From the NCBI RefSeq assembly GCF_000025885.1, contig NC_014011.1, positions 682,001 through 746,000 of the forward strand: a DNA stretch of 64,000 bases, written 5' to 3'. This document shows positions 1 through 64,000 of this stretch, in pieces. Numbering within the stretch: the stretch's first letter is position 1; every line of letters starts with the position of its first letter. This DNA comes from Aminobacterium colombiense DSM 12261. GTDB taxonomy: Bacteria > Synergistota > Synergistia > Synergistales > Aminobacteriaceae. The notes below the pieces were generated by a model that saw nothing but the letters and a program-made list of their open reading frames with translations, ran no database searches and was not told the DNA's origin. The translations under genes and the position numbers were made by a program.

Positions 1-1
1 A

Positions 2-100
2 CTAGCTATGTGTCTTGAGCAAAAGGGCTGGGCAGTTCCCTTGACATGGAGTCATTACGACCTTTTTGAGTCTTTGAAAAAGCAGGTGAGATTGTCATGA
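2..100 (+). CDS. ecfA: ECF transporter ATP-binding protein, C-terminal end (partial)
   Basis: An open frame enters from the left edge and ends at the TGA at 98-100. Only the last 32 residues are present, and none of the Walker or signature motifs lie inside the window. The call rests on position: the stop overlaps the ATG of ecfT by ATGA, the usual coupling of the ECF ATPase gene to its T-component gene. The tail is compatible with an EcfA C-terminus. If so, it would be a cytoplasmic ATPase powering vitamin or metal uptake. Mostly inference from context. Confidence 0.55.
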   Translation, partial: LAMCLEQKGWAVPLTWSHYDLFESLKKQVRLS

Positions 101-909
101 AGTTTATGAATCACCTCACCTTTGGACAATACGTTCCAGCTCAATCTATTATCCATGCTATTGACCCTCGATGCAAAATTATAGGAACTATATTTCTTTT
201 GACAGGGATTTTCCTTGTAAAACACCCTCTAGCCTTCGGTGTTTGGGGGCTTTTGCTTCTGCTCATCAATTATTTATCCAGGCTGCCTCTTTCTCTTGTT
301 CTTCGTTCTGCGCGGCCTGTGGTGATACTTGTCGTTTTTACAGCAGTGATTCATCTTTTTTTTACCAAGGGGACACCCATTTTTCAATGGGGCATTATTA
401 CTGTTACAAAAGAGGGTTTTCGAATGGGTGTCTACATGGGCCTCCGACTGTTGTTTCTTGTCCTCTTTGCTAGTTTTCTAACTCTAACAACAAGCCCAAT
501 GGAGTTGGCCGATGGGTTAGAAAAACTATTTTCACCTTTGGCCCCTATGGGTTTTCCTGCCCACGAACTGGCAATGATGATGACCATAGCCCTTCGTTTT
601 ATTCCCACTCTTCTTGATGAAACAGATCGTATAATGAAGGCACAGTTAGCCCGTGGAGCAAACCTTGATAAAGGAAATCTCTGGCAGCGTTTACGCGCTA
701 TGCTCCCCGTTCTTGTTCCTCTTTTTGTTATAGTTTTTCAAAGGGCGGAGGATCTTGCCACGGCCATGGAGGCCAGGTGCTACAGAGGTGGTAATGGGCG
801 TACTCGTCTAAATCCGCTTCTCTGGAAAAGGCGCGATACTGTAGCTTTGCTTCTTCTCGTTTTCTCTTTATCCCTTCTTATCTATGTTGATCGTATGGTA
901 ATTCTCTAA
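97..909 (+). CDS. ecfT: Energy-coupling factor transporter transmembrane protein EcfT
   Basis: T-component of an ECF-type vitamin or metal importer. It couples the two cytoplasmic ATPases to a substrate-binding S-component in the inner membrane. The 270-residue protein has several hydrophobic segments at about residues 28-65, 72-90, 108-130 and 245-268. Between them is a cytoplasmic region with the two coupling helices: an Ala-Arg-Gly motif at 185-187 and a second Ala-Arg motif (ARC) at 226-228, where the family usually has ARG. The start overlaps the upstream ATPase stop (ATGA), and the stop overlaps the truA start (TAATG), so the three genes are translationally coupled. No S-component is in the window, so the substrate is unknown. 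Confidence 0.9.
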   Translation: MKFMNHLTFGQYVPAQSIIHAIDPRCKIIGTIFLLTGIFLVKHPLAFGVWGLLLLLINYLSRLPLSLVLRSARPVVILVVFTAVIHLFFTKGTPIFQWGIITVTKEGFRMGVYMGLRLLFLVLFASFLTLTTSPMELADGLEKLFSPLAPMGFPAHELAMMMTIALRFIPTLLDETDRIMKAQLARGANLDKGNLWQRLRAMLPVLVPLFVIVFQRAEDLATAMEARCYRGGNGRTRLNPLLWKRRDTVALLLLVFSLSLLIYVDRMVIL

Positions 910-1724
910 TGCGTTATGCAGCAGTTGTATCCTACGATGGGACAGCTTTTTGCGGGTGGCAGAGGCAACTAGGAGTAGCCAGTGTCCAACAAAGCCTGGA
1001 AGAAGCCTTGTCCAAACTTTGCGCAACTTCTATCCCCATTGTCGCAGCTGGCAGAACTGATGGGGGAGTCCATTCAAGAGGGCAAGTTATTTCTTTCTCT
1101 CTACCTTCCTTTTGGGAACCAAGAAGACTCGTCCTCGCCATTAATTTCTATTTGCCTGAAACTGTGCGTATAATGGGAGTTTTCCCAGTAGAAGAGAGTT
1201 TTAGCGCGAGGTTCTGTGCCTTGTGGCGGGAATACCGCTATTATATTTGGCATGGTCCAGCTTTCCCCCCCTACCTGGCACAAAGAGCGTGGTGGAATCG
1301 TTGGCAATGGGACAAAACTGCAGTAAAGAAGGCGTGCGAATACTTAGAGGGAACCCATAATTTTAAAGCATTCTGTCCGATCAAGGAGTGCCCTGAAGAT
1401 ACAGTTCGCACAATTTTACGCATAAAATATCTAAGGAGCGGACATCTTTCTGTAATTACAGTGAGAGGCAATTCTTTTCTTATGAATATGGTACGATCAA
1501 TAGTTGGAAGTCTTGATCTTGTTGGTAAAGGGAAAAATGATCCGGAGTGGATAAAGGAACTTCTTGATGACGAAAAAAAGGATCGCACTTATGCAGGAAT
1601 GACGGCTCCAGCCCATGGGCTTTATTTTTGGAAGGTCTGCTATAATGCCCATTGCTTTCTTACTATTCCGGAAATACGAGAAAGGGAGATAACAGACGTA
1701 TTAATCCCTTCTGATTTTGCGTAG
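909..1724 (+). CDS. truA: tRNA pseudouridine(38-40) synthase TruA
   Basis: Isomerises uridine to pseudouridine at positions 38-40 of the tRNA anticodon stem. The 271-residue length is normal for TruA. The active-site motif GRTDGGVH is present, with catalytic Asp near residue 51, and the N-terminus carries the usual YDGT and FCGWQ blocks. The conserved stretch NSFLMNMVRSIVG lies at about residues 189-201. The start codon overlaps the ecfT stop by one base. The ecfA-ecfT-truA order is common in Gram-positive-type genomes, where truA follows the ECF genes. Confidence 0.95.
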   Translation: MRYAAVVSYDGTAFCGWQRQLGVASVQQSLEEALSKLCATSIPIVAAGRTDGGVHSRGQVISFSLPSFWEPRRLVLAINFYLPETVRIMGVFPVEESFSARFCALWREYRYYIWHGPAFPPYLAQRAWWNRWQWDKTAVKKACEYLEGTHNFKAFCPIKECPEDTVRTILRIKYLRSGHLSVITVRGNSFLMNMVRSIVGSLDLVGKGKNDPEWIKELLDDEKKDRTYAGMTAPAHGLYFWKVCYNAHCFLTIPEIREREITDVLIPSDFA

Positions 1725-1737
1725 AAACACATATAAT
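1709..1737 (+). promoter_or_regulatory. Possible promoter of the MreB-family gene
   Basis: A perfect -10 hexamer TATAAT lies at 1732-1737, 46 bases before the GTG start at 1784. The best -35 at 17-base spacing is TTCTGA (1709-1714), a poor match that overlaps the end of truA. The strong -10 and the short gap after truA make a new transcript plausible, but the -35 is weak. Confidence 0.4.
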
Positions 1738-1783
1738 ATTTTCCTGAGAGTGGGAATGTTTTTCTGATAAGGAGGCTACGTTC

Positions 1784-2833
1784 GTGTTTGGAAGCGATAT
1801 AGGCATAGACCTGGGAACAGCTACAGTCATTATTTACGTTAAAAACAAGGGTATAGTGCTGCGAGAACCGTCTGTTGTAGCGATTGACCTTGAAAACGGT
1901 AAAATTCTTGCAGTTGGGAACGAGGCCAAAAATATGGTGGGACGAACACCAGGAAATGTTATTTCAGTGCGACCCCTTCGAGACGGGGTTATTGCGGATT
2001 ATTCCATGACAGAAGCCATGCTTCAGTATTTTATGAAGAGGATCAATAAAGGTTTTCGACGTTTCTTTAGAAATAGAGTGATGATCTGTGTCCCTTCAGG
2101 GGCGACAGATGTTGAAAGACGGGCGGTGCTGGAAGCAGCAGTAGAAGTTGGAGCGAGGTCTGCCTTCTTAATTGAAGAACCTATGGCTGCCGCAATTGGC
2201 GCTAACCTCAACGTGGAAGAACCCAGAGGCAAAATGATCGTAGATATCGGAGGGGGAACAAGTGACATTGCTGTTATTTCTTTAGGAGGCATCGTAGTTT
2301 CAAAATCCCTGCGCATTGGCGGGGATAAATTTGATGAAGCTATTATGCGTTATCTTAGAAAACACTATAGCCTTGCCATAGGGGAACAGACAGCTGAAAA
2401 TTTGAAAATTATGATTGGTACTTGTGGCCAGCAGGATGAGGAAATGTCCATGGTTCTTAAAGGCAGAGATCTCGTTCAGGGGTTGCCTCGGCAGATAGAA
2501 ATAAGCAGTACTGCGGTAAGCCAGGCTATTGGGGAAATGATCCAGACACTTGTTGACGGCGTCAGAAATGTGCTTGAAATAACGCCTCCAGAACTTTCAG
2601 CTGATATTATAGATGGTGGAATAGTCTTAACCGGCGGTGGATCCCTCCTCCGTGGTCTTCCTGAGCTTATTACGGAACAGACAGGTATTAACTGTTTTTG
2701 CGCTGATGATCCCATGGAGAGTGTTGCCCTTGGAACAGGTAAGGCACTGGCTGAAATAGACAAGCTTAAGACCACTGGGCGAAGTGGCATTCTCATGACA
2801 TCCTCCCGCAAAGGGCGAAAGAAAGCGCGTTAG
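1784..2833 (+). CDS. mreB: MreB/Mbl-family bacterial actin
   Basis: Actin-like ATPase that forms membrane-bound filaments guiding lateral wall synthesis and rod shape. The 349 residues carry the actin-fold nucleotide motifs: DLGTAT near residue 10 (phosphate 1), DIGGGTSD near residue 156 (phosphate 2) and TGGGSLLRG near residue 285 (adenosine). The start is GTG, chosen for the GGAGG at 1771-1775. The gene stands without mreC or mreD: the next gene is a YkgJ-type protein. It may therefore be an Mbl/MreBH-type paralogue rather than the core mreB; family membership is clear, the paralogue is not. Confidence 0.88.
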   Translation: MFGSDIGIDLGTATVIIYVKNKGIVLREPSVVAIDLENGKILAVGNEAKNMVGRTPGNVISVRPLRDGVIADYSMTEAMLQYFMKRINKGFRRFFRNRVMICVPSGATDVERRAVLEAAVEVGARSAFLIEEPMAAAIGANLNVEEPRGKMIVDIGGGTSDIAVISLGGIVVSKSLRIGGDKFDEAIMRYLRKHYSLAIGEQTAENLKIMIGTCGQQDEEMSMVLKGRDLVQGLPRQIEISSTAVSQAIGEMIQTLVDGVRNVLEITPPELSADIIDGGIVLTGGGSLLRGLPELITEQTGINCFCADDPMESVALGTGKALAEIDKLKTTGRSGILMTSSRKGRKKAR

Positions 2834-2839
2834 GGGAAG

Positions 2840-3274
2840 ATGGATAATCCACAGATTTGGTGGAGTGATGGCCTTCATTTTGCCTGTTTGGGGTGTGGTC
2901 GATGCTGTAGAGGAGAACCTGGCGCAATCTGGGTTTCCGAAGAAGAAGAAATAATTATAGCAGCGTGGCTGAATTTATCTGTTGAAGTTTTTAGGAATAG
3001 TTATGAAACAAGACGATGGGGACCTTTAAGCCTAAAAGAGAAGTGTGGAGGAGACTGTATTTTTTATAACCGAGAAGGGGCAAGATGCTCAATTTATCCC
3101 GTAAGACCTTCACAGTGTTCTCTTTTCCCTTTTTGGCCTTCTATTTTGGCAACAAAGGAAAGCTGGGATCGCGCAGCGACTCTTTGTCCAGGAATGAACG
3201 AGGGGCATTTATTTACTGCTTTAGAGATTGAAAGCCTGCTCAGACAGTTTCCCGCTTCAATCCCATCTCTGTAG
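2840..3274 (+). CDS. YkgJ-family cysteine-cluster protein (putative metal-binding)
   Basis: A 144-residue cytoplasmic protein of the YkgJ (CxxCxxCC) family, annotated as zinc/iron-chelating with unknown role. Visible cysteine blocks are CLGCGRCC near residues 13-20, a Cys pair in the middle (CGGDC), and CSIYPVRPSQC near residues 82-92, the family hallmark where Cys residues flank an RPxxC segment. A late Cys follows (ATLCPG). It begins six bases after the mreB stop, so it is probably co-transcribed. No catalytic function can be assigned from sequence. Confidence 0.8.
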   Translation: MDNPQIWWSDGLHFACLGCGRCCRGEPGAIWVSEEEEIIIAAWLNLSVEVFRNSYETRRWGPLSLKEKCGGDCIFYNREGARCSIYPVRPSQCSLFPFWPSILATKESWDRAATLCPGMNEGHLFTALEIESLLRQFPASIPSL

Positions 3275-3412
3275 TTTTGCTGAAAATGAGGATTGTCCTA
3301 TGTGGCGATCTCCATTTCATGTTATAAAAAGACTAGCTCCAACTTCAACTGTAAGAGGTGACGTTGAAATACTCAACCAGATTATTATCATTATTGAAAT
3401 GGAGGAAGAAGT

Positions 3413-4597
3413 GTGCAGGCCCAGATATGGTCTGATATGAACTGGAAACTCATCATTACTCTTCTCATGGTGAGCGCCATTTTAGCTTATTTTGGAGACC
3501 GCGTGGGGATGCGTATAGGGAAAAAGCGCATTTCCCTTTTTGGTTTGCGTCCCCGCCACACAAGTCAGATAATTACTGCTTTCACAGGAGTGGTTATTTC
3601 AGTGGGGATATTGCTCACCATGTCAGTTGTATCAGAAAATGTACGGACAGCTCTCTTCTCTATGAAGTTTCTACAGAGTCAGATTATCAATCTTACGGCA
3701 GAGCTGCAGGAAAGTCGGGATGAAGCACAGCTTGCGTCAATTCGCCTGATGGAAAGTCAAAGTAAACTGGAAGAACAGGAAAAGAAGCTCCGCGAAATAC
3801 AGGGTCAGCTTGCCAAGGTTCAACCTGAACTCGAAAAGGCTCAAAAAGAGCTGACTGGCTTGAAAGGAGAAAAAGACTCCTTAAAAAAAGAGAAGGTCAA
3901 GCTTGACCAGGAAGTATCCCGTCTCCGTCAGGAAGCCGACCATCTTCGGGAAGGTCTGGTTCAGGTGCGAAGTGGCAGGATAGCCGTTTTTGCCGGAGAG
4001 CTTCTTGGACAGCAGGTGGTTCCACCTGGAAGTTCTCAAAAAGAGGTGGAGGCCATTTTTGAGAGCCTGCGACGGAGGGCCGAGCTTATGGTGTCCCTTC
4101 GAACAGGCATATCTGCTGATACTATTATTCTTGATGTTGATTTGAAAGTGGAAAGAACTAAAATACAAGAGTGTGTCAATGCTTTAGAGCGTAAATTTAT
4201 AAGAATTCTGGCCGGTTCAAATGCTTTGCTTGGTGAAGATGTCCGAGTCAGATATGAGGTCCATGACAGCAAGCTTGTCTATCAGAAAGGAAAAGTGGTC
4301 GCTTCCCGACTATGGCAGCCTGATGCAGCTGATGCAGCTGATGCAGAGTCTTTTTTACACGACCTTCTCGCAGAGTTAAACCAACGGGCTGTGACCGAGG
4401 GGATAATGCCTGATCCTGCAAGTGGAAAAATTGGCGCTATGGATGCCACACACTTCTTTGAGACTGTAGAAATACTTCAGGAAACTCGGCAGGAAGTGGA
4501 AGTTGTTGTAGTTGTGGCAGAAGATATTTACACTGAAGGGCCAGTGAAAATAAAATTTGAAGTAGTGCCCTTGGGAGATAGGTTACAGGGGGAATAA
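3413..4597 (+). CDS. DUF3084-type membrane-anchored coiled-coil protein
   Basis: A 394-residue protein of unknown function resembling the DUF3084 family. Two hydrophobic helices lie near residues 9-27 and 53-72. A long charged, Glu/Lys/Gln-rich coiled coil spans about 88-188, followed by a globular C-terminal domain of about 200 residues. This layout suggests a membrane-anchored scaffold or envelope protein. The GTG start at 3413 has GGAGG at 3401-3405; an internal ATG at 3437 is the alternative. A 9-base repeat near residue 305 codes for a short Ala-Ala-Asp run. It is followed closely by a zinc-ribbon gene. Confidence 0.7.
   Translation: MQAQIWSDMNWKLIITLLMVSAILAYFGDRVGMRIGKKRISLFGLRPRHTSQIITAFTGVVISVGILLTMSVVSENVRTALFSMKFLQSQIINLTAELQESRDEAQLASIRLMESQSKLEEQEKKLREIQGQLAKVQPELEKAQKELTGLKGEKDSLKKEKVKLDQEVSRLRQEADHLREGLVQVRSGRIAVFAGELLGQQVVPPGSSQKEVEAIFESLRRRAELMVSLRTGISADTIILDVDLKVERTKIQECVNALERKFIRILAGSNALLGEDVRVRYEVHDSKLVYQKGKVVASRLWQPDAADAADAESFLHDLLAELNQRAVTEGIMPDPASGKIGAMDATHFFETVEILQETRQEVEVVVVVAEDIYTEGPVKIKFEVVPLGDRLQGE
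4322..4348 (+). repeat. Three tandem copies of a 9-bp unit inside the DUF3084 gene
   Basis: The unit GATGCAGCT occurs in tandem (the third copy ends GATGCAGAG), coding for Asp-Ala-Ala repeats. The 9-bp period keeps the frame, so a copy-number change would only lengthen or shorten a flexible acidic/alanine linker. Confidence 0.8.
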
Positions 4598-4600
4598 TTT

Positions 4601-4822
4601 ATGCTTATTGTGGCGTGTCAGATATGTGGAGAAACAAAAGTTCTAGCGGGAACCCCAGACGTAGATGGCATTGCCCGTGCCATGTGGATTTGCCCTAGAT
4701 GCGGGACTGGTCAGGTTGTGCAGCTCCAGGTTTCAGCTGACGCAAGAAAGAGTGATCTAAGAAAAATAGTTCACGGAATGTCCTTTCCAAAGGTGACAGA
4801 ATCTCATGAAAACAAAGCTTGA
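4601..4822 (+). CDS. Small zinc-ribbon protein, unknown function
   Basis: A 73-residue protein with two Cys pairs, CQICGE near residue 6 and CPRCGT near residue 31, which together make a likely treble-clef or zinc-ribbon site. The rest is short and charged with no other recognisable domain. It starts three bases after the DUF3084 stop and its end overlaps the GNAT gene by 17 bases, so it sits in one operon. A nucleic-acid or protein adaptor role is possible but unsupported. Confidence 0.65.
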   Translation: MLIVACQICGETKVLAGTPDVDGIARAMWICPRCGTGQVVQLQVSADARKSDLRKIVHGMSFPKVTESHENKA

Positions 4823-5231
4823 TTATGCTTTTTATGATAGCAAGAAGGCGGTGACTTCATCAGAGCTCAGAGAACTCTATCGTTTTACCTTGTGGGGTAA
4901 AAGCCGTTCTCTTGAGGACATAGAGCGGATGCTTGAGGGAACCACTATGTGTTTTTCAGTACGGCATGAAGAGAAACTGATAGCCTTTTGCCGTATATTG
5001 ACAGATTTTATTTTTCGCGGCTCCTTGTGGGATATAATGGTCCATCCTGATTTTCAGGGGAAAGGCATCGGTTCTGCACTCATCAATTATGCTCTTACCC
5101 ATCCTGCGATTCGTGCCATCCCCCTTATTATTACCTACACGAGTGAACTTGAACCTTTCCTCACTCAGTATGGTTTTGAGCGCAAAGAAGGAGCCCTTAT
5201 GCTTTTACGGCGCCCCATTGAATATTCTTAG
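4806..5231 (+). CDS. GNAT-family N-acetyltransferase
   Basis: A 141-residue enzyme predicted to transfer an acetyl group from acetyl-CoA to an amine; the substrate is unknown. The acetyl-CoA pyrophosphate-binding motif A is clear (MVHPDFQGKGIGSALI, about residues 78-93). The order of strands before it, with a catalytic-face segment around RILTDFIFRGSLWDIM, fits the fold. The start overlaps the zinc-ribbon gene and the end overlaps the comF-like frame, so translation is probably coupled. Confidence 0.85.
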   Translation: MKTKLDYAFYDSKKAVTSSELRELYRFTLWGKSRSLEDIERMLEGTTMCFSVRHEEKLIAFCRILTDFIFRGSLWDIMVHPDFQGKGIGSALINYALTHPAIRAIPLIITYTSELEPFLTQYGFERKEGALMLLRRPIEYS

Positions 5232-5871
5232 CCTGGGGAGAAACCTCAAGAGGTGGGTAGAGCATTTTTTATGGCCTGTAGAATGTCCTGTTTGTGGAAG
5301 GATCGCTTCAACAGGTTGTCTCTCCTGTCTTGAAAATCTTATTCATAATCCCATAATACGTGAGCTAGGCGGAGATCTAACTCTCATGTCTGGATCCACT
5401 CATCACGATACGTGCAGGGATCTTGTTCTCCGTTTGAAGTATAGGGGATATGGTCAGTTAGGTGTTGTAATGGGTCAAGCCCTGGCAAAGGTCCTGCCAC
5501 CTGTTGACTGTGATGCCCTTGTGCCCATCCCTCTTCATAAACAGAGCCGGCGTCCGTGGAATCAGGCGAAACTCATAGCAAAAGGGATAGCCATGGAATG
5601 GCGAGTGCCAGTAGTGGAGTTGCTTGTCTGGAATCCGAAGGCTGGCTTTCAGACTTCTTATAGTTCTATAGAACGGCGGTTAATGGCGGAGAATGCTCTT
5701 GTTTTTAAGGGAGTGAGAAGAGGCCGCCAGCAGGTACGAGCAGTAGTTTTGATAGACGATGTGAGTACTACTGGCACAACTTTGCGGCGGGCAGCCTGTA
5801 CACTGAGTGAACACTCCATCTCTGTAAAAAAAGCTATAACGTGGTCGACATCCCTTCGTTATTATCGCTAA
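5218..5871 (+). CDS. comF: ComF-family phosphoribosyltransferase-like protein
   Basis: Resembles ComF/GntX: an N-terminal Cys-pair zinc motif (CPVCG and CLSC) followed by a phosphoribosyltransferase domain. The PRPP-binding loop is visible near the end (VVLIDDVSTTGTT). Family members support DNA uptake in competent bacteria, though many homologues occur in non-competent species. The open frame extends up to an ATG at 5089, but that stretch overlaps the GNAT gene out of frame and looks non-native. A TTG at 5218 gives 217 residues, the usual size, so the start is uncertain. It ends the operon that runs through the zinc ribbon and GNAT genes. Confidence 0.8.
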   Translation: MNILSLGRNLKRWVEHFLWPVECPVCGRIASTGCLSCLENLIHNPIIRELGGDLTLMSGSTHHDTCRDLVLRLKYRGYGQLGVVMGQALAKVLPPVDCDALVPIPLHKQSRRPWNQAKLIAKGIAMEWRVPVVELLVWNPKAGFQTSYSSIERRLMAENALVFKGVRRGRQQVRAVVLIDDVSTTGTTLRRAACTLSEHSISVKKAITWSTSLRYYR

Positions 5872-5946
5872 TATATAGAGCTGGCATGTTTTGGCAGCTT
5901 AACTGGTTAGTTTGATTAAATAGAATCCAGAATCAGTATTTTCACC

Positions 5947-5975
5947 TGGACTTCTTGCTTTTTCAACGTTACAAT
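5947..5975 (+). promoter_or_regulatory. Possible promoter of the OmpH/Skp-like gene
   Basis: TGGACT (5947-5952) and TACAAT (5970-5975) are spaced by 17 bases and lie 45 bases before the ATG at 6020. The -10 is good and the -35 matches four of six. The 148-base gap after comF supports an independent transcript. Confidence 0.4.
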
Positions 5976-6019
5976 TTGCCAAGGTGAGTAACTTTTCCCG
6001 TCTTGGAGGAGGTCATTGA

Positions 6020-6463
6020 ATGATAGTTTCGAAAAAACTGGTCTTTATAGTTTCTCTTGCCGTTTTGGCAGTGGTCATGGTTGCAGGGTGTTCCATGGCT
6101 GAAGAAAAAATTGGTGTGATCGACTCACAGAAGATCGTTTTCCAGCACCCAAAATTTGAAAGTGTCACCCAGCAGCTGAAGGTGATCAGCCAGACAAAAG
6201 AGAACGAAATGAAGGCCGCCGTAGACAAAGAAACAGATCAGAACAAAAAAATGGAAATTTACCAGACGAAACGTAGAGAGCTTGCCACGGAAGAGCAACG
6301 TTTAATGGAGCCTCTCTTCAAAGAATCTCAAATAGCAGTAAGAACTGTGGCAAAGGTCAAGGGGATTACTGTTGTTATTGAGAAAAGCGCAGTTTACTTT
6401 GGGGGCATAGATATTACTGACGATGTTATTCAAGAGCTCAAGAAGACCGCAGCAACCAAGTAG
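6020..6463 (+). CDS. OmpH/Skp-family periplasmic chaperone-like protein with a lipobox
   Basis: A 147-residue secreted protein of the OmpH/Skp family, whose members hold unfolded outer-membrane proteins in the periplasm. The N-terminus is a classic signal (KK, then hydrophobic 7-23) ending in Val-Ala-Gly-Cys, a good lipobox with Cys24. The mature part is a charged alpha-helical coiled coil (about 45-105) with the family opening IGVIDSQKI. Lipidation would tether it, unlike E. coli Skp, which is soluble. RBS GGAGG is at 6005-6009. It is a single-gene unit closed by a strong terminator. Its presence supports a diderm envelope. Confidence 0.82.
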   Translation: MIVSKKLVFIVSLAVLAVVMVAGCSMAEEKIGVIDSQKIVFQHPKFESVTQQLKVISQTKENEMKAAVDKETDQNKKMEIYQTKRRELATEEQRLMEPLFKESQIAVRTVAKVKGITVVIEKSAVYFGGIDITDDVIQELKKTAATK

Positions 6464-6489
6464 GTTGAATTAATAAGTTAGGAACTGTT

Positions 6490-6525
6490 CAGGGTTGTGC
6501 CCCTTGCCGGCGCAACCCTGTTTTT
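6490..6525 (+). terminator. Rho-independent terminator after the OmpH/Skp-like gene
   Basis: A 12-bp stem (CAGGGTTGTGCC at 6490-6501 pairing with 6509-6520, one G-U pair) closes a 7-base loop and is followed by TTTTT at 6521-6525. Confidence 0.9.
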
Positions 6526-6558
6526 ATATATGGTAATAATTACAGAGAGGGATTTAAT

Positions 6559-7389
6559 ATGAAAAAAAGGATACTTGTAACGGACATAGACGGCACCCTT
6601 TCTCATGGAGAAGAGGTTCATCCAGATGTGGCGGCCGCCTGTACTCGTCTCAGAGAGAACGGCTGGGAAATTATGGTAGCGACAGGTCGGATCCTTGCCA
6701 CTTCTAAGAACCATATTAAAGCCATTGGAGCATGGCTTCCTGCCATAGTATATGACGGAGCCCGTCTCATGGATCCTCTCACGGGAAAGTCCCTGTGGGA
6801 AGCTGCTTTGTCTTCTCGTGCTGTCGATATGGTGCTGACAGAGGGCTGGAGTGCCCCTCTTGAGCTTCAGATCTTTACAGATGAGGCGGCTATATGCAGA
6901 AAAAAAGACAAGGAAACCCGCCTTTTTTTGACAGAAGCAGACGTGCCAGTATACGATAATTTGCAGACTCCCCATGTAGACGAACGGGTTTTTCGTATTA
7001 TTTTTTATGGCAGCGAACATGAGGTTCTGCAATTGGAAGAGCGCATTGGAGAGACATTGCATGACCATGTTGACGTAATGCGTTCTGGAAAGAATTTTCT
7101 TGATGTTGTTCCTCTTGGCGTTTCTAAGGGGGCAGCACTTTCTCATTACGTGGATCAGCTTCAACCAGGCCCTGAGATTCTTGTGGCTGCAGGAGACCAC
7201 TGTAATGATTTGGCTCTTTTCGATATAGCCCATCTTAGGGTGGCGCCCCGTGATGCTGTGCCGCAAATACTGGAGCGTGCCCATGTAGTGATGCCCCCTG
7301 CCCATGCGCAGGGGTTTGTCCGCCTTATAGATTTTCTACTTTCAGGCCATTGGACCAATAGCAGTAGAACAAAACGTGTAGTATTATAA
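6559..7389 (+). CDS. HAD-superfamily hydrolase, Cof-type phosphatase
   Basis: A 276-residue cytoplasmic phosphatase of the Cof/IIB HAD branch, whose members act on sugar phosphates, nucleotides or cofactors. All four HAD motifs are visible: DIDGTLS with nucleophile Asp near residue 9, ATGR near 41, the Lys in GVSKGA near 191, and GDHCNDLALF near 213. The segment between motifs II and III is the cap that sets the substrate, which cannot be read from sequence. It starts after the upstream terminator with its own AGAGAGG ribosome site. Confidence 0.88.
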   Translation: MKKRILVTDIDGTLSHGEEVHPDVAAACTRLRENGWEIMVATGRILATSKNHIKAIGAWLPAIVYDGARLMDPLTGKSLWEAALSSRAVDMVLTEGWSAPLELQIFTDEAAICRKKDKETRLFLTEADVPVYDNLQTPHVDERVFRIIFYGSEHEVLQLEERIGETLHDHVDVMRSGKNFLDVVPLGVSKGAALSHYVDQLQPGPEILVAAGDHCNDLALFDIAHLRVAPRDAVPQILERAHVVMPPAHAQGFVRLIDFLLSGHWTNSSRTKRVVL

Positions 7390-7437
7390 AAAAGCAAATA
7401 ATTAACTCTCCGACCATAATTAATAAGGAGGATACTC

Positions 7438-7935
7438 ATGGCTGAGATTAAAAAATGGGTTCTTGAACAAATGGAATTTCCAGAGGATTGTAATATTATT
7501 CTAGGGCAAAGCCATTTTATTAAAACCATTGAAGACCTATACGAAGCCCTTATCACAGCGTCTTCTTCCCTTCAGTTTGGCATCGCTTTCTGTGAAGCTT
7601 CTGGAGACTGTCTTATACGGCACGACGGAAATGCAGAAGACCTTAAGAAAATAGCCGTAGAAAACATTCAAAGATTGAGTGCGGGGCATACCTTTATAAT
7701 AGTTTTGAGAAATGGTTATCCTATTAATGTTCTGGATCGTATCAAGAACTGTCAGGAAGTATGTCATGTTTTTGCTGCAACCGCTAACCCCATTCAGGTT
7801 GTTATCTGTGAGTCTCACCAGGGGCGTGGAGTTGTGGGGGTCATAGATGGCTTTCTTCCCAAAGGGGTAGAAGGTGACGATCATATAGCAGCGCGGAAAG
7901 GGTTATTGCGTGACATTATAGGATATAAGCGATAG
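7438..7935 (+). CDS. PF04008 (adenosine-specific kinase-like) family protein
   Basis: A 165-residue protein of the family annotated as adenosine-specific kinase (PF04008), named after an archaeal structure that binds adenosine or AMP. Biochemical function in bacteria is not established. The conserved segment around GIAFCEASGDCLIRHDGN (residues 42-59) and the C-terminal GRGVVGVIDGFLPKG (near 129) are the family signatures. RBS AAGGAGG precedes the ATG. It lies 48 bases after the HAD gene and 57 before the hydrogenase-like module, so a link to that module is possible but not shown. Confidence 0.82.
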   Translation: MAEIKKWVLEQMEFPEDCNIILGQSHFIKTIEDLYEALITASSSLQFGIAFCEASGDCLIRHDGNAEDLKKIAVENIQRLSAGHTFIIVLRNGYPINVLDRIKNCQEVCHVFAATANPIQVVICESHQGRGVVGVIDGFLPKGVEGDDHIAARKGLLRDIIGYKR

Positions 7936-7992
7936 GAAGGGATAAAGCGACGGTTGTATAGTAGAAGAAATGGTTAACTAGGGGGTCTGAGG

Positions 7993-8358
7993 ATGAAGCT
8001 CCGCGAAGTGGTAGAGCATATTAATGGAGACGTTCTATATGGCGAAGAACTGCTCGATTCTATCGAGATAGAGTATGCTTATGGTGCAGATTTGATGAGT
8101 GACGTCTTAGCCTTTGCGAGACCAGGTTCTCTTTTGCTTACTGGGCTTACGAATGTCCAAATAATTCGAACGGCCCAAATGCTTGATATTCCAGCAGTGG
8201 TCTTTGTTCGGGGGAAGCGCCCCCAGGAGCCTGCTATCAAACTGGCATCCCAATTAGGCATGCCAGTGATACTAAGTCACTGTAGCATGTTTGAGACCTG
8301 TGGTGTTCTTTTCAGAGAAGGAGTGTTGCCGTGCAATATCCCGGCGAGAGAGGTGTAA
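7993..8358 (+). CDS. DRTGG-domain protein 1
   Basis: A 121-residue protein resembling free-standing DRTGG domains, a fold of unknown function also found in HPr kinase-like and CBS-containing proteins and in phosphotransacetylases. The pattern of a charged start, alternating beta and alpha segments and a PAVVFVRGKRP stretch near residue 70 matches the second DRTGG protein at 10126 (IIAGGRRP). RBS AGGGGG lies before the ATG. It is the first gene of a five-gene module with a GHKL ATPase, a hydrogenase-like protein, a second DRTGG protein and a PHP phosphoesterase. No catalytic residues are apparent. Confidence 0.72.
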   Translation: MKLREVVEHINGDVLYGEELLDSIEIEYAYGADLMSDVLAFARPGSLLLTGLTNVQIIRTAQMLDIPAVVFVRGKRPQEPAIKLASQLGMPVILSHCSMFETCGVLFREGVLPCNIPAREV

Positions 8359-8361
8359 GTT

Positions 8362-8793
8362 GTGAATGAACCATATATTGAAGAATATGTAGTGGCAGGC
8401 CGTGACTTTAGCACTATAGGCGAGGCATCTACCCAATTCAAGGCAGCAATGAAAATGCTAGGTATTCCCTCTATAGTGGCCCGCAGGGCATCTATTGTGG
8501 CTTACGAATCGGAAATGAACCTGGTCCTCCACGGTGGCGGCGGTGTTATACGCCTTGTAGTTTATACAGACAAACTTGAGGTGTGGGCTATTGACAGGGG
8601 GCCAGGAATAGCTGATATAGGTCTTGCTATGCAGGAAGGATATTCCACTGCGACAGATGAAATACGAGAGCTAGGCTTTGGTGCTGGTATGGGATTGCCT
8701 AATATTAAACGACATTCTGATGAAATGTCCATTGATTCTGCAGTAGGGAAAGGGACGGTTTTGAGCGCGACTATTTTCTTTCAAAAAGAGTAG
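8362..8793 (+). CDS. Anti-sigma-factor-like (RsbW-type) GHKL ATPase
   Basis: A 143-residue stand-alone histidine-kinase-type ATPase domain. The N box (YESEMNLVLH, about residues 49-58), G1 box (DRGPGI, about 79-84) and G2 box (GFGAGMGLPN, about 105-114) are intact, so ATP binding is expected. Such domains act as anti-sigma or anti-anti-sigma switch kinases phosphorylating a Ser/Thr on a partner. No STAS partner or sigma factor lies nearby. The GTG start at 8362 is three bases after the DRTGG gene stop. In this module it may relay a redox or hydrogen signal; that role is inferred. Confidence 0.82.
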   Translation: MNEPYIEEYVVAGRDFSTIGEASTQFKAAMKMLGIPSIVARRASIVAYESEMNLVLHGGGGVIRLVVYTDKLEVWAIDRGPGIADIGLAMQEGYSTATDEIRELGFGAGMGLPNIKRHSDEMSIDSAVGKGTVLSATIFFQKE

Positions 8794-8804
8794 GAGGTAA
8801 GCTC

Positions 8805-10103
8805 ATGGCTGGAGGGGTAAGAGTACAGGAAGTTCGATGCCGAGGCTGTGCCAATTGTATAAAGACATGTCCCACGGAGGCAATGCGAGTGTTGACTGGA
8901 TGTGTGCACATTATCTCTGATCTTTGCATAGATTGCGGAGAATGCATTCGTAAATGCAAAGAAAAGGCTATCATACTCAATGAAGATGAATGGGAGCTTC
9001 TGAGATCCCAAAAAAAACTTGTTCTCATTGCTGATCCCTGTTTTTATGTTCAGATAGGGTCCTGCGGGTCACCCTTTCTCATGAAAGAAGCTCTTCATGC
9101 AACGGAAATGGAGGATATCCTCGACTGTGAAGCATTAGCTTTTGATGTAGCGGCATATGCTATTGCGCGCCTTGTGGAATCAGAAAGACAAGAGCATCTC
9201 CCCTTTATCTCTACCTATTGCCCAGCAGTTATTCGTCTGATACAGATAAATTTTCCAGAGCTTATAGGTCGTCTTGTCCCCGTAGAATCCCCACTGGAAT
9301 CAAGTGTTATTATCTGGCGCCAAGTGACTGGCCGAAAAGATGAACTAACTCTCATTTCGCCATGTCCAGCAAAAACAACCCTCGTTCGAAATCCTGTAGG
9401 GCGCGAACTCAGTTCTATAGCCTACTCTGTTTCAATAAGACGGGTAGTTCATGATATTTTGGCGGGAAGCCCTAAAATGTCTGGTGAAGAATCCCATAAG
9501 ATCAATGATCGATGGATTAAGTGGTCTATTACTGGCGGTGAATCTCGCCATATTTCTTCTTTCGCCCGCCGTCCTCTTCGCACGGTTTCCGTTTCCGGTT
9601 TGAGGAATACTATAGACCTCCTGACAGAGCTTGAATTAGGAAGGTTGCGAGGAGTGGATTATGTGGAGTGCAGGGCCTGTGACCTTGGATGTATTGGAGG
9701 GGTAGGGACCCATGAATCCCGTTTTTTATCCCGCCTTCGTATTGACGCAATGAAAGTAGATTGGAAAGTGACAGATGAGGAAAAGACTCACATTGAAAAA
9801 TGGTATAAGAAAGGCGTATGGGAGCTAGAACAGGCCATTCAACCGAAACAGCGTCTCCCACTTTCCAGTGATTTGGGAGAAGCCATGGCGAAGCTTAAGG
9901 AAATGAATGCTATTTACGCTGAGTTGCCTCACATTGATTGTGGTTCTTGCGGACGACCTTCCTGTCGAGCCATGGCTGAGGATATTGTGCGAGGCAAAGG
10001 AGAAATGACAGACTGCATTTTTAAACTTAGAGACCGGATCCATGATTTGAGCAAGGAGATCTCGGAACTTTCGGGGAAAGTGCCTCATGCCTACGGATCA
10101 TAG
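8805..10103 (+). CDS. FeFe-hydrogenase-like iron-sulfur protein, probably sensory
   Basis: A 432-residue protein with three parts. Residues 12-51 hold two 4Fe-4S sites (Cys12, 15, 18, 22 and Cys41, 44, 47, 51). The middle is an FeFe-hydrogenase H-cluster domain with all four expected ligands: Cys139 (in TYCP), Cys187 (in SPCPAK), Cys292 and Cys296 (CDLGC). The tail has a 4Fe-4S site of the CxxCGxxxC type (Cys379, 382, 387, plus Cys404). The proton-relay Cys before the first ligand in catalytic enzymes is Tyr138 here. This suggests slow turnover and a sensing or regulatory role rather than bulk hydrogen production. Neighbours (DRTGG, GHKL ATPase, PHP) also look like signalling proteins. Confidence 0.85.
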   Translation: MAGGVRVQEVRCRGCANCIKTCPTEAMRVLTGCVHIISDLCIDCGECIRKCKEKAIILNEDEWELLRSQKKLVLIADPCFYVQIGSCGSPFLMKEALHATEMEDILDCEALAFDVAAYAIARLVESERQEHLPFISTYCPAVIRLIQINFPELIGRLVPVESPLESSVIIWRQVTGRKDELTLISPCPAKTTLVRNPVGRELSSIAYSVSIRRVVHDILAGSPKMSGEESHKINDRWIKWSITGGESRHISSFARRPLRTVSVSGLRNTIDLLTELELGRLRGVDYVECRACDLGCIGGVGTHESRFLSRLRIDAMKVDWKVTDEEKTHIEKWYKKGVWELEQAIQPKQRLPLSSDLGEAMAKLKEMNAIYAELPHIDCGSCGRPSCRAMAEDIVRGKGEMTDCIFKLRDRIHDLSKEISELSGKVPHAYGS

Positions 10104-10125
10104 ATCATAAAAGGGGGGAAGGAGT

Positions 10126-10464
10126 GTGAATATTCAGTACATTATTGATAGCCTGGAGCTTGAAGTTGTGTCCCTTGGGCGACCAGAAATAGAGATCAGC
10201 GGTGCTCTTGCGGGTGACTTGCTCAGTTTTATTATGGCTTCAGCAAGGGAAAAATGGGTATGGATCACTATTCAGACCCATTTGAACATCGCTGCAGTTG
10301 CCGTGCTAAAGGATGTTCCTTTTATTATTATTGCGGGAGGCCGCAGGCCGGCAGAAGATCTTATAGAACGCTGCAAGGAAGAAGATCTGACCCTCGCCAG
10401 TTCGTCCCTTTCTGTATATGAAATTTGCGGACGGCTTTATGAAATGGGCCTACGTGCTTTGTGA
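10126..10464 (+). CDS. DRTGG-domain protein 2
   Basis: A 112-residue paralogue of the protein at 7993, again a single DRTGG-like domain. The GGRRPAED stretch near residue 67 parallels the RGKRPQEP stretch of the first copy, and both end with a YEICGRL or FETCGVL segment. The GTG start at 10126 has a strong GGGGGGAAGGAG site. It lies 22 bases after the hydrogenase-like gene and overlaps the following PHP gene by 26 bases. Two DRTGG proteins flanking a hydrogenase-like protein suggest they act as its partners or as paired nucleotide-binding subunits; this is inference. Confidence 0.72.
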   Translation: MNIQYIIDSLELEVVSLGRPEIEISGALAGDLLSFIMASAREKWVWITIQTHLNIAAVAVLKDVPFIIIAGGRRPAEDLIERCKEEDLTLASSSLSVYEICGRLYEMGLRAL

Positions 10465-11233
10465 TACGAAGTTGAAGTTAAGGCCTTATTATGTAGACCT
10501 TCACATCCATACGGTGCTATCCCCTTGTGGCGAACTTGAAATGGGAGCCCATGATATTGTATCAAAAGCGCGGCAGGAAGGAATTCAGATCATTGCCATT
10601 ACCGATCATAATTCTGCTCTGAACGTGCCTGCTATTACAAAGGCTGCAGGTGGGAGCCCAGTAGTGATCCCCGGTCTTGAAGTTCAAACGGCAGAAGATA
10701 TACACATAGTCACCCTTTTCAGAGATTGCCAGGTTGCCTCAGATTATCAGCGGTGGCTGTGGGAGCGTATGCCAGGCCTTAGAAACCGCCCGGAGGTGTT
10801 TGGTGATCAATTGGTGATTTCCGAGAAGGACGATATTCTTGACGAAGAGGAAATATTACTTGTCCAGGGGGTGGGATATTCTGTTGATGAAGTAGCCCTC
10901 GAAGCGAAGGGAAGGGGAGGCCTTGTGATCCTTGCCCATATTGACAGGCCATCTTTTTCCTATACGGCAGTACTAGGGCCAATCCCTTCCTCCTTTCCCG
11001 CCGATGCCCTTGAGATCTCCTGGCGATGTTCCTCAGAAGAAGTCGAGGTTTTCCGAGAGGAATATCCAGAATGGACATTTATCCGTTCCTCGGACTCCCA
11101 TTGGTTGAGAAGCCTCTGTGTAGAAAACTGTTCGGTCCTTCTTCTGGCGGAACCTACTTTCGATGAAATTGCAAAAGCTATCAGAAAAGAAGATGGCCGA
11201 TGTGTAATTGGTCCCTGGCCCAATTATTTCTAA
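10439..11233 (+). CDS. PHP-domain phosphoesterase
   Basis: A metal-dependent phosphoesterase of the PHP superfamily, about 264 residues. The metal-ligand set is complete: HIHT near the N-terminus, ITDHN, the Glu in GLEV with a following [13 protein letters not shown], and DSHW near the end. Related stand-alone PHP proteins cleave nucleotide or amino-acid phosphates. The start is uncertain: ATG at 10439 follows GCGGACGG at a fair distance, an ATG at 10418 is further upstream and GTG 10454 further down. The gene closes the hydrogenase-like module and its stop overlaps the convergent hisIE stop by four bases. Confidence 0.82.
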
Positions 11234-11850
11234 TGACTGGAATGGCGTTTTTCTAATTCGGCCCAGATTTCCTGCAGAGAAACGCCAGATGAGAGAAGGC
11301 CGACCATCAAATGATACACTAGATCTGCTGCCTCATAGATCACTTCATCTCTCTCACCGACAGCAATAGCTAGAGCAGTTTCCACTCCCTCTTCCCCTAT
11401 TTTTTGTGCTGCCCTTTTGGGGCCCGATTGAATTAAACTGGCAGTGTAGCTTTCTTTGGGGTTATGATGCTGACGTTCTTTCAGATATTTCCAAAGTTGG
11501 CCAGGGAATGTTGCCTTCCCGGGCATTTCCTCTGTAAGTGTGCGGAAAAAACATGACACCTCACCTGTATGGCATGCGGGACCTGCTGGCTCGACTACGG
11601 CCAGGATAGCATCCCCATCACAATCTAGACGTAATTCCATGACTCTCAATGTATTGCCACTTGTCTCTCCTTTGTGCCAAAGTAACTGTCGGGAACGGCT
11701 CCAAAAGACCATTTCTTTTCTTTTTTCTGTTTCCTCAAGGGATTGACGATTTGCATAGGCCACCATAAGGACCTCTCCACTTTCTCCATCTTGCACCACT
11801 ACGGGAATGAGTCCCTTTTCATCGAAGTTGATGTTGGTGTAATCAATCAT
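11230..11850 (-). CDS. hisIE: Bifunctional phosphoribosyl-AMP cyclohydrolase / phosphoribosyl-ATP pyrophosphatase HisIE
   Basis: Carries steps 2 and 3 of histidine synthesis on one 206-residue chain. The N-terminal HisI domain shows the zinc and magnesium motif region with DCDGDA and CHTGEVSCF (about residues 74-101). The C-terminal HisE domain (about 115-206) shows the EEGVETALA and [10 protein letters not shown] helices with acidic metal ligands. This is the last gene of the minus-strand his operon, starting three bases after hisF. It ends tail-to-tail with the PHP gene, with a four-base overlap, and no separate terminator is visible between them. Confidence 0.95.
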
Positions 11851-11853
11851 GGC

Positions 11854-12618
11854 TTATGCCTCCAGATAACGTATGGCAATATGCTGCTCTTTCAGCCACT
11901 TTTTAAGGTCGGGTATGTCTACAATTCCAAAATGGAAGATGGATGCGGCCAAAGCTCCATCGCAACCAACGTTAAAAGCTTCGAGGATATGTTCTTTCGT
12001 ACCCGCTCCTCCCGACGCTATTATGGGAACAGGAACCATAGTTGCGACCTGCGAGAGAAGAGGGATGTCGTAACCTATTTTGGTACCGTCACGATCCATG
12101 GATGTGAGCAGAATTTCCCCACATCCCAGGTCTACACCCTGACGAATCCATTGAAGAGCATCAATCCCAGTGGGTGTTTGTCCCCCCTCAATATAAACTT
12201 CCCAGCGGCCCGGTTTCACCTCTTTTACATCAATAGCAAGAACAATAGCCTGCCGTCCCAGCAGTGCGGCACATTCTTCGATTATTTCGGGATTTTTAAC
12301 TGCGGCGGTGTTGAGGGCAATCTTGTCTGCTCCAAGGGCAATAATTTCCCGAGCCTGTTCTGCAGAAGAGATGCCTCCGCCTACGGTGAAAGGAATAAAG
12401 ATACGGTCAGCCACCTCTTTTACCCAGCTTTTCATGGTGCAACGTCTTTCTACAGATGCGGAGATGTCAAGAAAGACAAGCTCGTCGGCCTGTTCCTCCA
12501 TGTAACGCAATGCCATTTCTGCGGGGTTGCCTGTATCTTTAAGATTTACAAAATTTATTCCAGTTACAACCCGTCCGTTTTTTACATCGAGACAGGGAAT
12601 AATTCTTTTTGTTAACAT
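11854..12618 (-). CDS. hisF: Imidazole glycerol phosphate synthase cyclase subunit HisF
   Basis: TIM-barrel subunit that uses ammonia from HisH to convert PRFAR to imidazole glycerol phosphate and AICAR. The chosen ATG at 12618 gives the canonical start MLTKRIIPCLDVKNGRVV and 254 residues; the frame extends upstream to 12645 with non-family residues. Catalytic Asp residues lie in CLDV near residue 11 and in TSMDRDGT near 131. Half-barrel phosphate-binding glycines are visible (VGGGI, ASGGAG). It overlaps the end of hisA by seven bases. Confidence 0.96.
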   Translation of the reverse strand: MLTKRIIPCLDVKNGRVVTGINFVNLKDTGNPAEMALRYMEEQADELVFLDISASVERRCTMKSWVKEVADRIFIPFTVGGGISSAEQAREIIALGADKIALNTAAVKNPEIIEECAALLGRQAIVLAIDVKEVKPGRWEVYIEGGQTPTGIDALQWIRQGVDLGCGEILLTSMDRDGTKIGYDIPLLSQVATMVPVPIIASGGAGTKEHILEAFNVGCDGALAASIFHFGIVDIPDLKKWLKEQHIAIRYLEA

Positions 12619-13331
12619 GACATCACCCTCTTCAATGCTTCGCACAGATTAAAATCTTTTTCATACAACACTTTTCCAAGCACTGCTCCAGCAATGTTTA
12701 AAGCCCGGAGGTCTTCCAGTTCTTTTATTGAAGATATGCCCCCCGCTGCAATAATAGAAAAACCTGGGAATTCCAGTGATAGTTTGGAGTAGAGGGAAAG
12801 ATCCGGTCCCAACCCTGTTCCGTCTCTATTTACAGATGTAACAAGGACAGTCCTGTAACCAGCTGAATATAAAAAAGAAAGATAGGCCAGGGGAGAGGAG
12901 GAAGAAGTGCAAGTCCACCCTTTGACAGCTACTTTGCCATCTTTAATATCAACAGCTGGAATGATCCTGTCTCCCCATAAAGAGAAAAGTTCGGGGGCAA
13001 TTTCTCTATTTTCTGCGAGGAGACTGCCTACATATAGACGATTGGCACCCGCTCTAAAACCTTCTTCCACATTTTGAAGAGACCGCAGGCCTCCTCCGTA
13101 TTGAACCATAAGGCCAAGGTTCTTTAAGGGTTCGATCACTTGAAGGTGGGCCGGATGCCCTGCTTGCGCTCCTTCCAGATCAATAATGTGGACCCATGAA
13201 CTGCCAGCTCTGAGGAAAGCCTTTGCTGCTGTTATGGGAGCAAGAGCGTAGTCAGTACGCTGATTGAAGTCGCCCTGTTTTAAGCGGACGATTTTCCCTT
13301 TATAGAGATCGATAGCCGGATAAAGGATCAT
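12612..13331 (-). CDS. hisA: ProFAR isomerase HisA
   Basis: TIM-barrel isomerase that opens the ribose of ProFAR to give PRFAR, step 4 of histidine synthesis. The 239-residue length is usual. Catalytic Asp in PAIDLYKG (near residue 8) and a second Asp in TSVNRDGT (near 131) are present, as are the phosphate-binding loops QYGGGLR and AAGGIS. It starts where hisH ends (stop and start share a base) and overlaps hisF by seven bases. Confidence 0.96.
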   Translation of the reverse strand: MILYPAIDLYKGKIVRLKQGDFNQRTDYALAPITAAKAFLRAGSSWVHIIDLEGAQAGHPAHLQVIEPLKNLGLMVQYGGGLRSLQNVEEGFRAGANRLYVGSLLAENREIAPELFSLWGDRIIPAVDIKDGKVAVKGWTCTSSSSPLAYLSFLYSAGYRTVLVTSVNRDGTGLGPDLSLYSKLSLEFPGFSIIAAGGISSIKELEDLRALNIAGAVLGKVLYEKDFNLCEALKRVMSC

Positions 13332-13945
13332 TATGAATGCCTCCGTAAAAGATCAATAGCGCCTTTAAGTATGGAGAGTCCCGCTGAGCCACTTCTCTCT
13401 GGGTGAAACTGAAAGGCGGCGACAGAATCACGAAGACATATGGCAGAAACCTCCCGTTCTTCTACTCTTGCAATAGCTACGGTATCATTAGTTTGAGGGA
13501 GGCCGTAGCTATGTACGAAATAAAAGTAGTCATTACTATGACAACTTTTTTCAAGGCCCTGGGCAGAACGGATCCATTCTAGAGAGTTCCACCCCATGTG
13601 GGGATATTTTTGAGTTCCAAGATGCCGGATAACCCCTTCTAAAAAGCCTAATCCCTTGCGATATCCGCCTTCTTCCCCTCCTTCACAGAGGAGATGCAGC
13701 CCGAGGCATATTCCGAGCAGAGGATGCCCCTTTTCAACCCATTGAGAAAGAAAGAAGGGCCAGCCTTCTTTCTCCAGAGCACTCATGGCAGGAGCGAAGG
13801 CGCCTACTCCCGGGAGTATTAAAAGATCTATGCTGTTATTGATCTGATCAGGGCAACGAAGGATTGTGGATCGCTCATTATGAAAAGATAGGGCTCGTTG
13901 GACATTTCCTACATTTCCAGCTCCATAATCAATAATGCCGATCAT
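13331..13945 (-). CDS. hisH: Imidazole glycerol phosphate synthase glutamine amidotransferase subunit HisH
   Basis: Class I glutaminase that feeds ammonia into HisF. Nucleophile Cys lies in GICLGLHLL near residue 80, and the His-Glu pair is in FQFHPERSG near residue 180. The opening DYGAGNVGNV and the PGVGAF oxyanion region (about 48-53) are typical. The 204-residue length is normal. It overlaps hisB by four bases and hisA by one, within a fully coupled operon. Confidence 0.96.
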   Translation of the reverse strand: MIGIIDYGAGNVGNVQRALSFHNERSTILRCPDQINNSIDLLILPGVGAFAPAMSALEKEGWPFFLSQWVEKGHPLLGICLGLHLLCEGGEEGGYRKGLGFLEGVIRHLGTQKYPHMGWNSLEWIRSAQGLEKSCHSNDYFYFVHSYGLPQTNDTVAIARVEEREVSAICLRDSVAAFQFHPERSGSAGLSILKGAIDLLRRHS

Positions 13946-14511
13946 GTAAGAACCCCTTTCGTAGACTGAAGTTCTTCTTCTGAAGCAAGAGCTTGTTTCA
14001 TGGCTCGCCCAATGCCTTTAAAAAGAGCTTCCGCTCCGTGATGGCTGTTATCCACTGCAAGGAGGCGGCCATGAATCGTTATATGGCTTTCTCTGCAAAA
14101 AGCCCGCCAGAACTCAGGAATTAATTCCAGGTCAAATGTACCGCATGAAGAAGAAAGAAAACAGCCATCCCAGACAAACTGTCCTCGACCACTTATATCT
14201 ACAGCTACGAGAGCAAGGGAACCGTCCATGGGCATGGCACACCAGCCGTAACGGGCAAGGGGTCGGCTTTCCAGTTCTTTTAAAAATGCCCGACCTATAA
14301 GAATCCCAAGATCCTCAGTAAGGTGGTGGGCATCTACTTCAATATCGCCGGAAGCGGTGATCTTCACCGAAATGCCGCTATGAAAGAAAAAAAGATCAAG
14401 CATGTGGCAAAGGAAGCCGCAAGGGATATCTAGGTGGCGTTCTTTCCCTGGAATAGAAAGTTGTAAACTGATAGATGTTTCAGTGCTTTCCCTGCTAAGT
14501 TCAGTGGACAT
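13942..14511 (-). CDS. hisB: Imidazoleglycerol-phosphate dehydratase HisB
   Basis: Monofunctional dehydratase, step 6 of histidine synthesis. The manganese-binding His clusters are visible as DAHHLTEDLGI (near residue 56) and NSHHGAEALFK (near 156), the family hallmarks. The protein is 189 residues with no histidinol-phosphatase domain fused, unlike the E. coli bifunctional enzyme. Histidinol phosphatase must therefore come from elsewhere. The start overlaps the end of hisG by 11 bases. Confidence 0.95.
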   Translation of the reverse strand: MSTELSRESTETSISLQLSIPGKERHLDIPCGFLCHMLDLFFFHSGISVKITASGDIEVDAHHLTEDLGILIGRAFLKELESRPLARYGWCAMPMDGSLALVAVDISGRGQFVWDGCFLSSSCGTFDLELIPEFWRAFCRESHITIHGRLLAVDNSHHGAEALFKGIGRAMKQALASEEELQSTKGVLT

Positions 14512-15151
14512 CTTTTACCACACCTTTCTGTCGTCCTATCCTTTGAAGAAGCTCCGACATTTGGGGCCATCTCAGAGAAGTGCTTTGTCGACTGGCTACA
14601 AGACGGAGAGAAACCTTTGCAACTTCCTGTAGTACTACAAGCTTGTTTGCCTGAAGAGTAGTTCCTGTCTGCACAATATCGAGGATGCAATGGGCCATTC
14701 CTAGGGCAGGAGCCAGCTCTATAGACCCGTGGAGGTGGATTATCTCTACTTGAACGCCAAGGGAAGAAAAATATATATCAGCGATACGTGGGTATTTTGT
14801 AGCTATTTTTAGCCACATAAGTTCAGATGGGTGCCCTGTAAAGATGGAGCGGAGTTCCTCTGGTCCAGCCACCACAATTCGGCACTTCCCACGTTCTGTG
14901 TCTGCAAGTTCCACCAGATCGATGGCACTTTCCTGAAGAACGTCATTTCCCACAAGAGCCAGATCCGCAACGCCATAACTTACATATAAGGGTACGTCAG
15001 TTGGCTTTGCAAGAATATAGCGGTAATTATTTTCCTGCACCACGAGCCTACGGCCCGCTTTTCGCAGCTCGGCCGTAGGTAATCCCATGTTATCACACAG
15101 ATCTATGGCTTCTTTCATAACTCGACCGGTGGGGAGGGCAAGAGTTAACAC
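14501..15151 (-). CDS. hisG: ATP phosphoribosyltransferase, short form HisG
   Basis: Catalyses the first committed step, joining PRPP and ATP. At 216 residues it is the short form, which lacks the C-terminal histidine-feedback domain and needs the HisZ subunit encoded immediately upstream. The ALPTGRVMK opening, the LALVGNDVL strand and the PRPP-binding loop DIVQTGTTLQAN (about residues 154-165) are visible. It overlaps hisZ by seven bases. Feedback inhibition is expected to act through the HisG-HisZ complex. Confidence 0.95.
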   Translation of the reverse strand: MLTLALPTGRVMKEAIDLCDNMGLPTAELRKAGRRLVVQENNYRYILAKPTDVPLYVSYGVADLALVGNDVLQESAIDLVELADTERGKCRIVVAGPEELRSIFTGHPSELMWLKIATKYPRIADIYFSSLGVQVEIIHLHGSIELAPALGMAHCILDIVQTGTTLQANKLVVLQEVAKVSLRLVASRQSTSLRWPQMSELLQRIGRQKGVVKDVH

Positions 15152-16350
15152 GTATACTCCTCCCTAATCCATTGGGAAAGAGCCATGATCTTTTCGGTTT
15201 CCAGGTGCGTTACTGTTTCTTTTTCCAAATCGACCCACCATTGGCATCCTCTCATCCGGGCTGACTCATAGGATTGATCCCTGTTCTTATTCCAGCTCAT
15301 TTCTCCGTCAAAGCCAACAGACAATATGGTCCATGCACGTTTCAGAGCTTCATCAGGGGAGAGGCTTGCACTCCAGATCATAACACGTCTGGGCTCTGCA
15401 GGGGGAATAGAGAGCGCAGCCGTCTCTTCCAGATTCACAGCAAATCCAATAGCTTGTCCTTCTAGATCATAACTATTCAGCAGACCATCATATCGTCCTC
15501 CTCCCCCTATTTCCTGCCCTTGAGGGCTTGAATAAAGGCGAAAGACTGGTCCGCTATAATAATTGAGTTCGCGGGCAAGGCTCAGATCTACACATAGGCG
15601 TTTCTCATAGCCAAGGCCAGAAAGGGCCTTTAGAATATTATGAAGAGGCATAAGATGTTCTGAAGATCCTAGGAGCATATTCGCTTCGTCAAGAACCTTT
15701 ATTCCACCTTTCAGATCGGGAAGGCGCTCTAGTATGTTGCGGCTATATTCTGGAATATCGGCAGTTGCTAAAATGGAGCGATATCCAGATAAATTGCCTC
15801 CCAGCAAACAGCTTGAAAGCCCTTTTGATGCTGCGGATCCAACATGAGCCATGGCATAATTTAAAAAGGTAACATCCCCAATTACAAGAATGCTTTTGTC
15901 AAGGCCTATTTCATCAAGCCAACGCAGCAAGAGCCAGAGTATTTCTGTGTCTGCTCCCTCCCCTTCCCATCCTAGCAATTCAGCTCCTACCTGAAAGTTT
16001 TCTATTCGGTTTTCATGCTTTTCAGCCCGTTTAAAGACCCTATCAGCGTAACATAAACGTAGGGGTCTTTGTTCGGGAGCATAGTGAGACGCAAGAAAGG
16101 CTACTGCGGCCAGGGTAATATCAGCTCTGAGGCAGGATGGTTCCCCATAAGGTGTGGTAAGCGCTATAAGACGCCGTCTATAATTTTCAGGAAGATGAGG
16201 CCACGCTGACTCTAGGAGCTGTAACGCTGATGGCCAGAAAGGATGGTAGCCAAAGGAAGAAAAAAGTTTCATGAAGTGTGTTCTGCTGCGGTCCATAGAT
16301 GTGGCCAACGCCCCCCCTACATTCATACATCCTCTGGGTAGACGGTTCAT
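15145..16350 (-). CDS. hisZ: ATP phosphoribosyltransferase regulatory subunit HisZ
   Basis: A HisRS-like paralogue without tRNA charging, forming the hetero-octameric ATP-PRT with short HisG. The 401 residues carry class II synthetase features: the PSCLRADITL motif-2-like segment (about residues 72-81), the YADRVFKR stretch and LNYYSGPVFRLYS (near 265). The C-terminal anticodon-type region is short. Its position between hisD and hisG separates it from a true hisS. The start overlaps the hisD stop by four bases. Confidence 0.9.
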   Translation of the reverse strand: MNRLPRGCMNVGGALATSMDRSRTHFMKLFSSFGYHPFWPSALQLLESAWPHLPENYRRRLIALTTPYGEPSCLRADITLAAVAFLASHYAPEQRPLRLCYADRVFKRAEKHENRIENFQVGAELLGWEGEGADTEILWLLLRWLDEIGLDKSILVIGDVTFLNYAMAHVGSAASKGLSSCLLGGNLSGYRSILATADIPEYSRNILERLPDLKGGIKVLDEANMLLGSSEHLMPLHNILKALSGLGYEKRLCVDLSLARELNYYSGPVFRLYSSPQGQEIGGGGRYDGLLNSYDLEGQAIGFAVNLEETAALSIPPAEPRRVMIWSASLSPDEALKRAWTILSVGFDGEMSWNKNRDQSYESARMRGCQWWVDLEKETVTHLETEKIMALSQWIREEYTC

Positions 16351-17612
16351 GAAAGATTCCTCCTAAGGGCCATGGCAAGACTATGAGCCTTAAGTCCTTC
16401 CATTTGTGCAAGATTTATCCCGTCTTCCGCTAAAGAAGCAGCTCCCTTGCTGTCAATACAAAGAGATGTAAGAGGGCGAAGGAATGTGCCGGTCCATAGC
16501 CCTCCGGCAAAACGGGCCCGTCGATTAGTAGGCAGGGTGTGATTTGTCCCTCCTATATAGTCTCCAAAGGGTACGGGTGTTGTACTGCCAATAAATGCGG
16601 CGCCGTAAGCCATACATTTATCCAGAACTTTTTCAGGTGCTCTTACGCAGAGTTGTAGATGTTCTGGCGCGCGTACATTGCTTTCGTTTATGGCTTCTTC
16701 AAGGGAGCATATTGCCAGAGTGCCATTGACTTCCCATGCTCGCCTGATTGTCTCAGCAGTTTCCAGAGTTTCCAAAAGGATACTCAGTTCATTGCTGGTC
16801 TGAGCTGCTATTTTTTCATCAGTACAAAGCAATGTGCTTGCAGCCATGGGATCATGCTCTGATTGGGCCGCTATATCAGCAGCCAGCCAGGCAGGATTGG
16901 CACTGTCATCGGCAATAATAAGAACTTCACTTGGGCCAGCAAGCCCGTCAATTCCAACTTCCCCGAAAAGAATGCGTTTGGCCTCTGTGACGTACGCATT
17001 TCCAGGGCCCACAATCATGTCTACCTTTCTAATGGGGCCGGCGCCCATGGCCATGGCAGCGATACCATGAGCTCCTCCAAGGGTCCATACTTCTGAAACC
17101 CCAAGAAGAGAAGCCGTAGCAGCGATGACAGAAGCAATCTTTCCTTCTTTAGTAGGAGGGGAAAGAAGGACTATTTCAGAGACACCAGCTTCCTGAGCCG
17201 GGACTACGCCCATAATAGCTGTGCTTGGCAATGGGTAGCGTCCCGCAGGAACGTAAACAGCAGTTCGCTCTACAGGTAAAAAACGAAGTCCAGCGGTTAC
17301 ACCCTCTTCAATAGAGCAGAAAAAAGGTTCAAACATTTTTTTCTGGCGCTGATGGAATGTCCTCACATTGCAAATAGCTCTTTTGAGTGCCTTTACTGTG
17401 GTTAGCGAAAGTTGTTGCAGTGCCTCATCCATCTCATTCTGAGAGACTCGAAATGCACCCTTATAGCTGTCGATGGCAAGTGCGTATTCTTCTACTGCTT
17501 TCCAGCCTTCTTCACGGATACGATTGACAATGAGAGAAACAGTTGTGTTCACATAATCAGAAATGCTTTTCTGAGAAGAGCATGCTTTTTTTAGGAATTG
17601 CATCATTGCCAT
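16347..17612 (-). CDS. hisD: Histidinol dehydrogenase HisD
   Basis: Oxidises L-histidinol to histidine in two NAD-dependent steps. The 421-residue length and the conserved blocks [25 protein letters not shown] (zinc ligands and base) and NHTLPT are all present. It is the first gene of the his operon. ATGs at 17612, 17606 and 17603 are all possible; AAAGG at 17613-17617 fits 17606 best. The operon order is D-Z-G-B-H-A-F-IE. hisC and a histidinol phosphatase are missing, so those steps are encoded elsewhere. Confidence 0.95.
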
Positions 17613-17656
17613 CCTTTACTATGATAAATTATTAGAGCGATATCAAGTTTAGTTGG

Positions 17657-17672
17657 CATGATATCATGATAT
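17657..17672. promoter_or_regulatory. Overlapping palindromes between hisD and radA (possible operator)
   Basis: Two perfect 12-base palindromes overlap: CATGATATCATG at 17657-17668 and ATATCATGATAT at 17661-17672. They lie in the 135-base gap between the divergent hisD and radA genes. On the minus strand they are just upstream of a possible his promoter (TTGATA at 17646-17641, CATAGT at 17623-17618, weak). A dimeric repressor could bind here; the regulator is unknown. Confidence 0.4.
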
Positions 17673-17689
17673 TTTAGAAGTGTAAAGTA

Positions 17690-17718
17690 TCGACATGAAA
17701 ATAGAATAAGGATACAAT
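17690..17718 (+). promoter_or_regulatory. Probable promoter of radA
   Basis: TCGACA at 17690-17695 and TACAAT at 17713-17718, spaced by 17 bases, lie 29 bases before the radA ATG. Both boxes match the housekeeping consensus at five of six positions. Confidence 0.65.
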
Positions 17719-17747
17719 TTAGGCACATTATGAAAGGAATATGAGCT

Positions 17748-19088
17748 ATGGCTAAAAAGAACATGGTACGCTACGTATGCTCAAACTGCGGAAACATAAG
17801 CCTAACATGGAATGGGCGCTGTTCTGCCTGTGATATGTGGGGAACCTATGAGAAAGAAGAAATAGACGAATCAGGCTGCGAGAAGCCCCGTTCTTCAGAT
17901 TTGATGGCTGTTAATATTATTGACGTAAGGCCTCCGCAACGTTTTACATCCGGGATTCCAGAGCTTGACCGTGTTCTTGGTGGCGGCTGGGTATCTGGAG
18001 GGGTAGTGCTTCTCGGAGGCCAGCCTGGCATTGGGAAGTCAACGCTTCTTTTGCAGGTATGCGGAGCAATGGCAGCGCGAGGAGAACGGGTACTTTACAT
18101 CTCAGGGGAAGAATCGGCTTCTCAGGTAGCCTTGAGAGCTAGACGTCTCTTAGCTCTTCATAATAACCTTGATCTTTTTTGTGACACAGACCTCGACGGG
18201 GCACTAAGTCATGTGGAAGGTCATGGATTTGTTGTTCTCGATAGTGTTCAGGCCATGAGGTCATCCCTGGAAGATGGCTGGCCGGGCACGCCGTCTCAAG
18301 TTCGAGCAGTGGCTCAGCAATGTATTGATAGCGCCAAAAAGACTGGGATACCCTTTGTAGTGGTTGGCCATATTACAAAGGAAGGACGCATAGCAGGCCC
18401 CATGCTTTTAGAACATATGGTCGATGCAGTTTTACTTTTTTCTGGAGAAGACACGTCAGCGTACAGAATGATCAGGGGAACTAAGAATCGGTATGGCAAT
18501 ACTGATGAGCTTGGTATCTTTGAAATGACGGAAAAAGGGCTTATTGCTGTGGAGGATCCAAGTGGCCTCTATTGGAATAAGGCGGATGTAAGTGTGCCAG
18601 GGGTAGCGGTAACAGTCGTAATGGAAGGATCTATTCCTCTCATGGCTGAAATTCAGGCCCTTGCCAGCGCTACGACTTTTCCCTATCCCAAGCGAACGTC
18701 TCGTGGTATTGATGTTAATAAGGTTCATCTTCTCACTGCTGTGCTAGAAAAGAGAGCAAAGACAACGTGTAACATGTTTGATATCTATTTGAATGTGGCG
18801 GGGGGCCTTGTCGTAAAAGACCCTGGTGCGGATTTGGCTCTTGCTGTTGCGCTTGCTTCTTCTGTTCACGAGTGTTCTCTGCCTTCAGACTGTTGTTTTT
18901 TAGGAGAAGTTGGATTGGCTGGAGAGATTCGCCCGGTAGGGCGTATTGGGACTCGTCTTAGAGAAGCAGCGCGCCTGGGATTTAGAAAAGCTATTGTAAG
19001 TCATCAGCAGAAAGGGGATTTCCCGAAAGAGATACGTATCTGTCGGGCAGTGAACATTCGAGATGCCCTACAGGAGGTGATGCCATGA
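17748..19088 (+). CDS. radA: DNA repair protein RadA
   Basis: RecA-like ATPase that drives branch migration of recombination intermediates. The 446 residues have the usual order: N-terminal zinc finger (CSNCG and CSACD), a RecA core with Walker A GQPGIGKST near residue 90, the RadA motif KNRYG at about 246 (commonly KNRFG), and a C-terminal Lon-protease-like domain (about 290-446). It has its own promoter and is followed with a four-base overlap by nfeD. Confidence 0.95.
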   Translation: MAKKNMVRYVCSNCGNISLTWNGRCSACDMWGTYEKEEIDESGCEKPRSSDLMAVNIIDVRPPQRFTSGIPELDRVLGGGWVSGGVVLLGGQPGIGKSTLLLQVCGAMAARGERVLYISGEESASQVALRARRLLALHNNLDLFCDTDLDGALSHVEGHGFVVLDSVQAMRSSLEDGWPGTPSQVRAVAQQCIDSAKKTGIPFVVVGHITKEGRIAGPMLLEHMVDAVLLFSGEDTSAYRMIRGTKNRYGNTDELGIFEMTEKGLIAVEDPSGLYWNKADVSVPGVAVTVVMEGSIPLMAEIQALASATTFPYPKRTSRGIDVNKVHLLTAVLEKRAKTTCNMFDIYLNVAGGLVVKDPGADLALAVALASSVHECSLPSDCCFLGEVGLAGEIRPVGRIGTRLREAARLGFRKAIVSHQQKGDFPKEIRICRAVNIRDALQEVMP

Positions 19089-20419
19089 AGGTTAAAAACC
19101 TGTCTGTTCTGATAATATGTTTAAGTGTTTTTGCCCTTTTTTCACAAGCGGCTTTTGCTGCTACTAATGTTATTGTTACCCCCTTGCAGGGGAGTGTGGG
19201 CATTACCATGGAAGAATATATGAAGCGTGTTGTTGAAGAAGCTTACCAAAACAAGGCAGGTCTTGTTGTGTTTACTATGGACACCCCGGGAGGCCTTGTT
19301 ACATCTATGCGGGCAATGACATCGTTTTTACTCGATGCCCCTCTTCCAGTGGTCATGTGGGTTGCACCAGAAGGGGCCAGGGCGGCGTCAGCAGGGGCTT
19401 TTCTATTGCAGGCTGCCCATGTGGCCGTAATGGCGCCAGGGACGAACGTAGGGGCTGCACACCCAGTTGTCGCGTCAGGAAAAGATGTGCCCGATGAAGA
19501 GATGAAACGTAAGATTACGAATGATCTAGCGGCCCATATGCGTTCGCTTGCCCAGGTTCGAGGCCGGAACGCAGAAGTTGTTGAAAAAATGGTTACCGAA
19601 AGTTTATCTCTTACCGCTTATGAGGCCCATAAAGAAAAAGTCGTTGATTTCTTGGCTGCAGATATTGACGAGCTGTTAGAGAATCTTGAGGGGTGGAAAG
19701 TTGATGTGCGCGGGGATAAACGAGCCCTCTCACTCAAATCGTATCAGGTTATCAATGTGGAAATGACGCCAAGGGAACGAATGCTGCAGCTTTTATCTGA
19801 TCCTAACGTGGCATATCTTTTGTTGACCGCCGGTATTTTTGCAATAGTTCTGGAAGTCCTTTCTCCTGGAGGATTTATTCTTGGGACTGCTGGTGCTGTA
19901 ATGGTCCTGATGGGGGCCTATGGGCTCAGAATGCTTCCTTTTAATTGGGCTGGCTTGATACTGCTTTTAGCTGGCATTGTTGTTATTATTGTCGACCTGC
20001 TTGTAGGTGGTATAGGCATACTGAGCCTTTTTGGCATGGCAGCTCTTGTCACTGGTGGGCTGATTCTTTTCCGCGCTCCGGGAGGTGAGCTTTTGAGTGT
20101 TTCTAAAAGCGTTATTATCGGAATGACTGTCGCTTTTTCTCTCTTCTTTATTATAGCCGTCGTTTTTATATGGAAATCTATGAAACGACAGGTTTACTCA
20201 GGACAGGAAGGATTGATCGGATATAAGGCAGAAGTTCTAGAAACCCTTCAACCGGAAGGGCTCGTCAAATGTCATGGTGAACTGTGGAAGGCCAGAACAG
20301 AATCTGGAGAGACCTTACCTGAGGGTTCGCCTGTACGGGTTGTGCGTGTGGAAGGATTGGTCCTTTACGTAGAGAAAGAAGATAGGGAAAATGCTCTTAA
20401 AGAAGGAGGGAGTATATAA
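19085..20419 (+). CDS. nfeD: NfeD-family membrane serine protease
   Basis: Membrane-bound ClpP-class protease that works with a stomatin partner. Order: signal peptide (about 1-25), protease domain with catalytic Ser in ASAGAFLL (near residue 101) and the Lys/Ser region [10 protein letters not shown], then four hydrophobic helices (about 245-375), and a C-terminal soluble OB-fold NfeD domain. This is the long form, 444 residues. The next gene encodes the cognate slipin/SPFH protein two bases downstream, the standard pairing. Members may process membrane proteins or organise lipid domains. Confidence 0.92.
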
Positions 20420-20421
20420 TT

Positions 20422-21213
20422 ATGTTGGATGGACTTTTGTATTTCTTGTTTAATTTGGGAAGTTCCTTTGGGTTTGTTATCATTCTGATCTTGATCCTTA
20501 TGTCTGCTATCAAGATCGTTCCTGAATATCAGAGAATTGTGGTATTTCGTTTAGGTCGTCTTATAGGGGCAAAGGGGCCCGGTCTTGTGATCGTTATTCC
20601 TGTGGTTGATCGTGTTATCCGCGTGGATCTTCGAATTGTAACCCTTGATGTTCCCGTCCAGGAGGTCATAACAAAGGATAATGTGCCGATCAAAGTGAAT
20701 GCTGTAGTTTATTTTAGAGTTATGGATCCTGCTAATTCAGTAATTGAAGTAGAAAATTATATGTTGGCAACGAGCCAGCTTTCTCAGACGACACTGCGCT
20801 CTGTTATCGGAGGAGCAGAATTAGATGAAGTTCTCTCTTCACGAGAAAAGATCAATAGCGAACTTCAGAAAATTATTGATGAAAGAACTGATTCATGGGG
20901 AATCAAGGTCAGTGCCGTTGAAGTTAAAGAGCTTGAACTTCCTGAAGGGATGAAACGTGCTATGGCTAAACAGGCAGAGGCAGAACGGGAACGGCGGGCA
21001 AAAATAATTAATGCCGAGGGAGAACTGCAGGCAGCCAAGACACTGAGCGATGCGGCAAAGCAAATGGAGGTTTCTCCTGTTACATTACAACTTCGATATT
21101 TACAAACATTAAAAGAAATTGCGAGTGAAAAGAATTCCACCACATTTTTCCCTCTGCCAATGGATATTATCAAGCCCTTTATTAAGCGCTTTGAAAAAGA
21201 GGAAAAAGAATAG
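20422..21213 (+). CDS. Slipin/stomatin-family SPFH protein
   Basis: An SPFH-domain membrane protein, 263 residues. A single hydrophobic N-terminal segment (about 9-30) is followed by the SPFH domain ([15 protein letters not shown] onward), then a charged helical region rich in Ala, Glu and Arg (about 180-220, with [18 protein letters not shown]). It is the substrate or partner of the upstream NfeD protease. Such proteins oligomerise into ring-like membrane microdomain scaffolds. Co-transcribed with nfeD. Confidence 0.92.
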
Positions 21214-21293
21214 GATACTTTGCACATATAACATATGAGGGATATAATTCCCTGATATGACTTCAGAGGTATCTGGTGCGAGGAGGCAGATGC

Positions 21294-23780
21294 ATGGCTT
21301 ATGATTTTCTTTCTATCGAACAAAAGTGGCAGAAAGTGTGGGAGGAAGAGAACACTTTCAAAGTAAAGGCAGATCCGTCTAAGAAGAAGTTTTACTGCCT
21401 TGAGATGTTCCCATATCCTAGCGGGGCTCTTCACATGGGACATCTTCGGAACTATTCCATCGGCGACATGATGGCACGGTTCTTATGGATGAATGGGTAC
21501 AACGTCCTTCATCCCATGGGGTTTGATGCTTTTGGCCTCCCAGCAGAGAACGCTGCTCTCAAGTATGGTGTGCAAGCTCATGAGTGGACCCATAAAAATA
21601 TTGAACAAATGACAGACCAGCTCAAGAGAATGGGCTGTAGTTACGACTGGGATCGGCGGGTTGAAACATGTAACCCGGATTATTATCGCTGGACCCAATG
21701 GATCTTTTTGCAGTTTTTTAAGAAAGGGCTGGCCTATCGTAAAAAAGCTCCTGTTAATTGGTGTGAAAGTTGCAATACGGTTCTTGCTAATGAGCAAGTT
21801 GATAGCGAAGGGAAATGCTGGCGGTGTAATTCTCCAGTCATAAAGAAAAAACTTGAGCAATGGTTCTTCCGTATTACTGATTATGCTCAGGAACTTCTTG
21901 ACGATCTCGATCAGCTTCCAGGCTGGCCGGAACGAGTGCGTATTATGCAAAGAAATTGGATTGGCCGTTCTGAAGGAGCTCGTTTGACCTTCACCGCCAA
22001 GGAATTGGGAGAGGAAATTGAAACCTTTACCACACGTTTCGACACGATCTTTGGCGTGACCTTCCTGGCCCTTGCTCCTGAGCATCCCCTAGTAGATACG
22101 ATTCTTGAAAAAGCTTCTAATAAAGAAGAATTGGAAACTTTTGTAAAAACATGTATCAGCCAAAGTGAAATAGACCGTACAGCGGTTGGTGGGGAAAAAA
22201 ACGGTGTTTTCACAGGGTTTTACGCCACCAACCCAGCTACAGGCGAAGATGTTCCTATATGGATTGCAAACTATATTCTTATGGACTATGGAACCGGGGC
22301 AATTATGGGTGTGCCTGCCCATGACGAACGCGACTTTGATTTTGCTCGTAAATACCAAATCCCTGTGGTTGCAGTCATACAACCTGCCGAGGGGGACCAT
22401 CTCGACGGGGATACGATGTCAGAGGCCTTTGTGGATAATGGCATAGCTTTCAATTCAGGAGAATTTAATGGACTTCCCACCCAGGAAGCTATTGGCCGAA
22501 TGCTCGATTGGGGTGAGGAAAAAGGTTTTTGTACGCGAGAAGTGAATTTCCGTATTCGCGACTGGCTTATTTCCCGTCAGCGTTACTGGGGGGCTCCTAT
22601 TCCTATCGTTTATTGTGACCATTGCGGTATGGTTCCAGTACCGGAAAAGGACCTTCCTGTTTTGTTGCCTACAAATCTCACTGTTAAAGAGGGGGGGCGC
22701 TCTCCTCTCGCGGAGGCGGATGATTGGGTTAACACTACGTGTCCGGTTTGTGGAGGGCATGCCAGGCGAGAAGTGGATACCATGGACACCTTTATCTGTT
22801 CATCATGGTACCAGTTTAGATATGTAGATCCCCGTAACGACAAGAAAGTCTTTGAAACGGACCTGGCAAACTACTGGATGCCTGTAGATCAGTATATTGG
22901 AGGAATAGAGCATGCTTGTATGCATCTAATCTATTCCCGTTTCTTCACCAAGGTCTTTGCAGATCTGGGCCTTTGTAATGCCAGGGAGCCCTTTTCTAAT
23001 CTCCTTACCCAAGGGATGGTGATTAAAGATGGGGCCAAAATGTCGAAATCCCTTGGCAATGTAGTGGATCCCGATGAGATTATTCAGAAATTTGGCGCCG
23101 ATACGGCAAGGCTCTTTATCCTTTTTGCCGCACCTCCAGGAAATGACCTTGAGTGGTCTGAACAGGGAGTAGAAGGGGTACATCGGTTTTTAAATAGAGT
23201 GTGGCGCTATATTGAAGAAAATCTCGAGGGGCTCAAGAACGCCTCAATGGAAAGGGTTGAAATGGGCTCCCTCGTCAATAAAGATCGTCGGGATTTTAAA
23301 CGAAAGATACATAAGACAATTGAGGATGTGACCCGGGATATTCAGGAAGAAAGGCAGTTTAACACGGCAGTTGCTCGTTTAATGGAGTTGTTAAATAGCA
23401 TATACTCATGTTCACCAAAGGATGAAAAAGACTGGGGTCTTCTTCGTGAGGGTGTAGAAGTTCTTCTTATGTGCCTTAATCCTTTCTGTCCTCATATTAC
23501 AGAAGAGCTTTGGCAGATGCTTGGAAATCAGAATCGGCTGGCTTTGAGTGCATGGCCAATTAAAGACGAAGCAGCTCTTGTCCTTGATTCTGTGACTGTA
23601 GTTATACAGGTAAATGGAAAAGTTCGCCATAAAATAGACTTGCCAGCGGGGCTCTCTAAAGATGAGTTGCAGCAAAAAACCTTGAATGAACCCACTATAC
23701 AGAAGCGCATAGAGGGGAAAGATCTTGTTAAGGTTATAGTAGTACCAGATAAGCTGGTGAATGTGGTGGTGAAGGAGTAG
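21294..23780 (+). CDS. leuS: Leucyl-tRNA synthetase
   Basis: Class I synthetase that charges tRNA-Leu. The ATG at 21294 follows GAGGAGG and begins with the family sequence [13 protein letters not shown]; an in-frame GTG at 21276 is disfavoured. The 828 residues carry the HMGH signature at 47-50, zinc-like Cys pairs (CESC, CWRC), the CP1 editing domain with a TTRFDTIFG and [15 protein letters not shown], and KMSKS at 582-586. No T-box leader is visible in the 80-base gap upstream, unlike thrS. Confidence 0.97.
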
Positions 23781-24718
23781 TGCCCAAAATCGTAATTATA
23801 AGCGCCTCTGAGGTTTCTCAGAGGCGTCTTCTTTCTAAGACCCTTCAAAAATACACGATTCAGGGATATAGCCTTAGTGGCCGCAAGGAAGGAGGTTCCT
23901 GGCAAGATATCCTATCACTGGGAAAAAACCGGGTGCTTTTTAGCGAGAAGCAAATGCTTCTTGTTGAAAATGCAGAAAATCTAGGGGTATTGCCGGAATC
24001 TATGATTACCTTTTTCAATTCTGTAGAAGAATCTTGCCTTGTCCTTCTCGTTTATGATGGTAGTCCCTCTAAATATATTCCTAAAGAGGCCCTCCAGCGA
24101 GCAGAAATTTTGAAGGCCGAAGAAATTCCTTTCTGGCCATCGGCCAGGCTGCGTTGGCTCCTAAATTTTTGTGGGGACAGGCGCATAAATTTAGAAAAAG
24201 AGGCAGCTGCTTTGCTCATAGACTGGATAGAAGATGGAGAAGAGCTGCGAAGCGAGATTGAAAAGATTGCAGCCTTTTCTGATGGTCAGACAGTGACTTC
24301 AGAAATGGTAAGGGCACTTTCTTTTGATGAGGGGCGTAGCTCTATGCTTCGTTTTCTTGATGGGGTGTGTCAGGGAAATCGAAAAGAAATTTTGATCCTC
24401 TTCCCTCATCTTCATCAAGATGTCCCGTTTTTAATGTTAGTAACGGCCCTTTACAATCGTTTAAAACCAGTTATTTATCAATATATTTTCCCATCTCTTT
24501 CAGAAAAAGATATACTGGAGATGCTCAAGGTTCGCAGTTATGCAGGTAAAATGGCTTCGGAAGCAAGAAAAAATTATGATAAACAAACCCTTTTTGCCTT
24601 CATTGTGGAATTAACTGGTCTTTCTTATGGGGAAAAAACTGGCGCCGGAGCAGGTTGGGCTGGCCTTGAAACCATAGTTCTTCGCTTGATTGGCAGCATA
24701 AAAAAAGAAAAAAGCTGA
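23780..24718 (+). CDS. holA: DNA polymerase III delta subunit
   Basis: Clamp-loader delta subunit that opens the beta clamp. The 312 residues give a divergent HolA fold: N-terminal Rossmann-like region with the SLGKNRVLFSEKQMLLVENAE stretch split by a loop, a helical lid with LIDWIEDGEELRSEIEKIA near residue 150, and the C-terminal collar helices. The GTG start overlaps the leuS stop by one base. The holA-rpsT tail-to-tail neighbourhood is common in bacteria and supports the call. Similarity is weak at sequence level, as usual for this subunit. Confidence 0.8.
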   Translation: MPKIVIISASEVSQRRLLSKTLQKYTIQGYSLSGRKEGGSWQDILSLGKNRVLFSEKQMLLVENAENLGVLPESMITFFNSVEESCLVLLVYDGSPSKYIPKEALQRAEILKAEEIPFWPSARLRWLLNFCGDRRINLEKEAAALLIDWIEDGEELRSEIEKIAAFSDGQTVTSEMVRALSFDEGRSSMLRFLDGVCQGNRKEILILFPHLHQDVPFLMLVTALYNRLKPVIYQYIFPSLSEKDILEMLKVRSYAGKMASEARKNYDKQTLFAFIVELTGLSYGEKTGAGAGWAGLETIVLRLIGSIKKEKS

Positions 24719-24747
24719 GTCGTGGATATCCCTATCCTGGCTCAGCT
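24701..24747 (-). terminator. Rho-independent terminator of rpsT (minus strand)
   Basis: Read on the minus strand, AGCTGAG pairs with CTCAGCT (24747-24741 with 24719-24713) around a structured 21-base loop, followed by a T-rich run (complement of 24701-24712). It lies just after the rpsT stop and inside the end of holA. Confidence 0.75.
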
Positions 24748-24780
24748 AAAAAATTCAGAATTTTTATGGGTGGAAGCCTT

Positions 24781-25071
24781 TTATTCCTGGCTGCTCTCAG
24801 GAGCTGCCCCCGCTAGGGCCTTTACCTTGTTGGTAAGAAGCGACTTACGGCGAGCCCCAGTGCTACGGTGCATAACACCCTTCACAACAGCTTTATCAAT
24901 AACGCTCTGGGCAACTTGAAGCCGTTTTCCAGCCAGTTCGGCATCCTGATTATTAACAGCTTCGAGAACCCTCTTGGCAGCCGTTTTGCATCGGCTTGTC
25001 CAGTAACGATTGTAGAGACGATTCTTTTCACTGGTTCTCATTCTCTTTTCAGCGGATTTCTTATTGGGCAT
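24781..25071 (-). CDS. rpsT: 30S ribosomal protein S20
   Basis: Primary 16S rRNA-binding protein of the 30S body. The ATG at 25071 gives the typical opening MPNKKSAEKRMRTSEKNR and 96 residues; the frame continues upstream to 25104 with unrelated residues. The Lys/Arg-rich helical composition and ALAGAAPES tail are normal. Monocistronic, with its own promoter and terminator, convergent with holA and divergent from the helicase gene. Confidence 0.96.
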   Translation of the reverse strand: MPNKKSAEKRMRTSEKNRLYNRYWTSRCKTAAKRVLEAVNNQDAELAGKRLQVAQSVIDKAVVKGVMHRSTGARRKSLLTNKVKALAGAAPESSQE

Positions 25072-25102
25072 TTCCTTCACCTCCTCCCATAAAACGCACC
25101 AC

Positions 25103-25132
25103 ATTTTAACATGCTCTCTGATATATTAGCAA
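25103..25132 (-). promoter_or_regulatory. Probable promoter of rpsT
   Basis: On the minus strand TTGCTA (25132-25127) and TAAAAT (25108-25103) are spaced by 18 bases, 31 bases before the rpsT start. Confidence 0.55.
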
Positions 25133-25169
25133 TAGAACAATGCTTTCGCCATAGAGAAGAGGTTGTAAA

Positions 25170-27137
25170 ATGAACAGCAACATGCATCCGATGGATAAAA
25201 TTTTTGCCCCTTCAGGGCTTTTTGAAAAAAATTTTGAGGATTATGAATATAGAGAGCCCCAGCTTCTTTTAGCTCAAAAAATATGGGACTCCTTTATGCA
25301 ACAGAGAAATACAGTGTTTGTTGCTGAGGCCCCTACTGGAATAGGTAAAACCTTTGCGCTGTTGGCTCCTGCTTTAAAGTGGGCCTTGCCTCAGGAGAAA
25401 AGGATCCTCTTTCTCACAGCCGGAATTACCCTTCAGGAACAATTAATACGAAAAGACCTCCCCCGCCTTAAAGAGCTATTGGGATATGATGTTTCCTTTG
25501 GTCTTCTTAAGGGGAGGGGCAACTATGTTTGTGTCAGAAGAGCCCTTGAACTCGAACATGAAGGTTTTCTTTCTTTTGGAGATAGTGGTGCCGCCTCCAT
25601 ATACCTTTCTGAGTGGCTAAAAAAAACTCAAACAGGTGATCTTTCAGAGTTAAAACTTCCTTCCGATTTTCCAATATTTCCTAGAGTTGCCGCGCAAGTT
25701 CGTGGCTGCCTTGGACATCGTTGTCCTTATCGTGATAGGTGCTTTATTCAAAAAGCCTTAAAGAAAGCACAGAATTGGGATGTAATTGTCTCGAATTATC
25801 ATATGTATTTTGCCTATGTAATGAACGGGAAGGGAACCTTCCCTGTGGATTTTGATGTGTTGATCTGCGATGAGGCCCACCGTATGGTCGATGCAGCTCG
25901 GTCGATTTCATCTGTAAGGGTTTCATGGGAAGATCTGGTTCGGCTTCTTAGAAGCAAAGGGGCCGCAACTGCCGAATCGTTCCTCTCAAATCGAGAGGAA
26001 GAACAAGGTGTGTTGCGGGACGAACTTTCTTCTGTCCAAGAAGAAGGAAGAAAACTTTTTGAGCTCCTTGAGGTTTCCATAGCCGACGGAGTGCTTATCC
26101 CTGTTCGTAACGAAGAGCTTTACCGTTGCGGATTACTGGTTTCTTCACATATAGAGACGGCCTTAAAAATGTTGCGTTCTATTGAAGAGCTGTGCAATGA
26201 GAAACCTTATGACGTGGATGACGGTCCTCTGGCTCTCGCCCTTGCATGGATAGAAGAGGTTCGGCTTTTTTCCCACTCTCTTCAGTGGTGTTTAGCAGTG
26301 GGCCATTTCCCTGAGTGGGCGTATTGGCGAGAAGGAGATGCCCTCGTAAGTGAACCTACCCTGTGCTCGGATAAGGTATCAGAGGGGATTCTTTCTCAAA
26401 AAGCAGAAAAGATCATTGCAATCTCTGCTACGATGACAGTAGAGGGATCTTTTGATTTTTGGAAGAGAGAAACAGGAATTATCCCTACAGATACGTATGT
26501 CCTAGAGTCTCCCTTTGATCTTGAAAAACAAATGAAAATACTCGTGGTGGATCTTGGTCTGAAAGTCATAGAAAAAGGCTATGACGAGCGGGTTTGTCGT
26601 GTAGTAGAACGTCTTTGTAATGACAACGGGGGAAGTTCTTTGGTTCTCCTCAGTTCCATGAGACTTGTTAAGAAGGTGGGCAATTGGCTTAAGGGAAGCC
26701 AACATCCTTACACAGTGTATGTTCAGAACGAATTACCCCGAACAGAACTTCTTGAACGTTTCAGATCAGATCTTTCAAGCGTGCTGATTGGGAGTGTTTC
26801 CTTCAGAGAAGGAGTAGATGTGCCGGGAGAAGGGTTGACCCAGGTTATTATTGACAGAATCCCCTTTCCTCACCCGAAAGATCCAGTTGTACAATCAAGA
26901 AACGAATTGGAAGGAAGAAAAGCTTTTGTAACAGTAATTCTCCCTCAGGCCAAAATGTTTCTACGTCAAGCTCTTGGACGCCTTATCCGATCAAAAAGTG
27001 ATCAGGGCAGAGTTGTTATTCTTGATGGTAGAATTATTGATAGACAGGATTGGCGGATACGGAAAGATTTGCCCTTAGTTCCAATACAACGATTTACAGT
27101 CAAGAGTAATTCTGTTGCTCATGAGAAAACGGTGTGA
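25170..27137 (+). CDS. dinG: DinG/XPD-type ATP-dependent DNA helicase with Fe-S cluster
   Basis: Superfamily 2 helicase, 655 residues, predicted 5'-3' unwinding in repair or conflict resolution. Walker A (APTGIGKTF, about 53-61) and DEAH box (234-237) are clear. Between them lie four cysteines of an XPD-type 4Fe-4S cluster: CVRRA near residue 113, then CLGHRCPYRDRC near 179-190. C-terminal motifs SFREGVDVPGEG and QALGRLIRS complete the helicase. No exonuclease domain is fused. It is read divergently from rpsT and precedes rpmH. Confidence 0.9.
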   Translation: MNSNMHPMDKIFAPSGLFEKNFEDYEYREPQLLLAQKIWDSFMQQRNTVFVAEAPTGIGKTFALLAPALKWALPQEKRILFLTAGITLQEQLIRKDLPRLKELLGYDVSFGLLKGRGNYVCVRRALELEHEGFLSFGDSGAASIYLSEWLKKTQTGDLSELKLPSDFPIFPRVAAQVRGCLGHRCPYRDRCFIQKALKKAQNWDVIVSNYHMYFAYVMNGKGTFPVDFDVLICDEAHRMVDAARSISSVRVSWEDLVRLLRSKGAATAESFLSNREEEQGVLRDELSSVQEEGRKLFELLEVSIADGVLIPVRNEELYRCGLLVSSHIETALKMLRSIEELCNEKPYDVDDGPLALALAWIEEVRLFSHSLQWCLAVGHFPEWAYWREGDALVSEPTLCSDKVSEGILSQKAEKIIAISATMTVEGSFDFWKRETGIIPTDTYVLESPFDLEKQMKILVVDLGLKVIEKGYDERVCRVVERLCNDNGGSSLVLLSSMRLVKKVGNWLKGSQHPYTVYVQNELPRTELLERFRSDLSSVLIGSVSFREGVDVPGEGLTQVIIDRIPFPHPKDPVVQSRNELEGRKAFVTVILPQAKMFLRQALGRLIRSKSDQGRVVILDGRIIDRQDWRIRKDLPLVPIQRFTVKSNSVAHEKTV

Positions 27138-27152
27138 TATAGTATCAAGGCT

Positions 27153-27171
27153 GATCGGTTTCCGGTCTTTT
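27153..27171 (+). terminator. Weak hairpin after the helicase gene
   Basis: GATCGG (27153-27158) can pair with CCGGTC (27162-27167) around a TTT loop, followed by TTTT. Six base pairs only, so at best a weak terminator between dinG and rpmH. Confidence 0.35.
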
Positions 27172-27208
27172 GCATTGATGTTTTATTTTGTAACTGGGAG
27201 GTGTAGTC

Positions 27209-27346
27209 GTGAATAAAGGTACTTTTCAGCCCCATAATAGACCGCGAAAGAGAAAAATGGGATACCTCTCTCGTTCCAGTTCCCCCAGCGGATTGAGAAT
27301 TCTTCGCAACCGGAGACGCAAGGGGCGTAAGCGTTTGGCTGTGTAG
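27209..27346 (+). CDS. rpmH: 50S ribosomal protein L34
   Basis: A 45-residue, extremely basic ribosomal protein with the family signature TFQPHNRPRKRKMG near the start and RRRKGRKRLAV at the end. The start is GTG at 27209, after GGGAGG at 27196-27201. It is followed two bases later by rnpA. In most bacteria dnaA lies just upstream of rpmH; here the upstream gene is a DinG-type helicase. Confidence 0.95.
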   Translation: MNKGTFQPHNRPRKRKMGYLSRSSSPSGLRILRNRRRKGRKRLAV

Positions 27347-27348
27347 CT

Positions 27349-27744
27349 TTGAAGCTCGGATATTCACGCTCTGTGCGGCTCAAGAAGGGTTGGGAATATG
27401 ATTATGTTTTCCGCACCGGCAGTCGCTTCAAAGGCGAGCTGGTGCGGTTGCTGTTTGTGGAGGCCCCCGACGATAGAACTAGGATAGGGCTGGCCGTAGG
27501 GAAACGCCAAGGATCGGCTTGTGTGCGCAATAGGGGACGGCGCATTCTGAAAGAGAGCATACGTCGTATTCTACCATGGGTAAAAGGAACATGGTGGTGT
27601 GTTTTTTCTCTTCGAACAGCAGGGCTGGAAGCAAATGCCTATGACGTGTATGATGATATGGTGGCTCTTTTAGGGCGTGTAGGGTTACTTGATGAGTCGT
27701 GGCCGGGGAATATGTGGGAGAAAAAGAATAAAAATGACGGATAG
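27349..27744 (+). CDS. rnpA: Ribonuclease P protein component
   Basis: Protein subunit of RNase P, which trims the 5' ends of tRNA precursors with the RNA subunit. The 131 residues show the family core: SVRLKKGWEYDYVFRTG near the start, RIGLAVGKRQGSACVRNRGRRILKE (about residues 44-68) with the conserved basic RNR motif. The start is TTG at 27349, two bases after rpmH. No RNase P RNA gene was seen in the window. Confidence 0.93.
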   Translation: MKLGYSRSVRLKKGWEYDYVFRTGSRFKGELVRLLFVEAPDDRTRIGLAVGKRQGSACVRNRGRRILKESIRRILPWVKGTWWCVFSLRTAGLEANAYDVYDDMVALLGRVGLLDESWPGNMWEKKNKNDG

Positions 27745-27750
27745 ATTAAA

Positions 27751-28011
27751 ATGTTGACAGAAATAGCCGTGACTGCTATTAGATTTTATCAGAAATGGAT
27801 TTCTCCAATGTTAGGAAAGAATTGTCGATTTTATCCGACCTGTTCTCAGTACACCCTTGAGGCTATAGAAATGCATGGTATCTTGATCGGAAGTTGGCTT
27901 GGATTAATCCGTATAATGAAATGTGGTCCGTGGCATCCTGGGGGATATGATCCAGTGCCAGATTTTCCACTTAAGAGAAAAATATCTCCTAAAATCTACA
28001 ATTCTGACTGA
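27751..28011 (+). CDS. yidD: Membrane protein insertion efficiency factor YidD
   Basis: An 86-residue membrane-associated protein that assists YidC-dependent insertion. The signature is complete: [21 protein letters not shown] split around residues 12-32, then a C-terminal [13 protein letters not shown] block. It lies between rnpA and yidC in the standard order. Confidence 0.95.
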
Positions 28012-28013
28012 GG

Positions 28014-28817
28014 ATGGTGAATGGTGTGGGTACTCTCTGGAAAGCAGCGGGGGATTTTATACTTCTTATCCTTGAAACCCTTCATAATTTAACGGGTTCA
28101 TGGGGAATTGCAATTATTTTGCTGACACTGGCGGTAAGAATTCTTCTTCACCCTCTTACCCATAAACAAATGGTTAGCATGCAAAGGATGCAGAAGCTTC
28201 AGCCCCGCATGAAAATGTTGCAGGAAAAGTATAAGGATGACAAAGAAACACTGAATAGAGAAATTATGAGCTTGTATAAAGAAAACAAAGTAAACCCTGC
28301 GGCTGGATGTTTGCCTCTTCTTGTACAATTGCCTATTCTTATTCTATTATTCCGTTTGTTGATGAACTATAATTTTGGAAGTGTTCCTTTCCTTGGCTTC
28401 ATTAGCCTTGAAGGATCTGTCCTTTCAACGCTGGCTCAGGCGGTAGCTCTTCCAGAAACAACTAAAATAGGTGTTATGGCTGTGCTATCTGGTGTTCTCG
28501 CCAACCCTGCGGGGTTGGCTCAAGTAGGCCTTTATCTGGGGAACCTCATGCTCCTTGTTGTTGTTGGTATTCTCACGTGGGCACAGCAGCAGATGAGTTC
28601 TACGGGGAATCCGCAGATGGCGATGATGAGCTGGTTTATGCCTCTCTTTCTCACCTTTATATGCCTTAGCCTGCCTGGGGGAGTTTTGTTGTATTGGGGA
28701 GTTTCATCTTTCCTGGGAGTAGCTCAGCAGTGGTGGATTACCAAAAAAACAAGTCAGGAAATGCAGGAGAAGCCAGTCTTACATAAATCTAAACCCGCAG
28801 GCAAAGAGGAAAATTAA
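28014..28817 (+). CDS. yidC: Membrane protein insertase YidC
   Basis: Inserts and folds inner-membrane proteins with or without SecYEG. The 267-residue Gram-positive-like short form lacks the large periplasmic domain of E. coli YidC. Five hydrophobic segments are visible, with the Oxa1 core (WGIAIILLTLAVRILLHP near residue 29, where the positively charged Arg lies in the groove) and the cytoplasmic coiled hairpin KMLQEKYKDD. It starts two bases after yidD. Confidence 0.95.
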   Translation: MVNGVGTLWKAAGDFILLILETLHNLTGSWGIAIILLTLAVRILLHPLTHKQMVSMQRMQKLQPRMKMLQEKYKDDKETLNREIMSLYKENKVNPAAGCLPLLVQLPILILLFRLLMNYNFGSVPFLGFISLEGSVLSTLAQAVALPETTKIGVMAVLSGVLANPAGLAQVGLYLGNLMLLVVVGILTWAQQQMSSTGNPQMAMMSWFMPLFLTFICLSLPGGVLLYWGVSSFLGVAQQWWITKKTSQEMQEKPVLHKSKPAGKEEN

Positions 28818-28858
28818 AGGTATCCCGGGCATGGTAGAGTGTCGAAGGGGGATTATAC

Positions 28859-29491
28859 ATGACCGAGCAAGACAAGTTTATTATGGAAGTCAGCTCCATA
28901 GACGAAGCTAAAACATTGGCCGCGGCCAAGCTGGGATTAAATCCGGAGGACTTCCTTGTTAAGATAATCGAAGAAGAAAAAAGTTTTTTTGGTCTATTGG
29001 GGAGAAAATTAAGGGTAGAAGTATGGACTGAGCTGCCGGTATCAGTCTTAAAGGGGCAAGAACTGGCGGGGGATCTTATTAAACGTATGAGACTTTCCCT
29101 CTCTGTAAACGAGGAAGATGGTTTTTTGAACCTTTCTGGTGATGATGCTGGAATTATTATTGGAAAGTACGGCGAAACTCTGAAAGCCATGGAGTATCTC
29201 CTCAATCTTATGATGCGTGACGAGACCAGAGAGACCCGTATCAAATTAGATAGTGACGGGTATAGAGCCAGACGGGAGGCAAGTCTGAAACGCCTGGCCC
29301 TAGCAGCTGCCAGAAAAGTGGAAAAAAGGGGCAAACCTGCCTATCTTGAACCCATGTCCAGTTGGGAACGACGCATTATCCATTTGGCATTGAAAGATAC
29401 AGATAGCGTAATGACACGCTCTGTAGGAGAAGAGCCGTCTCGCAAAGTAGTAGTTTGCCCAGCCCATTCTACAAGAAGCAAACGCCGTTAA
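28859..29491 (+). CDS. jag: Jag/KhpB-type RNA-binding protein
   Basis: A 210-residue RNA-binding protein linked with YidC. Order: N-terminal Jag domain (about 8-60, SSIDEAKTLAAAKLGL), KH domain (about 82-140, with GIIIGKYGE as the GXXG loop), and a C-terminal R3H domain (about 142-205) with RxxxH in ERRIIHLAL. Homologues form a complex with KhpA and regulate cell-wall synthesis. Positioned after yidC as expected. Confidence 0.92.
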   Translation: MTEQDKFIMEVSSIDEAKTLAAAKLGLNPEDFLVKIIEEEKSFFGLLGRKLRVEVWTELPVSVLKGQELAGDLIKRMRLSLSVNEEDGFLNLSGDDAGIIIGKYGETLKAMEYLLNLMMRDETRETRIKLDSDGYRARREASLKRLALAAARKVEKRGKPAYLEPMSSWERRIIHLALKDTDSVMTRSVGEEPSRKVVVCPAHSTRSKRR

Positions 29492-29497
29492 CACACT

Positions 29498-30274
29498 ATG
29501 TATCCGGAACTATTCTCTATAAGGAATTTTACGATCCACAGCTATTACGTGCTGTGGATCGTTGCGTTAGTGACGGCTTTTCTCTGGACGTATAAAAGAG
29601 GAATTCAGTACTACGGCATCCCTCCCTCTAAAATGGGGCACTTGTTGGGAATGGTTGCTTTGGGAATTATTGCGGGTATATGTACTGGCATGGGTATTCA
29701 TCTTGGTCGAGAAGCTGTATTTCAAGATCCCCTTAGCATACTTCATTTTTGGAAAGGAGGAATGTCTTCTTATTACAGTTTCATAGGCGGCTGTTGCTTT
29801 GCCTTCTTTTATATCTTCCGTACAAAATTGTCTCTATGGCGTGTTGCAGAATCGGCATCCCTCCCCTCCGCTGCGTTAATAGCTATTGGCCGGTGGGGCT
29901 GTTTTTTGAATGGTTGTTGTGGGGGAATTCCAACATCTCACCTTTGGGGAGTACGCTTCGCTATTGATCCGGAAGCTTTAATCCGCCATCCCACTCAGCT
30001 TTATTATTCTTTCGGAGCTCTTGCAATTCTCCTTGCGTTGCAATGGATTGAGTTTCGTTTAGGGGAAAGCGAGCGCTTTGTAAAAGCTGCATTTCTCTGG
30101 CCCCTATTTTTAATCCTTTGGGGTTTCTTGCGTATTTTTGTGGATCCACTTCGTATTGATTGGTACCTTTCTGGAATAGAAGCATCTCATAGAGGTAGTT
30201 TTTCCATGGTAATTGTAGGTGGAATCTGGCTTTCTTATTCTTGCTGGAAACTTATTCGTAAAATTTATGATTAA
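29498..30274 (+). CDS. Lgt-like membrane protein, probably not a standard diacylglyceryl transferase
   Basis: A 258-residue polytopic membrane protein of the prolipoprotein diacylglyceryl transferase superfamily, with about seven hydrophobic segments. Arg132 of the GRxG motif is kept, but the sequence there is GRWGCFLNGCCGG, with Cys in place of the conserved Asn and Glu. The loop that carries catalytic His103 in E. coli Lgt reads GGMSSYYSF, with Tyr92 at that place. It may be a divergent paralogue with another lipid or thiol substrate. A classical lgt should then exist elsewhere. It follows jag by six bases. Confidence 0.75.
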   Translation: MYPELFSIRNFTIHSYYVLWIVALVTAFLWTYKRGIQYYGIPPSKMGHLLGMVALGIIAGICTGMGIHLGREAVFQDPLSILHFWKGGMSSYYSFIGGCCFAFFYIFRTKLSLWRVAESASLPSAALIAIGRWGCFLNGCCGGIPTSHLWGVRFAIDPEALIRHPTQLYYSFGALAILLALQWIEFRLGESERFVKAAFLWPLFLILWGFLRIFVDPLRIDWYLSGIEASHRGSFSMVIVGGIWLSYSCWKLIRKIYD

Positions 30275-30352
30275 AGTATCAGTAAAAGAAACGATGTCCT
30301 TTTCAAAAAGCCGGATACAATAGATATGGAAAGTAAACGGAGGTGAAATAAT

Positions 30353-31747
30353 ATGAAAAGGATGTACAACACAATTGCTCTTCTTTCCATAATAGCTTTT
30401 GCTCTGAGTGCGATAAGCACTTCCTCTTTTGCTCAAGATGTTTTCACTGGGAACCCTATAGCGGTCATAGCGAAGGATGCTTCTCCAGCCGTGGTCAACA
30501 TAGATGTAGAGGCTACAGTTACACGGTCAGTCTCTCCTTTCCCGAATGATCCCATATTCAAGCGTTTCTTTGGAGAAGAGTTTCAGCGTTTTTCTAGAAC
30601 TATACCAATGAAAGGGCGTGGATCTGGCTTTATTGTTACAGACAACGGCCAAATTCTCACCAATAGTCATGTTGTAGAGGGAGCGGATAAGATTACAGTA
30701 ACTCTTTCTGATGGACGGACCTTTCCCGCTGAAGTCCTAGGAACTGACCCTACTTTTGATTTAGCCGTGATCAGGATAGACGCCCGCAATCTGCCTGTGC
30801 TCAAACTTGGTGACTCTGACCGTATAGACGTGGGAGAGTGGGTTGTTGCCATAGGTAACCCTTTTGGCCTGGAGCACACTGTGACAGTTGGTGTCATATC
30901 TGCAAAAAACAGGAGCATTCACGCTGGAGATGTAAATTTTGACGGTTTTTTGCAAACTGATGCAGCTATTAATCCGGGGAATAGTGGCGGTCCCCTGATC
31001 AACCTTTCGGGGGAAGTTGTGGGGATAAACAGCGCTATTGTCCCTTATGCTCAGGGAATAGGATTCGCTATTCCTGTTAACATGGCGAAGCAGATAATGG
31101 ATGATCTTGTAAAATATGGAAAGGTCAAAAGAGGTTGGCTTGGTGTGTACGTGCAGCCAGTGACGAAAGAGTTTATCACAGCTTATGGCTTAAAAGAAGA
31201 AAAAGGAGCCGTTATCAGCGATGTGGTGTCAGATTCGCCAGCGGATAAGGCAGGATTGCAGCGTGGCGATGTGATTATTGCTGTTAATGGTAACAAGATA
31301 GACAATCATCAGGATCTTGTTTTTAGAATACGCCAATTTATGGCAGGGGATACAGTTAATCTTGAGATAGTGCGTAAAGCAGAAAAGAAAAATATTTCTG
31401 TTAAACTAACAGAAGTTGCTCCTGCAGGAGAAGAAAGCCAGGAAAAAGGATCGCCTAAAACCTCAGAGCTTTTTAAAAAAGTTGGTGTTGAAGCAAGTAA
31501 TGTTACCACACAGCTTCGTTCCCAGTACGGACTAAGATCAAAGGATGGAGTGGTTATAACCTTTGTTGAGCAGGGATCATTTGCTGCTCGTGCAGGGATT
31601 CGTGAAGGAGACCTGGTTCTGGAGGTAAATGGCACAAAAGTGTCTGATGTGAGCGACTTAAATAAAGCCGTGGGGAATAAGGACAATTCTTTAGTGCTTC
31701 TTTTAGGCCGGGGCGGGAGAACGTTCTTTGTTTCCATGAGTTTTTAA
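30353..31747 (+). CDS. degP: DegP/HtrA-type periplasmic serine protease
   Basis: Envelope quality-control protease, 464 residues. A signal peptide (about 1-27) precedes the trypsin-like domain with catalytic His106, Asp136 and Ser211 (GNSGGP). Two PDZ domains follow, at about 260-340 and 370-460. The two-PDZ layout is that of DegP/DegQ. RBS GGAGG is before the ATG. The gene is a single unit between lgt-like and a shared terminator. Stress control cannot be read from sequence, although a two-component system lies immediately downstream on the other strand. Confidence 0.93.
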   Translation: MKRMYNTIALLSIIAFALSAISTSSFAQDVFTGNPIAVIAKDASPAVVNIDVEATVTRSVSPFPNDPIFKRFFGEEFQRFSRTIPMKGRGSGFIVTDNGQILTNSHVVEGADKITVTLSDGRTFPAEVLGTDPTFDLAVIRIDARNLPVLKLGDSDRIDVGEWVVAIGNPFGLEHTVTVGVISAKNRSIHAGDVNFDGFLQTDAAINPGNSGGPLINLSGEVVGINSAIVPYAQGIGFAIPVNMAKQIMDDLVKYGKVKRGWLGVYVQPVTKEFITAYGLKEEKGAVISDVVSDSPADKAGLQRGDVIIAVNGNKIDNHQDLVFRIRQFMAGDTVNLEIVRKAEKKNISVKLTEVAPAGEESQEKGSPKTSELFKKVGVEASNVTTQLRSQYGLRSKDGVVITFVEQGSFAARAGIREGDLVLEVNGTKVSDVSDLNKAVGNKDNSLVLLLGRGGRTFFVSMSF

Positions 31748-31768
31748 AACGCAAACTTATACTTATAA

Positions 31769-31804
31769 GTAAAGGGGCTGTCCTTTGAAGGACAGCCCCT
31801 TTAC
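31769..31804. terminator. Bidirectional terminator between degP and the sensor kinase gene
   Basis: A perfect 17-bp inverted repeat (GTAAAGGGGCTGTCCTT and its complement, loop TG) sits between convergent genes. There is no long T tract on either side, but the AT-rich ends of the stem can serve both directions. Confidence 0.8.
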
Positions 31805-31826
31805 TTCGATTAAAAATATTTTATTA

Positions 31827-32930
31827 TCACGATATCTCATATTCGGAAAGGGTGTTTGTATCAAGGGAAAAAGTCAAAGTGAAAGAGCTTCCTTTTCCCA
31901 AAGTAGATTGGATGTCCACTTCAGCTTTGTGCAATTCAGATATTCTCTGCACAAGGGGAAGTCCCAGCCCATATCCGCCTCCGCTTCGAGCTGTGTCCGC
32001 ACGCCAAAAGAGGTCTCTGCACTTTTGAATAGCGTATTCATCCATCCCCTGGCCGGTATCCCAAATACGCAAATAGGCTTTCTGCTTTTTTATATCACTC
32101 CATGTTTCCACACCGATAGTTCCGCCTTCAGGAGTGTATTTGCTGGCATTGTCCAGGAGGTTTGTAACAACTCTTGTAAGAAGTTCAATGCTCCCGAAAA
32201 CTGGGGCAAAAGAGAGTTTTTTCACCAGATGCTGACGTCTTGTTTTTTCAATGAGGGGAAACATGTTTTCACAGGCTTCATCAGCTGCCATAAGTAAATC
32301 CACCGATTCCATCCATTCTGGGCCTGAGAACTTTGAAAACCGGGACAACTCGAGTATAGACTCTACAATTTGTTGCATATTTTCGATCTGAACCATTATT
32401 TGCTGAAGCCGTTCCACGTAATAACTAGGTTCTCTAGTGGACATGAGCATTATTTCGATCTTTCCCTTGATGACGGCAATAGGAGTTCTAAGCTCATGGC
32501 TCGTATCTGCTGACAATTGCTTAAGTTGAGCAAGGGATTCTTCGTACTGGCGGAGCAGTTTATTAAGAGATTCGCGAAGCTCTACAAGTTGGGGATGATC
32601 CCCAAGAAAGGGTATTGTTACGCGGTCATTTTTTCTCTTCTTTTTTCGTAAGGATTGACACGTTTTTCGTAAGGGAGTGTAAATGCGAAGCTCAAGAAAC
32701 CAGAGGGATATAAAAAAAGATAGTGCGCAACCGGCAAACAATCCTCCCATATAGGAAAAAAAGGAAGTTAAAGTGAAGGATGACGCTAACACAGCAAGGG
32801 ACATAATTATAAAAAAAGAAATGGAAAAAAGGGACAACCTGAGGAGTTTCAGATTGCCCCTTTGGTTTGCTGAAGCCCTTGTTAAACGTATTTTAAAAGA
32901 CCTAAGAAGTTTGCGAAGTTGCAAGTTCAA
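31827..32930 (-). CDS. Sensor histidine kinase
   Basis: Membrane sensor kinase, 367 residues, partner of the response regulator encoded upstream. Two closely spaced transmembrane helices (about 33-52 and 55-78) leave almost no periplasmic loop, so the signal is probably intramembrane or cytoplasmic. A linker follows (about 85-135), then the HisKA domain with phospho-acceptor His145 in SHELRTP, and a GHKL ATPase with DNASKYTP, DTGQGMD and GYGLGLPLV. It starts 30 bases after the regulator stop. Confidence 0.9.
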   Translation of the reverse strand: MNLQLRKLLRSFKIRLTRASANQRGNLKLLRLSLFSISFFIIMSLAVLASSFTLTSFFSYMGGLFAGCALSFFISLWFLELRIYTPLRKTCQSLRKKKRKNDRVTIPFLGDHPQLVELRESLNKLLRQYEESLAQLKQLSADTSHELRTPIAVIKGKIEIMLMSTREPSYYVERLQQIMVQIENMQQIVESILELSRFSKFSGPEWMESVDLLMAADEACENMFPLIEKTRRQHLVKKLSFAPVFGSIELLTRVVTNLLDNASKYTPEGGTIGVETWSDIKKQKAYLRIWDTGQGMDEYAIQKCRDLFWRADTARSGGGYGLGLPLVQRISELHKAEVDIQSTLGKGSSFTLTFSLDTNTLSEYEIS

Positions 32931-32960
32931 TGCCTGATACCCTGGCTTTCCACTTAATGT

Positions 32961-33641
32961 TTAGATACAGTCTGGGCAAGTTACCTTGTACCCAACTCCT
33001 CGTACAGTTACAACCACTGTATCTAATCCTTGCTCGCGCAGCTTGTCTCTCAAATATTTTATATGTACGTCAACTACATTACTTGTCCCGTCATATTCTT
33101 TTTGCCAGACTTGAGAAATTATCTTTTCCCTGGTAAAAACTTGGTTTTCATGTCGAAGAAGCAATTCCAGAATATCAAACTCCCGTCTACGCAGTGGTAA
33201 TATGGTGTTATCCACTCTACATTCCCTAGCTACTGGATCTATTGTCATAGATCCACAATGAAGGAGATTATGCTGCAACTCAGAAGTTCTCCTTAAAAGG
33301 GTACGAACTCTTGCAAGAAGCTCTCTGAAATCAAATGGTTTAACCAGAAAATCATCGGCACCCTTATTAAGGCCCTCTACCTTTTCGTCTACACTGTCTT
33401 TCGCCGTGAGAATAATGATAGGAAGAGTAGCACCATTTGAACGAAGTCTTTCAAGAACCTCTAGTCCGCTTATGCCAGGCAGCATGAGGTCCAGAACTAT
33501 ACACTCGCACTCCGGGTTCTTCGCTTTTTCCAGCCCTTCTTCTCCTGTATAAGCGCGCTCTACAGAAAACCCATTTTCTGCAAAGCCCTCGGCGAGAACC
33601 TGAACAAGATCCTTATTATCTTCAATAATAAGCAGTGACAT
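32961..33641 (-). CDS. OmpR/PhoB-family response regulator
   Basis: DNA-binding response regulator of 226 residues. The receiver domain has the acidic pair EDN (7-9), phospho-acceptor Asp51 (VLDLMLPG), Thr in ILTAKDS and Lys in LVKPFDF. A C-terminal winged helix (about 128-226) follows, ending with the HIKYLRDKL recognition helix region. First gene of the two-component operon; divergent from rpsO across a 258-base gap. Targets are unknown; degP is a neighbouring candidate. Confidence 0.93.
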   Translation of the reverse strand: MSLLIIEDNKDLVQVLAEGFAENGFSVERAYTGEEGLEKAKNPECECIVLDLMLPGISGLEVLERLRSNGATLPIIILTAKDSVDEKVEGLNKGADDFLVKPFDFRELLARVRTLLRRTSELQHNLLHCGSMTIDPVARECRVDNTILPLRRREFDILELLLRHENQVFTREKIISQVWQKEYDGTSNVVDVHIKYLRDKLREQGLDTVVVTVRGVGYKVTCPDCI

Positions 33642-33793
33642 GCTTATTACCTCCCCCCCGAACCAATTTATATTAAATGCTTTTGTTAACTCTCTATTAT
33701 TTAACCATATACTTTAACCCATGTCGAGTGCAGAATTAGATTTTTTGAAAATTTATGTAGTTTTTCTGAATATGTGCGCAGGTAGTCAAAACA

Positions 33794-33822
33794 TTGCCAT
33801 ATAGAAATATCCGTGGTAATAT
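33794..33822 (+). promoter_or_regulatory. Probable promoter of the rpsO operon
   Basis: TTGCCA (33794-33799), 17-base spacer and TAATAT (33817-33822) lie in the 258-base gap between the divergent response regulator gene and rpsO. The predicted leader is about 70 bases, long enough for S15 autoregulation, although no specific fold was recognised. The rest of the gap is AT-rich with no gene. Confidence 0.65.
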
Positions 33823-33899
33823 TCTTTAACCCATTACTAGGATCTACACAAAGCTGTATTTCTTGGTTTTCGGGATTTCATTAATTGAGGTGAACAATT

Positions 33900-34166
33900 A
33901 TGTTGGAGAAGGATCAGAAACAGAGGATCATTGAAGAGTACCGCACCCATAATGTGGACACAGGGTCTCCAGAAGTTCAGATTGCCATGTTGACCGTGAG
34001 GATTCGTGAGCTTACAGAGCATATGAAGAACCACACAAAGGACTTCCATTCCAGGAGGGGACTTCTTAAGATGGTCGGAAGACGGCGTAAGCTTCTTCGC
34101 TATCTGAGGGAGAAAGACTTCAACAGATACCAGACTTTAATTGAACGCCTTGGTCTTCGTCACTAA
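33900..34166 (+). CDS. rpsO: 30S ribosomal protein S15
   Basis: Early-binding 16S rRNA protein, 88 residues, with the family motifs [10 protein letters not shown] near residue 21 and [20 protein letters not shown] near residue 50. RBS GAGGTGA precedes the ATG. It is followed by a strong terminator and then pnp, the widespread rpsO-pnp order, where partial readthrough links the two. Confidence 0.97.
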
Positions 34167-34201
34167 AAAAACAGAATAAATTTTTATTCAAAGGTTTTTC
34201 T

Positions 34202-34236
34202 GTGCGAGAGCGGATATCCGCTCTCGCACTTTTTTT
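34202..34236 (+). terminator. Strong terminator between rpsO and pnp
   Basis: A perfect 28-base palindrome (14-bp stem arms beginning GTGCGAGAGCGGAT) followed by seven T. It may act as an RNase processing or attenuation point between rpsO and pnp, as in other bacteria. Confidence 0.92.
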
Positions 34237-34300
34237 GTGGGATGTGTTATTCTTATCAAGTACAATACGAAGAGGTAGAAAATTAGAGGAGGAACAATGG

Positions 34301-36547
34301 ATGAAAAAAGTATTTTCAATTGAGATCGGGGGTCATGAAATGACCTTCGAAACGGGGTGTGTGGCCAAACAGGCAAATGGTTCCATAGTGGCTAGGAGCG
34401 GGGATACAGTGGTTTTGACCACTACCTGCATTTCTGACACACCTCGTACGGGGATTGACTTTTTCCCCTTGCTAGTTGACTTTGAAGAAAGATATTACTC
34501 AGCAGGTAAAATCCCCGGAGGGTTTATCAAACGGGAAGGAAGACCAACTGAAAACGCCATTTTGAGTGCACGTGTCATTGACCGTTCTATACGTTCACTT
34601 TTCGATGAAAATCTTCGCTACGACATACATGTTGTTGCTACTGTGCTATCAGTAGATCAGCTTAACCCCCCCAGTGTACTCGCCATTAATGCAGCGTCTG
34701 TAGCTCTTATGATCTCTGAAATTCCGTGGGGAGGCCCCATAGGAGCTGTGCGCATCGGCTATATTAATGACCAGCTTGTAGTCAACCCTCTTGAAGAGCA
34801 AATGTTGGAATCCAAATTGGATTTGCTCGTATCTGGCCATAAGGACGGCATTACCATGGTTGAGGCGGGAGCTAACGAGGTATCAGAAGAGTTGCTCGTA
34901 GATGCTCTGGATCTTGCCCACACTGAAATTAAAAAGATTGTTGCCATGCAAGAAGAGATTCGGAAGCAGATTGGCAAGGAAAAGATAGATATTCCTGAAC
35001 CAGAATTTTTTGAAGAGATAGATTCATGGCTAGGAGCAGAAATGCAAAAGCATGTATTAGAGGCAGTCAGTATTCACGAGAAAAAACCCAGGGCAGAAAA
35101 AATTCGTTACGTTAAAACCACATCTATCGAGCATTTCGCAGAAAATTATCCTGGTACGGAGGCTTATATTTCTGCGGCAGTTGACGAGATGGTGAAGAAA
35201 ACAATGCGGTCCCGCATTCTTAATGAGCGAGAGCGGGCTGATGGTCGGGCAATGGATGAGATTCGCCCGATTACATGTGAAGTGGGAGTTTTGCCTCGTG
35301 TGCATGGTTCAGCTCTTTTTACCCGGGGCGAAACTCAGGCCCTCGTTGTGGCTACTTTGGGGATGATGGGAGTAGATGACCAGATTCTTGACGGCCTTAA
35401 ACAGGACGAACCGAACAAGAGGTTCATCCTTCACTATAACTTTCCCCCCTATTCAGTTGGAGAAGTTCGTCCCATGCGGGGTCCGGGACGTCGTGAAATA
35501 GGGCATGGCGCCTTGGCTGAACGGGCTCTTCGCCCTATAATTCCCGATGAGGTTGAGTTCCCCTATGTGGTCCGTCTTGTTTCAGATATCCTGGAGTCGA
35601 ACGGATCCAGTTCTCAGGCATCTATTTGCGGGGGAAGCCTTGCTCTTATGAACTCCGGAGTTCCCATTAACAGACATGTCGCTGGCATTGCCATGGGGCT
35701 CATAAAGGAAGGGGAAAAAGTAGAGATCTTGAGTGATATTCAGGGTCTTGAAGACCACTATGGTGATATGGACTTTAAAGTGGCCGGAACCCGCGAAGGT
35801 GTGACGGCCCTTCAGATGGATAACAAGGCAGGTGGCATTACTAGGGAAGTTCTTAAAAAGGCCCTCAATCAGGCAAAAGAAGGAAGATTGTTTATACTCG
35901 AGAAAATGGAATCTGCCATAGAAGAGCCTTCCGGCCTTTCTCCTTACGCGCCAAGGATTTATGTGACCCATATTGATCCTGAAAAAATCAGAGATATCAT
36001 AGGCCCTGGCGGTAAGGTCATCCGAGGCATTACCCAGGAAACAGGAGTGAAGATCAATGTGGAAGATAATGGAGAAGTATATATAGCCGGAACATCAAGT
36101 GAGGGTGTTGAACGCGCACTGGCAATAATAAAGGGGCTTACAAAAGAATTGGAGCCAGGGGAAATATATCTGGGCAAAGTCACTCGGATTATGAATTTCG
36201 GGGCTTTTATAGAGTGTTTGCCAGGCAAAGAAGGTCTTCTCCACATAAGCGAAATCAGCCCTCACCGTGTCGGCAAAGTGGAAGATGTTTTTGGTGTTGG
36301 GGATACAGTCCTTGTCATGGTCAAAGAAATAGACGATATGGGACGGACTAATCTGACACGCAAGAAACTGTATGACCAGGAAGAAAGGGTTATAAAAGAG
36401 GGATTCGGCAAAGCCCTTGAAGAGGAGAAGGCAAAGGAAACCGCTATTGAAGCCAAAGCTGCTTCCGCTCCCCGTCCCGCTCCTGGCCAGCGTCGTGGTG
36501 GAAGTCAGGAACGGCCGGACCGTAGGCAGGGTGGACCTCGTCGATGA
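34301..36547 (+). CDS. pnp: Polyribonucleotide nucleotidyltransferase (PNPase)
   Basis: Phosphorolytic 3'-5' exoribonuclease of mRNA decay. The ATG at 34301 has GAGGAGGA eight bases upstream and gives 748 residues; the open frame continues into the terminator and is not native there. Two RNase PH cores (about 10-215 and 320-540), a KH domain (about 555-615, [12 protein letters not shown]) and an S1 domain (about 625-695) are in standard order. A basic Arg/Gly/Pro-rich tail ends the protein. The stop overlaps dut by four bases. Confidence 0.96.
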
Positions 36548-36984
36548 AGCGTGTAATGGTTAAGGTCGCCCGGCGAAACATAGAAATACCATTACCGGAA
36601 TATGGAACTCCCTTTTCTGCCGGGGTGGATCTTCGTGCGGCGGAGCCTCTTCTTCTAAAGCCTGGAGAGAGGGGAAGTGTGGGTACTGGTCTCTATGTTG
36701 AGCTTCCAGAAGGTTATGAAGCTCAAGTGAGACCAAGAAGCGGTCTCGCTCTTCGTTCCGGTGTTACGGTGCTTAACACTCCAGGGACTATAGATTCTGA
36801 TTACAGGGGGGAAGTTCGGGTTATCCTTATTAATCTCGGACAGGAACCTTTTCAGGTTATGCCACAGGATAGGATTGCACAAATGATCATAGCCCCTGTG
36901 GTTCAGTTAGTATGGGAGGAAAATGAATCCCTTTCAGATTCAGTACGTGGAGAAGGTGGCTTTGGCAGTACCGGTGTGAAGTAA
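36544..36984 (+). CDS. dut: dUTP diphosphatase
   Basis: Hydrolyses dUTP to dUMP, keeping uracil out of DNA and feeding thymidylate synthesis (thyX is at 57.4 kb). The five trimeric dUTPase motifs are visible in 146 residues: [29 protein letters not shown] with catalytic Asp, DRIAQMII and [10 protein letters not shown]. It overlaps pnp (ATGA), so it is coupled to the rpsO-pnp operon. Confidence 0.95.
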
Positions 36985-36989
36985 AAGAG

Positions 36990-37018
36990 TTGACATTCTT
37001 ACTTTTAGGTAGTATAAA
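36990..37018 (+). promoter_or_regulatory. Promoter of the thrS T-box transcript
   Basis: Perfect -35 TTGACA (36990-36995), 17-base spacer, -10 TATAAA (37013-37018). It lies immediately before the T-box leader. Confidence 0.82.
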
Positions 37019-37024
37019 TTTCGC

Positions 37025-37290
37025 CAAATAGAATATGTAAGGCTATGAAGGGAAGAGTAGTTTTACGACCACTGAACAGAGAGTGGAGGCCATGGGCTGA
37101 GAGCCTCATGCAGCAGGGTAGACCGAAGACCATTCCTGAGCCGGCATCGAAGCTTGAAGCTTTTTGGCGTAAGATGCAGGGGAACGCCCCTTACAGCGTA
37201 AAGAGGGCCAGCTTTATAAGCTGGAACTGGAGTGGAACCGCGATATAGCCCACATCGTCTCCAGAAGGAGAGATGTGGGCATTATTTTTT
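37025..37290 (+). promoter_or_regulatory. T-box riboswitch (threonine) in the thrS leader
   Basis: This 285-base region has no gene but a clear T-box. Stem I runs from about 37045 to 37150 and contains the AGTA-type element and a GAAGACC segment in which ACC (37129-37131) is the likely Thr specifier codon. The antiterminator T-box sequence GTGGAACCGCG is at 37233-37243. The competing terminator is GCCCACATC...GATGTGGGC at 37248-37280 followed by ATTATTTTTT. Uncharged tRNA-Thr should pair with the specifier and antiterminator and allow thrS transcription. The specifier assignment is inferred. Confidence 0.9.
37248..37290 (+). terminator. T-box-controlled terminator before thrS
   Basis: A 14-bp stem with one bulged G (left arm from 37248, right arm 37267-37280, loop AGAA) followed by a T-rich run at 37281-37290. 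It is the off-state of the T-box switch. Confidence 0.9.
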
Positions 37291-37303
37291 AGGGGTGATA
37301 CGC

Positions 37304-39205
37304 ATGTTCGAGCTTAAAAACGCCAATGAGGATATGATAGAAATTGAAAGTGGCAGTGTTCTTAATGTATTGAAGCGCTGGGAGATGCATAAAGGGGCTG
37401 TGGCAGCCAAGATTAACGGTCGTTATGTTGATCTCTCAGCTGAGATCGCAGAGAGCGGATTGTTAGAAGCTATAGATGGCGCCAGCGAAGAGGGGCTTGA
37501 TATTATACGGCACTCAGCAGCTCACCTTATGGCTCAGGCTTTTCAATCTCTTTATCCGGAAGCTCACTTTGGGATAGGCCCATCCATTAAAAACGGATTC
37601 TACTATGATATGGAACTCCCGGAATCAATTTCGGAGGAAGCGCTTCCAAAAATTGAAAAGGAAATGAAACGTCTTGCGAAGCGTGCTTTCCCCATAGAGC
37701 GCCAGATTTTGAAAAAAGAAGAAGCGATTGCCTTTTTTAAAGAGCGTGGAGAAAAGTACAAAGTGGAATTGATAGAGGAGATAGAAGATGGGACTGTGAG
37801 TCTGTACAGGCAGGGAGACTATGTAGACCTTTGCAGAGGGCCTCACGTACCGAATACTTCATGGATAAAGCATTTTAAACTTCTTTCAGTAGCCGGAGCT
37901 TATTGGAGGGGCGATGAAAAAAACATAATGTTGACCCGTGTCTACGGAACGGCTTTTGCAGATGAGGAATCTCTTCAAACTTATATAACAAGACTTGAAG
38001 AAGCGAAGAATAGAGACCACCGTAAAATAGGCAAAGAACTCGACCTTTTCAGTATTCAGCCCGAAGGTCCTGGATTTCCCTTCTTCCACCCCAAGGGCAT
38101 GGCTATACTGAACAAGCTCACTGAGTTCTGGCGACAAGTTCACGAAAAGAACGGGTACTGCGAGATTCGAACCCCTCTTATTCTTGATCGCAGTCTTTGG
38201 ATTCGTTCTGGGCATTGGGATCACTATCGTGACAACATGTATTTTACAGAGATCGACGAGATGCCTTTTGCCATTAAACCAATGAATTGCCCTGGTGGAA
38301 TTCTTATTTATAAAAGTCAGATAAGAAGTTATCGTGATCTTCCCTTGCGGATGGCGGAATTAGGGATAGTCCACCGCCACGAGCGATCAGGTGTTCTTCA
38401 TGGTTTAATGCGAGTACGTTGTTTTACGCAGGATGATGCTCATCTTTACTGCACACCAGAGCAGGTTAAAGATGAGATCAAAGGGATTATGTATCTTTGC
38501 CAGTACATATATAGGGATATCTTTGGCTTTAAATATACAATGGAGCTTTCTACCCGTCCTGAGAACTCCATGGGGTCAGAAGAACAGTGGAATATAGCTG
38601 AAACTGCCTTGAAAGAAGCTCTGGAAGAAACTAATATGCAATATCGCGTCAATCCTGGTGACGGCGCTTTTTATGGTCCCAAGATAGATTTCCACCTTGA
38701 GGATTGTATCGGACGTACATGGCAGTGTGGAACAATTCAGCTTGATTTCCAGATGCCTGAAAAATTCGACTTGACATTCGTCGGAGCTGACGGAAAAGAA
38801 CATCGGCCCGTAATGCTTCACAGAACAATTCTGGGAAGTCTGGAACGGTTCTTCGGAATACTCATAGAACAGTTCGCTGGAGCTTTTCCTTATTGGTTAG
38901 CGCCTGTACAGGTCCGTTTGCTTCCTATCTCGGAAGATTTTCTTGATTATGCACGATTGGTTCAGGCGAAATTGGTTGCTAATAATATCAGGGTTGAAAT
39001 AGATAGCAGAGATGAAAAGCTGGGGAAGAAGATCAGAGATGCCCAGATTCAGAAAATCCCATACATGGCCGTTATCGGAGAAAAAGAAGTTGCCAGCGAT
39101 CAGGTCGCGCCTAGAGAGCGGAGCAGAGGGGATCTTGGTGCAATGTCAATCAACAGTTTTATTGATGTTTTAATGGAAGAAAAGAATCCGCTACTTAACA
39201 AGTAA
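37304..39205 (+). CDS. thrS: Threonyl-tRNA synthetase
   Basis: Class II synthetase charging tRNA-Thr. The ATG at 37304 gives 633 residues; an in-frame extension to 37232 lies in the T-box terminator and is rejected. Order: TGS domain (about 1-62), editing domain with HSAAHLMAQA (HxxxH near 71) and the CRGPH zinc-type motif, class II core with motif 2 (HRHERSGVLHGLMR) and motif 3, catalytic zinc ligands CPGG and H, then a C-terminal anticodon domain. Expression is controlled by the T-box leader. Confidence 0.97.
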   Translation: MFELKNANEDMIEIESGSVLNVLKRWEMHKGAVAAKINGRYVDLSAEIAESGLLEAIDGASEEGLDIIRHSAAHLMAQAFQSLYPEAHFGIGPSIKNGFYYDMELPESISEEALPKIEKEMKRLAKRAFPIERQILKKEEAIAFFKERGEKYKVELIEEIEDGTVSLYRQGDYVDLCRGPHVPNTSWIKHFKLLSVAGAYWRGDEKNIMLTRVYGTAFADEESLQTYITRLEEAKNRDHRKIGKELDLFSIQPEGPGFPFFHPKGMAILNKLTEFWRQVHEKNGYCEIRTPLILDRSLWIRSGHWDHYRDNMYFTEIDEMPFAIKPMNCPGGILIYKSQIRSYRDLPLRMAELGIVHRHERSGVLHGLMRVRCFTQDDAHLYCTPEQVKDEIKGIMYLCQYIYRDIFGFKYTMELSTRPENSMGSEEQWNIAETALKEALEETNMQYRVNPGDGAFYGPKIDFHLEDCIGRTWQCGTIQLDFQMPEKFDLTFVGADGKEHRPVMLHRTILGSLERFFGILIEQFAGAFPYWLAPVQVRLLPISEDFLDYARLVQAKLVANNIRVEIDSRDEKLGKKIRDAQIQKIPYMAVIGEKEVASDQVAPRERSRGDLGAMSINSFIDVLMEEKNPLLNK

Positions 39206-39234
39206 TTGCCAGATTTCAGCAGCTGTGATATAGT
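39206..39234 (+). promoter_or_regulatory. Promoter of the infC-rpmI-rplT operon
   Basis: TTGCCA (39206-39211), 17-base spacer and TATAGT (39229-39234), directly after thrS stop. The predicted leader is about 150 bases. Confidence 0.75.
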
Positions 39235-39240
39235 TTCTTA

Positions 39241-39380
39241 GTCTAAAGAAGAGGCCCACCCTCTCACCTGACGACGCAAGGCGTTGTTGTCTGGTCGAAA
39301 CCATAACACTCTTTGAGAGTATTGCTTTGTATGTGTGAGGGTCGGTGGAAATCCATCGGCCCTTTTTTATATTATCACGG
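39241..39380 (+). promoter_or_regulatory. L20-type autoregulatory leader upstream of infC
   Basis: The leader holds several hairpins (GACGACGC pairing region near 39270, ACTCTTTGAGAGT near 39308-39320) and then an intrinsic terminator. Location directly upstream of infC-rpmI-rplT and the attenuator design match the L20 leader of low-GC Gram-positives, where excess L20 favours the terminator. The fold itself is inferred from position and hairpins, not verified against the Rfam model. Confidence 0.65.
39339..39368 (+). terminator. Attenuator terminator in the infC leader
   Basis: A 10-bp stem (GGGTCGGTGG at 39339-39348 with CCATCGGCCC at 39353-39362, G-U pairs included), loop AAAT, then TTTTTT at 39363-39368. 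Confidence 0.88.
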
Positions 39381-39392
39381 AGGTGAAGTGTT

Positions 39393-39977
39393 ATAGCCAA
39401 AAGAGAAGCAGGGGAACCCCGCGTCAATGATGAAATCACTGTGAGTGAAGTGTTATTGATTGACGATAACGGAGTCAAAATAGGTGTCACCAAAATAGAG
39501 GATGCTTTACGTATGGCAGAAGAGAGAAATCTTGATCTAGTTGAGGTGGCTCCCCAGGCTAAAGTGCCAGTTTGCCGTATCCTTGATTATGGCAAATATC
39601 GTTATCAACTGCAGAAAAAAGAAAAAGATGCACGAAAGAAACAGAAGGGACAAACCCTAAAAGAAATCAAAATGCGTCCGAAAATCGATGAACACGACTA
39701 TAATTTTAAGGTTAAGGCTGTTATGAATTTCTTGAAATGCGGACACCGGGTAAAAGTTTCTATTTTTTTCAGAGGTCGTGAGATGGCTTTCCTTGATAAA
39801 GGGCGCAATGTCCTTGCAAGAGTGGTTCATGACACAGAGAGTTTAGGCAAGGTAGAAGCAGAACCTCGTATGGAAGGTCGTTATATGAGAATGATGCTCA
39901 CACCTTTAGGGCCGACAAAAACAAAGGAAACAAACAAACAGGATAAAAATCAGGAAGAAGTTGAACAGTCAGAGTAA
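39393..39977 (+). CDS. infC: Translation initiation factor IF-3, AUA start
   Basis: Binds the 30S subunit and enforces start-codon fidelity. Reading from ATA at 39393 gives 194 residues with the conserved N-terminal EPRVNDEI segment; the RBS GGAGGTG at 39379-39385 is seven bases upstream. No ATG, GTG or TTG in frame preserves this segment: the nearest is GTG at 39441, which cuts it off. Non-canonical starts are typical of infC and allow IF-3 to repress its own translation. The C-terminal domain with KEIKMRPKIDEHDY is normal. First gene of infC-rpmI-rplT. Confidence 0.93.
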   Translation: MAKREAGEPRVNDEITVSEVLLIDDNGVKIGVTKIEDALRMAEERNLDLVEVAPQAKVPVCRILDYGKYRYQLQKKEKDARKKQKGQTLKEIKMRPKIDEHDYNFKVKAVMNFLKCGHRVKVSIFFRGREMAFLDKGRNVLARVVHDTESLGKVEAEPRMEGRYMRMMLTPLGPTKTKETNKQDKNQEEVEQSE

Positions 39978-40046
39978 TAATCTTACTGAACAACTCTTTG
40001 GTGTAGTGTTTTAGTATACTTAACAGTGTGAAAGGAGGGTATTACT

Positions 40047-40244
40047 ATGCCTAAGTTGAAATCTCATTCAGGAGCAAAAAAGAGATTCTCTTCAACCGGA
40101 ACAGGCAAGTTCAGCTATAGAAAAAATGGAAGAGGGCATCTTTTGACAGGAAAGAGCAGAAGTCGTCTTCGTCGTCTCCGTAAAACGGGGTATGTTCCAG
40201 AAACATTGGCTGGAGATCTAAAAAAGCTGCTTCCCTATAGCTAG
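40047..40244 (+). CDS. rpmI: 50S ribosomal protein L35
   Basis: A 65-residue basic ribosomal protein with the usual [14 protein letters not shown] opening and the [16 protein letters not shown] block. RBS AAAGGAGG precedes the ATG. Middle gene of the infC operon. Confidence 0.96.
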
Positions 40245-40298
40245 GGGTCGATTTCACGTATAAAATAAAGAATTTATGATTAAGAGAGGTGACATGCT

Positions 40299-40658
40299 AT
40301 GCCTCGTGTTAAGGGTGGTAGCGTTAGTAATAAAAAAAGGAAAAAGCTATTTTCCATCACAAAAGGGTATTGGGGCAAAAAGAAGAATGTTTATAGAAGA
40401 GCGAGGGAAGCTTTTCTTAAATCTCTGTCTAGAGCCTATGATGACCGCAAACTGAAGAAAAGAGATTTTAGGCGTTTGTGGATCACTCGTATAAATGCGG
40501 CTGCGCGGGCCCAGGGGATGAGCTATAGTTCGCTTATAGCCGGACTTAAAAAAGCGGGCATTGGAATTAACAGAAAAATGCTTTCAGAACTGGCCATCAA
40601 CGATATGCCGGCCTTTGCAAAATTGGTTGAACAAGCCCGTAATGCGTTAGGACAGTAG
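40299..40658 (+). CDS. rplT: 50S ribosomal protein L20
   Basis: Essential 23S rRNA assembly protein of 119 residues and the likely repressor of its own operon through the leader upstream of infC. The opening MPRVKGGSVSNKKRKK, the central DRKLKKRDFRRLWITRINAA and the C-terminal GIGINRKMLSELA match the family. The TrkH-type gene follows after two bases, which places potassium uptake in the same transcript. Confidence 0.96.
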   Translation: MPRVKGGSVSNKKRKKLFSITKGYWGKKKNVYRRAREAFLKSLSRAYDDRKLKKRDFRRLWITRINAAARAQGMSYSSLIAGLKKAGIGINRKMLSELAINDMPAFAKLVEQARNALGQ

Positions 40659-40660
40659 TT

Positions 40661-41980
40661 TTGAAAACGTATAGTTCTCTCCGAGTAGAGAGAACCATTG
40701 TAGCAGGGTTCCTATCGCTGATAGTGATAGGAACCCTGCTTATATGGGCCTTTAATTTGGAGGGAGAGCACTCTATCGCAGTTGTAGACGCTTTATTTAC
40801 GGCGACATCTGCTGTTTGTGTTACAGGATTGACTGTTGTAGACACCGGTAAAGATCTGACGTTATTGTCTCAATGGGTTGTCCTTGTCCTTATACAACTG
40901 GGAGGACTTGGGGTTATGACTGCCGCTACGACCCTTCTACTACTTTTCAGACAAAAAATAGGGATACGCCAACGTTTGCTTTTTGCGGGAGGTCTTGGAC
41001 TCGATACGCCGGCAGGAGCCATTAAGCTTCTTATCCTCATATTGAAGATGACTGTTGCAATAGAGGTGGCTGGGGCCGTCCCCCTTTTCATAGCATTTGT
41101 TCGGGACTACAACCCGGCGCGGGCTTTATATCTGGCTTTATTTCATAGCATTAGTGCTTTCTGCAACGCAGGTTTTTCTCCTTTCTCAACGGGCTTGCAA
41201 GGTTATGCTCATACTTTTCTTGTCCCCGCCACTATTATGCTTCTAATTATTTTAGGTGGTGCAGGCTTTCTTGTTCTTTTGGGAATAGCCCGATATATGA
41301 GAAGGGGTGAACCATTGACACCTCACTGCCACCTTGTCATAAAGGTTACAGGTATCCTGATCATTGGCGGAGCTTTTCTATTTCTTATTTCTGACTGGAA
41401 CGGGGCATTTAGAGGACTATCTCCAACTCTTAAAGTATGGAACGCTCTTTTTCAGAGCGTCACCCCTCGCACTGCGGGGTTTGATACTATACGAACAGCG
41501 AACTTTACAGCTTTGGGGGTTTTTGTTACCTGCCTATTGATGATCATAGGGGCTTCTCCCGGCTCTACTGGTGGTGGGGTCAAAACGACGACCTTGGGAC
41601 TTTTAGTCTATTCGGCTCTTTGTGAGATGAGGGGAAGAAATAACATTGTTTATGCTAATCGTAATATATCCTTTAATAATGTGCGCAGAGCTCTTTCGTT
41701 AAGCCTTCTGTACGTTAGTACCGTCCTTTTGAGTATAGTGTTATTGTCTTTTACGGAAACGGCTCCCTTCCACACATTGATCTTTGAAGCCTTCTCCGCT
41801 ATGGGCACGGTGGGACTTTCATTGGGAATTACGTCGTCCCTTTCTACAATGGGTAAAATTATTCTTATAATGTTGATGTTCTGGGGAAGGGTTGGTATCC
41901 TTACATTTATGTACGTAGTAATAACTCGAGAAACACGGGATAATGTGAATTACGCTGCAACAAACATCCCGGTAGGCTAG
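40661..41980 (+). CDS. ktrB: TrkH/KtrB-type potassium transporter membrane subunit
   Basis: Channel-like K+ translocating subunit, 439 residues. Four pore-loop repeats are visible: AVCVTGLTVV (near 48), SAFCNAGFSPF (near 168), TPRTAGFDT (near 268) and AMGTVGLSLG (near 377). The segment GASPGSTGGGVKTTT near 300 marks the intramembrane gate. It starts with TTG at 40661, two bases after rplT. The length and the RCK gene next door match KtrAB. A long hairpin lies in codons 15-26. Confidence 0.92.
   Translation: MKTYSSLRVERTIVAGFLSLIVIGTLLIWAFNLEGEHSIAVVDALFTATSAVCVTGLTVVDTGKDLTLLSQWVVLVLIQLGGLGVMTAATTLLLLFRQKIGIRQRLLFAGGLGLDTPAGAIKLLILILKMTVAIEVAGAVPLFIAFVRDYNPARALYLALFHSISAFCNAGFSPFSTGLQGYAHTFLVPATIMLLIILGGAGFLVLLGIARYMRRGEPLTPHCHLVIKVTGILIIGGAFLFLISDWNGAFRGLSPTLKVWNALFQSVTPRTAGFDTIRTANFTALGVFVTCLLMIIGASPGSTGGGVKTTTLGLLVYSALCEMRGRNNIVYANRNISFNNVRRALSLSLLYVSTVLLSIVLLSFTETAPFHTLIFEAFSAMGTVGLSLGITSSLSTMGKIILIMLMFWGRVGILTFMYVVITRETRDNVNYAATNIPVG
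40703..40738 (+). repeat. Long inverted repeat at the start of the K+ transporter gene
   Basis: GCAGGGTTCCTATC at 40703-40716 is exactly complementary to GATAGGAACCCTGC at 40725-40738, and three further inner pairs (one G-T) extend the stem toward a three- to four-base loop. The hairpin lies inside coding codons 15-26, within transmembrane helix 1. No T tract follows, so it is not a clear terminator. It may attenuate the read from rplT into ktrB or pause ribosomes. Confidence 0.8.
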
Positions 41981-41993
41981 GAGGCTAATGGGT

Positions 41994-42689
41994 ATGGCTG
42001 AGAAAAGAAAAATGGTCCTTGTGGTTGGATTGGGACGTTTTGGCCTCTCCTTATGTGAAAAGCTGGCTGCTATGGGGCAGTATGTAGTTGGAGTTGATGC
42101 AGACCCGGCCAAAGTTGAAGCAGTAGCAGATATTATAGCTTTAGCAGCTCAGCTTGACGCTACTGATGAAGATGCTCTTATAAAAGTTGGGGCGAAAGAA
42201 GCGGACATCGCTGTCGTTACCATAGGAGAAAACATAGAGGCTAGTATTCTTGCAACCACTATAATCAAGGGGTTTAATATCCCCCTTGTTGTAGCTCGTG
42301 CTCAGACGGCACTTCATGCCAGAGTCCTTTCGCGGGTCGGGGCACATAGAGTTATTTTCCCAGAACGGGATATGGGGCAAAAAGTAGCGGAACAGTTTGT
42401 CCATCCTTGGCTTTCAAGTTTCTCTCAACTTCCGGGTGGAGACTATTTGGTGGGAGAAGTTATGCCATTGCGTGAAATGTTGGGGAAAAGCCTTGCCGAA
42501 CTGGATTTTCGGAAGAAATATAATGCAATGGTTTTGCTTTTTGATAGGAAAGGGTCACGATTTTTGCCGTCGGCAGATACGGTTATAAATAAAGACGATC
42601 TCCTTCTTATCGCCGGTAAAAAGAATGATTTGGATAAACTTTTATTGGCCATTGAGGAAGAACGTGAAAGGGAGGGTAATGGAGCGTGA
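41994..42689 (+). CDS. ktrA: KtrA/TrkA-type RCK potassium-channel regulator
   Basis: Cytosolic ring-forming regulator of the K+ transporter, about 231 residues. The RCK N-terminal Rossmann domain has VVGLGRFGLSL (GxGxxG) and binds NAD(H) or ATP; a TrkA-C domain covers about 140-225. The ATG at 41994 follows AGGAGG by nine bases; ATG 41988 is only three bases from it and less likely. It is co-transcribed with the membrane subunit and overlaps pheS by four bases. Confidence 0.92.
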   Translation: MAEKRKMVLVVGLGRFGLSLCEKLAAMGQYVVGVDADPAKVEAVADIIALAAQLDATDEDALIKVGAKEADIAVVTIGENIEASILATTIIKGFNIPLVVARAQTALHARVLSRVGAHRVIFPERDMGQKVAEQFVHPWLSSFSQLPGGDYLVGEVMPLREMLGKSLAELDFRKKYNAMVLLFDRKGSRFLPSADTVINKDDLLLIAGKKNDLDKLLLAIEEEREREGNGA

Positions 42690-43732
42690 GCGAAATTCAT
42701 AACAATATAGAAAAGTGTCGTGTTGAATTTCTGGATCAGCTTGAACAGGCCAGTTCTGCTGATGAAATTCAGGATCTGAAAGTGAAGTACCTTGGTAAAA
42801 AAGGGAAAGTCACGTCGCTTTTGAAAACTCTTGGATCACTGCCTCCAGAGAAAAGGCCAGCGGTGGGGCAGTTGGTCAACAAGCTGAGAGATGAAATAGA
42901 AGAACAGCTTTCAATACGCAAAACTTTTTTGGAAGAAAAAGAATGGGAGGAAGCAGAACAGAAAGAGTTCATTGATGTGACCCTCCCTTCTCGCGGCCGG
43001 ACGTGGGGTGCTTTTCATCCAGTGGCACAGGTTACTATTGATGTCATAAATATCCTTTCAGGATTAGGCTTTTCTGTTGCTTTGGGCCCCGAGATCGAGG
43101 ATGATTTTCATAATTTTGAGGCCCTTAATATTCCATCTTTTCACCCGGCAAGGGATATGCAGGATACTTTTTATTTTGATGAAAAACATTTGCTTAGAAC
43201 ACATACTTCTCCAGTGCAGGTTCGCTCTATGCTGAAATATGGGGCACCTCTTAGAATAGTATGTCCAGGAAAGGTCTATCGACGGGATAGTGACCCGACT
43301 CATTCACCCATGTTCCATCAGCTGGAAGGCCTTCTTGTGGATAAAGATATTGCCATTGCTGACTTAAAGGGATGCTTAGAAGTGCTGGTTAACAGTATTT
43401 TTGGTCGGCCGCTCAAAGCGCGATATCGAGCTAGCTATTTCCCATTCACCGAACCCTCTCTTGAACTGGACGTAGAGTGTGTTGAATGCTCTGGGAAGAA
43501 TCCCCAGTGCCGTATTTGTAAAGGTACGGGCTGGCTTGAAATAGGCGGTCTCGGTATGGTTCACCCGAATGTTTTGAGAGCTGGTGGTATTGATCCTAAT
43601 GTTTACAACGGCTTTGCCTGGGGAATGGGGCTTGATCGCCTTGCTCTGCTAAAGTACAAACTGACAGACCTCCGCGTTCTTTTTGAGGGGAATGTCCCCT
43701 ATCTTCTTTCTGGGAGGTGCAAATCATGTTAG
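42686..43732 (+). CDS. pheS: Phenylalanyl-tRNA synthetase alpha subunit
   Basis: Catalytic subunit of the class II alpha2beta2 PheRS, 348 residues. N-terminal coiled coil (about 5-90), then the core with motif 2 (YRRDSDPTHSPMFHQLEG) and motif 3 (GFAWGMGLDRLALLKY). A CVECSGKNPQCRICKGTGW insert near 262 holds paired cysteines, a possible zinc site that not all PheS proteins have. GTG start at 42686 overlaps ktrA. pheT follows with a seven-base overlap. Confidence 0.96.
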   Translation: MSEIHNNIEKCRVEFLDQLEQASSADEIQDLKVKYLGKKGKVTSLLKTLGSLPPEKRPAVGQLVNKLRDEIEEQLSIRKTFLEEKEWEEAEQKEFIDVTLPSRGRTWGAFHPVAQVTIDVINILSGLGFSVALGPEIEDDFHNFEALNIPSFHPARDMQDTFYFDEKHLLRTHTSPVQVRSMLKYGAPLRIVCPGKVYRRDSDPTHSPMFHQLEGLLVDKDIAIADLKGCLEVLVNSIFGRPLKARYRASYFPFTEPSLELDVECVECSGKNPQCRICKGTGWLEIGGLGMVHPNVLRAGGIDPNVYNGFAWGMGLDRLALLKYKLTDLRVLFEGNVPYLLSGRCKSC

Positions 43733-46131
43733 TGTCCTGGAATTGGCTTAATGGCCTTGTATCTATTCCCGCGTCTCTTGAAGAGGTTGCGGAAAAACTT
43801 ACTCTCACTGGTTGCGAAGTAGAGGCAATAACTCGTCCATGCGAAAGGTTATCAGGTGTGCGGGTTGCCCAGGTTATTGCTCTCGAACCGCATTCTCGTA
43901 AAAATTCCCTTCGAGTAGCCTCTCTCAATTATGGGGAGGGGGCAGCAGTCTGTGTCACAGCTGCTACCAATTTAAAAATTGGAGATCTTGTACCTTATGG
44001 GCCTTCAGGTGCCGTACTTGCTGATGGAACAGTGCTTGGAGAAAGGGATTTTGATGGTGTGGTGAGCCAGGGGATGATGCTTTCGGCTGATGAAATTGGT
44101 CTCCCTGATATAGCTGATGAATCTGGCATTTTACGCCTACCTTCGGATGCTCCTGTCGGAAAAGACGTAAAGAAATATCTACGCCTGGACGATGCGGTTC
44201 TTGATATCTCTATTACACCGAATAGAGGGGATTTGTTGAGTGCTCTTGGCATCGCCAGGGAAGTGTACGCTCTTTTCCCAGATGTTGTAGGCAGGAAAAA
44301 CTTTAAGAATCGTTCAAATGAAGGTATGGAGTGGCCTGTTAATTTCCGCTCTATATCTTTGGAGGACGAAGGTTGTCGGTGTTATCTGTTGGGACTTGCT
44401 ACAGATGTCAAGATCGAACCATCTCCATTGCCTATACGCATATTACTATCTCTTATGGGTATGCGCCCCATATCCAATATAGTCGATGCTACCAACCTGA
44501 CCATGCTTTTAATGGGTCAGCCTCTCCATGCCTTTGATCTAGACCGTTTACCAGAGAACGAAATTACAGTTCGCTCTGCCACGCCAGAAGAAAAGATCAT
44601 TACTCTTGACGGCAAAGAAAGAGTCCTTGATCCCCTTGATATTCTCATTACAAGTGGAGGATCAGCCATTGGTATTGCTGGAGTTATGGGAGGGGAGAAT
44701 ACTGAAATTTGTGAAACGACTCGCAATGTTGTCATAGAAAGCGCTAATTTTGATGCAATAAGGGTTAGCCGCACTTCTCGCCGCCTTGGGCTTAATAGTG
44801 AAGCGGCTTTCAGGTACTCAAGGGGAGTAGATCCAGAACTCGTATACCCAGCTATGGCCTATGTTATTTCTCTACTGAAGAAGTGGGGCGCCGCTACCAC
44901 GGAATGGGAAGTCCTTGAAGCAACAACAGGATCCATCAGCGGCCGTGAAGTAGTATTGACCCGGGAAAAACTCAATAAACTATTGTTATGGGATGATCTT
45001 CAAGAGTCTTCTCAAATTCTTGGGCGTCTTGGTATCAGAGAGGTGTCAAAAGAAAAAGAGAACATGCGTATTTTTAAAATCCCTTCTTACAGGCCAGATA
45101 TCTCAATAGAGGAAGATCTTATCGAAGAAGTGGCCAGAATTCGGGGATATAACGATATGCCAAGTCGTCTCCCTCAAAAGATGAGCCATCCAGGAGAAAG
45201 AGGGGCATGGACGGAACTCCAGGCAGGTCTGCGCCAAATAGCGTTGGCAAGAGGATACATTGAGGTTGTAACATACTCTTTCCTGTCACCGTCTTATATA
45301 AAACTTCTTCGGTTGCCGGAAGATGATGAAAGGGCACACCCCTTTGTCTTATCCAATCCTCTTAGCGCAGACCTTTCGGCAATGCGGACATTGATGCTTC
45401 CAGGCCTGATTAACGCTCTTGCTTCTTCACTCCGATCCGGGTGGAGAGAGGCTGTTCGCCTATTTGAACTGGGCAGGGTATTCCTGCGGGATTCAGAATC
45501 AGACGCGGGGAAAAAAGAAGTAGAGAGGTTAGCAGGGCTTATCTACCCAGGCCGTGACATACGTAATGTTTATAAAGAATGTCTAGTAGAAGATTTTATG
45601 TCTGTCAAAAGCGATGTAGAAGCTTTTCTTCAGAGCAGGGGCGTAAATTACATCTTAAGGTTGGGGGCAGAACCCTTCGGACACGGGGGACAAACAGCTG
45701 AGATATGTATTGGCAATGAAAAAGTTGGCTACATTGCCCGGCTTAAACCATCCCTTGAAAAAGAACTGGACATGGGGTCCCCTATATATGCTTTTGAGAT
45801 ATCCCTTGATCCACTTATTGAGGATGTCCATCCTTTGTTCTGCGAAAATCCGCCATATCCTGCTGTCCACCGGGATATATCTCTTTTAGTGCCTGAAAAT
45901 AAAGAAGGAAAGACAGTAGAAGATGAAATTCGTTCAGCAGCAGGTTCTTTGCTTTGGAACCTTCGTCTTTTCGATGTGTATAAGGGCCATGGCGTTCCGG
46001 AAGGATCGCGCAGCCTGGCTTTCTCCCTTGCCTATAGGGATATGAAACGCACGCTTAGCGATGAAGAAGTTGATGCAGTGCATAATAGAGTAAGGGAAGA
46101 AATGGCGTCAAAAGGGTATACTCTTCGCTAA
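43726..46131 (+). CDS. pheT: Phenylalanyl-tRNA synthetase beta subunit
   Basis: Beta subunit with tRNA recognition and editing functions, 801 residues. The ATG at 43726 gives MLVSWNWLNGLVS; GTG 43717 is an alternative. Order: tRNA-binding EMAP-like domain (about 35-150), B3/B4 editing domain (about 205-380), B5 domain, catalytic-like core with YSFLSP near 530, and a C-terminal ferredoxin-fold anticodon domain (about 705-801). It overlaps pheS by seven bases. Confidence 0.96.
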   Translation: MLVSWNWLNGLVSIPASLEEVAEKLTLTGCEVEAITRPCERLSGVRVAQVIALEPHSRKNSLRVASLNYGEGAAVCVTAATNLKIGDLVPYGPSGAVLADGTVLGERDFDGVVSQGMMLSADEIGLPDIADESGILRLPSDAPVGKDVKKYLRLDDAVLDISITPNRGDLLSALGIAREVYALFPDVVGRKNFKNRSNEGMEWPVNFRSISLEDEGCRCYLLGLATDVKIEPSPLPIRILLSLMGMRPISNIVDATNLTMLLMGQPLHAFDLDRLPENEITVRSATPEEKIITLDGKERVLDPLDILITSGGSAIGIAGVMGGENTEICETTRNVVIESANFDAIRVSRTSRRLGLNSEAAFRYSRGVDPELVYPAMAYVISLLKKWGAATTEWEVLEATTGSISGREVVLTREKLNKLLLWDDLQESSQILGRLGIREVSKEKENMRIFKIPSYRPDISIEEDLIEEVARIRGYNDMPSRLPQKMSHPGERGAWTELQAGLRQIALARGYIEVVTYSFLSPSYIKLLRLPEDDERAHPFVLSNPLSADLSAMRTLMLPGLINALASSLRSGWREAVRLFELGRVFLRDSESDAGKKEVERLAGLIYPGRDIRNVYKECLVEDFMSVKSDVEAFLQSRGVNYILRLGAEPFGHGGQTAEICIGNEKVGYIARLKPSLEKELDMGSPIYAFEISLDPLIEDVHPLFCENPPYPAVHRDISLLVPENKEGKTVEDEIRSAAGSLLWNLRLFDVYKGHGVPEGSRSLAFSLAYRDMKRTLSDEEVDAVHNRVREEMASKGYTLR

Positions 46132-46161
46132 ATGATGAGTTCAGGAACGGAGGCACTGGCT

Positions 46162-46461
46162 ATGATAACTCTGAATTCTATCGAACAACTGGCTAATCGT
46201 TTAGCAGAATTGCTAACAAAGTTAAAAGATGAAAACGAGCAGTTAAAAAAAGAAGCTCACTCTCTCAGGCAAAAAGTGTCAGAAAAAGATCTGGAGCATA
46301 TACGAGAAATGAAAGAGCTTCAGCGAACAATAGAAAGACTTGAGCGAGAGAGAATGATGTTGCAAAAAGAAAAGGCTCAGCTAGACAATCAGATGAAGAG
46401 CGTTTACGATAAACTGAATGCCTTGTTACCAGAACAATCAGAACAAGGTCATAATTCCTAA
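46162..46461 (+). CDS. ZapB-like coiled-coil protein
   Basis: A 99-residue, almost entirely helical coiled-coil protein (heptads of Leu with Glu/Lys-rich faces from about residue 5 to 90), without recognisable catalytic residues. The ATG at 46162 follows GGAGG (46149-46153) by eight bases; an earlier ATG at 46132 has no ribosome site. It lies directly before zapA. Together with its length and coiled coil, this suggests a ZapB-like Z-ring-associated role, inferred by context only. Confidence 0.6.
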   Translation: MITLNSIEQLANRLAELLTKLKDENEQLKKEAHSLRQKVSEKDLEHIREMKELQRTIERLERERMMLQKEKAQLDNQMKSVYDKLNALLPEQSEQGHNS

Positions 46462-46478
46462 CAGAGGAGCTGAATGCT

Positions 46479-46736
46479 TTGTCTATCCCTGTGCGGGATG
46501 TAACGCTCAAGCTCGGTAAAAAGGAATACCACTTGAAAACAACATTGAACGAGGAATCATATGGGCGAGTTGTTTCATTGTTGAAAGAGTCTGCTGATAA
46601 GATTGGCAAAGAGACTGGCCAGGAGCATCTTTTGCTTCTGGTAAGTCTCCATCTTGCCTATTGTCTTGACCACGCCAATGAGACTTTTGAAGATATTATT
46701 CAAAAATATTCTCCAGGGGAAAATTCCAGACCATGA
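46479..46736 (+). CDS. zapA: Cell division protein ZapA
   Basis: An 85-residue FtsZ-crosslinking protein. The opening VTLKLGKKEYHLKTTLNEESYGRV splits into the ZapA beta hairpin and first helix; a long C-terminal helix with HLAYCLDHANE follows. The start is TTG at 46479, with AGAGGAG upstream; an ATG at 46474 is out of frame. The stop overlaps cvpA by four bases. Position between pheT and cvpA-mutS2 is common in Firmicutes-type genomes. Confidence 0.85.
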   Translation: MSIPVRDVTLKLGKKEYHLKTTLNEESYGRVVSLLKESADKIGKETGQEHLLLLVSLHLAYCLDHANETFEDIIQKYSPGENSRP

Positions 46737-47245
46737 CTCTGGCGTTAGGTATTGATATTTCAATTGTTTTTGTATTGATCTTTCTCTCTTTACGTGGGCT
46801 CTTCCGGGGGCTTACAGGTGAGTTGTTTTCTCTTGGTGGAGTAATTGGGGGGGCTTTTCTTGCATGGCATTTAGGCCCTGCCCTTTCCAGCTGGTATTTA
46901 GAGAAATGGGCCGGTAACCCTTCGATTGTTCTTGTCATTTCAATGGCCCTGCTGTTTATTCTTGTTGTTGTCATTGCGACCCTTGCATGCCGTATGGTTC
47001 AGATTTTTTTAAGATGGTCTGCCTTATCCTTCATTGATAGGATTCTTGGGGGGATGGCTGGAGCTCTGAAGGGAGTTTTCCTTGTCCTTTTCCTCTATGC
47101 AGTATTGATGGCGTTTTCCTCTTTTATATCTCCTCAGTGGTTTAAGGAGAGCATTGCTATGAAACTAGCTTCTCAGGCATGGCCGTATGTCAATACATTT
47201 CTTTATTCTGCGGAAGGGGATAACCTATCCCATGAAAGTACGTAA
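46733..47245 (+). CDS. cvpA: CvpA-family membrane protein
   Basis: A 170-residue inner-membrane protein with four hydrophobic helices and the CvpA signature GLFRGLTGELFSLGG near residue 22. Function is unsettled; family members affect purine-related growth, colicin V export and envelope integrity. The gene overlaps zapA by four bases and mutS2 by 14, so the block zapA-cvpA-mutS2 is coupled. Confidence 0.85.
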   Translation: MTLALGIDISIVFVLIFLSLRGLFRGLTGELFSLGGVIGGAFLAWHLGPALSSWYLEKWAGNPSIVLVISMALLFILVVVIATLACRMVQIFLRWSALSFIDRILGGMAGALKGVFLVLFLYAVLMAFSSFISPQWFKESIAMKLASQAWPYVNTFLYSAEGDNLSHEST

Positions 47246-49583
47246 GGAAGTTTGGAATCTCCTTGAAATCGATAAAATTCTTTCTATCTTTGCTAAATCA
47301 CTACGCAGCGATCTTGGCTTATCAGTTCTCACAGCTATAACTCCCTGTGAAACAATAGACACCCTTCGCAACCGCCAGAACCTCCTGATTGCTTATCGTG
47401 ATTATGTTGATCGTTATGGAGATTTTCCTTGGAATCAGAATGTAAGCAGTGTTGCGGAAGAAATACATGCTGCTCGAAAAACTGCACTCTTGACAGGTCA
47501 GGAGCTAGTTGCTGTCCGCATGCTTCTGTTGCTTGCGACCAGAATCAAAGATGTTTTAAACCAAGTGAAAGATGAGTTCGCTCCTTTTGCAGGCGTGCTT
47601 AAGAAAATACGAGATTTCAAATACGAGATTGAATCACTTGCCGTCTTGGATGAAGATGGAAACCTTTTTGATTCTGCTACTCCGACTTTGTTGCGAATTA
47701 GAAAAAGTGAAGAGGCAGTTCGTCAATCAATTCGATTAAGGGCACAGGCCCTTTTCGCTAATTCCCGAATAAATAATATGTTGCAGGAACGTTTGCTCAC
47801 TTTTAGACAGAATAGATTTACTGTTCTTGTCCGGCAAGAATTCGCATCTCGTTTCCCCGGCACGTTTATCGACCGCTCTGGTTCCGGTAACTCTGTTTAC
47901 ATGGAACCTCGAAGTCTTGCAGAGCTTAATAGCCGCCTTGTACTTCTTATACAGGATGAAGAAGAGGAAAAGAGGAGAATATTATCAGAACTCACTCAAA
48001 TGATTCTTGGGAGAGAAAAAGCAATAGTCGACGCAGAAGGTGTTCTAGGTCAGATAGATATACTCTATGCTCTTACTGACGTTATGGGAAAATATGGATG
48101 GACTCTTCCGGAACTCTCAAAAAAGCCTTTTTTTGTCTTTTATGATCTACTTCACCCACTCTTGGGTGAAAAGGGAATCCCTCTTACAATTGAATGCGGG
48201 AGAAGCTTCCATGTCCTTGTTGTTACTGGGCCAAATACTGGTGGTAAAACAGTAGCCCTTAAAACTGTTGGTATGGGCATAATCCTTGCGTGGTGCGGTT
48301 TTCCCCTTCCAGCAAAGGAAGGAACTGTAGTTGGTAATCTTGACAACGTATTTGCAGACATAGGGGACGAACAGAGTATTGAGCAGAATCTTTCTACATT
48401 TAGCGCTCATCTTAAAAACATTATCCATATTCTTTCAGAAGCAACGCGATCTTCTCTTGTTCTTCTCGATGAACTTGGGGCTGGGACCGACCCTCAGGAA
48501 GGAGCGGCATTAGGAATAGCTCTCATAGACACTTTACGGGAAAAGAAAAGCATTACTTTAGCGACGACCCACCATAATCCTATTAAAAGCTACGCTTTAA
48601 CTACTCCCCATGTGGAAACAGCGAGCATGGAATTTAACGTAGAGACCCTGGCGCCTACGTATCATCTTCTCATGGGCATCCCGGGGCGAAGTAATGCCAT
48701 TTATATTGCAGAGCGTTACGGCATGCCGTCAGAAGTGCTTCAGAAGGCCAGGGCGACCCTTAAAGAGCAGGAAATATCCATGGAGGAAGTCATTGCAGAT
48801 CTTCATGAGAGGAAGGCTCTGCTAAACCATGAGTGGGAAAAAATGGAAGAGCAACGTCAAAAGGCCGACCTTTTGAGCAAGGAGTATTCTGAAAAAATGA
48901 AGGCGCTTGAAGAACAAAGAGAGAAAATAATAGCCAAAGCAGAACAACAGGCTGCAACTGTTCTTGCATCAGCAGAAGAAGAGTCAAGGCGGATGATACG
49001 TGACCTGGACGAAGCAGCCAGGTCTGTGGTTCAAAGGAATTTACATGGGAAAAGAGAGAACATACGGGAAAAAAGAAAAGAACTTGAGCAAAAAGAGGAA
49101 AAGAGATTCATTAAAAAAATGAAGGATGAAAAACGCAATTTAGAAATAGGTGATGCTGTTTCAATTGCGGGGACCTCTATAACAGGCACTATACTGGCTC
49201 TGAAAGGAAATAAAGCAGAAGTGCAGGCAGGTGCTGCACGTATGGATGTTCCCTTGATCTCTTTGACACCAACGTCAAAAAAGGTCAGAGACGCCTTGCC
49301 GGAAAGCCCAGCCATGAGCGCAACTAAGCCTCAGGGCGTGCCCCTTTCCTTGATGATCAGGGGGATGACAGTAGACGAAGCCATGCCTCTGGTAGAGCAA
49401 TATCTTGACAGAGCAATGCGCGCAGGATATCTGAGTGTAGAAATTATACATGGCCGAGGAGAAGGCATTCTCCGTCGGGAAGTTCACCAATTTTGTGCAC
49501 ATCTAAGTTATGTTGAAAGCTATCGTCTTGGCGGCCCCGGCGAGGGCGGGCATGGGGTGACAATTGTAACTTTTAAAAAGTAA
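47232..49583 (+). CDS. mutS2: Endonuclease MutS2
   Basis: MutS paralogue that acts against recombination intermediates or in ribosome rescue, not in mismatch repair. The ATG at 47232 gives 783 residues. Domains: clamp/lever (about 1-290), ATPase with Walker A GPNTGGKTVALK (about 333-344) and Walker B LDELGAGTDP (about 414-423), a long coiled coil (about 515-640) and a C-terminal Smr nuclease domain (about 705-783) with HGRGEGILR. No mismatch-binding domain is present, as expected for the family. Confidence 0.95.
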   Translation: MKVRKEVWNLLEIDKILSIFAKSLRSDLGLSVLTAITPCETIDTLRNRQNLLIAYRDYVDRYGDFPWNQNVSSVAEEIHAARKTALLTGQELVAVRMLLLLATRIKDVLNQVKDEFAPFAGVLKKIRDFKYEIESLAVLDEDGNLFDSATPTLLRIRKSEEAVRQSIRLRAQALFANSRINNMLQERLLTFRQNRFTVLVRQEFASRFPGTFIDRSGSGNSVYMEPRSLAELNSRLVLLIQDEEEEKRRILSELTQMILGREKAIVDAEGVLGQIDILYALTDVMGKYGWTLPELSKKPFFVFYDLLHPLLGEKGIPLTIECGRSFHVLVVTGPNTGGKTVALKTVGMGIILAWCGFPLPAKEGTVVGNLDNVFADIGDEQSIEQNLSTFSAHLKNIIHILSEATRSSLVLLDELGAGTDPQEGAALGIALIDTLREKKSITLATTHHNPIKSYALTTPHVETASMEFNVETLAPTYHLLMGIPGRSNAIYIAERYGMPSEVLQKARATLKEQEISMEEVIADLHERKALLNHEWEKMEEQRQKADLLSKEYSEKMKALEEQREKIIAKAEQQAATVLASAEEESRRMIRDLDEAARSVVQRNLHGKRENIREKRKELEQKEEKRFIKKMKDEKRNLEIGDAVSIAGTSITGTILALKGNKAEVQAGAARMDVPLISLTPTSKKVRDALPESPAMSATKPQGVPLSLMIRGMTVDEAMPLVEQYLDRAMRAGYLSVEIIHGRGEGILRREVHQFCAHLSYVESYRLGGPGEGGHGVTIVTFKK

Positions 49584-49648
49584 TAATGTTCAGACTTACT
49601 CAGTTGCAGTAAATCCTGGCACGTGGTAATATTTTCGACGTTCATTAG

Positions 49649-49724
<76 letters not shown>

Positions 49725-49737
49725 TTTAATAAAATAG

Positions 49738-49766
49738 CCGGGTCGCTTAAGCGGGCCGGTTTTTTT
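49738..49766 (+). terminator. Terminator after tRNA-Arg
   Basis: CCGGGTCGC (49738-49746) pairs with GCGGGCCGG (49751-49759), with one mismatch and one G-U pair, loop TTAA, followed by seven T. Confidence 0.85.
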
Positions 49767-50100
49767 ATTATGTTCTTATGTATAGCCTGTATAGCAGCAA
49801 CTTGAGCTACTTGCCCTTATTTCACAATCCTGTCACGAAGTGCCACTTTCATTGCTTCTTCCATGGGTAAGAAAAGCCCCCCTTTTTTAAATTATAAAAT
49901 AACAGATGACTTTTTGCCCGGTGTGCCATCAACGTTGACACTTCAGGTATCCATGCCTATACTTTGTATTAAATTAATGGGATAGTGTCCCGCGAGATGG
50001 TACGCCATTAGTATTATTGGCCTTATTTTAAGTTTATGAGTGTTGGGTGGCAGATATGAATCCGCTAATTTCTATGCGAACACAATAAATACTTTTCAAA
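49767..50100. other. Gene-free stretch between tRNA-Arg terminator and the ACTATA repeat
   Basis: About 330 bases, AT-rich, with no plausible ribosome-site-backed frame on either strand. A short minus-strand frame near 49800-49860 is too small to support. A TTGACA at 49935-49940 could be a -35 but has no good -10 at the right distance. It lies in the proposed island. Confidence 0.5.
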
Positions 50101-50142
50101 ACTATAACTATAACTATAACTATAACTATAACTATAAATATA
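50101..50142 (+). repeat. Hexanucleotide tandem repeat ACTATA upstream of ftcD
   Basis: Six perfect copies of ACTATA (50101-50136), followed by one degenerate copy AATATA. It ends 20 bases before the ftcD start. Each unit contains a TATA-like stretch. Copy-number change by slippage would alter the distance to the promoter or ribosome site, a known route to phase-variable expression. Confidence 0.9.
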
Positions 50143-50162
50143 AAGATTGTAGGAGGTATGTT

Positions 50163-51086
50163 ATGACAACGCAATTGATTGAGTGTGTCCCTAATTTTAG
50201 TGAGGGTCGCCGCAAGGATGTTATCGAGGCAATCGTTGATTCTTTTCGCGGTAAGAGAGGACTCTATCTTCTGGACTACAGAGCTGACGAAGATCACAAC
50301 CGCCTTGTTATCAGTCTTGTGGGCGAACCGGCTCCGATCCAAGAATCCCTTATCGAAGCAACAAAAACTGCACTGAAACATATTGACATGAATTTACATC
50401 ATGGAGGGCATCCTCGCATTGGCGCAGTTGATGTCATTCCTTTTACTCCGCTTAAAGGTATCACTATGAAAGAGTGCGTCGACTTGGCACACTCTTTTGG
50501 TGAGTGCTATTTTAAAAATACAGGTATTCCTGTTTACTTTTACGAAGATGCGGCAAAGATGCCTGCAAGAAAGAAATTGGAAGTTGTCCGAAAGGGGCAG
50601 TACGAGGTTCTTAAGGATGAGGCAAAGAATAATCCAGATCGTTATCCTGATATTGGTGGGCCAGGGCTTCATCCCACAGCTGGAGGAACGGCAGTGGGAA
50701 CAAGAAAACTTCTTGTTGCCTTTAACGTTAACCTTAAGACAGAAGATGTTGAGATAGCAAAGAAGATCGCAAACACTGTTCGTGCGTCTTCAGGTGGCTT
50801 CTGTCATGTTAAAGGCATTGGCCTTGCACTTGAAGAGCGTGGAATTACACAAGTCAGTATGAATTTGGTTGACTACGAGGCAAACTCTCTTTACAGGGTA
50901 CTCGAAACAATTCGTATGGAAGCAAAGCGTTGGGGTGTGTCGGTTCTCGAGACAGAAATCTATGGTATGATTCCAGCCAAGGCTCTTATTGATAGTGCAG
51001 CTTATTACTTACAAATTGCAGACTTCGACCCCTCACAGGTCCTTGAGCTCCGGCTTCTTGAGCTTATGGGAAAAAATGGCGAATAA
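50163..51086 (+). CDS. ftcD: Glutamate formimidoyltransferase FtcD (transferase part only)
   Basis: Transfers the formimino group of formiminoglutamate, a histidine breakdown product, to tetrahydrofolate. The ATG at 50163 follows AGGAGGT and gives 307 residues; the frame runs further upstream through the hexamer repeat as Asn-Tyr pairs and is not native. Family motifs: ECVPNFSEGR at 7-16 and the catalytic His in HHGGHPRIGAVD (79-90). The cyclodeaminase domain of the mammalian enzyme is absent. The gene lies in the proposed tRNA-Arg island. No other hut enzyme gene is in the window. Confidence 0.92.
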   Translation: MTTQLIECVPNFSEGRRKDVIEAIVDSFRGKRGLYLLDYRADEDHNRLVISLVGEPAPIQESLIEATKTALKHIDMNLHHGGHPRIGAVDVIPFTPLKGITMKECVDLAHSFGECYFKNTGIPVYFYEDAAKMPARKKLEVVRKGQYEVLKDEAKNNPDRYPDIGGPGLHPTAGGTAVGTRKLLVAFNVNLKTEDVEIAKKIANTVRASSGGFCHVKGIGLALEERGITQVSMNLVDYEANSLYRVLETIRMEAKRWGVSVLETEIYGMIPAKALIDSAAYYLQIADFDPSQVLELRLLELMGKNGE

Positions 51087-51147
51087 TAATTAGGAGAAAG
51101 CTTCATGGACAACGATTACATATTTGCAATAAAAAGAAGGAGCCCTC

Positions 51148-51927
51148 ATGGCGCGCGAAGAATATTTTAACAGGTCTCTTTTGCGGGCACTTTTGATAGT
51201 TGAAGCCCTTGGTAAAGAAAAAACTCCCCTTGGAATAGGTGAGATTAGTAGATTGACAGGGTTAAGCAAAAGTACAACCCATCGGTTAGTTTTGACATTA
51301 GAGAGCAGAGGGTGGTTAAAACGATTGCCTGATAACGACAAGTATTGCTTGGGAATGAAGCTTGTCACCCTCTCATGGATAGCGCGCGAGGAGTTTGCTT
51401 CATGTCGGGAAGTTCACCCTTTTTTATGCAAGCTAGCCGATATTACTAAAGAAACGGTATTGCTTAACGTGTGGAATAATAACGAAGTTATTTGTGTCGA
51501 CAAAATTGAAGCATCTCAGCAAATTAGCGTCACACCGAAGTTGAATCAATCTTTCCCCATTCATGCGGGAGCATCTGGCTTTGCGGTTCTTACTACAATG
51601 CCTTTTCAAATGGTTGCGCAAATATTTAATACACGTAAATTTGAAACTTATACAGCACGCACGTTGATTGATCCGCAAAAACTTCTAAGGAAATACGCTG
51701 AAGCAAAAGAAAAGGGCTATGTCATAAGCTTTGGGGAAAAGGATGATGGTGTTACTGGTATAGCAACCGGACTTTATTTTCCTCATGAACAGAACTATGC
51801 GAGCATTTCTGTAGTTTTACCAGACTCACGTGCCACAGAAGATGTTAACGAGAAAATTATTTCTGCTGTTTTGGACATAAAAGAAGAGATCAATCTACAT
51901 TTTAATTTTGCGACAAAGAGCATTTAG
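51148..51927 (+). CDS. IclR-family transcriptional regulator
   Basis: A 259-residue regulator. The N-terminal winged helix (about 8-72) has IGEISRLTGLSKSTTHRLV as the helix-turn-helix; the C-terminal effector domain (about 85-255) has the ACT/GAF-like layout with PIHAGASGFAVL and KGYVISFGE. IclR proteins respond to small carboxylates. It follows ftcD by 61 bases with its own AAGAAGGAG site, so it may regulate ftcD or the remnant nitrilase gene after it. The effector is unknown. Confidence 0.88.
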   Translation: MAREEYFNRSLLRALLIVEALGKEKTPLGIGEISRLTGLSKSTTHRLVLTLESRGWLKRLPDNDKYCLGMKLVTLSWIAREEFASCREVHPFLCKLADITKETVLLNVWNNNEVICVDKIEASQQISVTPKLNQSFPIHAGASGFAVLTTMPFQMVAQIFNTRKFETYTARTLIDPQKLLRKYAEAKEKGYVISFGEKDDGVTGIATGLYFPHEQNYASISVVLPDSRATEDVNEKIISAVLDIKEEINLHFNFATKSI

Positions 51928-51945
51928 TAGGAGGCAGAACTTATT

Positions 51946-52272
51946 GTGGTTGTAGCAGCTTGGAGAAAAGGAGACAACCTCAAGGAATGGTAGGATGTGA
52001 ACATTGCATGTAGAGCTATTGATAACGTTGTTTTTGTGGCGGCAGTGAACAGGATAGGTCCCGCTAATGATGAGAGGGAGTTTCTTGGCAGGTCTGTCGT
52101 GATTGATCCCAAGGGGTATGTTGTTTCAGGTAAGGTAGATGAAAAAGAGAGAATAATATTTTCAGAGATAGACTTGAACGATGTAAGTGAATGTCGCTTT
52201 AATAATACAGTTTTGCTTGATCGTAATTTAAATGAATACTATATATTAAATAGATTGTGTGAGTCTTTATAA
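51946..52272 (+). pseudogene. Remnant of a carbon-nitrogen hydrolase (nitrilase-family) gene
   Basis: From GTG 51946 the frame reads VVVAAWRKGDNLKEW, then meets an in-frame TAG at 51991-51993, and continues through CRAIDNVVFVAAVNRIG, GRSVVIDPKGYVV and a C-terminal tail to 52272. This matches the C-terminal third of nitrilase-family proteins, with the conserved NRxG and SxxxDPxG blocks. The N-terminal part with the catalytic Glu, Lys and Cys is missing. Even if translated from 51997, it lacks an active site. A decayed gene in the proposed island. Confidence 0.75.
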
Positions 52273-52569
52273 ACAGATAGAGTAGGTGGCTCCTTTATTG
52301 CATCTTCAACCTGGTAGACAAAATAAGAGCCTCCAAGTTGAGTGTCTCAAACTACGATTTACGAAATTCAAGAATACGTCGTGACTTCAAGTTTTTTGGG
52401 GTAAATTAGTAGCCTTGATTTTTAATATGGCGTATGTTTTCTTTTTAAATTTTTCTATTTTAGCAGCGTAAAGAAAAGAAACATGTAATGTGATTTTTTA
52501 ATTTTTGACTATGATTCATATGAAGAAAGCCGTTAATCAGTGCTTTGAAAAAAACGAAGCTCTGAAAAT
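52273..52569. other. AT-rich gene-free stretch
   Basis: About 300 bases with no convincing frame, very AT-rich toward 52430-52560. No hairpin with a T tract and no promoter pair stand out. It separates the nitrilase remnant from the tRNA-derived repeat and looks like decayed island DNA. Confidence 0.5.
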
Positions 52570-52607
52570 AAAGGTCTGGGGTTCAAATCCTCGCAGGCAC
52601 ATCATTT
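52570..52607 (+). repeat. Partial copy of the tRNA-Arg 3' end (putative attachment site remnant)
   Basis: Thirty-four of 38 bases match the 3' part of tRNA-Arg at 49690-49727, covering the variable loop, T arm and acceptor 3' strand. Differences are in the T loop (TTCAAATCC for TTCGAATCC), one base of the T stem and two bases of the discriminator/CCA. The 5' half of the tRNA is absent. Consistent with an att site left at the far end of an integrated element. Confidence 0.8.
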
Positions 52608-52643
52608 TGTGACGTAAGCCGGATTGAAAAGGAAATGATTAGG

Positions 52644-54005
52644 GTGAAACTCTTTACTGCTTCAGCATTGCTTGTGCTGTTTGTTTTTCTCGGACTTGGT
52701 ACGATCGTTGCCCGTAAAATAAAGGAAGCCAGTGATTATACAGTTGCAGGACGAAAAGCAGGGTTAAGCGGAGTCGCGGGTGTTATTATGGGGGCTCTTA
52801 TTGGAGGGGCTTCTACGGTGGGAACCGCTCAGATGGCTTACGAATATGGCCTTTCAGCATGGTGGTTCACTCTGGGTGGCGGCATAGGGTGTCTCATTTT
52901 GGGATGGGGATTTGCATCTCCTTTGCGAAGTTCTGGTGTTGTGACCATTCCAGAATTTCTTAAAAGACATTATGGCAGATCAGTCAGCATGCTTTCCATG
53001 GTGGCATCATCAGTTGGAACATATATTTCTGTGGTTGCTCAATTTCTTTCAGGTGTTGCTTTGTTGCAGACAGTTTTTCCTTTCCCTTCTTTTGTTGCAT
53101 CCATTGGTGTAGCTTGTCTGATCCTTGGATTTCTGTGTTTAGGCGGTCTGAAAAGTTACAGCGTTATAGGGAAAGCAAAGATAGCGATGCTCTTCCTTAT
53201 TCTGACAGTTTCGGTATTACTTGGTATGGGTAAAGGAGTAACCCCCTCCTGGCTTTATCATAATATTGGAAATAAAACTTTATTCAGCCCCTTCGGATTT
53301 GGCGTGGGAAAGGGACTGGGAGCGTTTCTGTCGATGATAGTTGGTATTTTCTGTACTCAAATTTATATACAAGGAGTTTTTGCAGCTTCAAATCCAGACA
53401 CGGCTCGTAAGGGGACGTTATTAGCTGGTATCCTTATTCCTCCCCTTGGCTTAATGGGGATTTACATAGGTCTTTTTATGAGGACTGCTGGTGTTTCTAT
53501 TGTACCGTCACAAGCTCTGCCAATGTTCATACGCTTGTACTTTCCTCCCATCCTGGGTGGAATATTCTGGGCAGGAATATTGATAACTGTAGTTGGTGCT
53601 GCTGCAGGTCTTTCTTTTGGTATTGCTACAAATCTAGTGCAAGATTTTCTGAAAGCCTTGCCATATATGAAAATGGATGAAAAAAGAGCTCTTTTTATGA
53701 GTAGGGCAGCTGTGATTTTTATAGTTCTAAGCGCAGCTTATATGGGAGAGTTGTTTAGTGGTGATATGATTCTTCAGTGGAGTTATTTAAGTATGAGCCT
53801 GCGGGGGGCTGGAACTTTTTTCCCTTTCATCGTTGCCCTTCTGTTCCCCCTTCAGCTTTCTCCCTGTTGGACATTATGCTCTGCTGGTGGAGGCTTATTG
53901 GCAGTATTGATAGCGCCTTTTATATTTACTAATGTCCCCCCGCTTTTTCTTGGACTTTTAGTTTCAGCGTCTTTCTCTGGCTTAGGTATTTGTTTACGGA
54001 GGTGA
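52644..54005 (+). CDS. Sodium:solute symporter (SSS) family transporter
   Basis: Sodium-coupled uptake protein with about 12-13 transmembrane helices in 453 residues. The family pattern is visible near the N-terminus: DYTVAGRK, then GALIGGASTVGTAQMAYEYG (helix 1-2 region). The GTG at 52644 has AAAGGA nine bases upstream; ATG 52635 is an alternative. The substrate, an amino acid or organic acid, is not readable. It starts just beyond the tRNA-derived repeat and is followed by the AlaX-like gene; the two frames nearly touch. Confidence 0.85.
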   Translation: MKLFTASALLVLFVFLGLGTIVARKIKEASDYTVAGRKAGLSGVAGVIMGALIGGASTVGTAQMAYEYGLSAWWFTLGGGIGCLILGWGFASPLRSSGVVTIPEFLKRHYGRSVSMLSMVASSVGTYISVVAQFLSGVALLQTVFPFPSFVASIGVACLILGFLCLGGLKSYSVIGKAKIAMLFLILTVSVLLGMGKGVTPSWLYHNIGNKTLFSPFGFGVGKGLGAFLSMIVGIFCTQIYIQGVFAASNPDTARKGTLLAGILIPPLGLMGIYIGLFMRTAGVSIVPSQALPMFIRLYFPPILGGIFWAGILITVVGAAAGLSFGIATNLVQDFLKALPYMKMDEKRALFMSRAAVIFIVLSAAYMGELFSGDMILQWSYLSMSLRGAGTFFPFIVALLFPLQLSPCWTLCSAGGGLLAVLIAPFIFTNVPPLFLGLLVSASFSGLGICLRR

Positions 54006-54010
54006 TTTTT

Positions 54011-55186
54011 ATGATCGGGCAGACCAAGATTATGAAAATAATTGATTCTACTGAAAAAGTAATAAAAATTATAGTTGATCCCAATCCTTTCCACCCTGCA
54101 GGAGGAGGTCAGCCAGGAGATACGGGTTGTTTAAGGGCTGAAAATTTTCTTGCCCATGTCATAGATTGCCAAAAAGAAGGAGAAGAGATTGTCCTTTATA
54201 TAAAAGTCAAAAGTGGTACCATCCATGAAAATATGCAAGTTGAAAGTTTTGTTGACTTGGAGCGCCAGTGGCTTCTTTCGCGGATGCATTCCGGGGAACA
54301 TGTTATTTCAAAGGTACTTGAGAACACATACCCAGAACTGCATATTTATAAAGTTGACGTAGGAACAGAATCCACTGCGGTATATTTACGCTATCCTCAC
54401 GAATTGAACTGGGAAATTCTTTTTAAGGCCGAGGAAGACGCAAATGAAGTTATTAAAAAAGATCTTCCTGTCACTGTGGATGTATTGTCTCCTGAAGATG
54501 CAAAAAAGATGATAGATCTGAAAGCAAACTGGGAGCGTATAGGGGAAAATGATTTGATTCGTGTGGTGACTATCCCCGACTTCGATATGATTGCATGCTC
54601 AGGGACCCACGTTTCCAGAACTTCCGATATTGGAGGTGTTTTTATTGAAGGGTTCAACGGCAGAGCTCCTGAATGGGAGTTTCGCTTTACGGTCCATAGA
54701 GAAGAGACAATGAGGAAAGAGAGCTATGTTATGCGAAAATTGCTTCGCACCATTGGTTGTCCTCTTGAAAAACTCGAAGAAGTTTTTAAAAGACTTCAAA
54801 CGGAGAACAAAGCTCTTATTAAAGGATTGGAACATCTTAAAGAATATGTTTTCTTCCCCTGGATGGAGCACTCTATGGGAGGTTACCCTCTATATTCCTT
54901 TGAACTTTTTAATATTCCTATAGAAATAGCCTCTTCCTGTGTAAGTCGCAAACTTAAAGAGATACCAGAGGCGATTTGTCTTTGTATAGTACCAGCCGAG
55001 GAAGGATGTCATTTCCTTTTAGGAGGAGGAGAAAAAACATCCCTTGATCTTCAGGGTTTTGTGAAGAACAATAGGACGTTAGGGATCAGAGGCGGCGGAC
55101 GAAAAGATTGGGTGAGCGGGAAGGCTCAATGTACGTACCTTGCTCGATGGGTAGAGGAACTTCAGGTTTATTTTGTAAATAGATAA
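54011..55186 (+). CDS. AlaX-like alanyl-tRNA editing protein with DHHA1-type domain
   Basis: Free-standing relative of the AlaRS editing half, 391 residues. The N-terminal segment HPAGGGQPGDTG is family-typical. The zinc site is complete: HSGEH (HxxxH) near residue 97 and CSGTH (CxxxH) near 197. A short coiled coil follows (about 240-280), then a DHHA1-like end with GIRGGGRKDWVSG. It lacks the AlaRS aminoacylation core. It probably clears mischarged Ser- or Gly-tRNA-Ala. ATG at 54011 after GGAGGTG. Confidence 0.87.
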   Translation: MIGQTKIMKIIDSTEKVIKIIVDPNPFHPAGGGQPGDTGCLRAENFLAHVIDCQKEGEEIVLYIKVKSGTIHENMQVESFVDLERQWLLSRMHSGEHVISKVLENTYPELHIYKVDVGTESTAVYLRYPHELNWEILFKAEEDANEVIKKDLPVTVDVLSPEDAKKMIDLKANWERIGENDLIRVVTIPDFDMIACSGTHVSRTSDIGGVFIEGFNGRAPEWEFRFTVHREETMRKESYVMRKLLRTIGCPLEKLEEVFKRLQTENKALIKGLEHLKEYVFFPWMEHSMGGYPLYSFELFNIPIEIASSCVSRKLKEIPEAICLCIVPAEEGCHFLLGGGEKTSLDLQGFVKNNRTLGIRGGGRKDWVSGKAQCTYLARWVEELQVYFVNR

Positions 55187-55211
55187 TAGGATCCTTTTTG
55201 TCCTTACTTGA

Positions 55212-55247
55212 GAAAGGGGGCTTCCTGATACCAGGAAGCCCCCTTTC
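55212..55247. terminator. Bidirectional terminator between the AlaX-like and TAXI genes
   Basis: A perfect 16-bp stem (GAAAGGGGGCTTCCTG at 55212-55227 with 55232-55247), loop ATAC, between convergent genes. Confidence 0.85.
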
Positions 55248-55269
55248 ATGGACTTTATATGTTTATCTC

Positions 55270-56244
55270 TTAAAATTCAGGAATTTTCATTCCTTTTTCT
55301 TTGTAGAATTGAGCAGCTCCGTCATGTAAAGGCACAGATACGCCATCAAGGGCAGTTTCAAGGGTAATAAGTTGAGCTTTGGCGTGAATCGGACGAAGTT
55401 CCTCAATATTATCCCAGAGGGCCTTTGTCATGCGGTAAACAAGATCTGCAGGCAGATCTGCGTCACAGATAAGCAGAGCCATTACGGCAGGAGTTGTAAC
55501 ATCATGATCGACTCCCTGGTAGGTTCCTGCAGGGATAACACTTCTTACAAAATAGGAATATTCTTTAACTAGTTTGGAGAGGAATTCTTCGTTAAACTCT
55601 ACCAGATCAACATCATGCATGGTGGCAAGATCCATGATCGAAGATGTGGGATATCCAGCGACGACAAACCCTACGTCAAGCTGTCCGTCTTTAAAGCGCT
55701 GGGTCGTATTGTTAAAGTCAAGGAAATCTGTTTGCATATCGCCATATTTTATGCCAGCGACTTTCAGAATAGCATCTACATCTCCCTGTACTCCAGAGCC
55801 GGGGGCTCCCACTGAAACCCTTCTTCCTTTAATATCCATAATGTCTTTAACGCCGCTTCCCTTCAGCGTAATGCAGTGAACGTGTTCGGGGTAAAGAGAG
55901 GCTACAACGCGGATATTATCGTATGCGCCTTTTCTGAAGGGGCCAGTTCCTTTTGCAGCCCAATAGGCAATATCGTTCTGTGCAAAGGCCATTTCAATCT
56001 GATGAGTCCCAAGAAGGTTGATATTGGCCACAGAGGCATTCCCTGTTTCTGAAGTGACTTGTACGTCTTCAAGATGGCGAGTCAGAATGTCTGCTATACC
56101 GCCGCCTAAAGGATAATAAGTACCACCGGTACCACCTGTTGCGATGGAAATAAATGTCTTTGCAGAGGCGGCTCCGGCAAAGACGGCAAACAAAAGACAT
56201 AACACAGCTACAGCAACCGTTGTCTTTCTCATCATGTTTCTCAT
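55270..56244 (-). CDS. TAXI-family TRAP transporter solute-binding protein
   Basis: Periplasmic solute receptor of a TRAP-type importer, 324 residues. A signal peptide (about 1-28, cleavage near ASA-KT) is followed by the TAXI signature ISIATGGTGGTYYPLGGG (about 32-49). The family often binds glutamate, glutamine or other small acids. No TRAP permease gene lies beside it, so it is an orphan receptor here. ATGs at 56244, 56235 and 56232 are all possible; the GAGGGGG site fits 56235 best. Confidence 0.9.
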   Translation of the reverse strand: MRNMMRKTTVAVAVLCLLFAVFAGAASAKTFISIATGGTGGTYYPLGGGIADILTRHLEDVQVTSETGNASVANINLLGTHQIEMAFAQNDIAYWAAKGTGPFRKGAYDNIRVVASLYPEHVHCITLKGSGVKDIMDIKGRRVSVGAPGSGVQGDVDAILKVAGIKYGDMQTDFLDFNNTTQRFKDGQLDVGFVVAGYPTSSIMDLATMHDVDLVEFNEEFLSKLVKEYSYFVRSVIPAGTYQGVDHDVTTPAVMALLICDADLPADLVYRMTKALWDNIEELRPIHAKAQLITLETALDGVSVPLHDGAAQFYKEKGMKIPEF

Positions 56245-56489
56245 TCCCCCTCGAAAGTTTTTTGTTTCTTTTTATGCCAACATACTTTCATAAAACAGGA
56301 AACTTTCTTCCTCACATCCCCCCATTTCATTTTTCTTGTTTCATATAGTATAAAGCTATTATGAAAGACTATCAAGAATAGAGTGTTTTTAAAGGTTTAT
56401 AAAGGTTTTTTAATAAAATTCATACAAAGAGAGCTTCTTAAATAAATATGCTATAGTAAAACAAGTATTCGAGAGGAGAGGTGTCTGGC

Positions 56490-57035
56490 ATGCTCTGGAA
56501 AAAAATATTTAATAATCAGGAGGAAGTCATAATGGAGGAGGTTATGGCTGAGGAAGAAAAAGTGGAAAATAATATAGGGTGCTCGCAGCGTGGAATTGAC
56601 TTGGAGTTACATATCCATGTTCATTTAAATGATGAAAACCAGGTTGGTCGGGCAGCGTTGCTATTAGCGTCTACCACCACTCCTGATTCAGAGAATGAAC
56701 TAAAACGGGAATTATTACAGAATGGTTGGCGGTCAGTTGCAACAGAAGTTGGAGGACTGGCAGGGGATCTCCCTCAAAAAATTACTCGAGCCCTTGTTGG
56801 AGCTTCTTTAAATGCTGGAGTAGTAGAGAAGACTCGTAATGAGATGCACGCCCTTATGCATGCGGCAGTAGAGGCTCTAGAAGGTTTTTTAACGGTGGGA
56901 ATGCTAGAGGCGAGTGTCGGAGCTAAAATAGCAATTGTACGTAATGATCGTTGGATTGCAGTGGCAGTTATGGGCGATACAGCATATCATGCCGTTGCCC
57001 ATCATGAGAGATGCGGTCTCGGTGTAATGCATATC
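56490..57035 (+). CDS. hutP: HutP-like RNA-binding regulator
   Basis: Resembles HutP of B. subtilis, which binds the hut leader RNA with L-histidine and Mg2+ and prevents termination. An acidic N-terminal extension (about 1-50) precedes the HutP core (about 55-182): RAALLLAS, ELLQNGWRS, EMHALMHAAVEALEG with the two metal/histidine-binding His residues, and the C-terminal HHERCGLGVMHI. The ATG at 56490 follows GAGAGGAGAG; GTG 56481 is upstream. No hut operon is adjacent, but ftcD lies 5.4 kb away. The target RNA is unknown. Confidence 0.8.
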
Positions 57036-57046
57036 TAAATAACCGC

Positions 57047-57075
57047 TTGCATGTCTTTATTCCATATGGTAAAGT
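57047..57075 (+). promoter_or_regulatory. Probable promoter of rpmE
   Basis: TTGCAT (57047-57052), 17-base spacer and TAAAGT (57070-57075), 44 bases before the rpmE ATG. Confidence 0.55.
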
Positions 57076-57118
57076 GCATATTTGTTCAGTAAAGAAAAGT
57101 TTTGGAGGTGCAACATAG

Positions 57119-57358
57119 ATGAAAAAGGGAATACATCCCGAATATAAGGAATGTGTTGTAACGTGTGCTTGTGGCAATACGTTTAACACTCACTCCACAT
57201 CTTCCGAGATCCGCGTGGGGGTCTGTTCTGAATGCCACCCCTTCTTTACCGGCAAAAAGGGAAGCCGGGTTGTGAGCGAAGCTGGTCGTCTTGAAAAATT
57301 CCGTAAGAAATACGAAGGTATCAATTACGGACAGCGCGAAGTAGAAACAGAAGAGTAG
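57119..57358 (+). CDS. rpmE: 50S ribosomal protein L31 (zinc-binding form)
   Basis: Seventy-nine-residue ribosomal protein with the zinc ligands CAC near residue 16-18 and CSEC near 37-40, so the zinc-containing form. The HPFFTGKKG block is typical. A charged C-terminal tail (about 66-79) is slightly longer than usual. Monocistronic, with its own promoter and terminator. Confidence 0.95.
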
Positions 57359-57359
57359 A

Positions 57360-57385
57360 AAGGGGGGCAAAGCTCCCCTTTTTTT
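57360..57385 (+). terminator. Terminator after rpmE
   Basis: AAGGGGGGC (57360-57368) pairs with GCTCCCCTT (57372-57380), one G-U pair, loop AAA, followed by TTTTT. Confidence 0.9.
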
Positions 57386-57418
57386 ACATGCTTTTGAAGG
57401 ATAGGAGCTGATGAGTAC

Positions 57419-58114
57419 ATGACGTGTCAGGTGACCTTGCTAGGGCATACACCAGATCCTGACAGAATTGTAGCGGCAGCAGCGCGCCTGTGTTATAGCG
57501 ATATTCCTGCTGGATTAATTATGAAAGAACAAGACCCTTCATCAGTAGAATCGCTGATTTTTCACTTGCGGAGGAGCGGTCATCATTCTCCTTTCGAGCA
57601 TGCGTCTTTTACCTTTTCTCTAGATGGGATGAGTCGGGTGACAAGCCACCAGCTTGTCCGTCATCGCATAGCGAGTTATAGTCAAAGAAGTCAGCGGTAT
57701 GTTTCTATGGCCGAACCAGAAGTGGTTCTTCCTCCAACTGTTGCGGCTCATGAGGAGGGGAAAGAACTGTTCCTTAACGAGGTTAAGGCGGCCCATTCCG
57801 TATATCTGAAGCTTGTTGAGCAAGGAATTCCCAAGGAAGACGCGCGGTATATATTACCCCATGGCTGGACAACAAGCCTAGTAATGACCATGAATGCCAG
57901 AGAGCTTTATCACTTCTTTTCATTGCGGCTTTGCCGCCGTGCTCAATGGGAGATCCGCCAGGTAGCCCGAGAAATGCTTAAAGTGGTTCGAAGAGAAGCT
58001 CCTGTCATTTTTAATATTGCAGGTCCTTCCTGCCTTGTAAAGGGTGCTTGCTGTGAAGCTCGCCCCTGTGGAAAACCCTTTCATTCCATAGAGGAACTTC
58101 TCGAGGAGGAATAG
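57419..58114 (+). CDS. thyX: FAD-dependent thymidylate synthase ThyX
   Basis: Makes dTMP from dUMP with methylenetetrahydrofolate and FAD. The ThyX motif RHRIASYSQRS begins at Arg81, and the upstream HHSPFEHASFTF block binds substrate. The 231-residue length is normal. It replaces ThyA in many anaerobes. The gene starts 34 bases after the rpmE terminator and is followed two bases later by the DUF1385 gene. Confidence 0.95.
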   Translation: MTCQVTLLGHTPDPDRIVAAAARLCYSDIPAGLIMKEQDPSSVESLIFHLRRSGHHSPFEHASFTFSLDGMSRVTSHQLVRHRIASYSQRSQRYVSMAEPEVVLPPTVAAHEEGKELFLNEVKAAHSVYLKLVEQGIPKEDARYILPHGWTTSLVMTMNARELYHFFSLRLCRRAQWEIRQVAREMLKVVRREAPVIFNIAGPSCLVKGACCEARPCGKPFHSIEELLEEE

Positions 58115-58116
58115 TA

Positions 58117-59061
58117 TTGAATTCAGACAATAAGACGGCCTGTACCTTCTCTGGGAAACGGGAGAAGCGCATGCCCGTGGGAGGACAGGCTGTTATAGAG
58201 GGCGTTCTGATGAGGGGCCCCCAAAGGTGGGGGCTTGCAGTCCGACAGCAGAACGGTGAAATAGTACGGGAACATTGGGACGCAGTTCTCAGAACTTCTT
58301 CTTTCTGGTGGAAGTGCCCAATGATACGGGGACTTGTCATTATGTTCGAAATGCTCAAGATAGGGATACGCGCTTTGAATCGCTCTGCCGAAATAGCCCT
58401 GGGGGACGAAGAAACTATTACCCCTCTCGAGTTTGCAGGATCGGTTGCTTTTGCGCTCATAGCGGTTATAGGTGTATTTGTTGCCCTTCCCGTCTGGTTG
58501 GCCCATCTTGGCGGAGAGTTCTGGAGTCTTTCTGAAACATGGAAGAATGTCTTCGAAGGCCTGTTGCGCGGCACTTTTTTTGTGTTGTATGTGGCAGGTA
58601 TCGGATTATGGAAAGAGATTCGTGATGTGTTTCGGTATCATGGCGCGGAACATAAAACCATAAATGCTTTTGAAGCCGGAGTTGATATGACCCCGGAAAA
58701 TGTTATGAACTATTCTCGCATCCATCCCCGTTGTGGCACGTCCTTTCTCTTGATTGTTGTGATAGTGAGTATTATAGTTTTTTCTATAGCCGGTCATGGT
58801 AGTCTGCTTTGGAAGATAATGATGAGGGTTTTGCTGCTTCCCGTAGTAGTGGGAATCTCTTATGAGATTATCCGGGCAGCATCGTCTATACAAAAGTTAG
58901 GAAGGATCATCTTGTGGCCTGCTTTGTCATTTCAATACCTGACTACGAGAGAACCGAGTATTGAACAGGTAGAAGTGGCGCTAGCTGCTTTGGAGGAAGC
59001 TTTGGACAGGCCCCTGTATGATCGTTCCGGAGGTGAGGAATACAATGAATTTGGAGAGTAA
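58117..59061 (+). CDS. DUF1385-family membrane protein
   Basis: A 314-residue membrane protein of the DUF1385 (YqhQ-like) family, unknown function. The signature [15 protein letters not shown] lies near residue 22. Four to five hydrophobic segments span about 105-280; the central [13 protein letters not shown] and HPRCGTSFL blocks carry conserved His and Glu that could bind a metal. The start is TTG at 58117, two bases after thyX. It overlaps prfA by 17 bases, the usual DUF1385-prfA-prmC order. Confidence 0.88.
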
Positions 59062-60121
59062 ACTTGATGATTTGGAAAAGACTTTTGTAGATCTTGAAAA
59101 GCAAATGTCGGATCCTGTTGTCGCAGCTAATTTGAAAGAGATACAGCAACTTGCAAAAAAACATGCTCAAATAGAATCGGCTGTATTGAAATACAGAGAG
59201 TATAAAAAGGTAAAGAGTGACCTTGAGGAAGCCCATTCTCTTCTTCATTCGGGGGATGGGGATATGCAGGAACTTGCCAGGGAAGAGATAAAGGAAAAAG
59301 AGCCTCTTCTGGAATGCATTCGTGACGAACTTCACGTCCTTCTGCTGCCAGTGGATCCTAACGATGAAAAAAGCGTCATTATGGAAATACGGGGAGGGGC
59401 AGGGGGAGAGGAAGCCGCGCTTTTTTCTGCCAATCTTTATCGCATGTATAGTCGATTTTGTGAACGAGAGGGCTGGAGAATAGAGATCATTCAGTCAAAC
59501 GAGACGGGCATCGGTGGCTTGAAGGAAGTTATTTTCAAAATAGATGGCCGCGGTGCATATAGCAAGTTGAAGTTTGAAAGCGGTGTCCACAGGGTACAGC
59601 GGGTTCCTATGACTGAAGCGGGGGGGCGTATTCATACGTCAACCTCCACTGTGGCTGTCTTGCCTGAGGTAGAAGATGTGGATGTGGATATACGTACTGA
59701 AGATCTTAAGATTGATACTTACCGTTCAAGTGGTGCTGGAGGGCAGCATGTAAATATGACGGATTCCGCAGTCCGTATTACTCACCTTCCCACAGGCATT
59801 GTTGTTACATGCCAGGATGAACGGTCGCAGATAAAGAACAGAGCGAAAGCCATGATGTATCTTCGTGCAAAGCTTTATGGCTTGGAAAAGGAAAAACAGG
59901 CGGAAGAGCAGGCAGAAGAGAGGCGAGGCCAGATTGGTTCCGGAGATCGCTCAGAACGGATCAGAACCTATAATTATCCTCAGAATAGAATAACAGATCA
60001 TCGTATTGGCTTAACTCTCTATAAACTTGACCAATATCTTGACGGGGATTTATATGAAATGATCGATGCCATGACTATGGCGGATCAGACGGAGCGATTA
60101 CAGAAGCTTGGGAACGAATAG
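59045..60121 (+). CDS. prfA: Peptide chain release factor RF1
   Basis: Terminates translation at UAA and UAG. The ATG at 59045 gives 358 residues; the frame extends to 59018 within the DUF1385 gene. The GGQ motif lies at 232-234, where Gln is methylated by PrmC encoded next door. The [14 protein letters not shown] coiled region and the C-terminal tail [13 protein letters not shown] are typical. It overlaps prmC by 14 bases. Confidence 0.96.
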
Positions 60122-60968
60122 GGAAACTCTTTACCAAGCAAAAAAAAGAACTGTTCAGGCTTTGGCAAGAGCGGGTATAGAGAGGGCGGAGAGCGAAACA
60201 GAGTGGTTTCTTTGTTCTTTGAAGGAAATATCCCGATCCCGTTTCTTGCTTATAGCTTCTGAAGTGTATCTTACAGAGGAAGAGGTCATTTCTCTGAACC
60301 AAATGGTACAACGCAGAATCTCTGGCGAGCCTTTGCAATATATTATTGGATATGAGAGTTTTTGGGGCAGGGACTTCCTAGTAGGGCCAGGTTGTCTGAT
60401 TCCTCGTCCCGAAACGGAACTCGTTGTGGAAGAGGCTCTTCGGTACTTTGTCAAAGGCTCTTTTCTTGATTGGGGAACGGGGAGTGGCTGCATTGCCGCC
60501 ACTATCCTTGCAGAAAGACCTCTTTCAAGAGGGGTAGCAATAGAGGTTTCTCCTCAGGCTATAGAATGGGCATGGAAAAACCTGAGAAGATATAATTTGC
60601 TTCATCGTTGTTTGCTATGGCATTCTAGAGAAATGAGTGACATTCCAGTTCCTTCTCAGAGCCTAGACCTTATTATTAGCAACCCACCTTACATCCCCAC
60701 TGCTGCGATTGGAAGACTAATGAAAGAGGTTGCTGGATATGAGCCCTATGTGGCCCTTGATGGCGGAGAGGATGGACTGCTTTACTATAAGGAGCTTCTT
60801 CATGTTGCTCCCATCTGGCTCAAACCAGGAGGGATGTTGGTTGTAGAATTAGGAGACAGCACTCAAGGAGAAGTTCTTGCAAATTACAACGCTTTAGGGC
60901 TACGATTAATGAAGCTGGCGAAGGATTTTCAAGGTATATATCGCATCGCAGTTTGGTGTCGTGTATAA
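60108..60968 (+). CDS. prmC: Release factor glutamine methyltransferase PrmC
   Basis: Methylates the GGQ glutamine of RF1 and RF2. The 286 residues have the N-terminal helical domain (about 1-80), the SAM-binding motif [13 protein letters not shown] (about 122-134) and the substrate-binding NPPY at 192-195. The start is TTG at 60108, overlapping prfA, so translation is coupled and substrate and enzyme are made together. Confidence 0.95.
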
Positions 60969-61050
60969 TGGCGCAGATGATCTTTTCGATCACCTATATA
61001 TATTATTCTGTATTAGATAAAGCTTCAAAGGACGAGGAGGAGATGTTTGA

Positions 61051-62238
61051 ATGGAAAAGAGAGAGCTCGTGATCATCGGGGCTGGCCCTGCCGGTCTGAC
61101 ATCAGCTATATATGGTCGCAGAGCAGGACTCGACGTGCTTCTTATTGAGAAAGGTGTTCCCGGCGGTCAGATAAATATTACTGCCGAGATAGAGAATTGG
61201 CCAGGAGTGGCCCATGCCTCTGGCCAAGAACTTGGTGATATGTTCCGAGTGCATGCAGAGAAGTTCAATACAGAATTTCGTGACGCTGATGTTAAGAAAA
61301 TTGAGCTTCGCGACGGCAGCAAAGTAGTAGTAACAGACAAGGGAGAAATAGAAGCCGAAGCGATTATTCTTGCTACAGGCGCTTATTTCAGGAAGCTTGG
61401 CTGCGAAGGAGAGGTAGAACATATTGGCGGCGGCGTGAGCTATTGCGCAGTTTGTGATGGGGCTTTCTTCGAAGATCAGGTAATCGCTGTTGTTGGCGGC
61501 GGGAACACGGCTGTTGAAGAAGCCTGCTACCTTACAAATTTCGCTTCCAAGGTGTATATTATTCATCGTCGTGATGCTTTTAGAGCTGACAGAGCTGCCA
61601 CTGAAAGGACACTTTCAAATCCGAAGATTGAACCCATCTGGAATAGCGTTGTCGAAAAAATCGAAGGCGATGGTATGGTAGAAAATCTTGTTTTGAAGAA
61701 CGTTAAAACAGGAGAGGTTTCTGATCTGCCTGTAGCTGGTGTCTTTGTTTTTGTCGGACAGGCTCCTCATGATGAATGCATCCGCGGTCTTGTAGAGGCT
61801 AAAAAAGGCGGCTGGATAGTGACTAACGATGATATGGAAACATCAGTTGAAGGTGTTTTTGCCGCTGGTGATGTGCGCGACAAGAACCTTCGCCAGGTAG
61901 TGACAGCCGCAAGTGATGGCGCCATAGCAGCTATGGCAGCATCTGCCTATATAAATGAACAGGTTCATCTTCGCTCCACCCTTTTGGATCCTGAGAGAGT
62001 GGTGGCCTTCTTCTATTCCAGCATTGTTGAATCCCAGGTAAGGCTTTCCAATGCCGTGGAAGAGATGAGCAAGGAAACAGGGGAAAAGGTTGCTATCATT
62101 GATGGTTACCGCAACGCACGTATGGTTGAAAAACTTGAATTGGGTGAGATGCCAGTTGTTGTGGAGCTTAAGAAAGGTGTAGTTGCTTCTAAAAAAACAG
62201 TAGCTACTGCTTCTGAACTTTCCGAATTTCTTAAATAG
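61051..62238 (+). CDS. trxB: Thioredoxin reductase fused to a cysteine-less thioredoxin-like domain
   Basis: NADPH- or ferredoxin-linked flavoprotein reducing thioredoxin. The 395 residues exceed the usual ~310. Order: FAD-binding GAGPAGL near residue 9, redox pair Cys132-Cys135 (CAVC), NADPH-binding GGGNTAVEEA near 151, second FAD block FAAGDVRDKNLRQVVTA. From about 310 to 395 comes a thioredoxin-like domain with FFY, a cis-Pro loop (EMPVVVELKKG) and a final helix, but its CxxC site is FYSSIVES (321-328), with no Cys. It may be a docking or structural module. GAGGAGG upstream. Confidence 0.88.
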   Translation: MEKRELVIIGAGPAGLTSAIYGRRAGLDVLLIEKGVPGGQINITAEIENWPGVAHASGQELGDMFRVHAEKFNTEFRDADVKKIELRDGSKVVVTDKGEIEAEAIILATGAYFRKLGCEGEVEHIGGGVSYCAVCDGAFFEDQVIAVVGGGNTAVEEACYLTNFASKVYIIHRRDAFRADRAATERTLSNPKIEPIWNSVVEKIEGDGMVENLVLKNVKTGEVSDLPVAGVFVFVGQAPHDECIRGLVEAKKGGWIVTNDDMETSVEGVFAAGDVRDKNLRQVVTAASDGAIAAMAASAYINEQVHLRSTLLDPERVVAFFYSSIVESQVRLSNAVEEMSKETGEKVAIIDGYRNARMVEKLELGEMPVVVELKKGVVASKKTVATASELSEFLK

Positions 62239-62252
62239 AGTAGGGCTCATTC

Positions 62253-62283
62253 AGGGAAGGTGGGATAATCCTACCTTCCCTTT
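62253..62283 (+). terminator. Possible terminator after trxB
   Basis: A 13-bp stem (AGGGAAGGTGGGA at 62253-62265 with 62269-62281, one G-T pair), loop TAA. The T run is short (TTT), so termination may be partial. Confidence 0.6.
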
Positions 62284-62303
62284 ACTCATGGAGGTGGAGA
62301 TTG

Positions 62304-63236
62304 ATGATAGTAACGGTAACCTTGAATCCCGCTGTCGATGAGGAATTTTTAGTGCCGGAGTTCCAGCCAGGTGGGTGGTTCCGCTCAAAGAATGCGATCC
62401 GTACTCCTGGCGGCAAGGGGATAAATGTCTCCATGATGTTAGCCCAGTTAGGTTATGAATCAGCTGCTATGGGATTTCTTGCAGGTTTTAATGGGGCCTA
62501 TATTCGTGATGTCCTACGCAAAGATAGAATTACAACAAATTTTATCCATGTAAAGGGTGAAACGCGAACAAACGTTTATATCGTAGACGAGTCAGGACAT
62601 ATTGAAACAGGGCTTTCCGAGCCTGGTCCCTATATCTCTGAAGAAGCCTATAATCGCTTCCTTCGCAATTATCAAAGAATGCTGCAACGCACCAGATTAC
62701 TTATTTTAGGTGGTTCTCTCCCTCCTGGTATTCCCCAAGATATTTACGGAGAACTTATTCGAATGGCAAAGGAATATAACATTCCGACAATTGTTGACGC
62801 TGCCGGACTGCCCCTTCAGTCTGCGCTTGAAGCTGGCCCTACCATCGCCAAAATAGATCATCGTTTTATGTCGCGAATATCTGGAATATCGTTAACTTCT
62901 CTTGATAATATTATTGAAGTCGTTTCAAAACTCCACGACCAGGGCGTGGAATGGGCTACTACTTCATACCACATATACGGAGACGTTTTTTTCACCCCTA
63001 AAGGTATTTATTTAGCTCTCGCCGAACGGCGGTCGGTTGTTTCCTTATTCGCAGCAGCAGATGCTCTTATTACGGGTCTCATTGTTGGGGGAGAAGAGGG
63101 AATGGACGTAGAGGACCGAATCAGGTTTGCTATGGCATGTGCATGGGAAGATTCCATGCATGTTGAGAAAGGATTCTCAAGTCGCAAAGCGATAGAAGCT
63201 CTAATGCCGCGTGTGCAGCTGGAGCGTTTCGATTAA
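62304..63236 (+). CDS. PfkB-family sugar kinase, 1-phosphofructokinase-like, altered active site
   Basis: Resembles FruK/LacC of the PfkB family, about 310 residues. The N-terminal TLNPAVDEEF and TPGGKGINVS blocks are typical of 1-phosphofructokinase. The catalytic anion-hole motif, usually GAGD, reads AAAD here, with Asp253 kept but three small residues replaced by Ala. Activity may be altered or lost. ATG at 62304 follows GGAGGTGGA; the TTG at 62301 is less likely. It is followed by a CBS-pair gene that could sense adenine nucleotides. Confidence 0.8.
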   Translation: MIVTVTLNPAVDEEFLVPEFQPGGWFRSKNAIRTPGGKGINVSMMLAQLGYESAAMGFLAGFNGAYIRDVLRKDRITTNFIHVKGETRTNVYIVDESGHIETGLSEPGPYISEEAYNRFLRNYQRMLQRTRLLILGGSLPPGIPQDIYGELIRMAKEYNIPTIVDAAGLPLQSALEAGPTIAKIDHRFMSRISGISLTSLDNIIEVVSKLHDQGVEWATTSYHIYGDVFFTPKGIYLALAERRSVVSLFAAADALITGLIVGGEEGMDVEDRIRFAMACAWEDSMHVEKGFSSRKAIEALMPRVQLERFD

Positions 63237-63250
63237 AAGGGGACTCGAAA

Positions 63251-63703
63251 ATGCGAATAGGGGATTTGATGGACCGGGATTTGACGTCTGTAACGGAAAA
63301 TACGCCTTTGAAAGAAGCGATTGAAATGCTTTCTCAACATAATCTTACAGGTCTTCCAGTTGTCGATGAAATGGGTTTTCTTGTTGGCTTTATCAGCGAG
63401 AAGGATATAATAAAAGCGTCTTTACCTAGCTATTGCGAGTATCTGGAGAAGGGAGCAGCTTTTATTCCGGACTTTGATCAGCTTTCTGAAAAACTTCGTA
63501 AAAAGGGTATGGAACCTGTAGGGAAATACATGACGCGAAAGGTAATTTATTTTTCAGAAGAAGACTCCGATCTTCATGCGGCATTATCATTAATTCAGCA
63601 AGGATTAAAAATGGCACCAGTAGTGAGAGAAGATGGTGTTTTTGTGGGTATAGTGAGCCGAGCGCACCTTATCGAACACATTATGTGTGACGAAGACGAA
63701 TGA
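63251..63703 (+). CDS. CBS-domain pair protein
   Basis: A 150-residue stand-alone CBS pair (Bateman module). CBS1 spans about 1-60 (MRIGDLMDRDLTSVTENTPL, split here by its first strand) and CBS2 about 92-148. Such proteins bind AMP, ATP or SAM and regulate partner proteins. It starts 14 bases after the PfkB-like gene, so a regulatory link to that kinase is plausible but inferred. Confidence 0.88.
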   Translation: MRIGDLMDRDLTSVTENTPLKEAIEMLSQHNLTGLPVVDEMGFLVGFISEKDIIKASLPSYCEYLEKGAAFIPDFDQLSEKLRKKGMEPVGKYMTRKVIYFSEEDSDLHAALSLIQQGLKMAPVVREDGVFVGIVSRAHLIEHIMCDEDE

Positions 63704-63771
63704 TTTTTCATGCTTGGTTATACAAAAAGCCCTATTTTCTCCCCTAAAGATTTTTGTAAGGGCGGTTTTAT

Positions 63772-64000
63772 ATGAAAAAAAGAATGAGTGTAGTAGCGCT
63801 GGTTTTGCTGTTTATTTTGTTTTCTTGCTTTTATGCCAGAGCGGAAGATGAGATGCAGCGGGAAATTAAGTTTGGCAAAGAGGTTTCAGAAGAGATAGAG
63901 CAGCATTGGGAACGAGTCTCCGACCCTGTAAAAATTGCTCATCTTTCTATGATCTGCGAAAAAATTAAGCCCCACATGACTCGCACCCTCCCCTTTGAAA
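63772..64000 (+). CDS. Exported M48-like metalloprotease, N-terminal part (runs off the edge)
   Basis: ATG at 63772 begins a signal peptide (KKR, then a hydrophobic stretch to about residue 23). The next part, with QREIKFGKEVSEEIEQHWERVSDP, is the typical N-terminal segment of periplasmic M48/BepA-type proteases that precedes the HExxH catalytic helix. Only 76 residues are inside the window, so the active site is not seen and the call rests on this segment. A Cys near residue 20 could also be a lipobox (LFSC). Confidence 0.6.
   Translation, partial: MKKRMSVVALVLLFILFSCFYARAEDEMQREIKFGKEVSEEIEQHWERVSDPVKIAHLSMICEKIKPHMTRTLPFE

Follow-up and report, generated by a model that had tools for sequence, protein, structure and literature searches.

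The HydD protein of the amino-acid fermenter Aminobacterium colombiense appears to belong to the group D branch of [FeFe] hydrogenases, and we found none of the three known enzymes for building the H-cluster's diiron cofactor in its host. Reading from sequence, we think it reasonably probable that HydD carries four cubanes but no diiron subsite, and that it acts as a redox sensor or scaffold blind to H2. The gene lies in a window of 64,000 nucleotides (contig NC_014011.1, positions 682,001 to 746,000, forward strand); all coordinates below are those of the window. No earlier report of HydD in Synergistota was found in the open-access literature.

An altered pocket in a hydrogenase-like protein

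Pfam searches give HydD two Fer4-type sites, an Fe_hyd_lg_C domain (60.6 bits) and the FeS domain PF04060. The FeS domains at its two ends, N- and C-terminal, are RnfB-like, and no PAS domain was found. The original prediction was that a tyrosine has taken the place of the relay cysteine in a TYCP motif (Tyr138-Cys139). Indeed, the translation reads STYCP at residues 136–140, where catalytic [FeFe] hydrogenases have TSCCP, and the tyrosine is present in 85/85 orthologues. Alignment with group A (TSCCP) uncovered no relay cysteine at a shifted position; the tyrosine fills the relay column itself. The other ligands that had been proposed (Cys187, Cys292/Cys296 and, at the C terminus, Cys379/382/387/404) are present as claimed, and the span of 9216–9692 is exact, running from the Tyr138 codon (9216–9218) to the end of Cys296 (9692). 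All four H-domain cysteine ligands (C139, C187, C292, C296) occur in every one of the 85 orthologues (Table 1). Two features go beyond the prediction: an arginine, Arg290, at the position of CpI Met497 (85/85), and the missing H-cluster maturases.

Lys190 occupies the CpI K358 position, presumably the cyanide anchor, and Cys296 the position that we take to be that of the bridging ligand in real H-clusters. Three further sites vary, the last two of them belonging to the proton-path set of group D. The M353 position (Ser/Thr) is Ser185 in HydD and Ala in 46/85 orthologues; residue 243, the S249 site (Ser/Thr), is mostly Arg among the orthologues and Thr in the window protein; and residue 264, our presumed equivalent of D265 in the group D enzyme TamHydS, is Ser in 69/85, HydD included, and Asp in 6/85. 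An AlphaFold2 model of the HydD pocket made from six sequences had a pLDDT of 37 and was unusable.

Table 1. HydD, its key residues and its module partners, with window coordinates
Feature	Position	Strand	Remarks
DRTGG-domain protein 1, 121 aa, first module gene	7993..8358	+	PF07085 32.8 bits; upstream at nearly every Synergistota locus, also in two other phyla
RsbW/SpoIIAB-like HATPase, 143 aa	8362..8793	+	PF02518 4e-5 (just below cut-off); spIIAB 1.2e-9
HydD, Tyr-type group D [FeFe]-hydrogenase-like protein, 432 aa (translated from 8805-10100)	8805..10103	+	PF02906 60.6 bits; Synergistota orthologues
Two N-terminal [4Fe-4S] sites, C12/15/18/22 and C41/44/47/51	8838..8957	+	Fer4-type matches; Cys 85/85
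Tyr138, CpI Cys299 relay position	9216..9218	+	Tyr 85/85; Ala in L163, Phe in L164, Cys in group A
Cys139, H-domain cubane ligand	9219..9221	+	85/85
Cys187 (SPCPAK motif), H-domain cubane ligand	9363..9365	+	85/85
Lys190, CpI K358 position	9372..9374	+	Lys in 45/46 maturase-positive and 20/39 maturase-negative genomes
Glu246 = TamHydS E252, group D proton-path Glu	9540..9542	+	85/85
Glu288 = TamHydS E289	9666..9668	+	85/85
Arg290, CpI Met497 position	9672..9674	+	Arg 85/85; Arg in L164, Asp in L163, Met in group A
Cys292 and Cys296 (ECRACDLGC motif), H-domain cubane ligands	9678..9692	+	85/85
C-terminal FeS domain, C379-x2-C382-x4-C387-x16-C404	9924..10022	+	PF04060 47.5 bits; Cys 85/85; TamHydS motif (PMC8163306)
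DRTGG-like protein 2, 112 aa, divergent	10126..10464	+	Weak PF02603/PF07085 matches below cut-offs; position kept in most loci
PHP-domain phosphoesterase (ORF as called; true start may be further downstream)	10418..11233	+	PF02811 6.4e-7

Placement among [FeFe] hydrogenases

In a tree of 45 H-domain sequences (IQ-TREE, LG+C20), the Tyr proteins form a clade with support of 100/99. At 100/100 this clade groups with two homologues, L163 of the Ala type and L164 of the Phe type; group A and the PAS-bearing group C lie on other branches. For the group D label, L163 stands in the tree as a proxy for TamHydS, selected on its motifs, and the label further draws on diagnostic residues from the literature (PMC8163306, PMC10407848, PMC13104023). 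L163 shows the group D marks described for TamHydS: its relay residue is Ala, the E252 equivalent lies in GGE, position 289 is Glu and M353 is Thr, the C-terminal site is Cx2Cx4Cx16C, and a PAS domain is lacking. Judged by its sequence, HydD appears to fall on the TamHydS-like branch of the 'putative sensory' group D, well removed from group A. Membership of group A is ruled out by the tree, in which no such clustering is seen, and by the motifs (STYCP, SPCPAK and ECRACDLGC versus TSCCP, MPCxxK and EvMACpGGC). Group C was rejected on the separate branch and the absence of a PAS match. The predicted kinship with sensory-type hydrogenases therefore stands as an affinity with groups C and D, seen in the tree and in the TamHydS motif Cx2Cx4Cx16C (PMC8163306); the part that found no support is an H-cluster hydrogenase in this host, where HydE, HydF and HydG are absent; across the phylum maturases follow catalytic HydA.

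The small residue, mostly Ala, that group D has at the C299 position is not found here, where Tyr is universal. Sensory sequences in HydDB have Ala at this position in ~43%, Cys in 17%, Pro in ~10% and Ser in ~10%, among others, and Tyr is not named (PMC10055695). The position of CpI Met497 borders the diiron site (PMC8163306). The M497L exchange hampered [2Fe] integration in prototypical enzymes, and changes of C299, except to Asp, abolished or impaired activity (PMC10055695); in TmHydS and TamHydS changed C299 and M497 positions are tolerated and [2Fe] is still taken up (PMC10055695, PMC8163306). The equivalents of E252 and E289 lie on the proposed group D proton path (PMC10407848), and the C-terminal cluster, which the original prediction put forward as a possible route of signal output, is not reduced by H2 in TamHydS (PMC13104023).

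Loss of the relay cysteine is not universal among sensory types, since two group C proteins that adjoin SpoIIE phosphatase genes, L165 and L166 (R. albus, Monoglobus), keep it (SSCCH). Group C-like proteins also occur in maturase-free genomes (L139 in G025, L155 in G026, L188 in G121). The CpI K358 lysine is gone in the aligned L139 and L188 (CIARK and CIASK versus CIAKK), so 'blind' hydrogenase sensors may exist in group C too. Separately, L179 and L189 (second ORF) represent a distinct long [FeFe]-hydrogenase-like family (655–658 aa, TQPCP / DCLSC) beside catalytic HydA in genomes G113 and G111.

Conservation and selection across Synergistota

A protein search of 188 Synergistota genomes yielded an alignment of 85 full-length orthologues with 45–90% identity. 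These score 423–988 bits and the next family ~116 bits, a clear gap from other hydrogenase-like proteins. None of the 85 departs from HydD at Tyr138, Arg290, Glu246, Glu288 or any FeS cysteine, and for Tyr138, Arg290 and the cysteines this is so with or without maturases in the host. Because every orthologue has Tyr138, the relay substitution is more than chance and no local oddity. Within genera, dN/dS is about 0.02–0.04; in the genus to which the window belongs dS has reached saturation, and a sister genus gives dN/dS of 0.03–0.04 at dS of 0.44–0.60. Together, dN/dS of ~0.03 and the invariance rule out a pseudogene or decay.

Other columns vary with the maturases of the host. Pro186 is kept in 46/46 maturase-positive versus 29/39 maturase-negative genomes, and the columns that best separate the two sets lie mostly in the C-terminal tail and in loops. 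To judge from the alignment, these separating columns look phylogenetic, and Lys190 is no more than suggestive. By inspection of the tree, Lys190 was lost in only ~2 or 3 independent events, so its association with maturases may reflect shared ancestry. Scans of viral contigs found no distant relatives.

Maturases and hydrogenases

HydE, HydF and HydG are the three enzymes that build the diiron cofactor of the H-cluster. In the A. colombiense genome (one contig, 1,980,592 bases, 99.9% completeness) profile and protein searches gave no match to HydG, HydE likewise had no match, and nothing passed the cut-off for HydF, where a Der-like ORF of 442 aa was among the best matches with both of its GTPase domains. 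The control, Thermotoga maritima, passed a cut-off in each maturase family search. A fragmentary genome as the cause is ruled out by the single contig and its completeness. HydD is the only PF02906 protein in the genome, which also encodes two [NiFe] hydrogenase large subunits with N- and C-terminal metal-binding CxxC motifs; the two [NiFe] enzymes can account for H2 turnover in A. colombiense.

Across the 188 surveyed genomes, at least one maturase is present in 105/112 of those with catalytic-type HydA (E<1e-60), and in only 6/47 of those that have the Tyr protein and lack catalytic HydA (Fisher p = 3e-24, shared ancestry uncorrected). HydD was found in 36 genera, 17 of which lack every one of the three maturases (19 versus 17 genera). 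Maturases thus track catalytic HydA, which implies that they are retained for that enzyme and not for HydD.

There are exceptions to this pairing. Seven genomes have catalytic-type HydA with no HydE, HydF or HydG found, so a maturation route outside these three enzymes is possible. Two of the seven, G035 (locus L174) and G114 (L171), both ~99% complete, encode catalytic-type HydA with TSCCP and no HydE, HydF or HydG, and HydG was still missing in a second search. In the near-complete Synergistota genomes G108, G110, G116, G118, G123, G125 and G138, HydE and HydF exceed the cut-off and no HydG was found by profile or protein search. TSCCP-type HydA is present in G110, G116, G118 and G123, and G125 (TSCSP) and G138 have catalytic-type HydA as well; G108 has only weaker PF02906 matches. 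The genomes with HydE and HydF but no HydG suggest a source of the H-cluster CO/CN other than HydG, or a very divergent HydG.

A conserved five-gene module

HydD is third in the order DRTGG / HATPase / HydD / DRTGG / PHP, which recurs in Synergistota families f1–f10 and at the L163 and L164 loci; the last two genes are missing in some f8 genomes. The module is common to three bacterial phyla, and elsewhere it contains an Ala-type (L163) or Phe-type (L164) homologue. The HATPase has intact N, G1 and G2 boxes (E49/N53, DRGPGI and GFGAGMGL, kept in at least 95% of 86 homologues), and the metal ligands of the PHP protein (H29, H31, D63, H64, E88, H174, D226, H228) are kept at a level of at least 95%. 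The conserved partners include no oxidoreductase gene. No SpoIIE phosphatase was found in the genome and the sole STAS match is a 546-aa ORF. With no SpoIIE and only one large STAS protein, textbook STAS/SpoIIE anti-sigma partner switching is unlikely.

Discussion

From the motifs, their invariance, the operon, the tree placement and the missing maturases, all of them sequence evidence, we infer the cofactor content, the pocket geometry and filling of the cavity, the redox input, and the signal path and output as follows. HydD would keep the group D scaffold, comprising two N-terminal cubanes, the four-Cys cubane site of the H domain and the C-terminal four-Cys FeS domain. With HydE, HydF and HydG all absent, it would never be loaded with the [2Fe](CO)3(CN)2(adt) subsite in A. 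colombiense. The H-domain cubane would be left on its own, and the cavity that once took the diiron site would probably be filled or lined by Tyr138 and Arg290, which would face it. HydD would then serve as an electron-responsive sensor or scaffold in the cytoplasm, as part of one module with the RsbW/SpoIIAB-like ATPase, the PHP phosphoesterase and both DRTGG proteins, and a redox change at the cubanes would alter its contact with the ATPase and/or the DRTGG partners. Redox state rather than H2 is probably what is sensed, given the altered pocket (Tyr, Arg) and the absence of all three maturases.

The blind-sensor proposal is consistent with HydD being the sole PF02906 protein in a genome without maturases, with invariant Tyr138 and Arg290, with dN/dS of ~0.03, with the conserved catalytic residues of the ATPase and the PHP protein, with a module common to the L163 and L164 loci, and with the same arginine in the Phe-type L164. 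However, E246 and E288 are invariant (85/85) and HydD retains Lys190, as if a diiron site were still anchored. Moreover, TmHydS and TamHydS take up [2Fe] despite their altered pockets, and seven genomes have HydA without HydE, HydF or HydG.

Three other readings were weighed. In the first, use would differ by lineage: HydD would carry an H-cluster and sense H2 in maturase-bearing Synergistota, whereas in Aminobacterium and other lineages without maturases it would persist with cubanes only, as a relic or a repurposed sensor. Lys190 and Pro186 behave accordingly: where maturases are present they hardly vary (45/46 and 46/46), and where maturases are absent the constraint is looser (20/39 and 29/39). 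Group C copies in maturase-free genomes also lack the K358-position lysine. Nevertheless, we regard this division as unlikely: the ~2–3 independent losses of Lys190 allow shared ancestry as its explanation, and Tyr138 and Arg290 are identical between the two sets.

In the second, HydD would be a genuine H2 sensor with an H-cluster present; the phenol OH of Tyr138 would take over the part of Cys299 in relaying protons or in hydrogen bonding, and the partner ATPase would be switched when H2 binds, as proposed for TamHydS. The group D branch and the operon agree with this, as do the invariance of E246 and E288 on the proposed group D proton path (PMC10407848) and the near-constant retention of Lys190 where maturases are present; such a sensor would be useful to A. 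colombiense, which is H2-inhibited and syntrophic (PMC3035294). We nonetheless judge it quite unlikely. No HydE, HydF or HydG was found in the A. colombiense genome or in 17/36 genera, and maturases follow catalytic HydA. Tyr is not among the named relay-position substituents of sensory enzymes (PMC10055695), and the site presumed equivalent to TamHydS D265 is mostly Ser. Finally, an ordinary electron-transfer FeS protein, an RnfB- or ferredoxin-like relay to some reductase with no signalling role, would suit the RnfB-like domains at both ends and the improbability of classical partner switching (no SpoIIE, STAS only in the 546-aa ORF), but is highly improbable given that the genes found time and again beside HydD encode a kinase-like ATPase, a PHP enzyme and two DRTGG proteins, and that none of the conserved partners is an oxidoreductase.

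A blind sensor in A. colombiense may have wider counterparts. It is conceivable, if on balance doubtful, that signalling proteins with the [FeFe]-hydrogenase fold and an aromatic and Arg pocket, encoded in DRTGG-ATPase-HydD-DRTGG-PHP operons, are widespread, ancient and without a diiron subsite even in hosts able to make one. If so, the main task of the group D module would be to sense redox state or another ligand through an H-domain cubane on its own; the H2-sensing role would be derived or misassigned.

Group D proteins are reportedly called 'putative H2 sensors' on the strength of one purified enzyme, whose cofactor is said to have been added synthetically. Here, an invariant and strongly selected group D member keeps the same operon partners in a host without known H-cluster assembly, as it does in 17/36 genera. 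Either the module does not sense H2, or another maturation route exists. The case challenges 'H2 sensor' as the general role of group D. It also carries a warning for annotation: if HydD-like genes are counted as hydrogenases, syntrophic amino-acid fermenters are credited with more [FeFe]-based H2 metabolism than they have.

Nature has used the hydrogenase fold with cubanes only in Nar1/NARFL, a eukaryotic hydrogenase-like protein without the diiron site. Its function is cytosolic FeS assembly, unlike that proposed for the HydD module.

Among the sensory enzymes, TamHydS (Thermoanaerobacter mathranii, group D/M2e) resembles HydD in its two N-terminal cubanes and H-domain Cys ligands (PMC8163306, PMC10407848, PMC13104023), its C-terminal Cx2Cx4Cx16C motif with C379 and C404 numbered alike, its lack of a PAS domain, its E252/E289 equivalents and a flanking gene for a histidine kinase-like ATPase. 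The two differ at the pocket, with Tyr138 in HydD for Ala137, Arg290 for Leu at the M497 position, and Ser264 at the presumed D265 site. Moreover, HydD does not lie upstream of a bifurcating HydABC, and its host, unlike that of TamHydS, lacks HydE, HydF and HydG and any other [FeFe] hydrogenase. TmHydS (group C/M2f) has also lost the relay cysteine (A131) and has a C-terminal cluster (PMC10055695), but this group carries a PAS domain and forms a separate branch.

Two homologues share both the branch and the operon with HydD. The L164 record, NZ_OY725779.1, is labelled 'plasmid' of Parabacteroides distasonis; gyrA and a gene for a Clp ATPase lie on it, and it probably represents a chromosomal fragment. 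The Ala-type L163, in a record labelled Subdoligranulum variabile, is 33% identical to HydD and has the same operon order; unlike HydD, it reads SSACP and ELDAC, and a catalytic-type HydA is encoded nearby. L164 shares with HydD both the aromatic relay residue and the arginine at the M497 position (SSFCP, ELRAC), differing in having Phe instead of Tyr.
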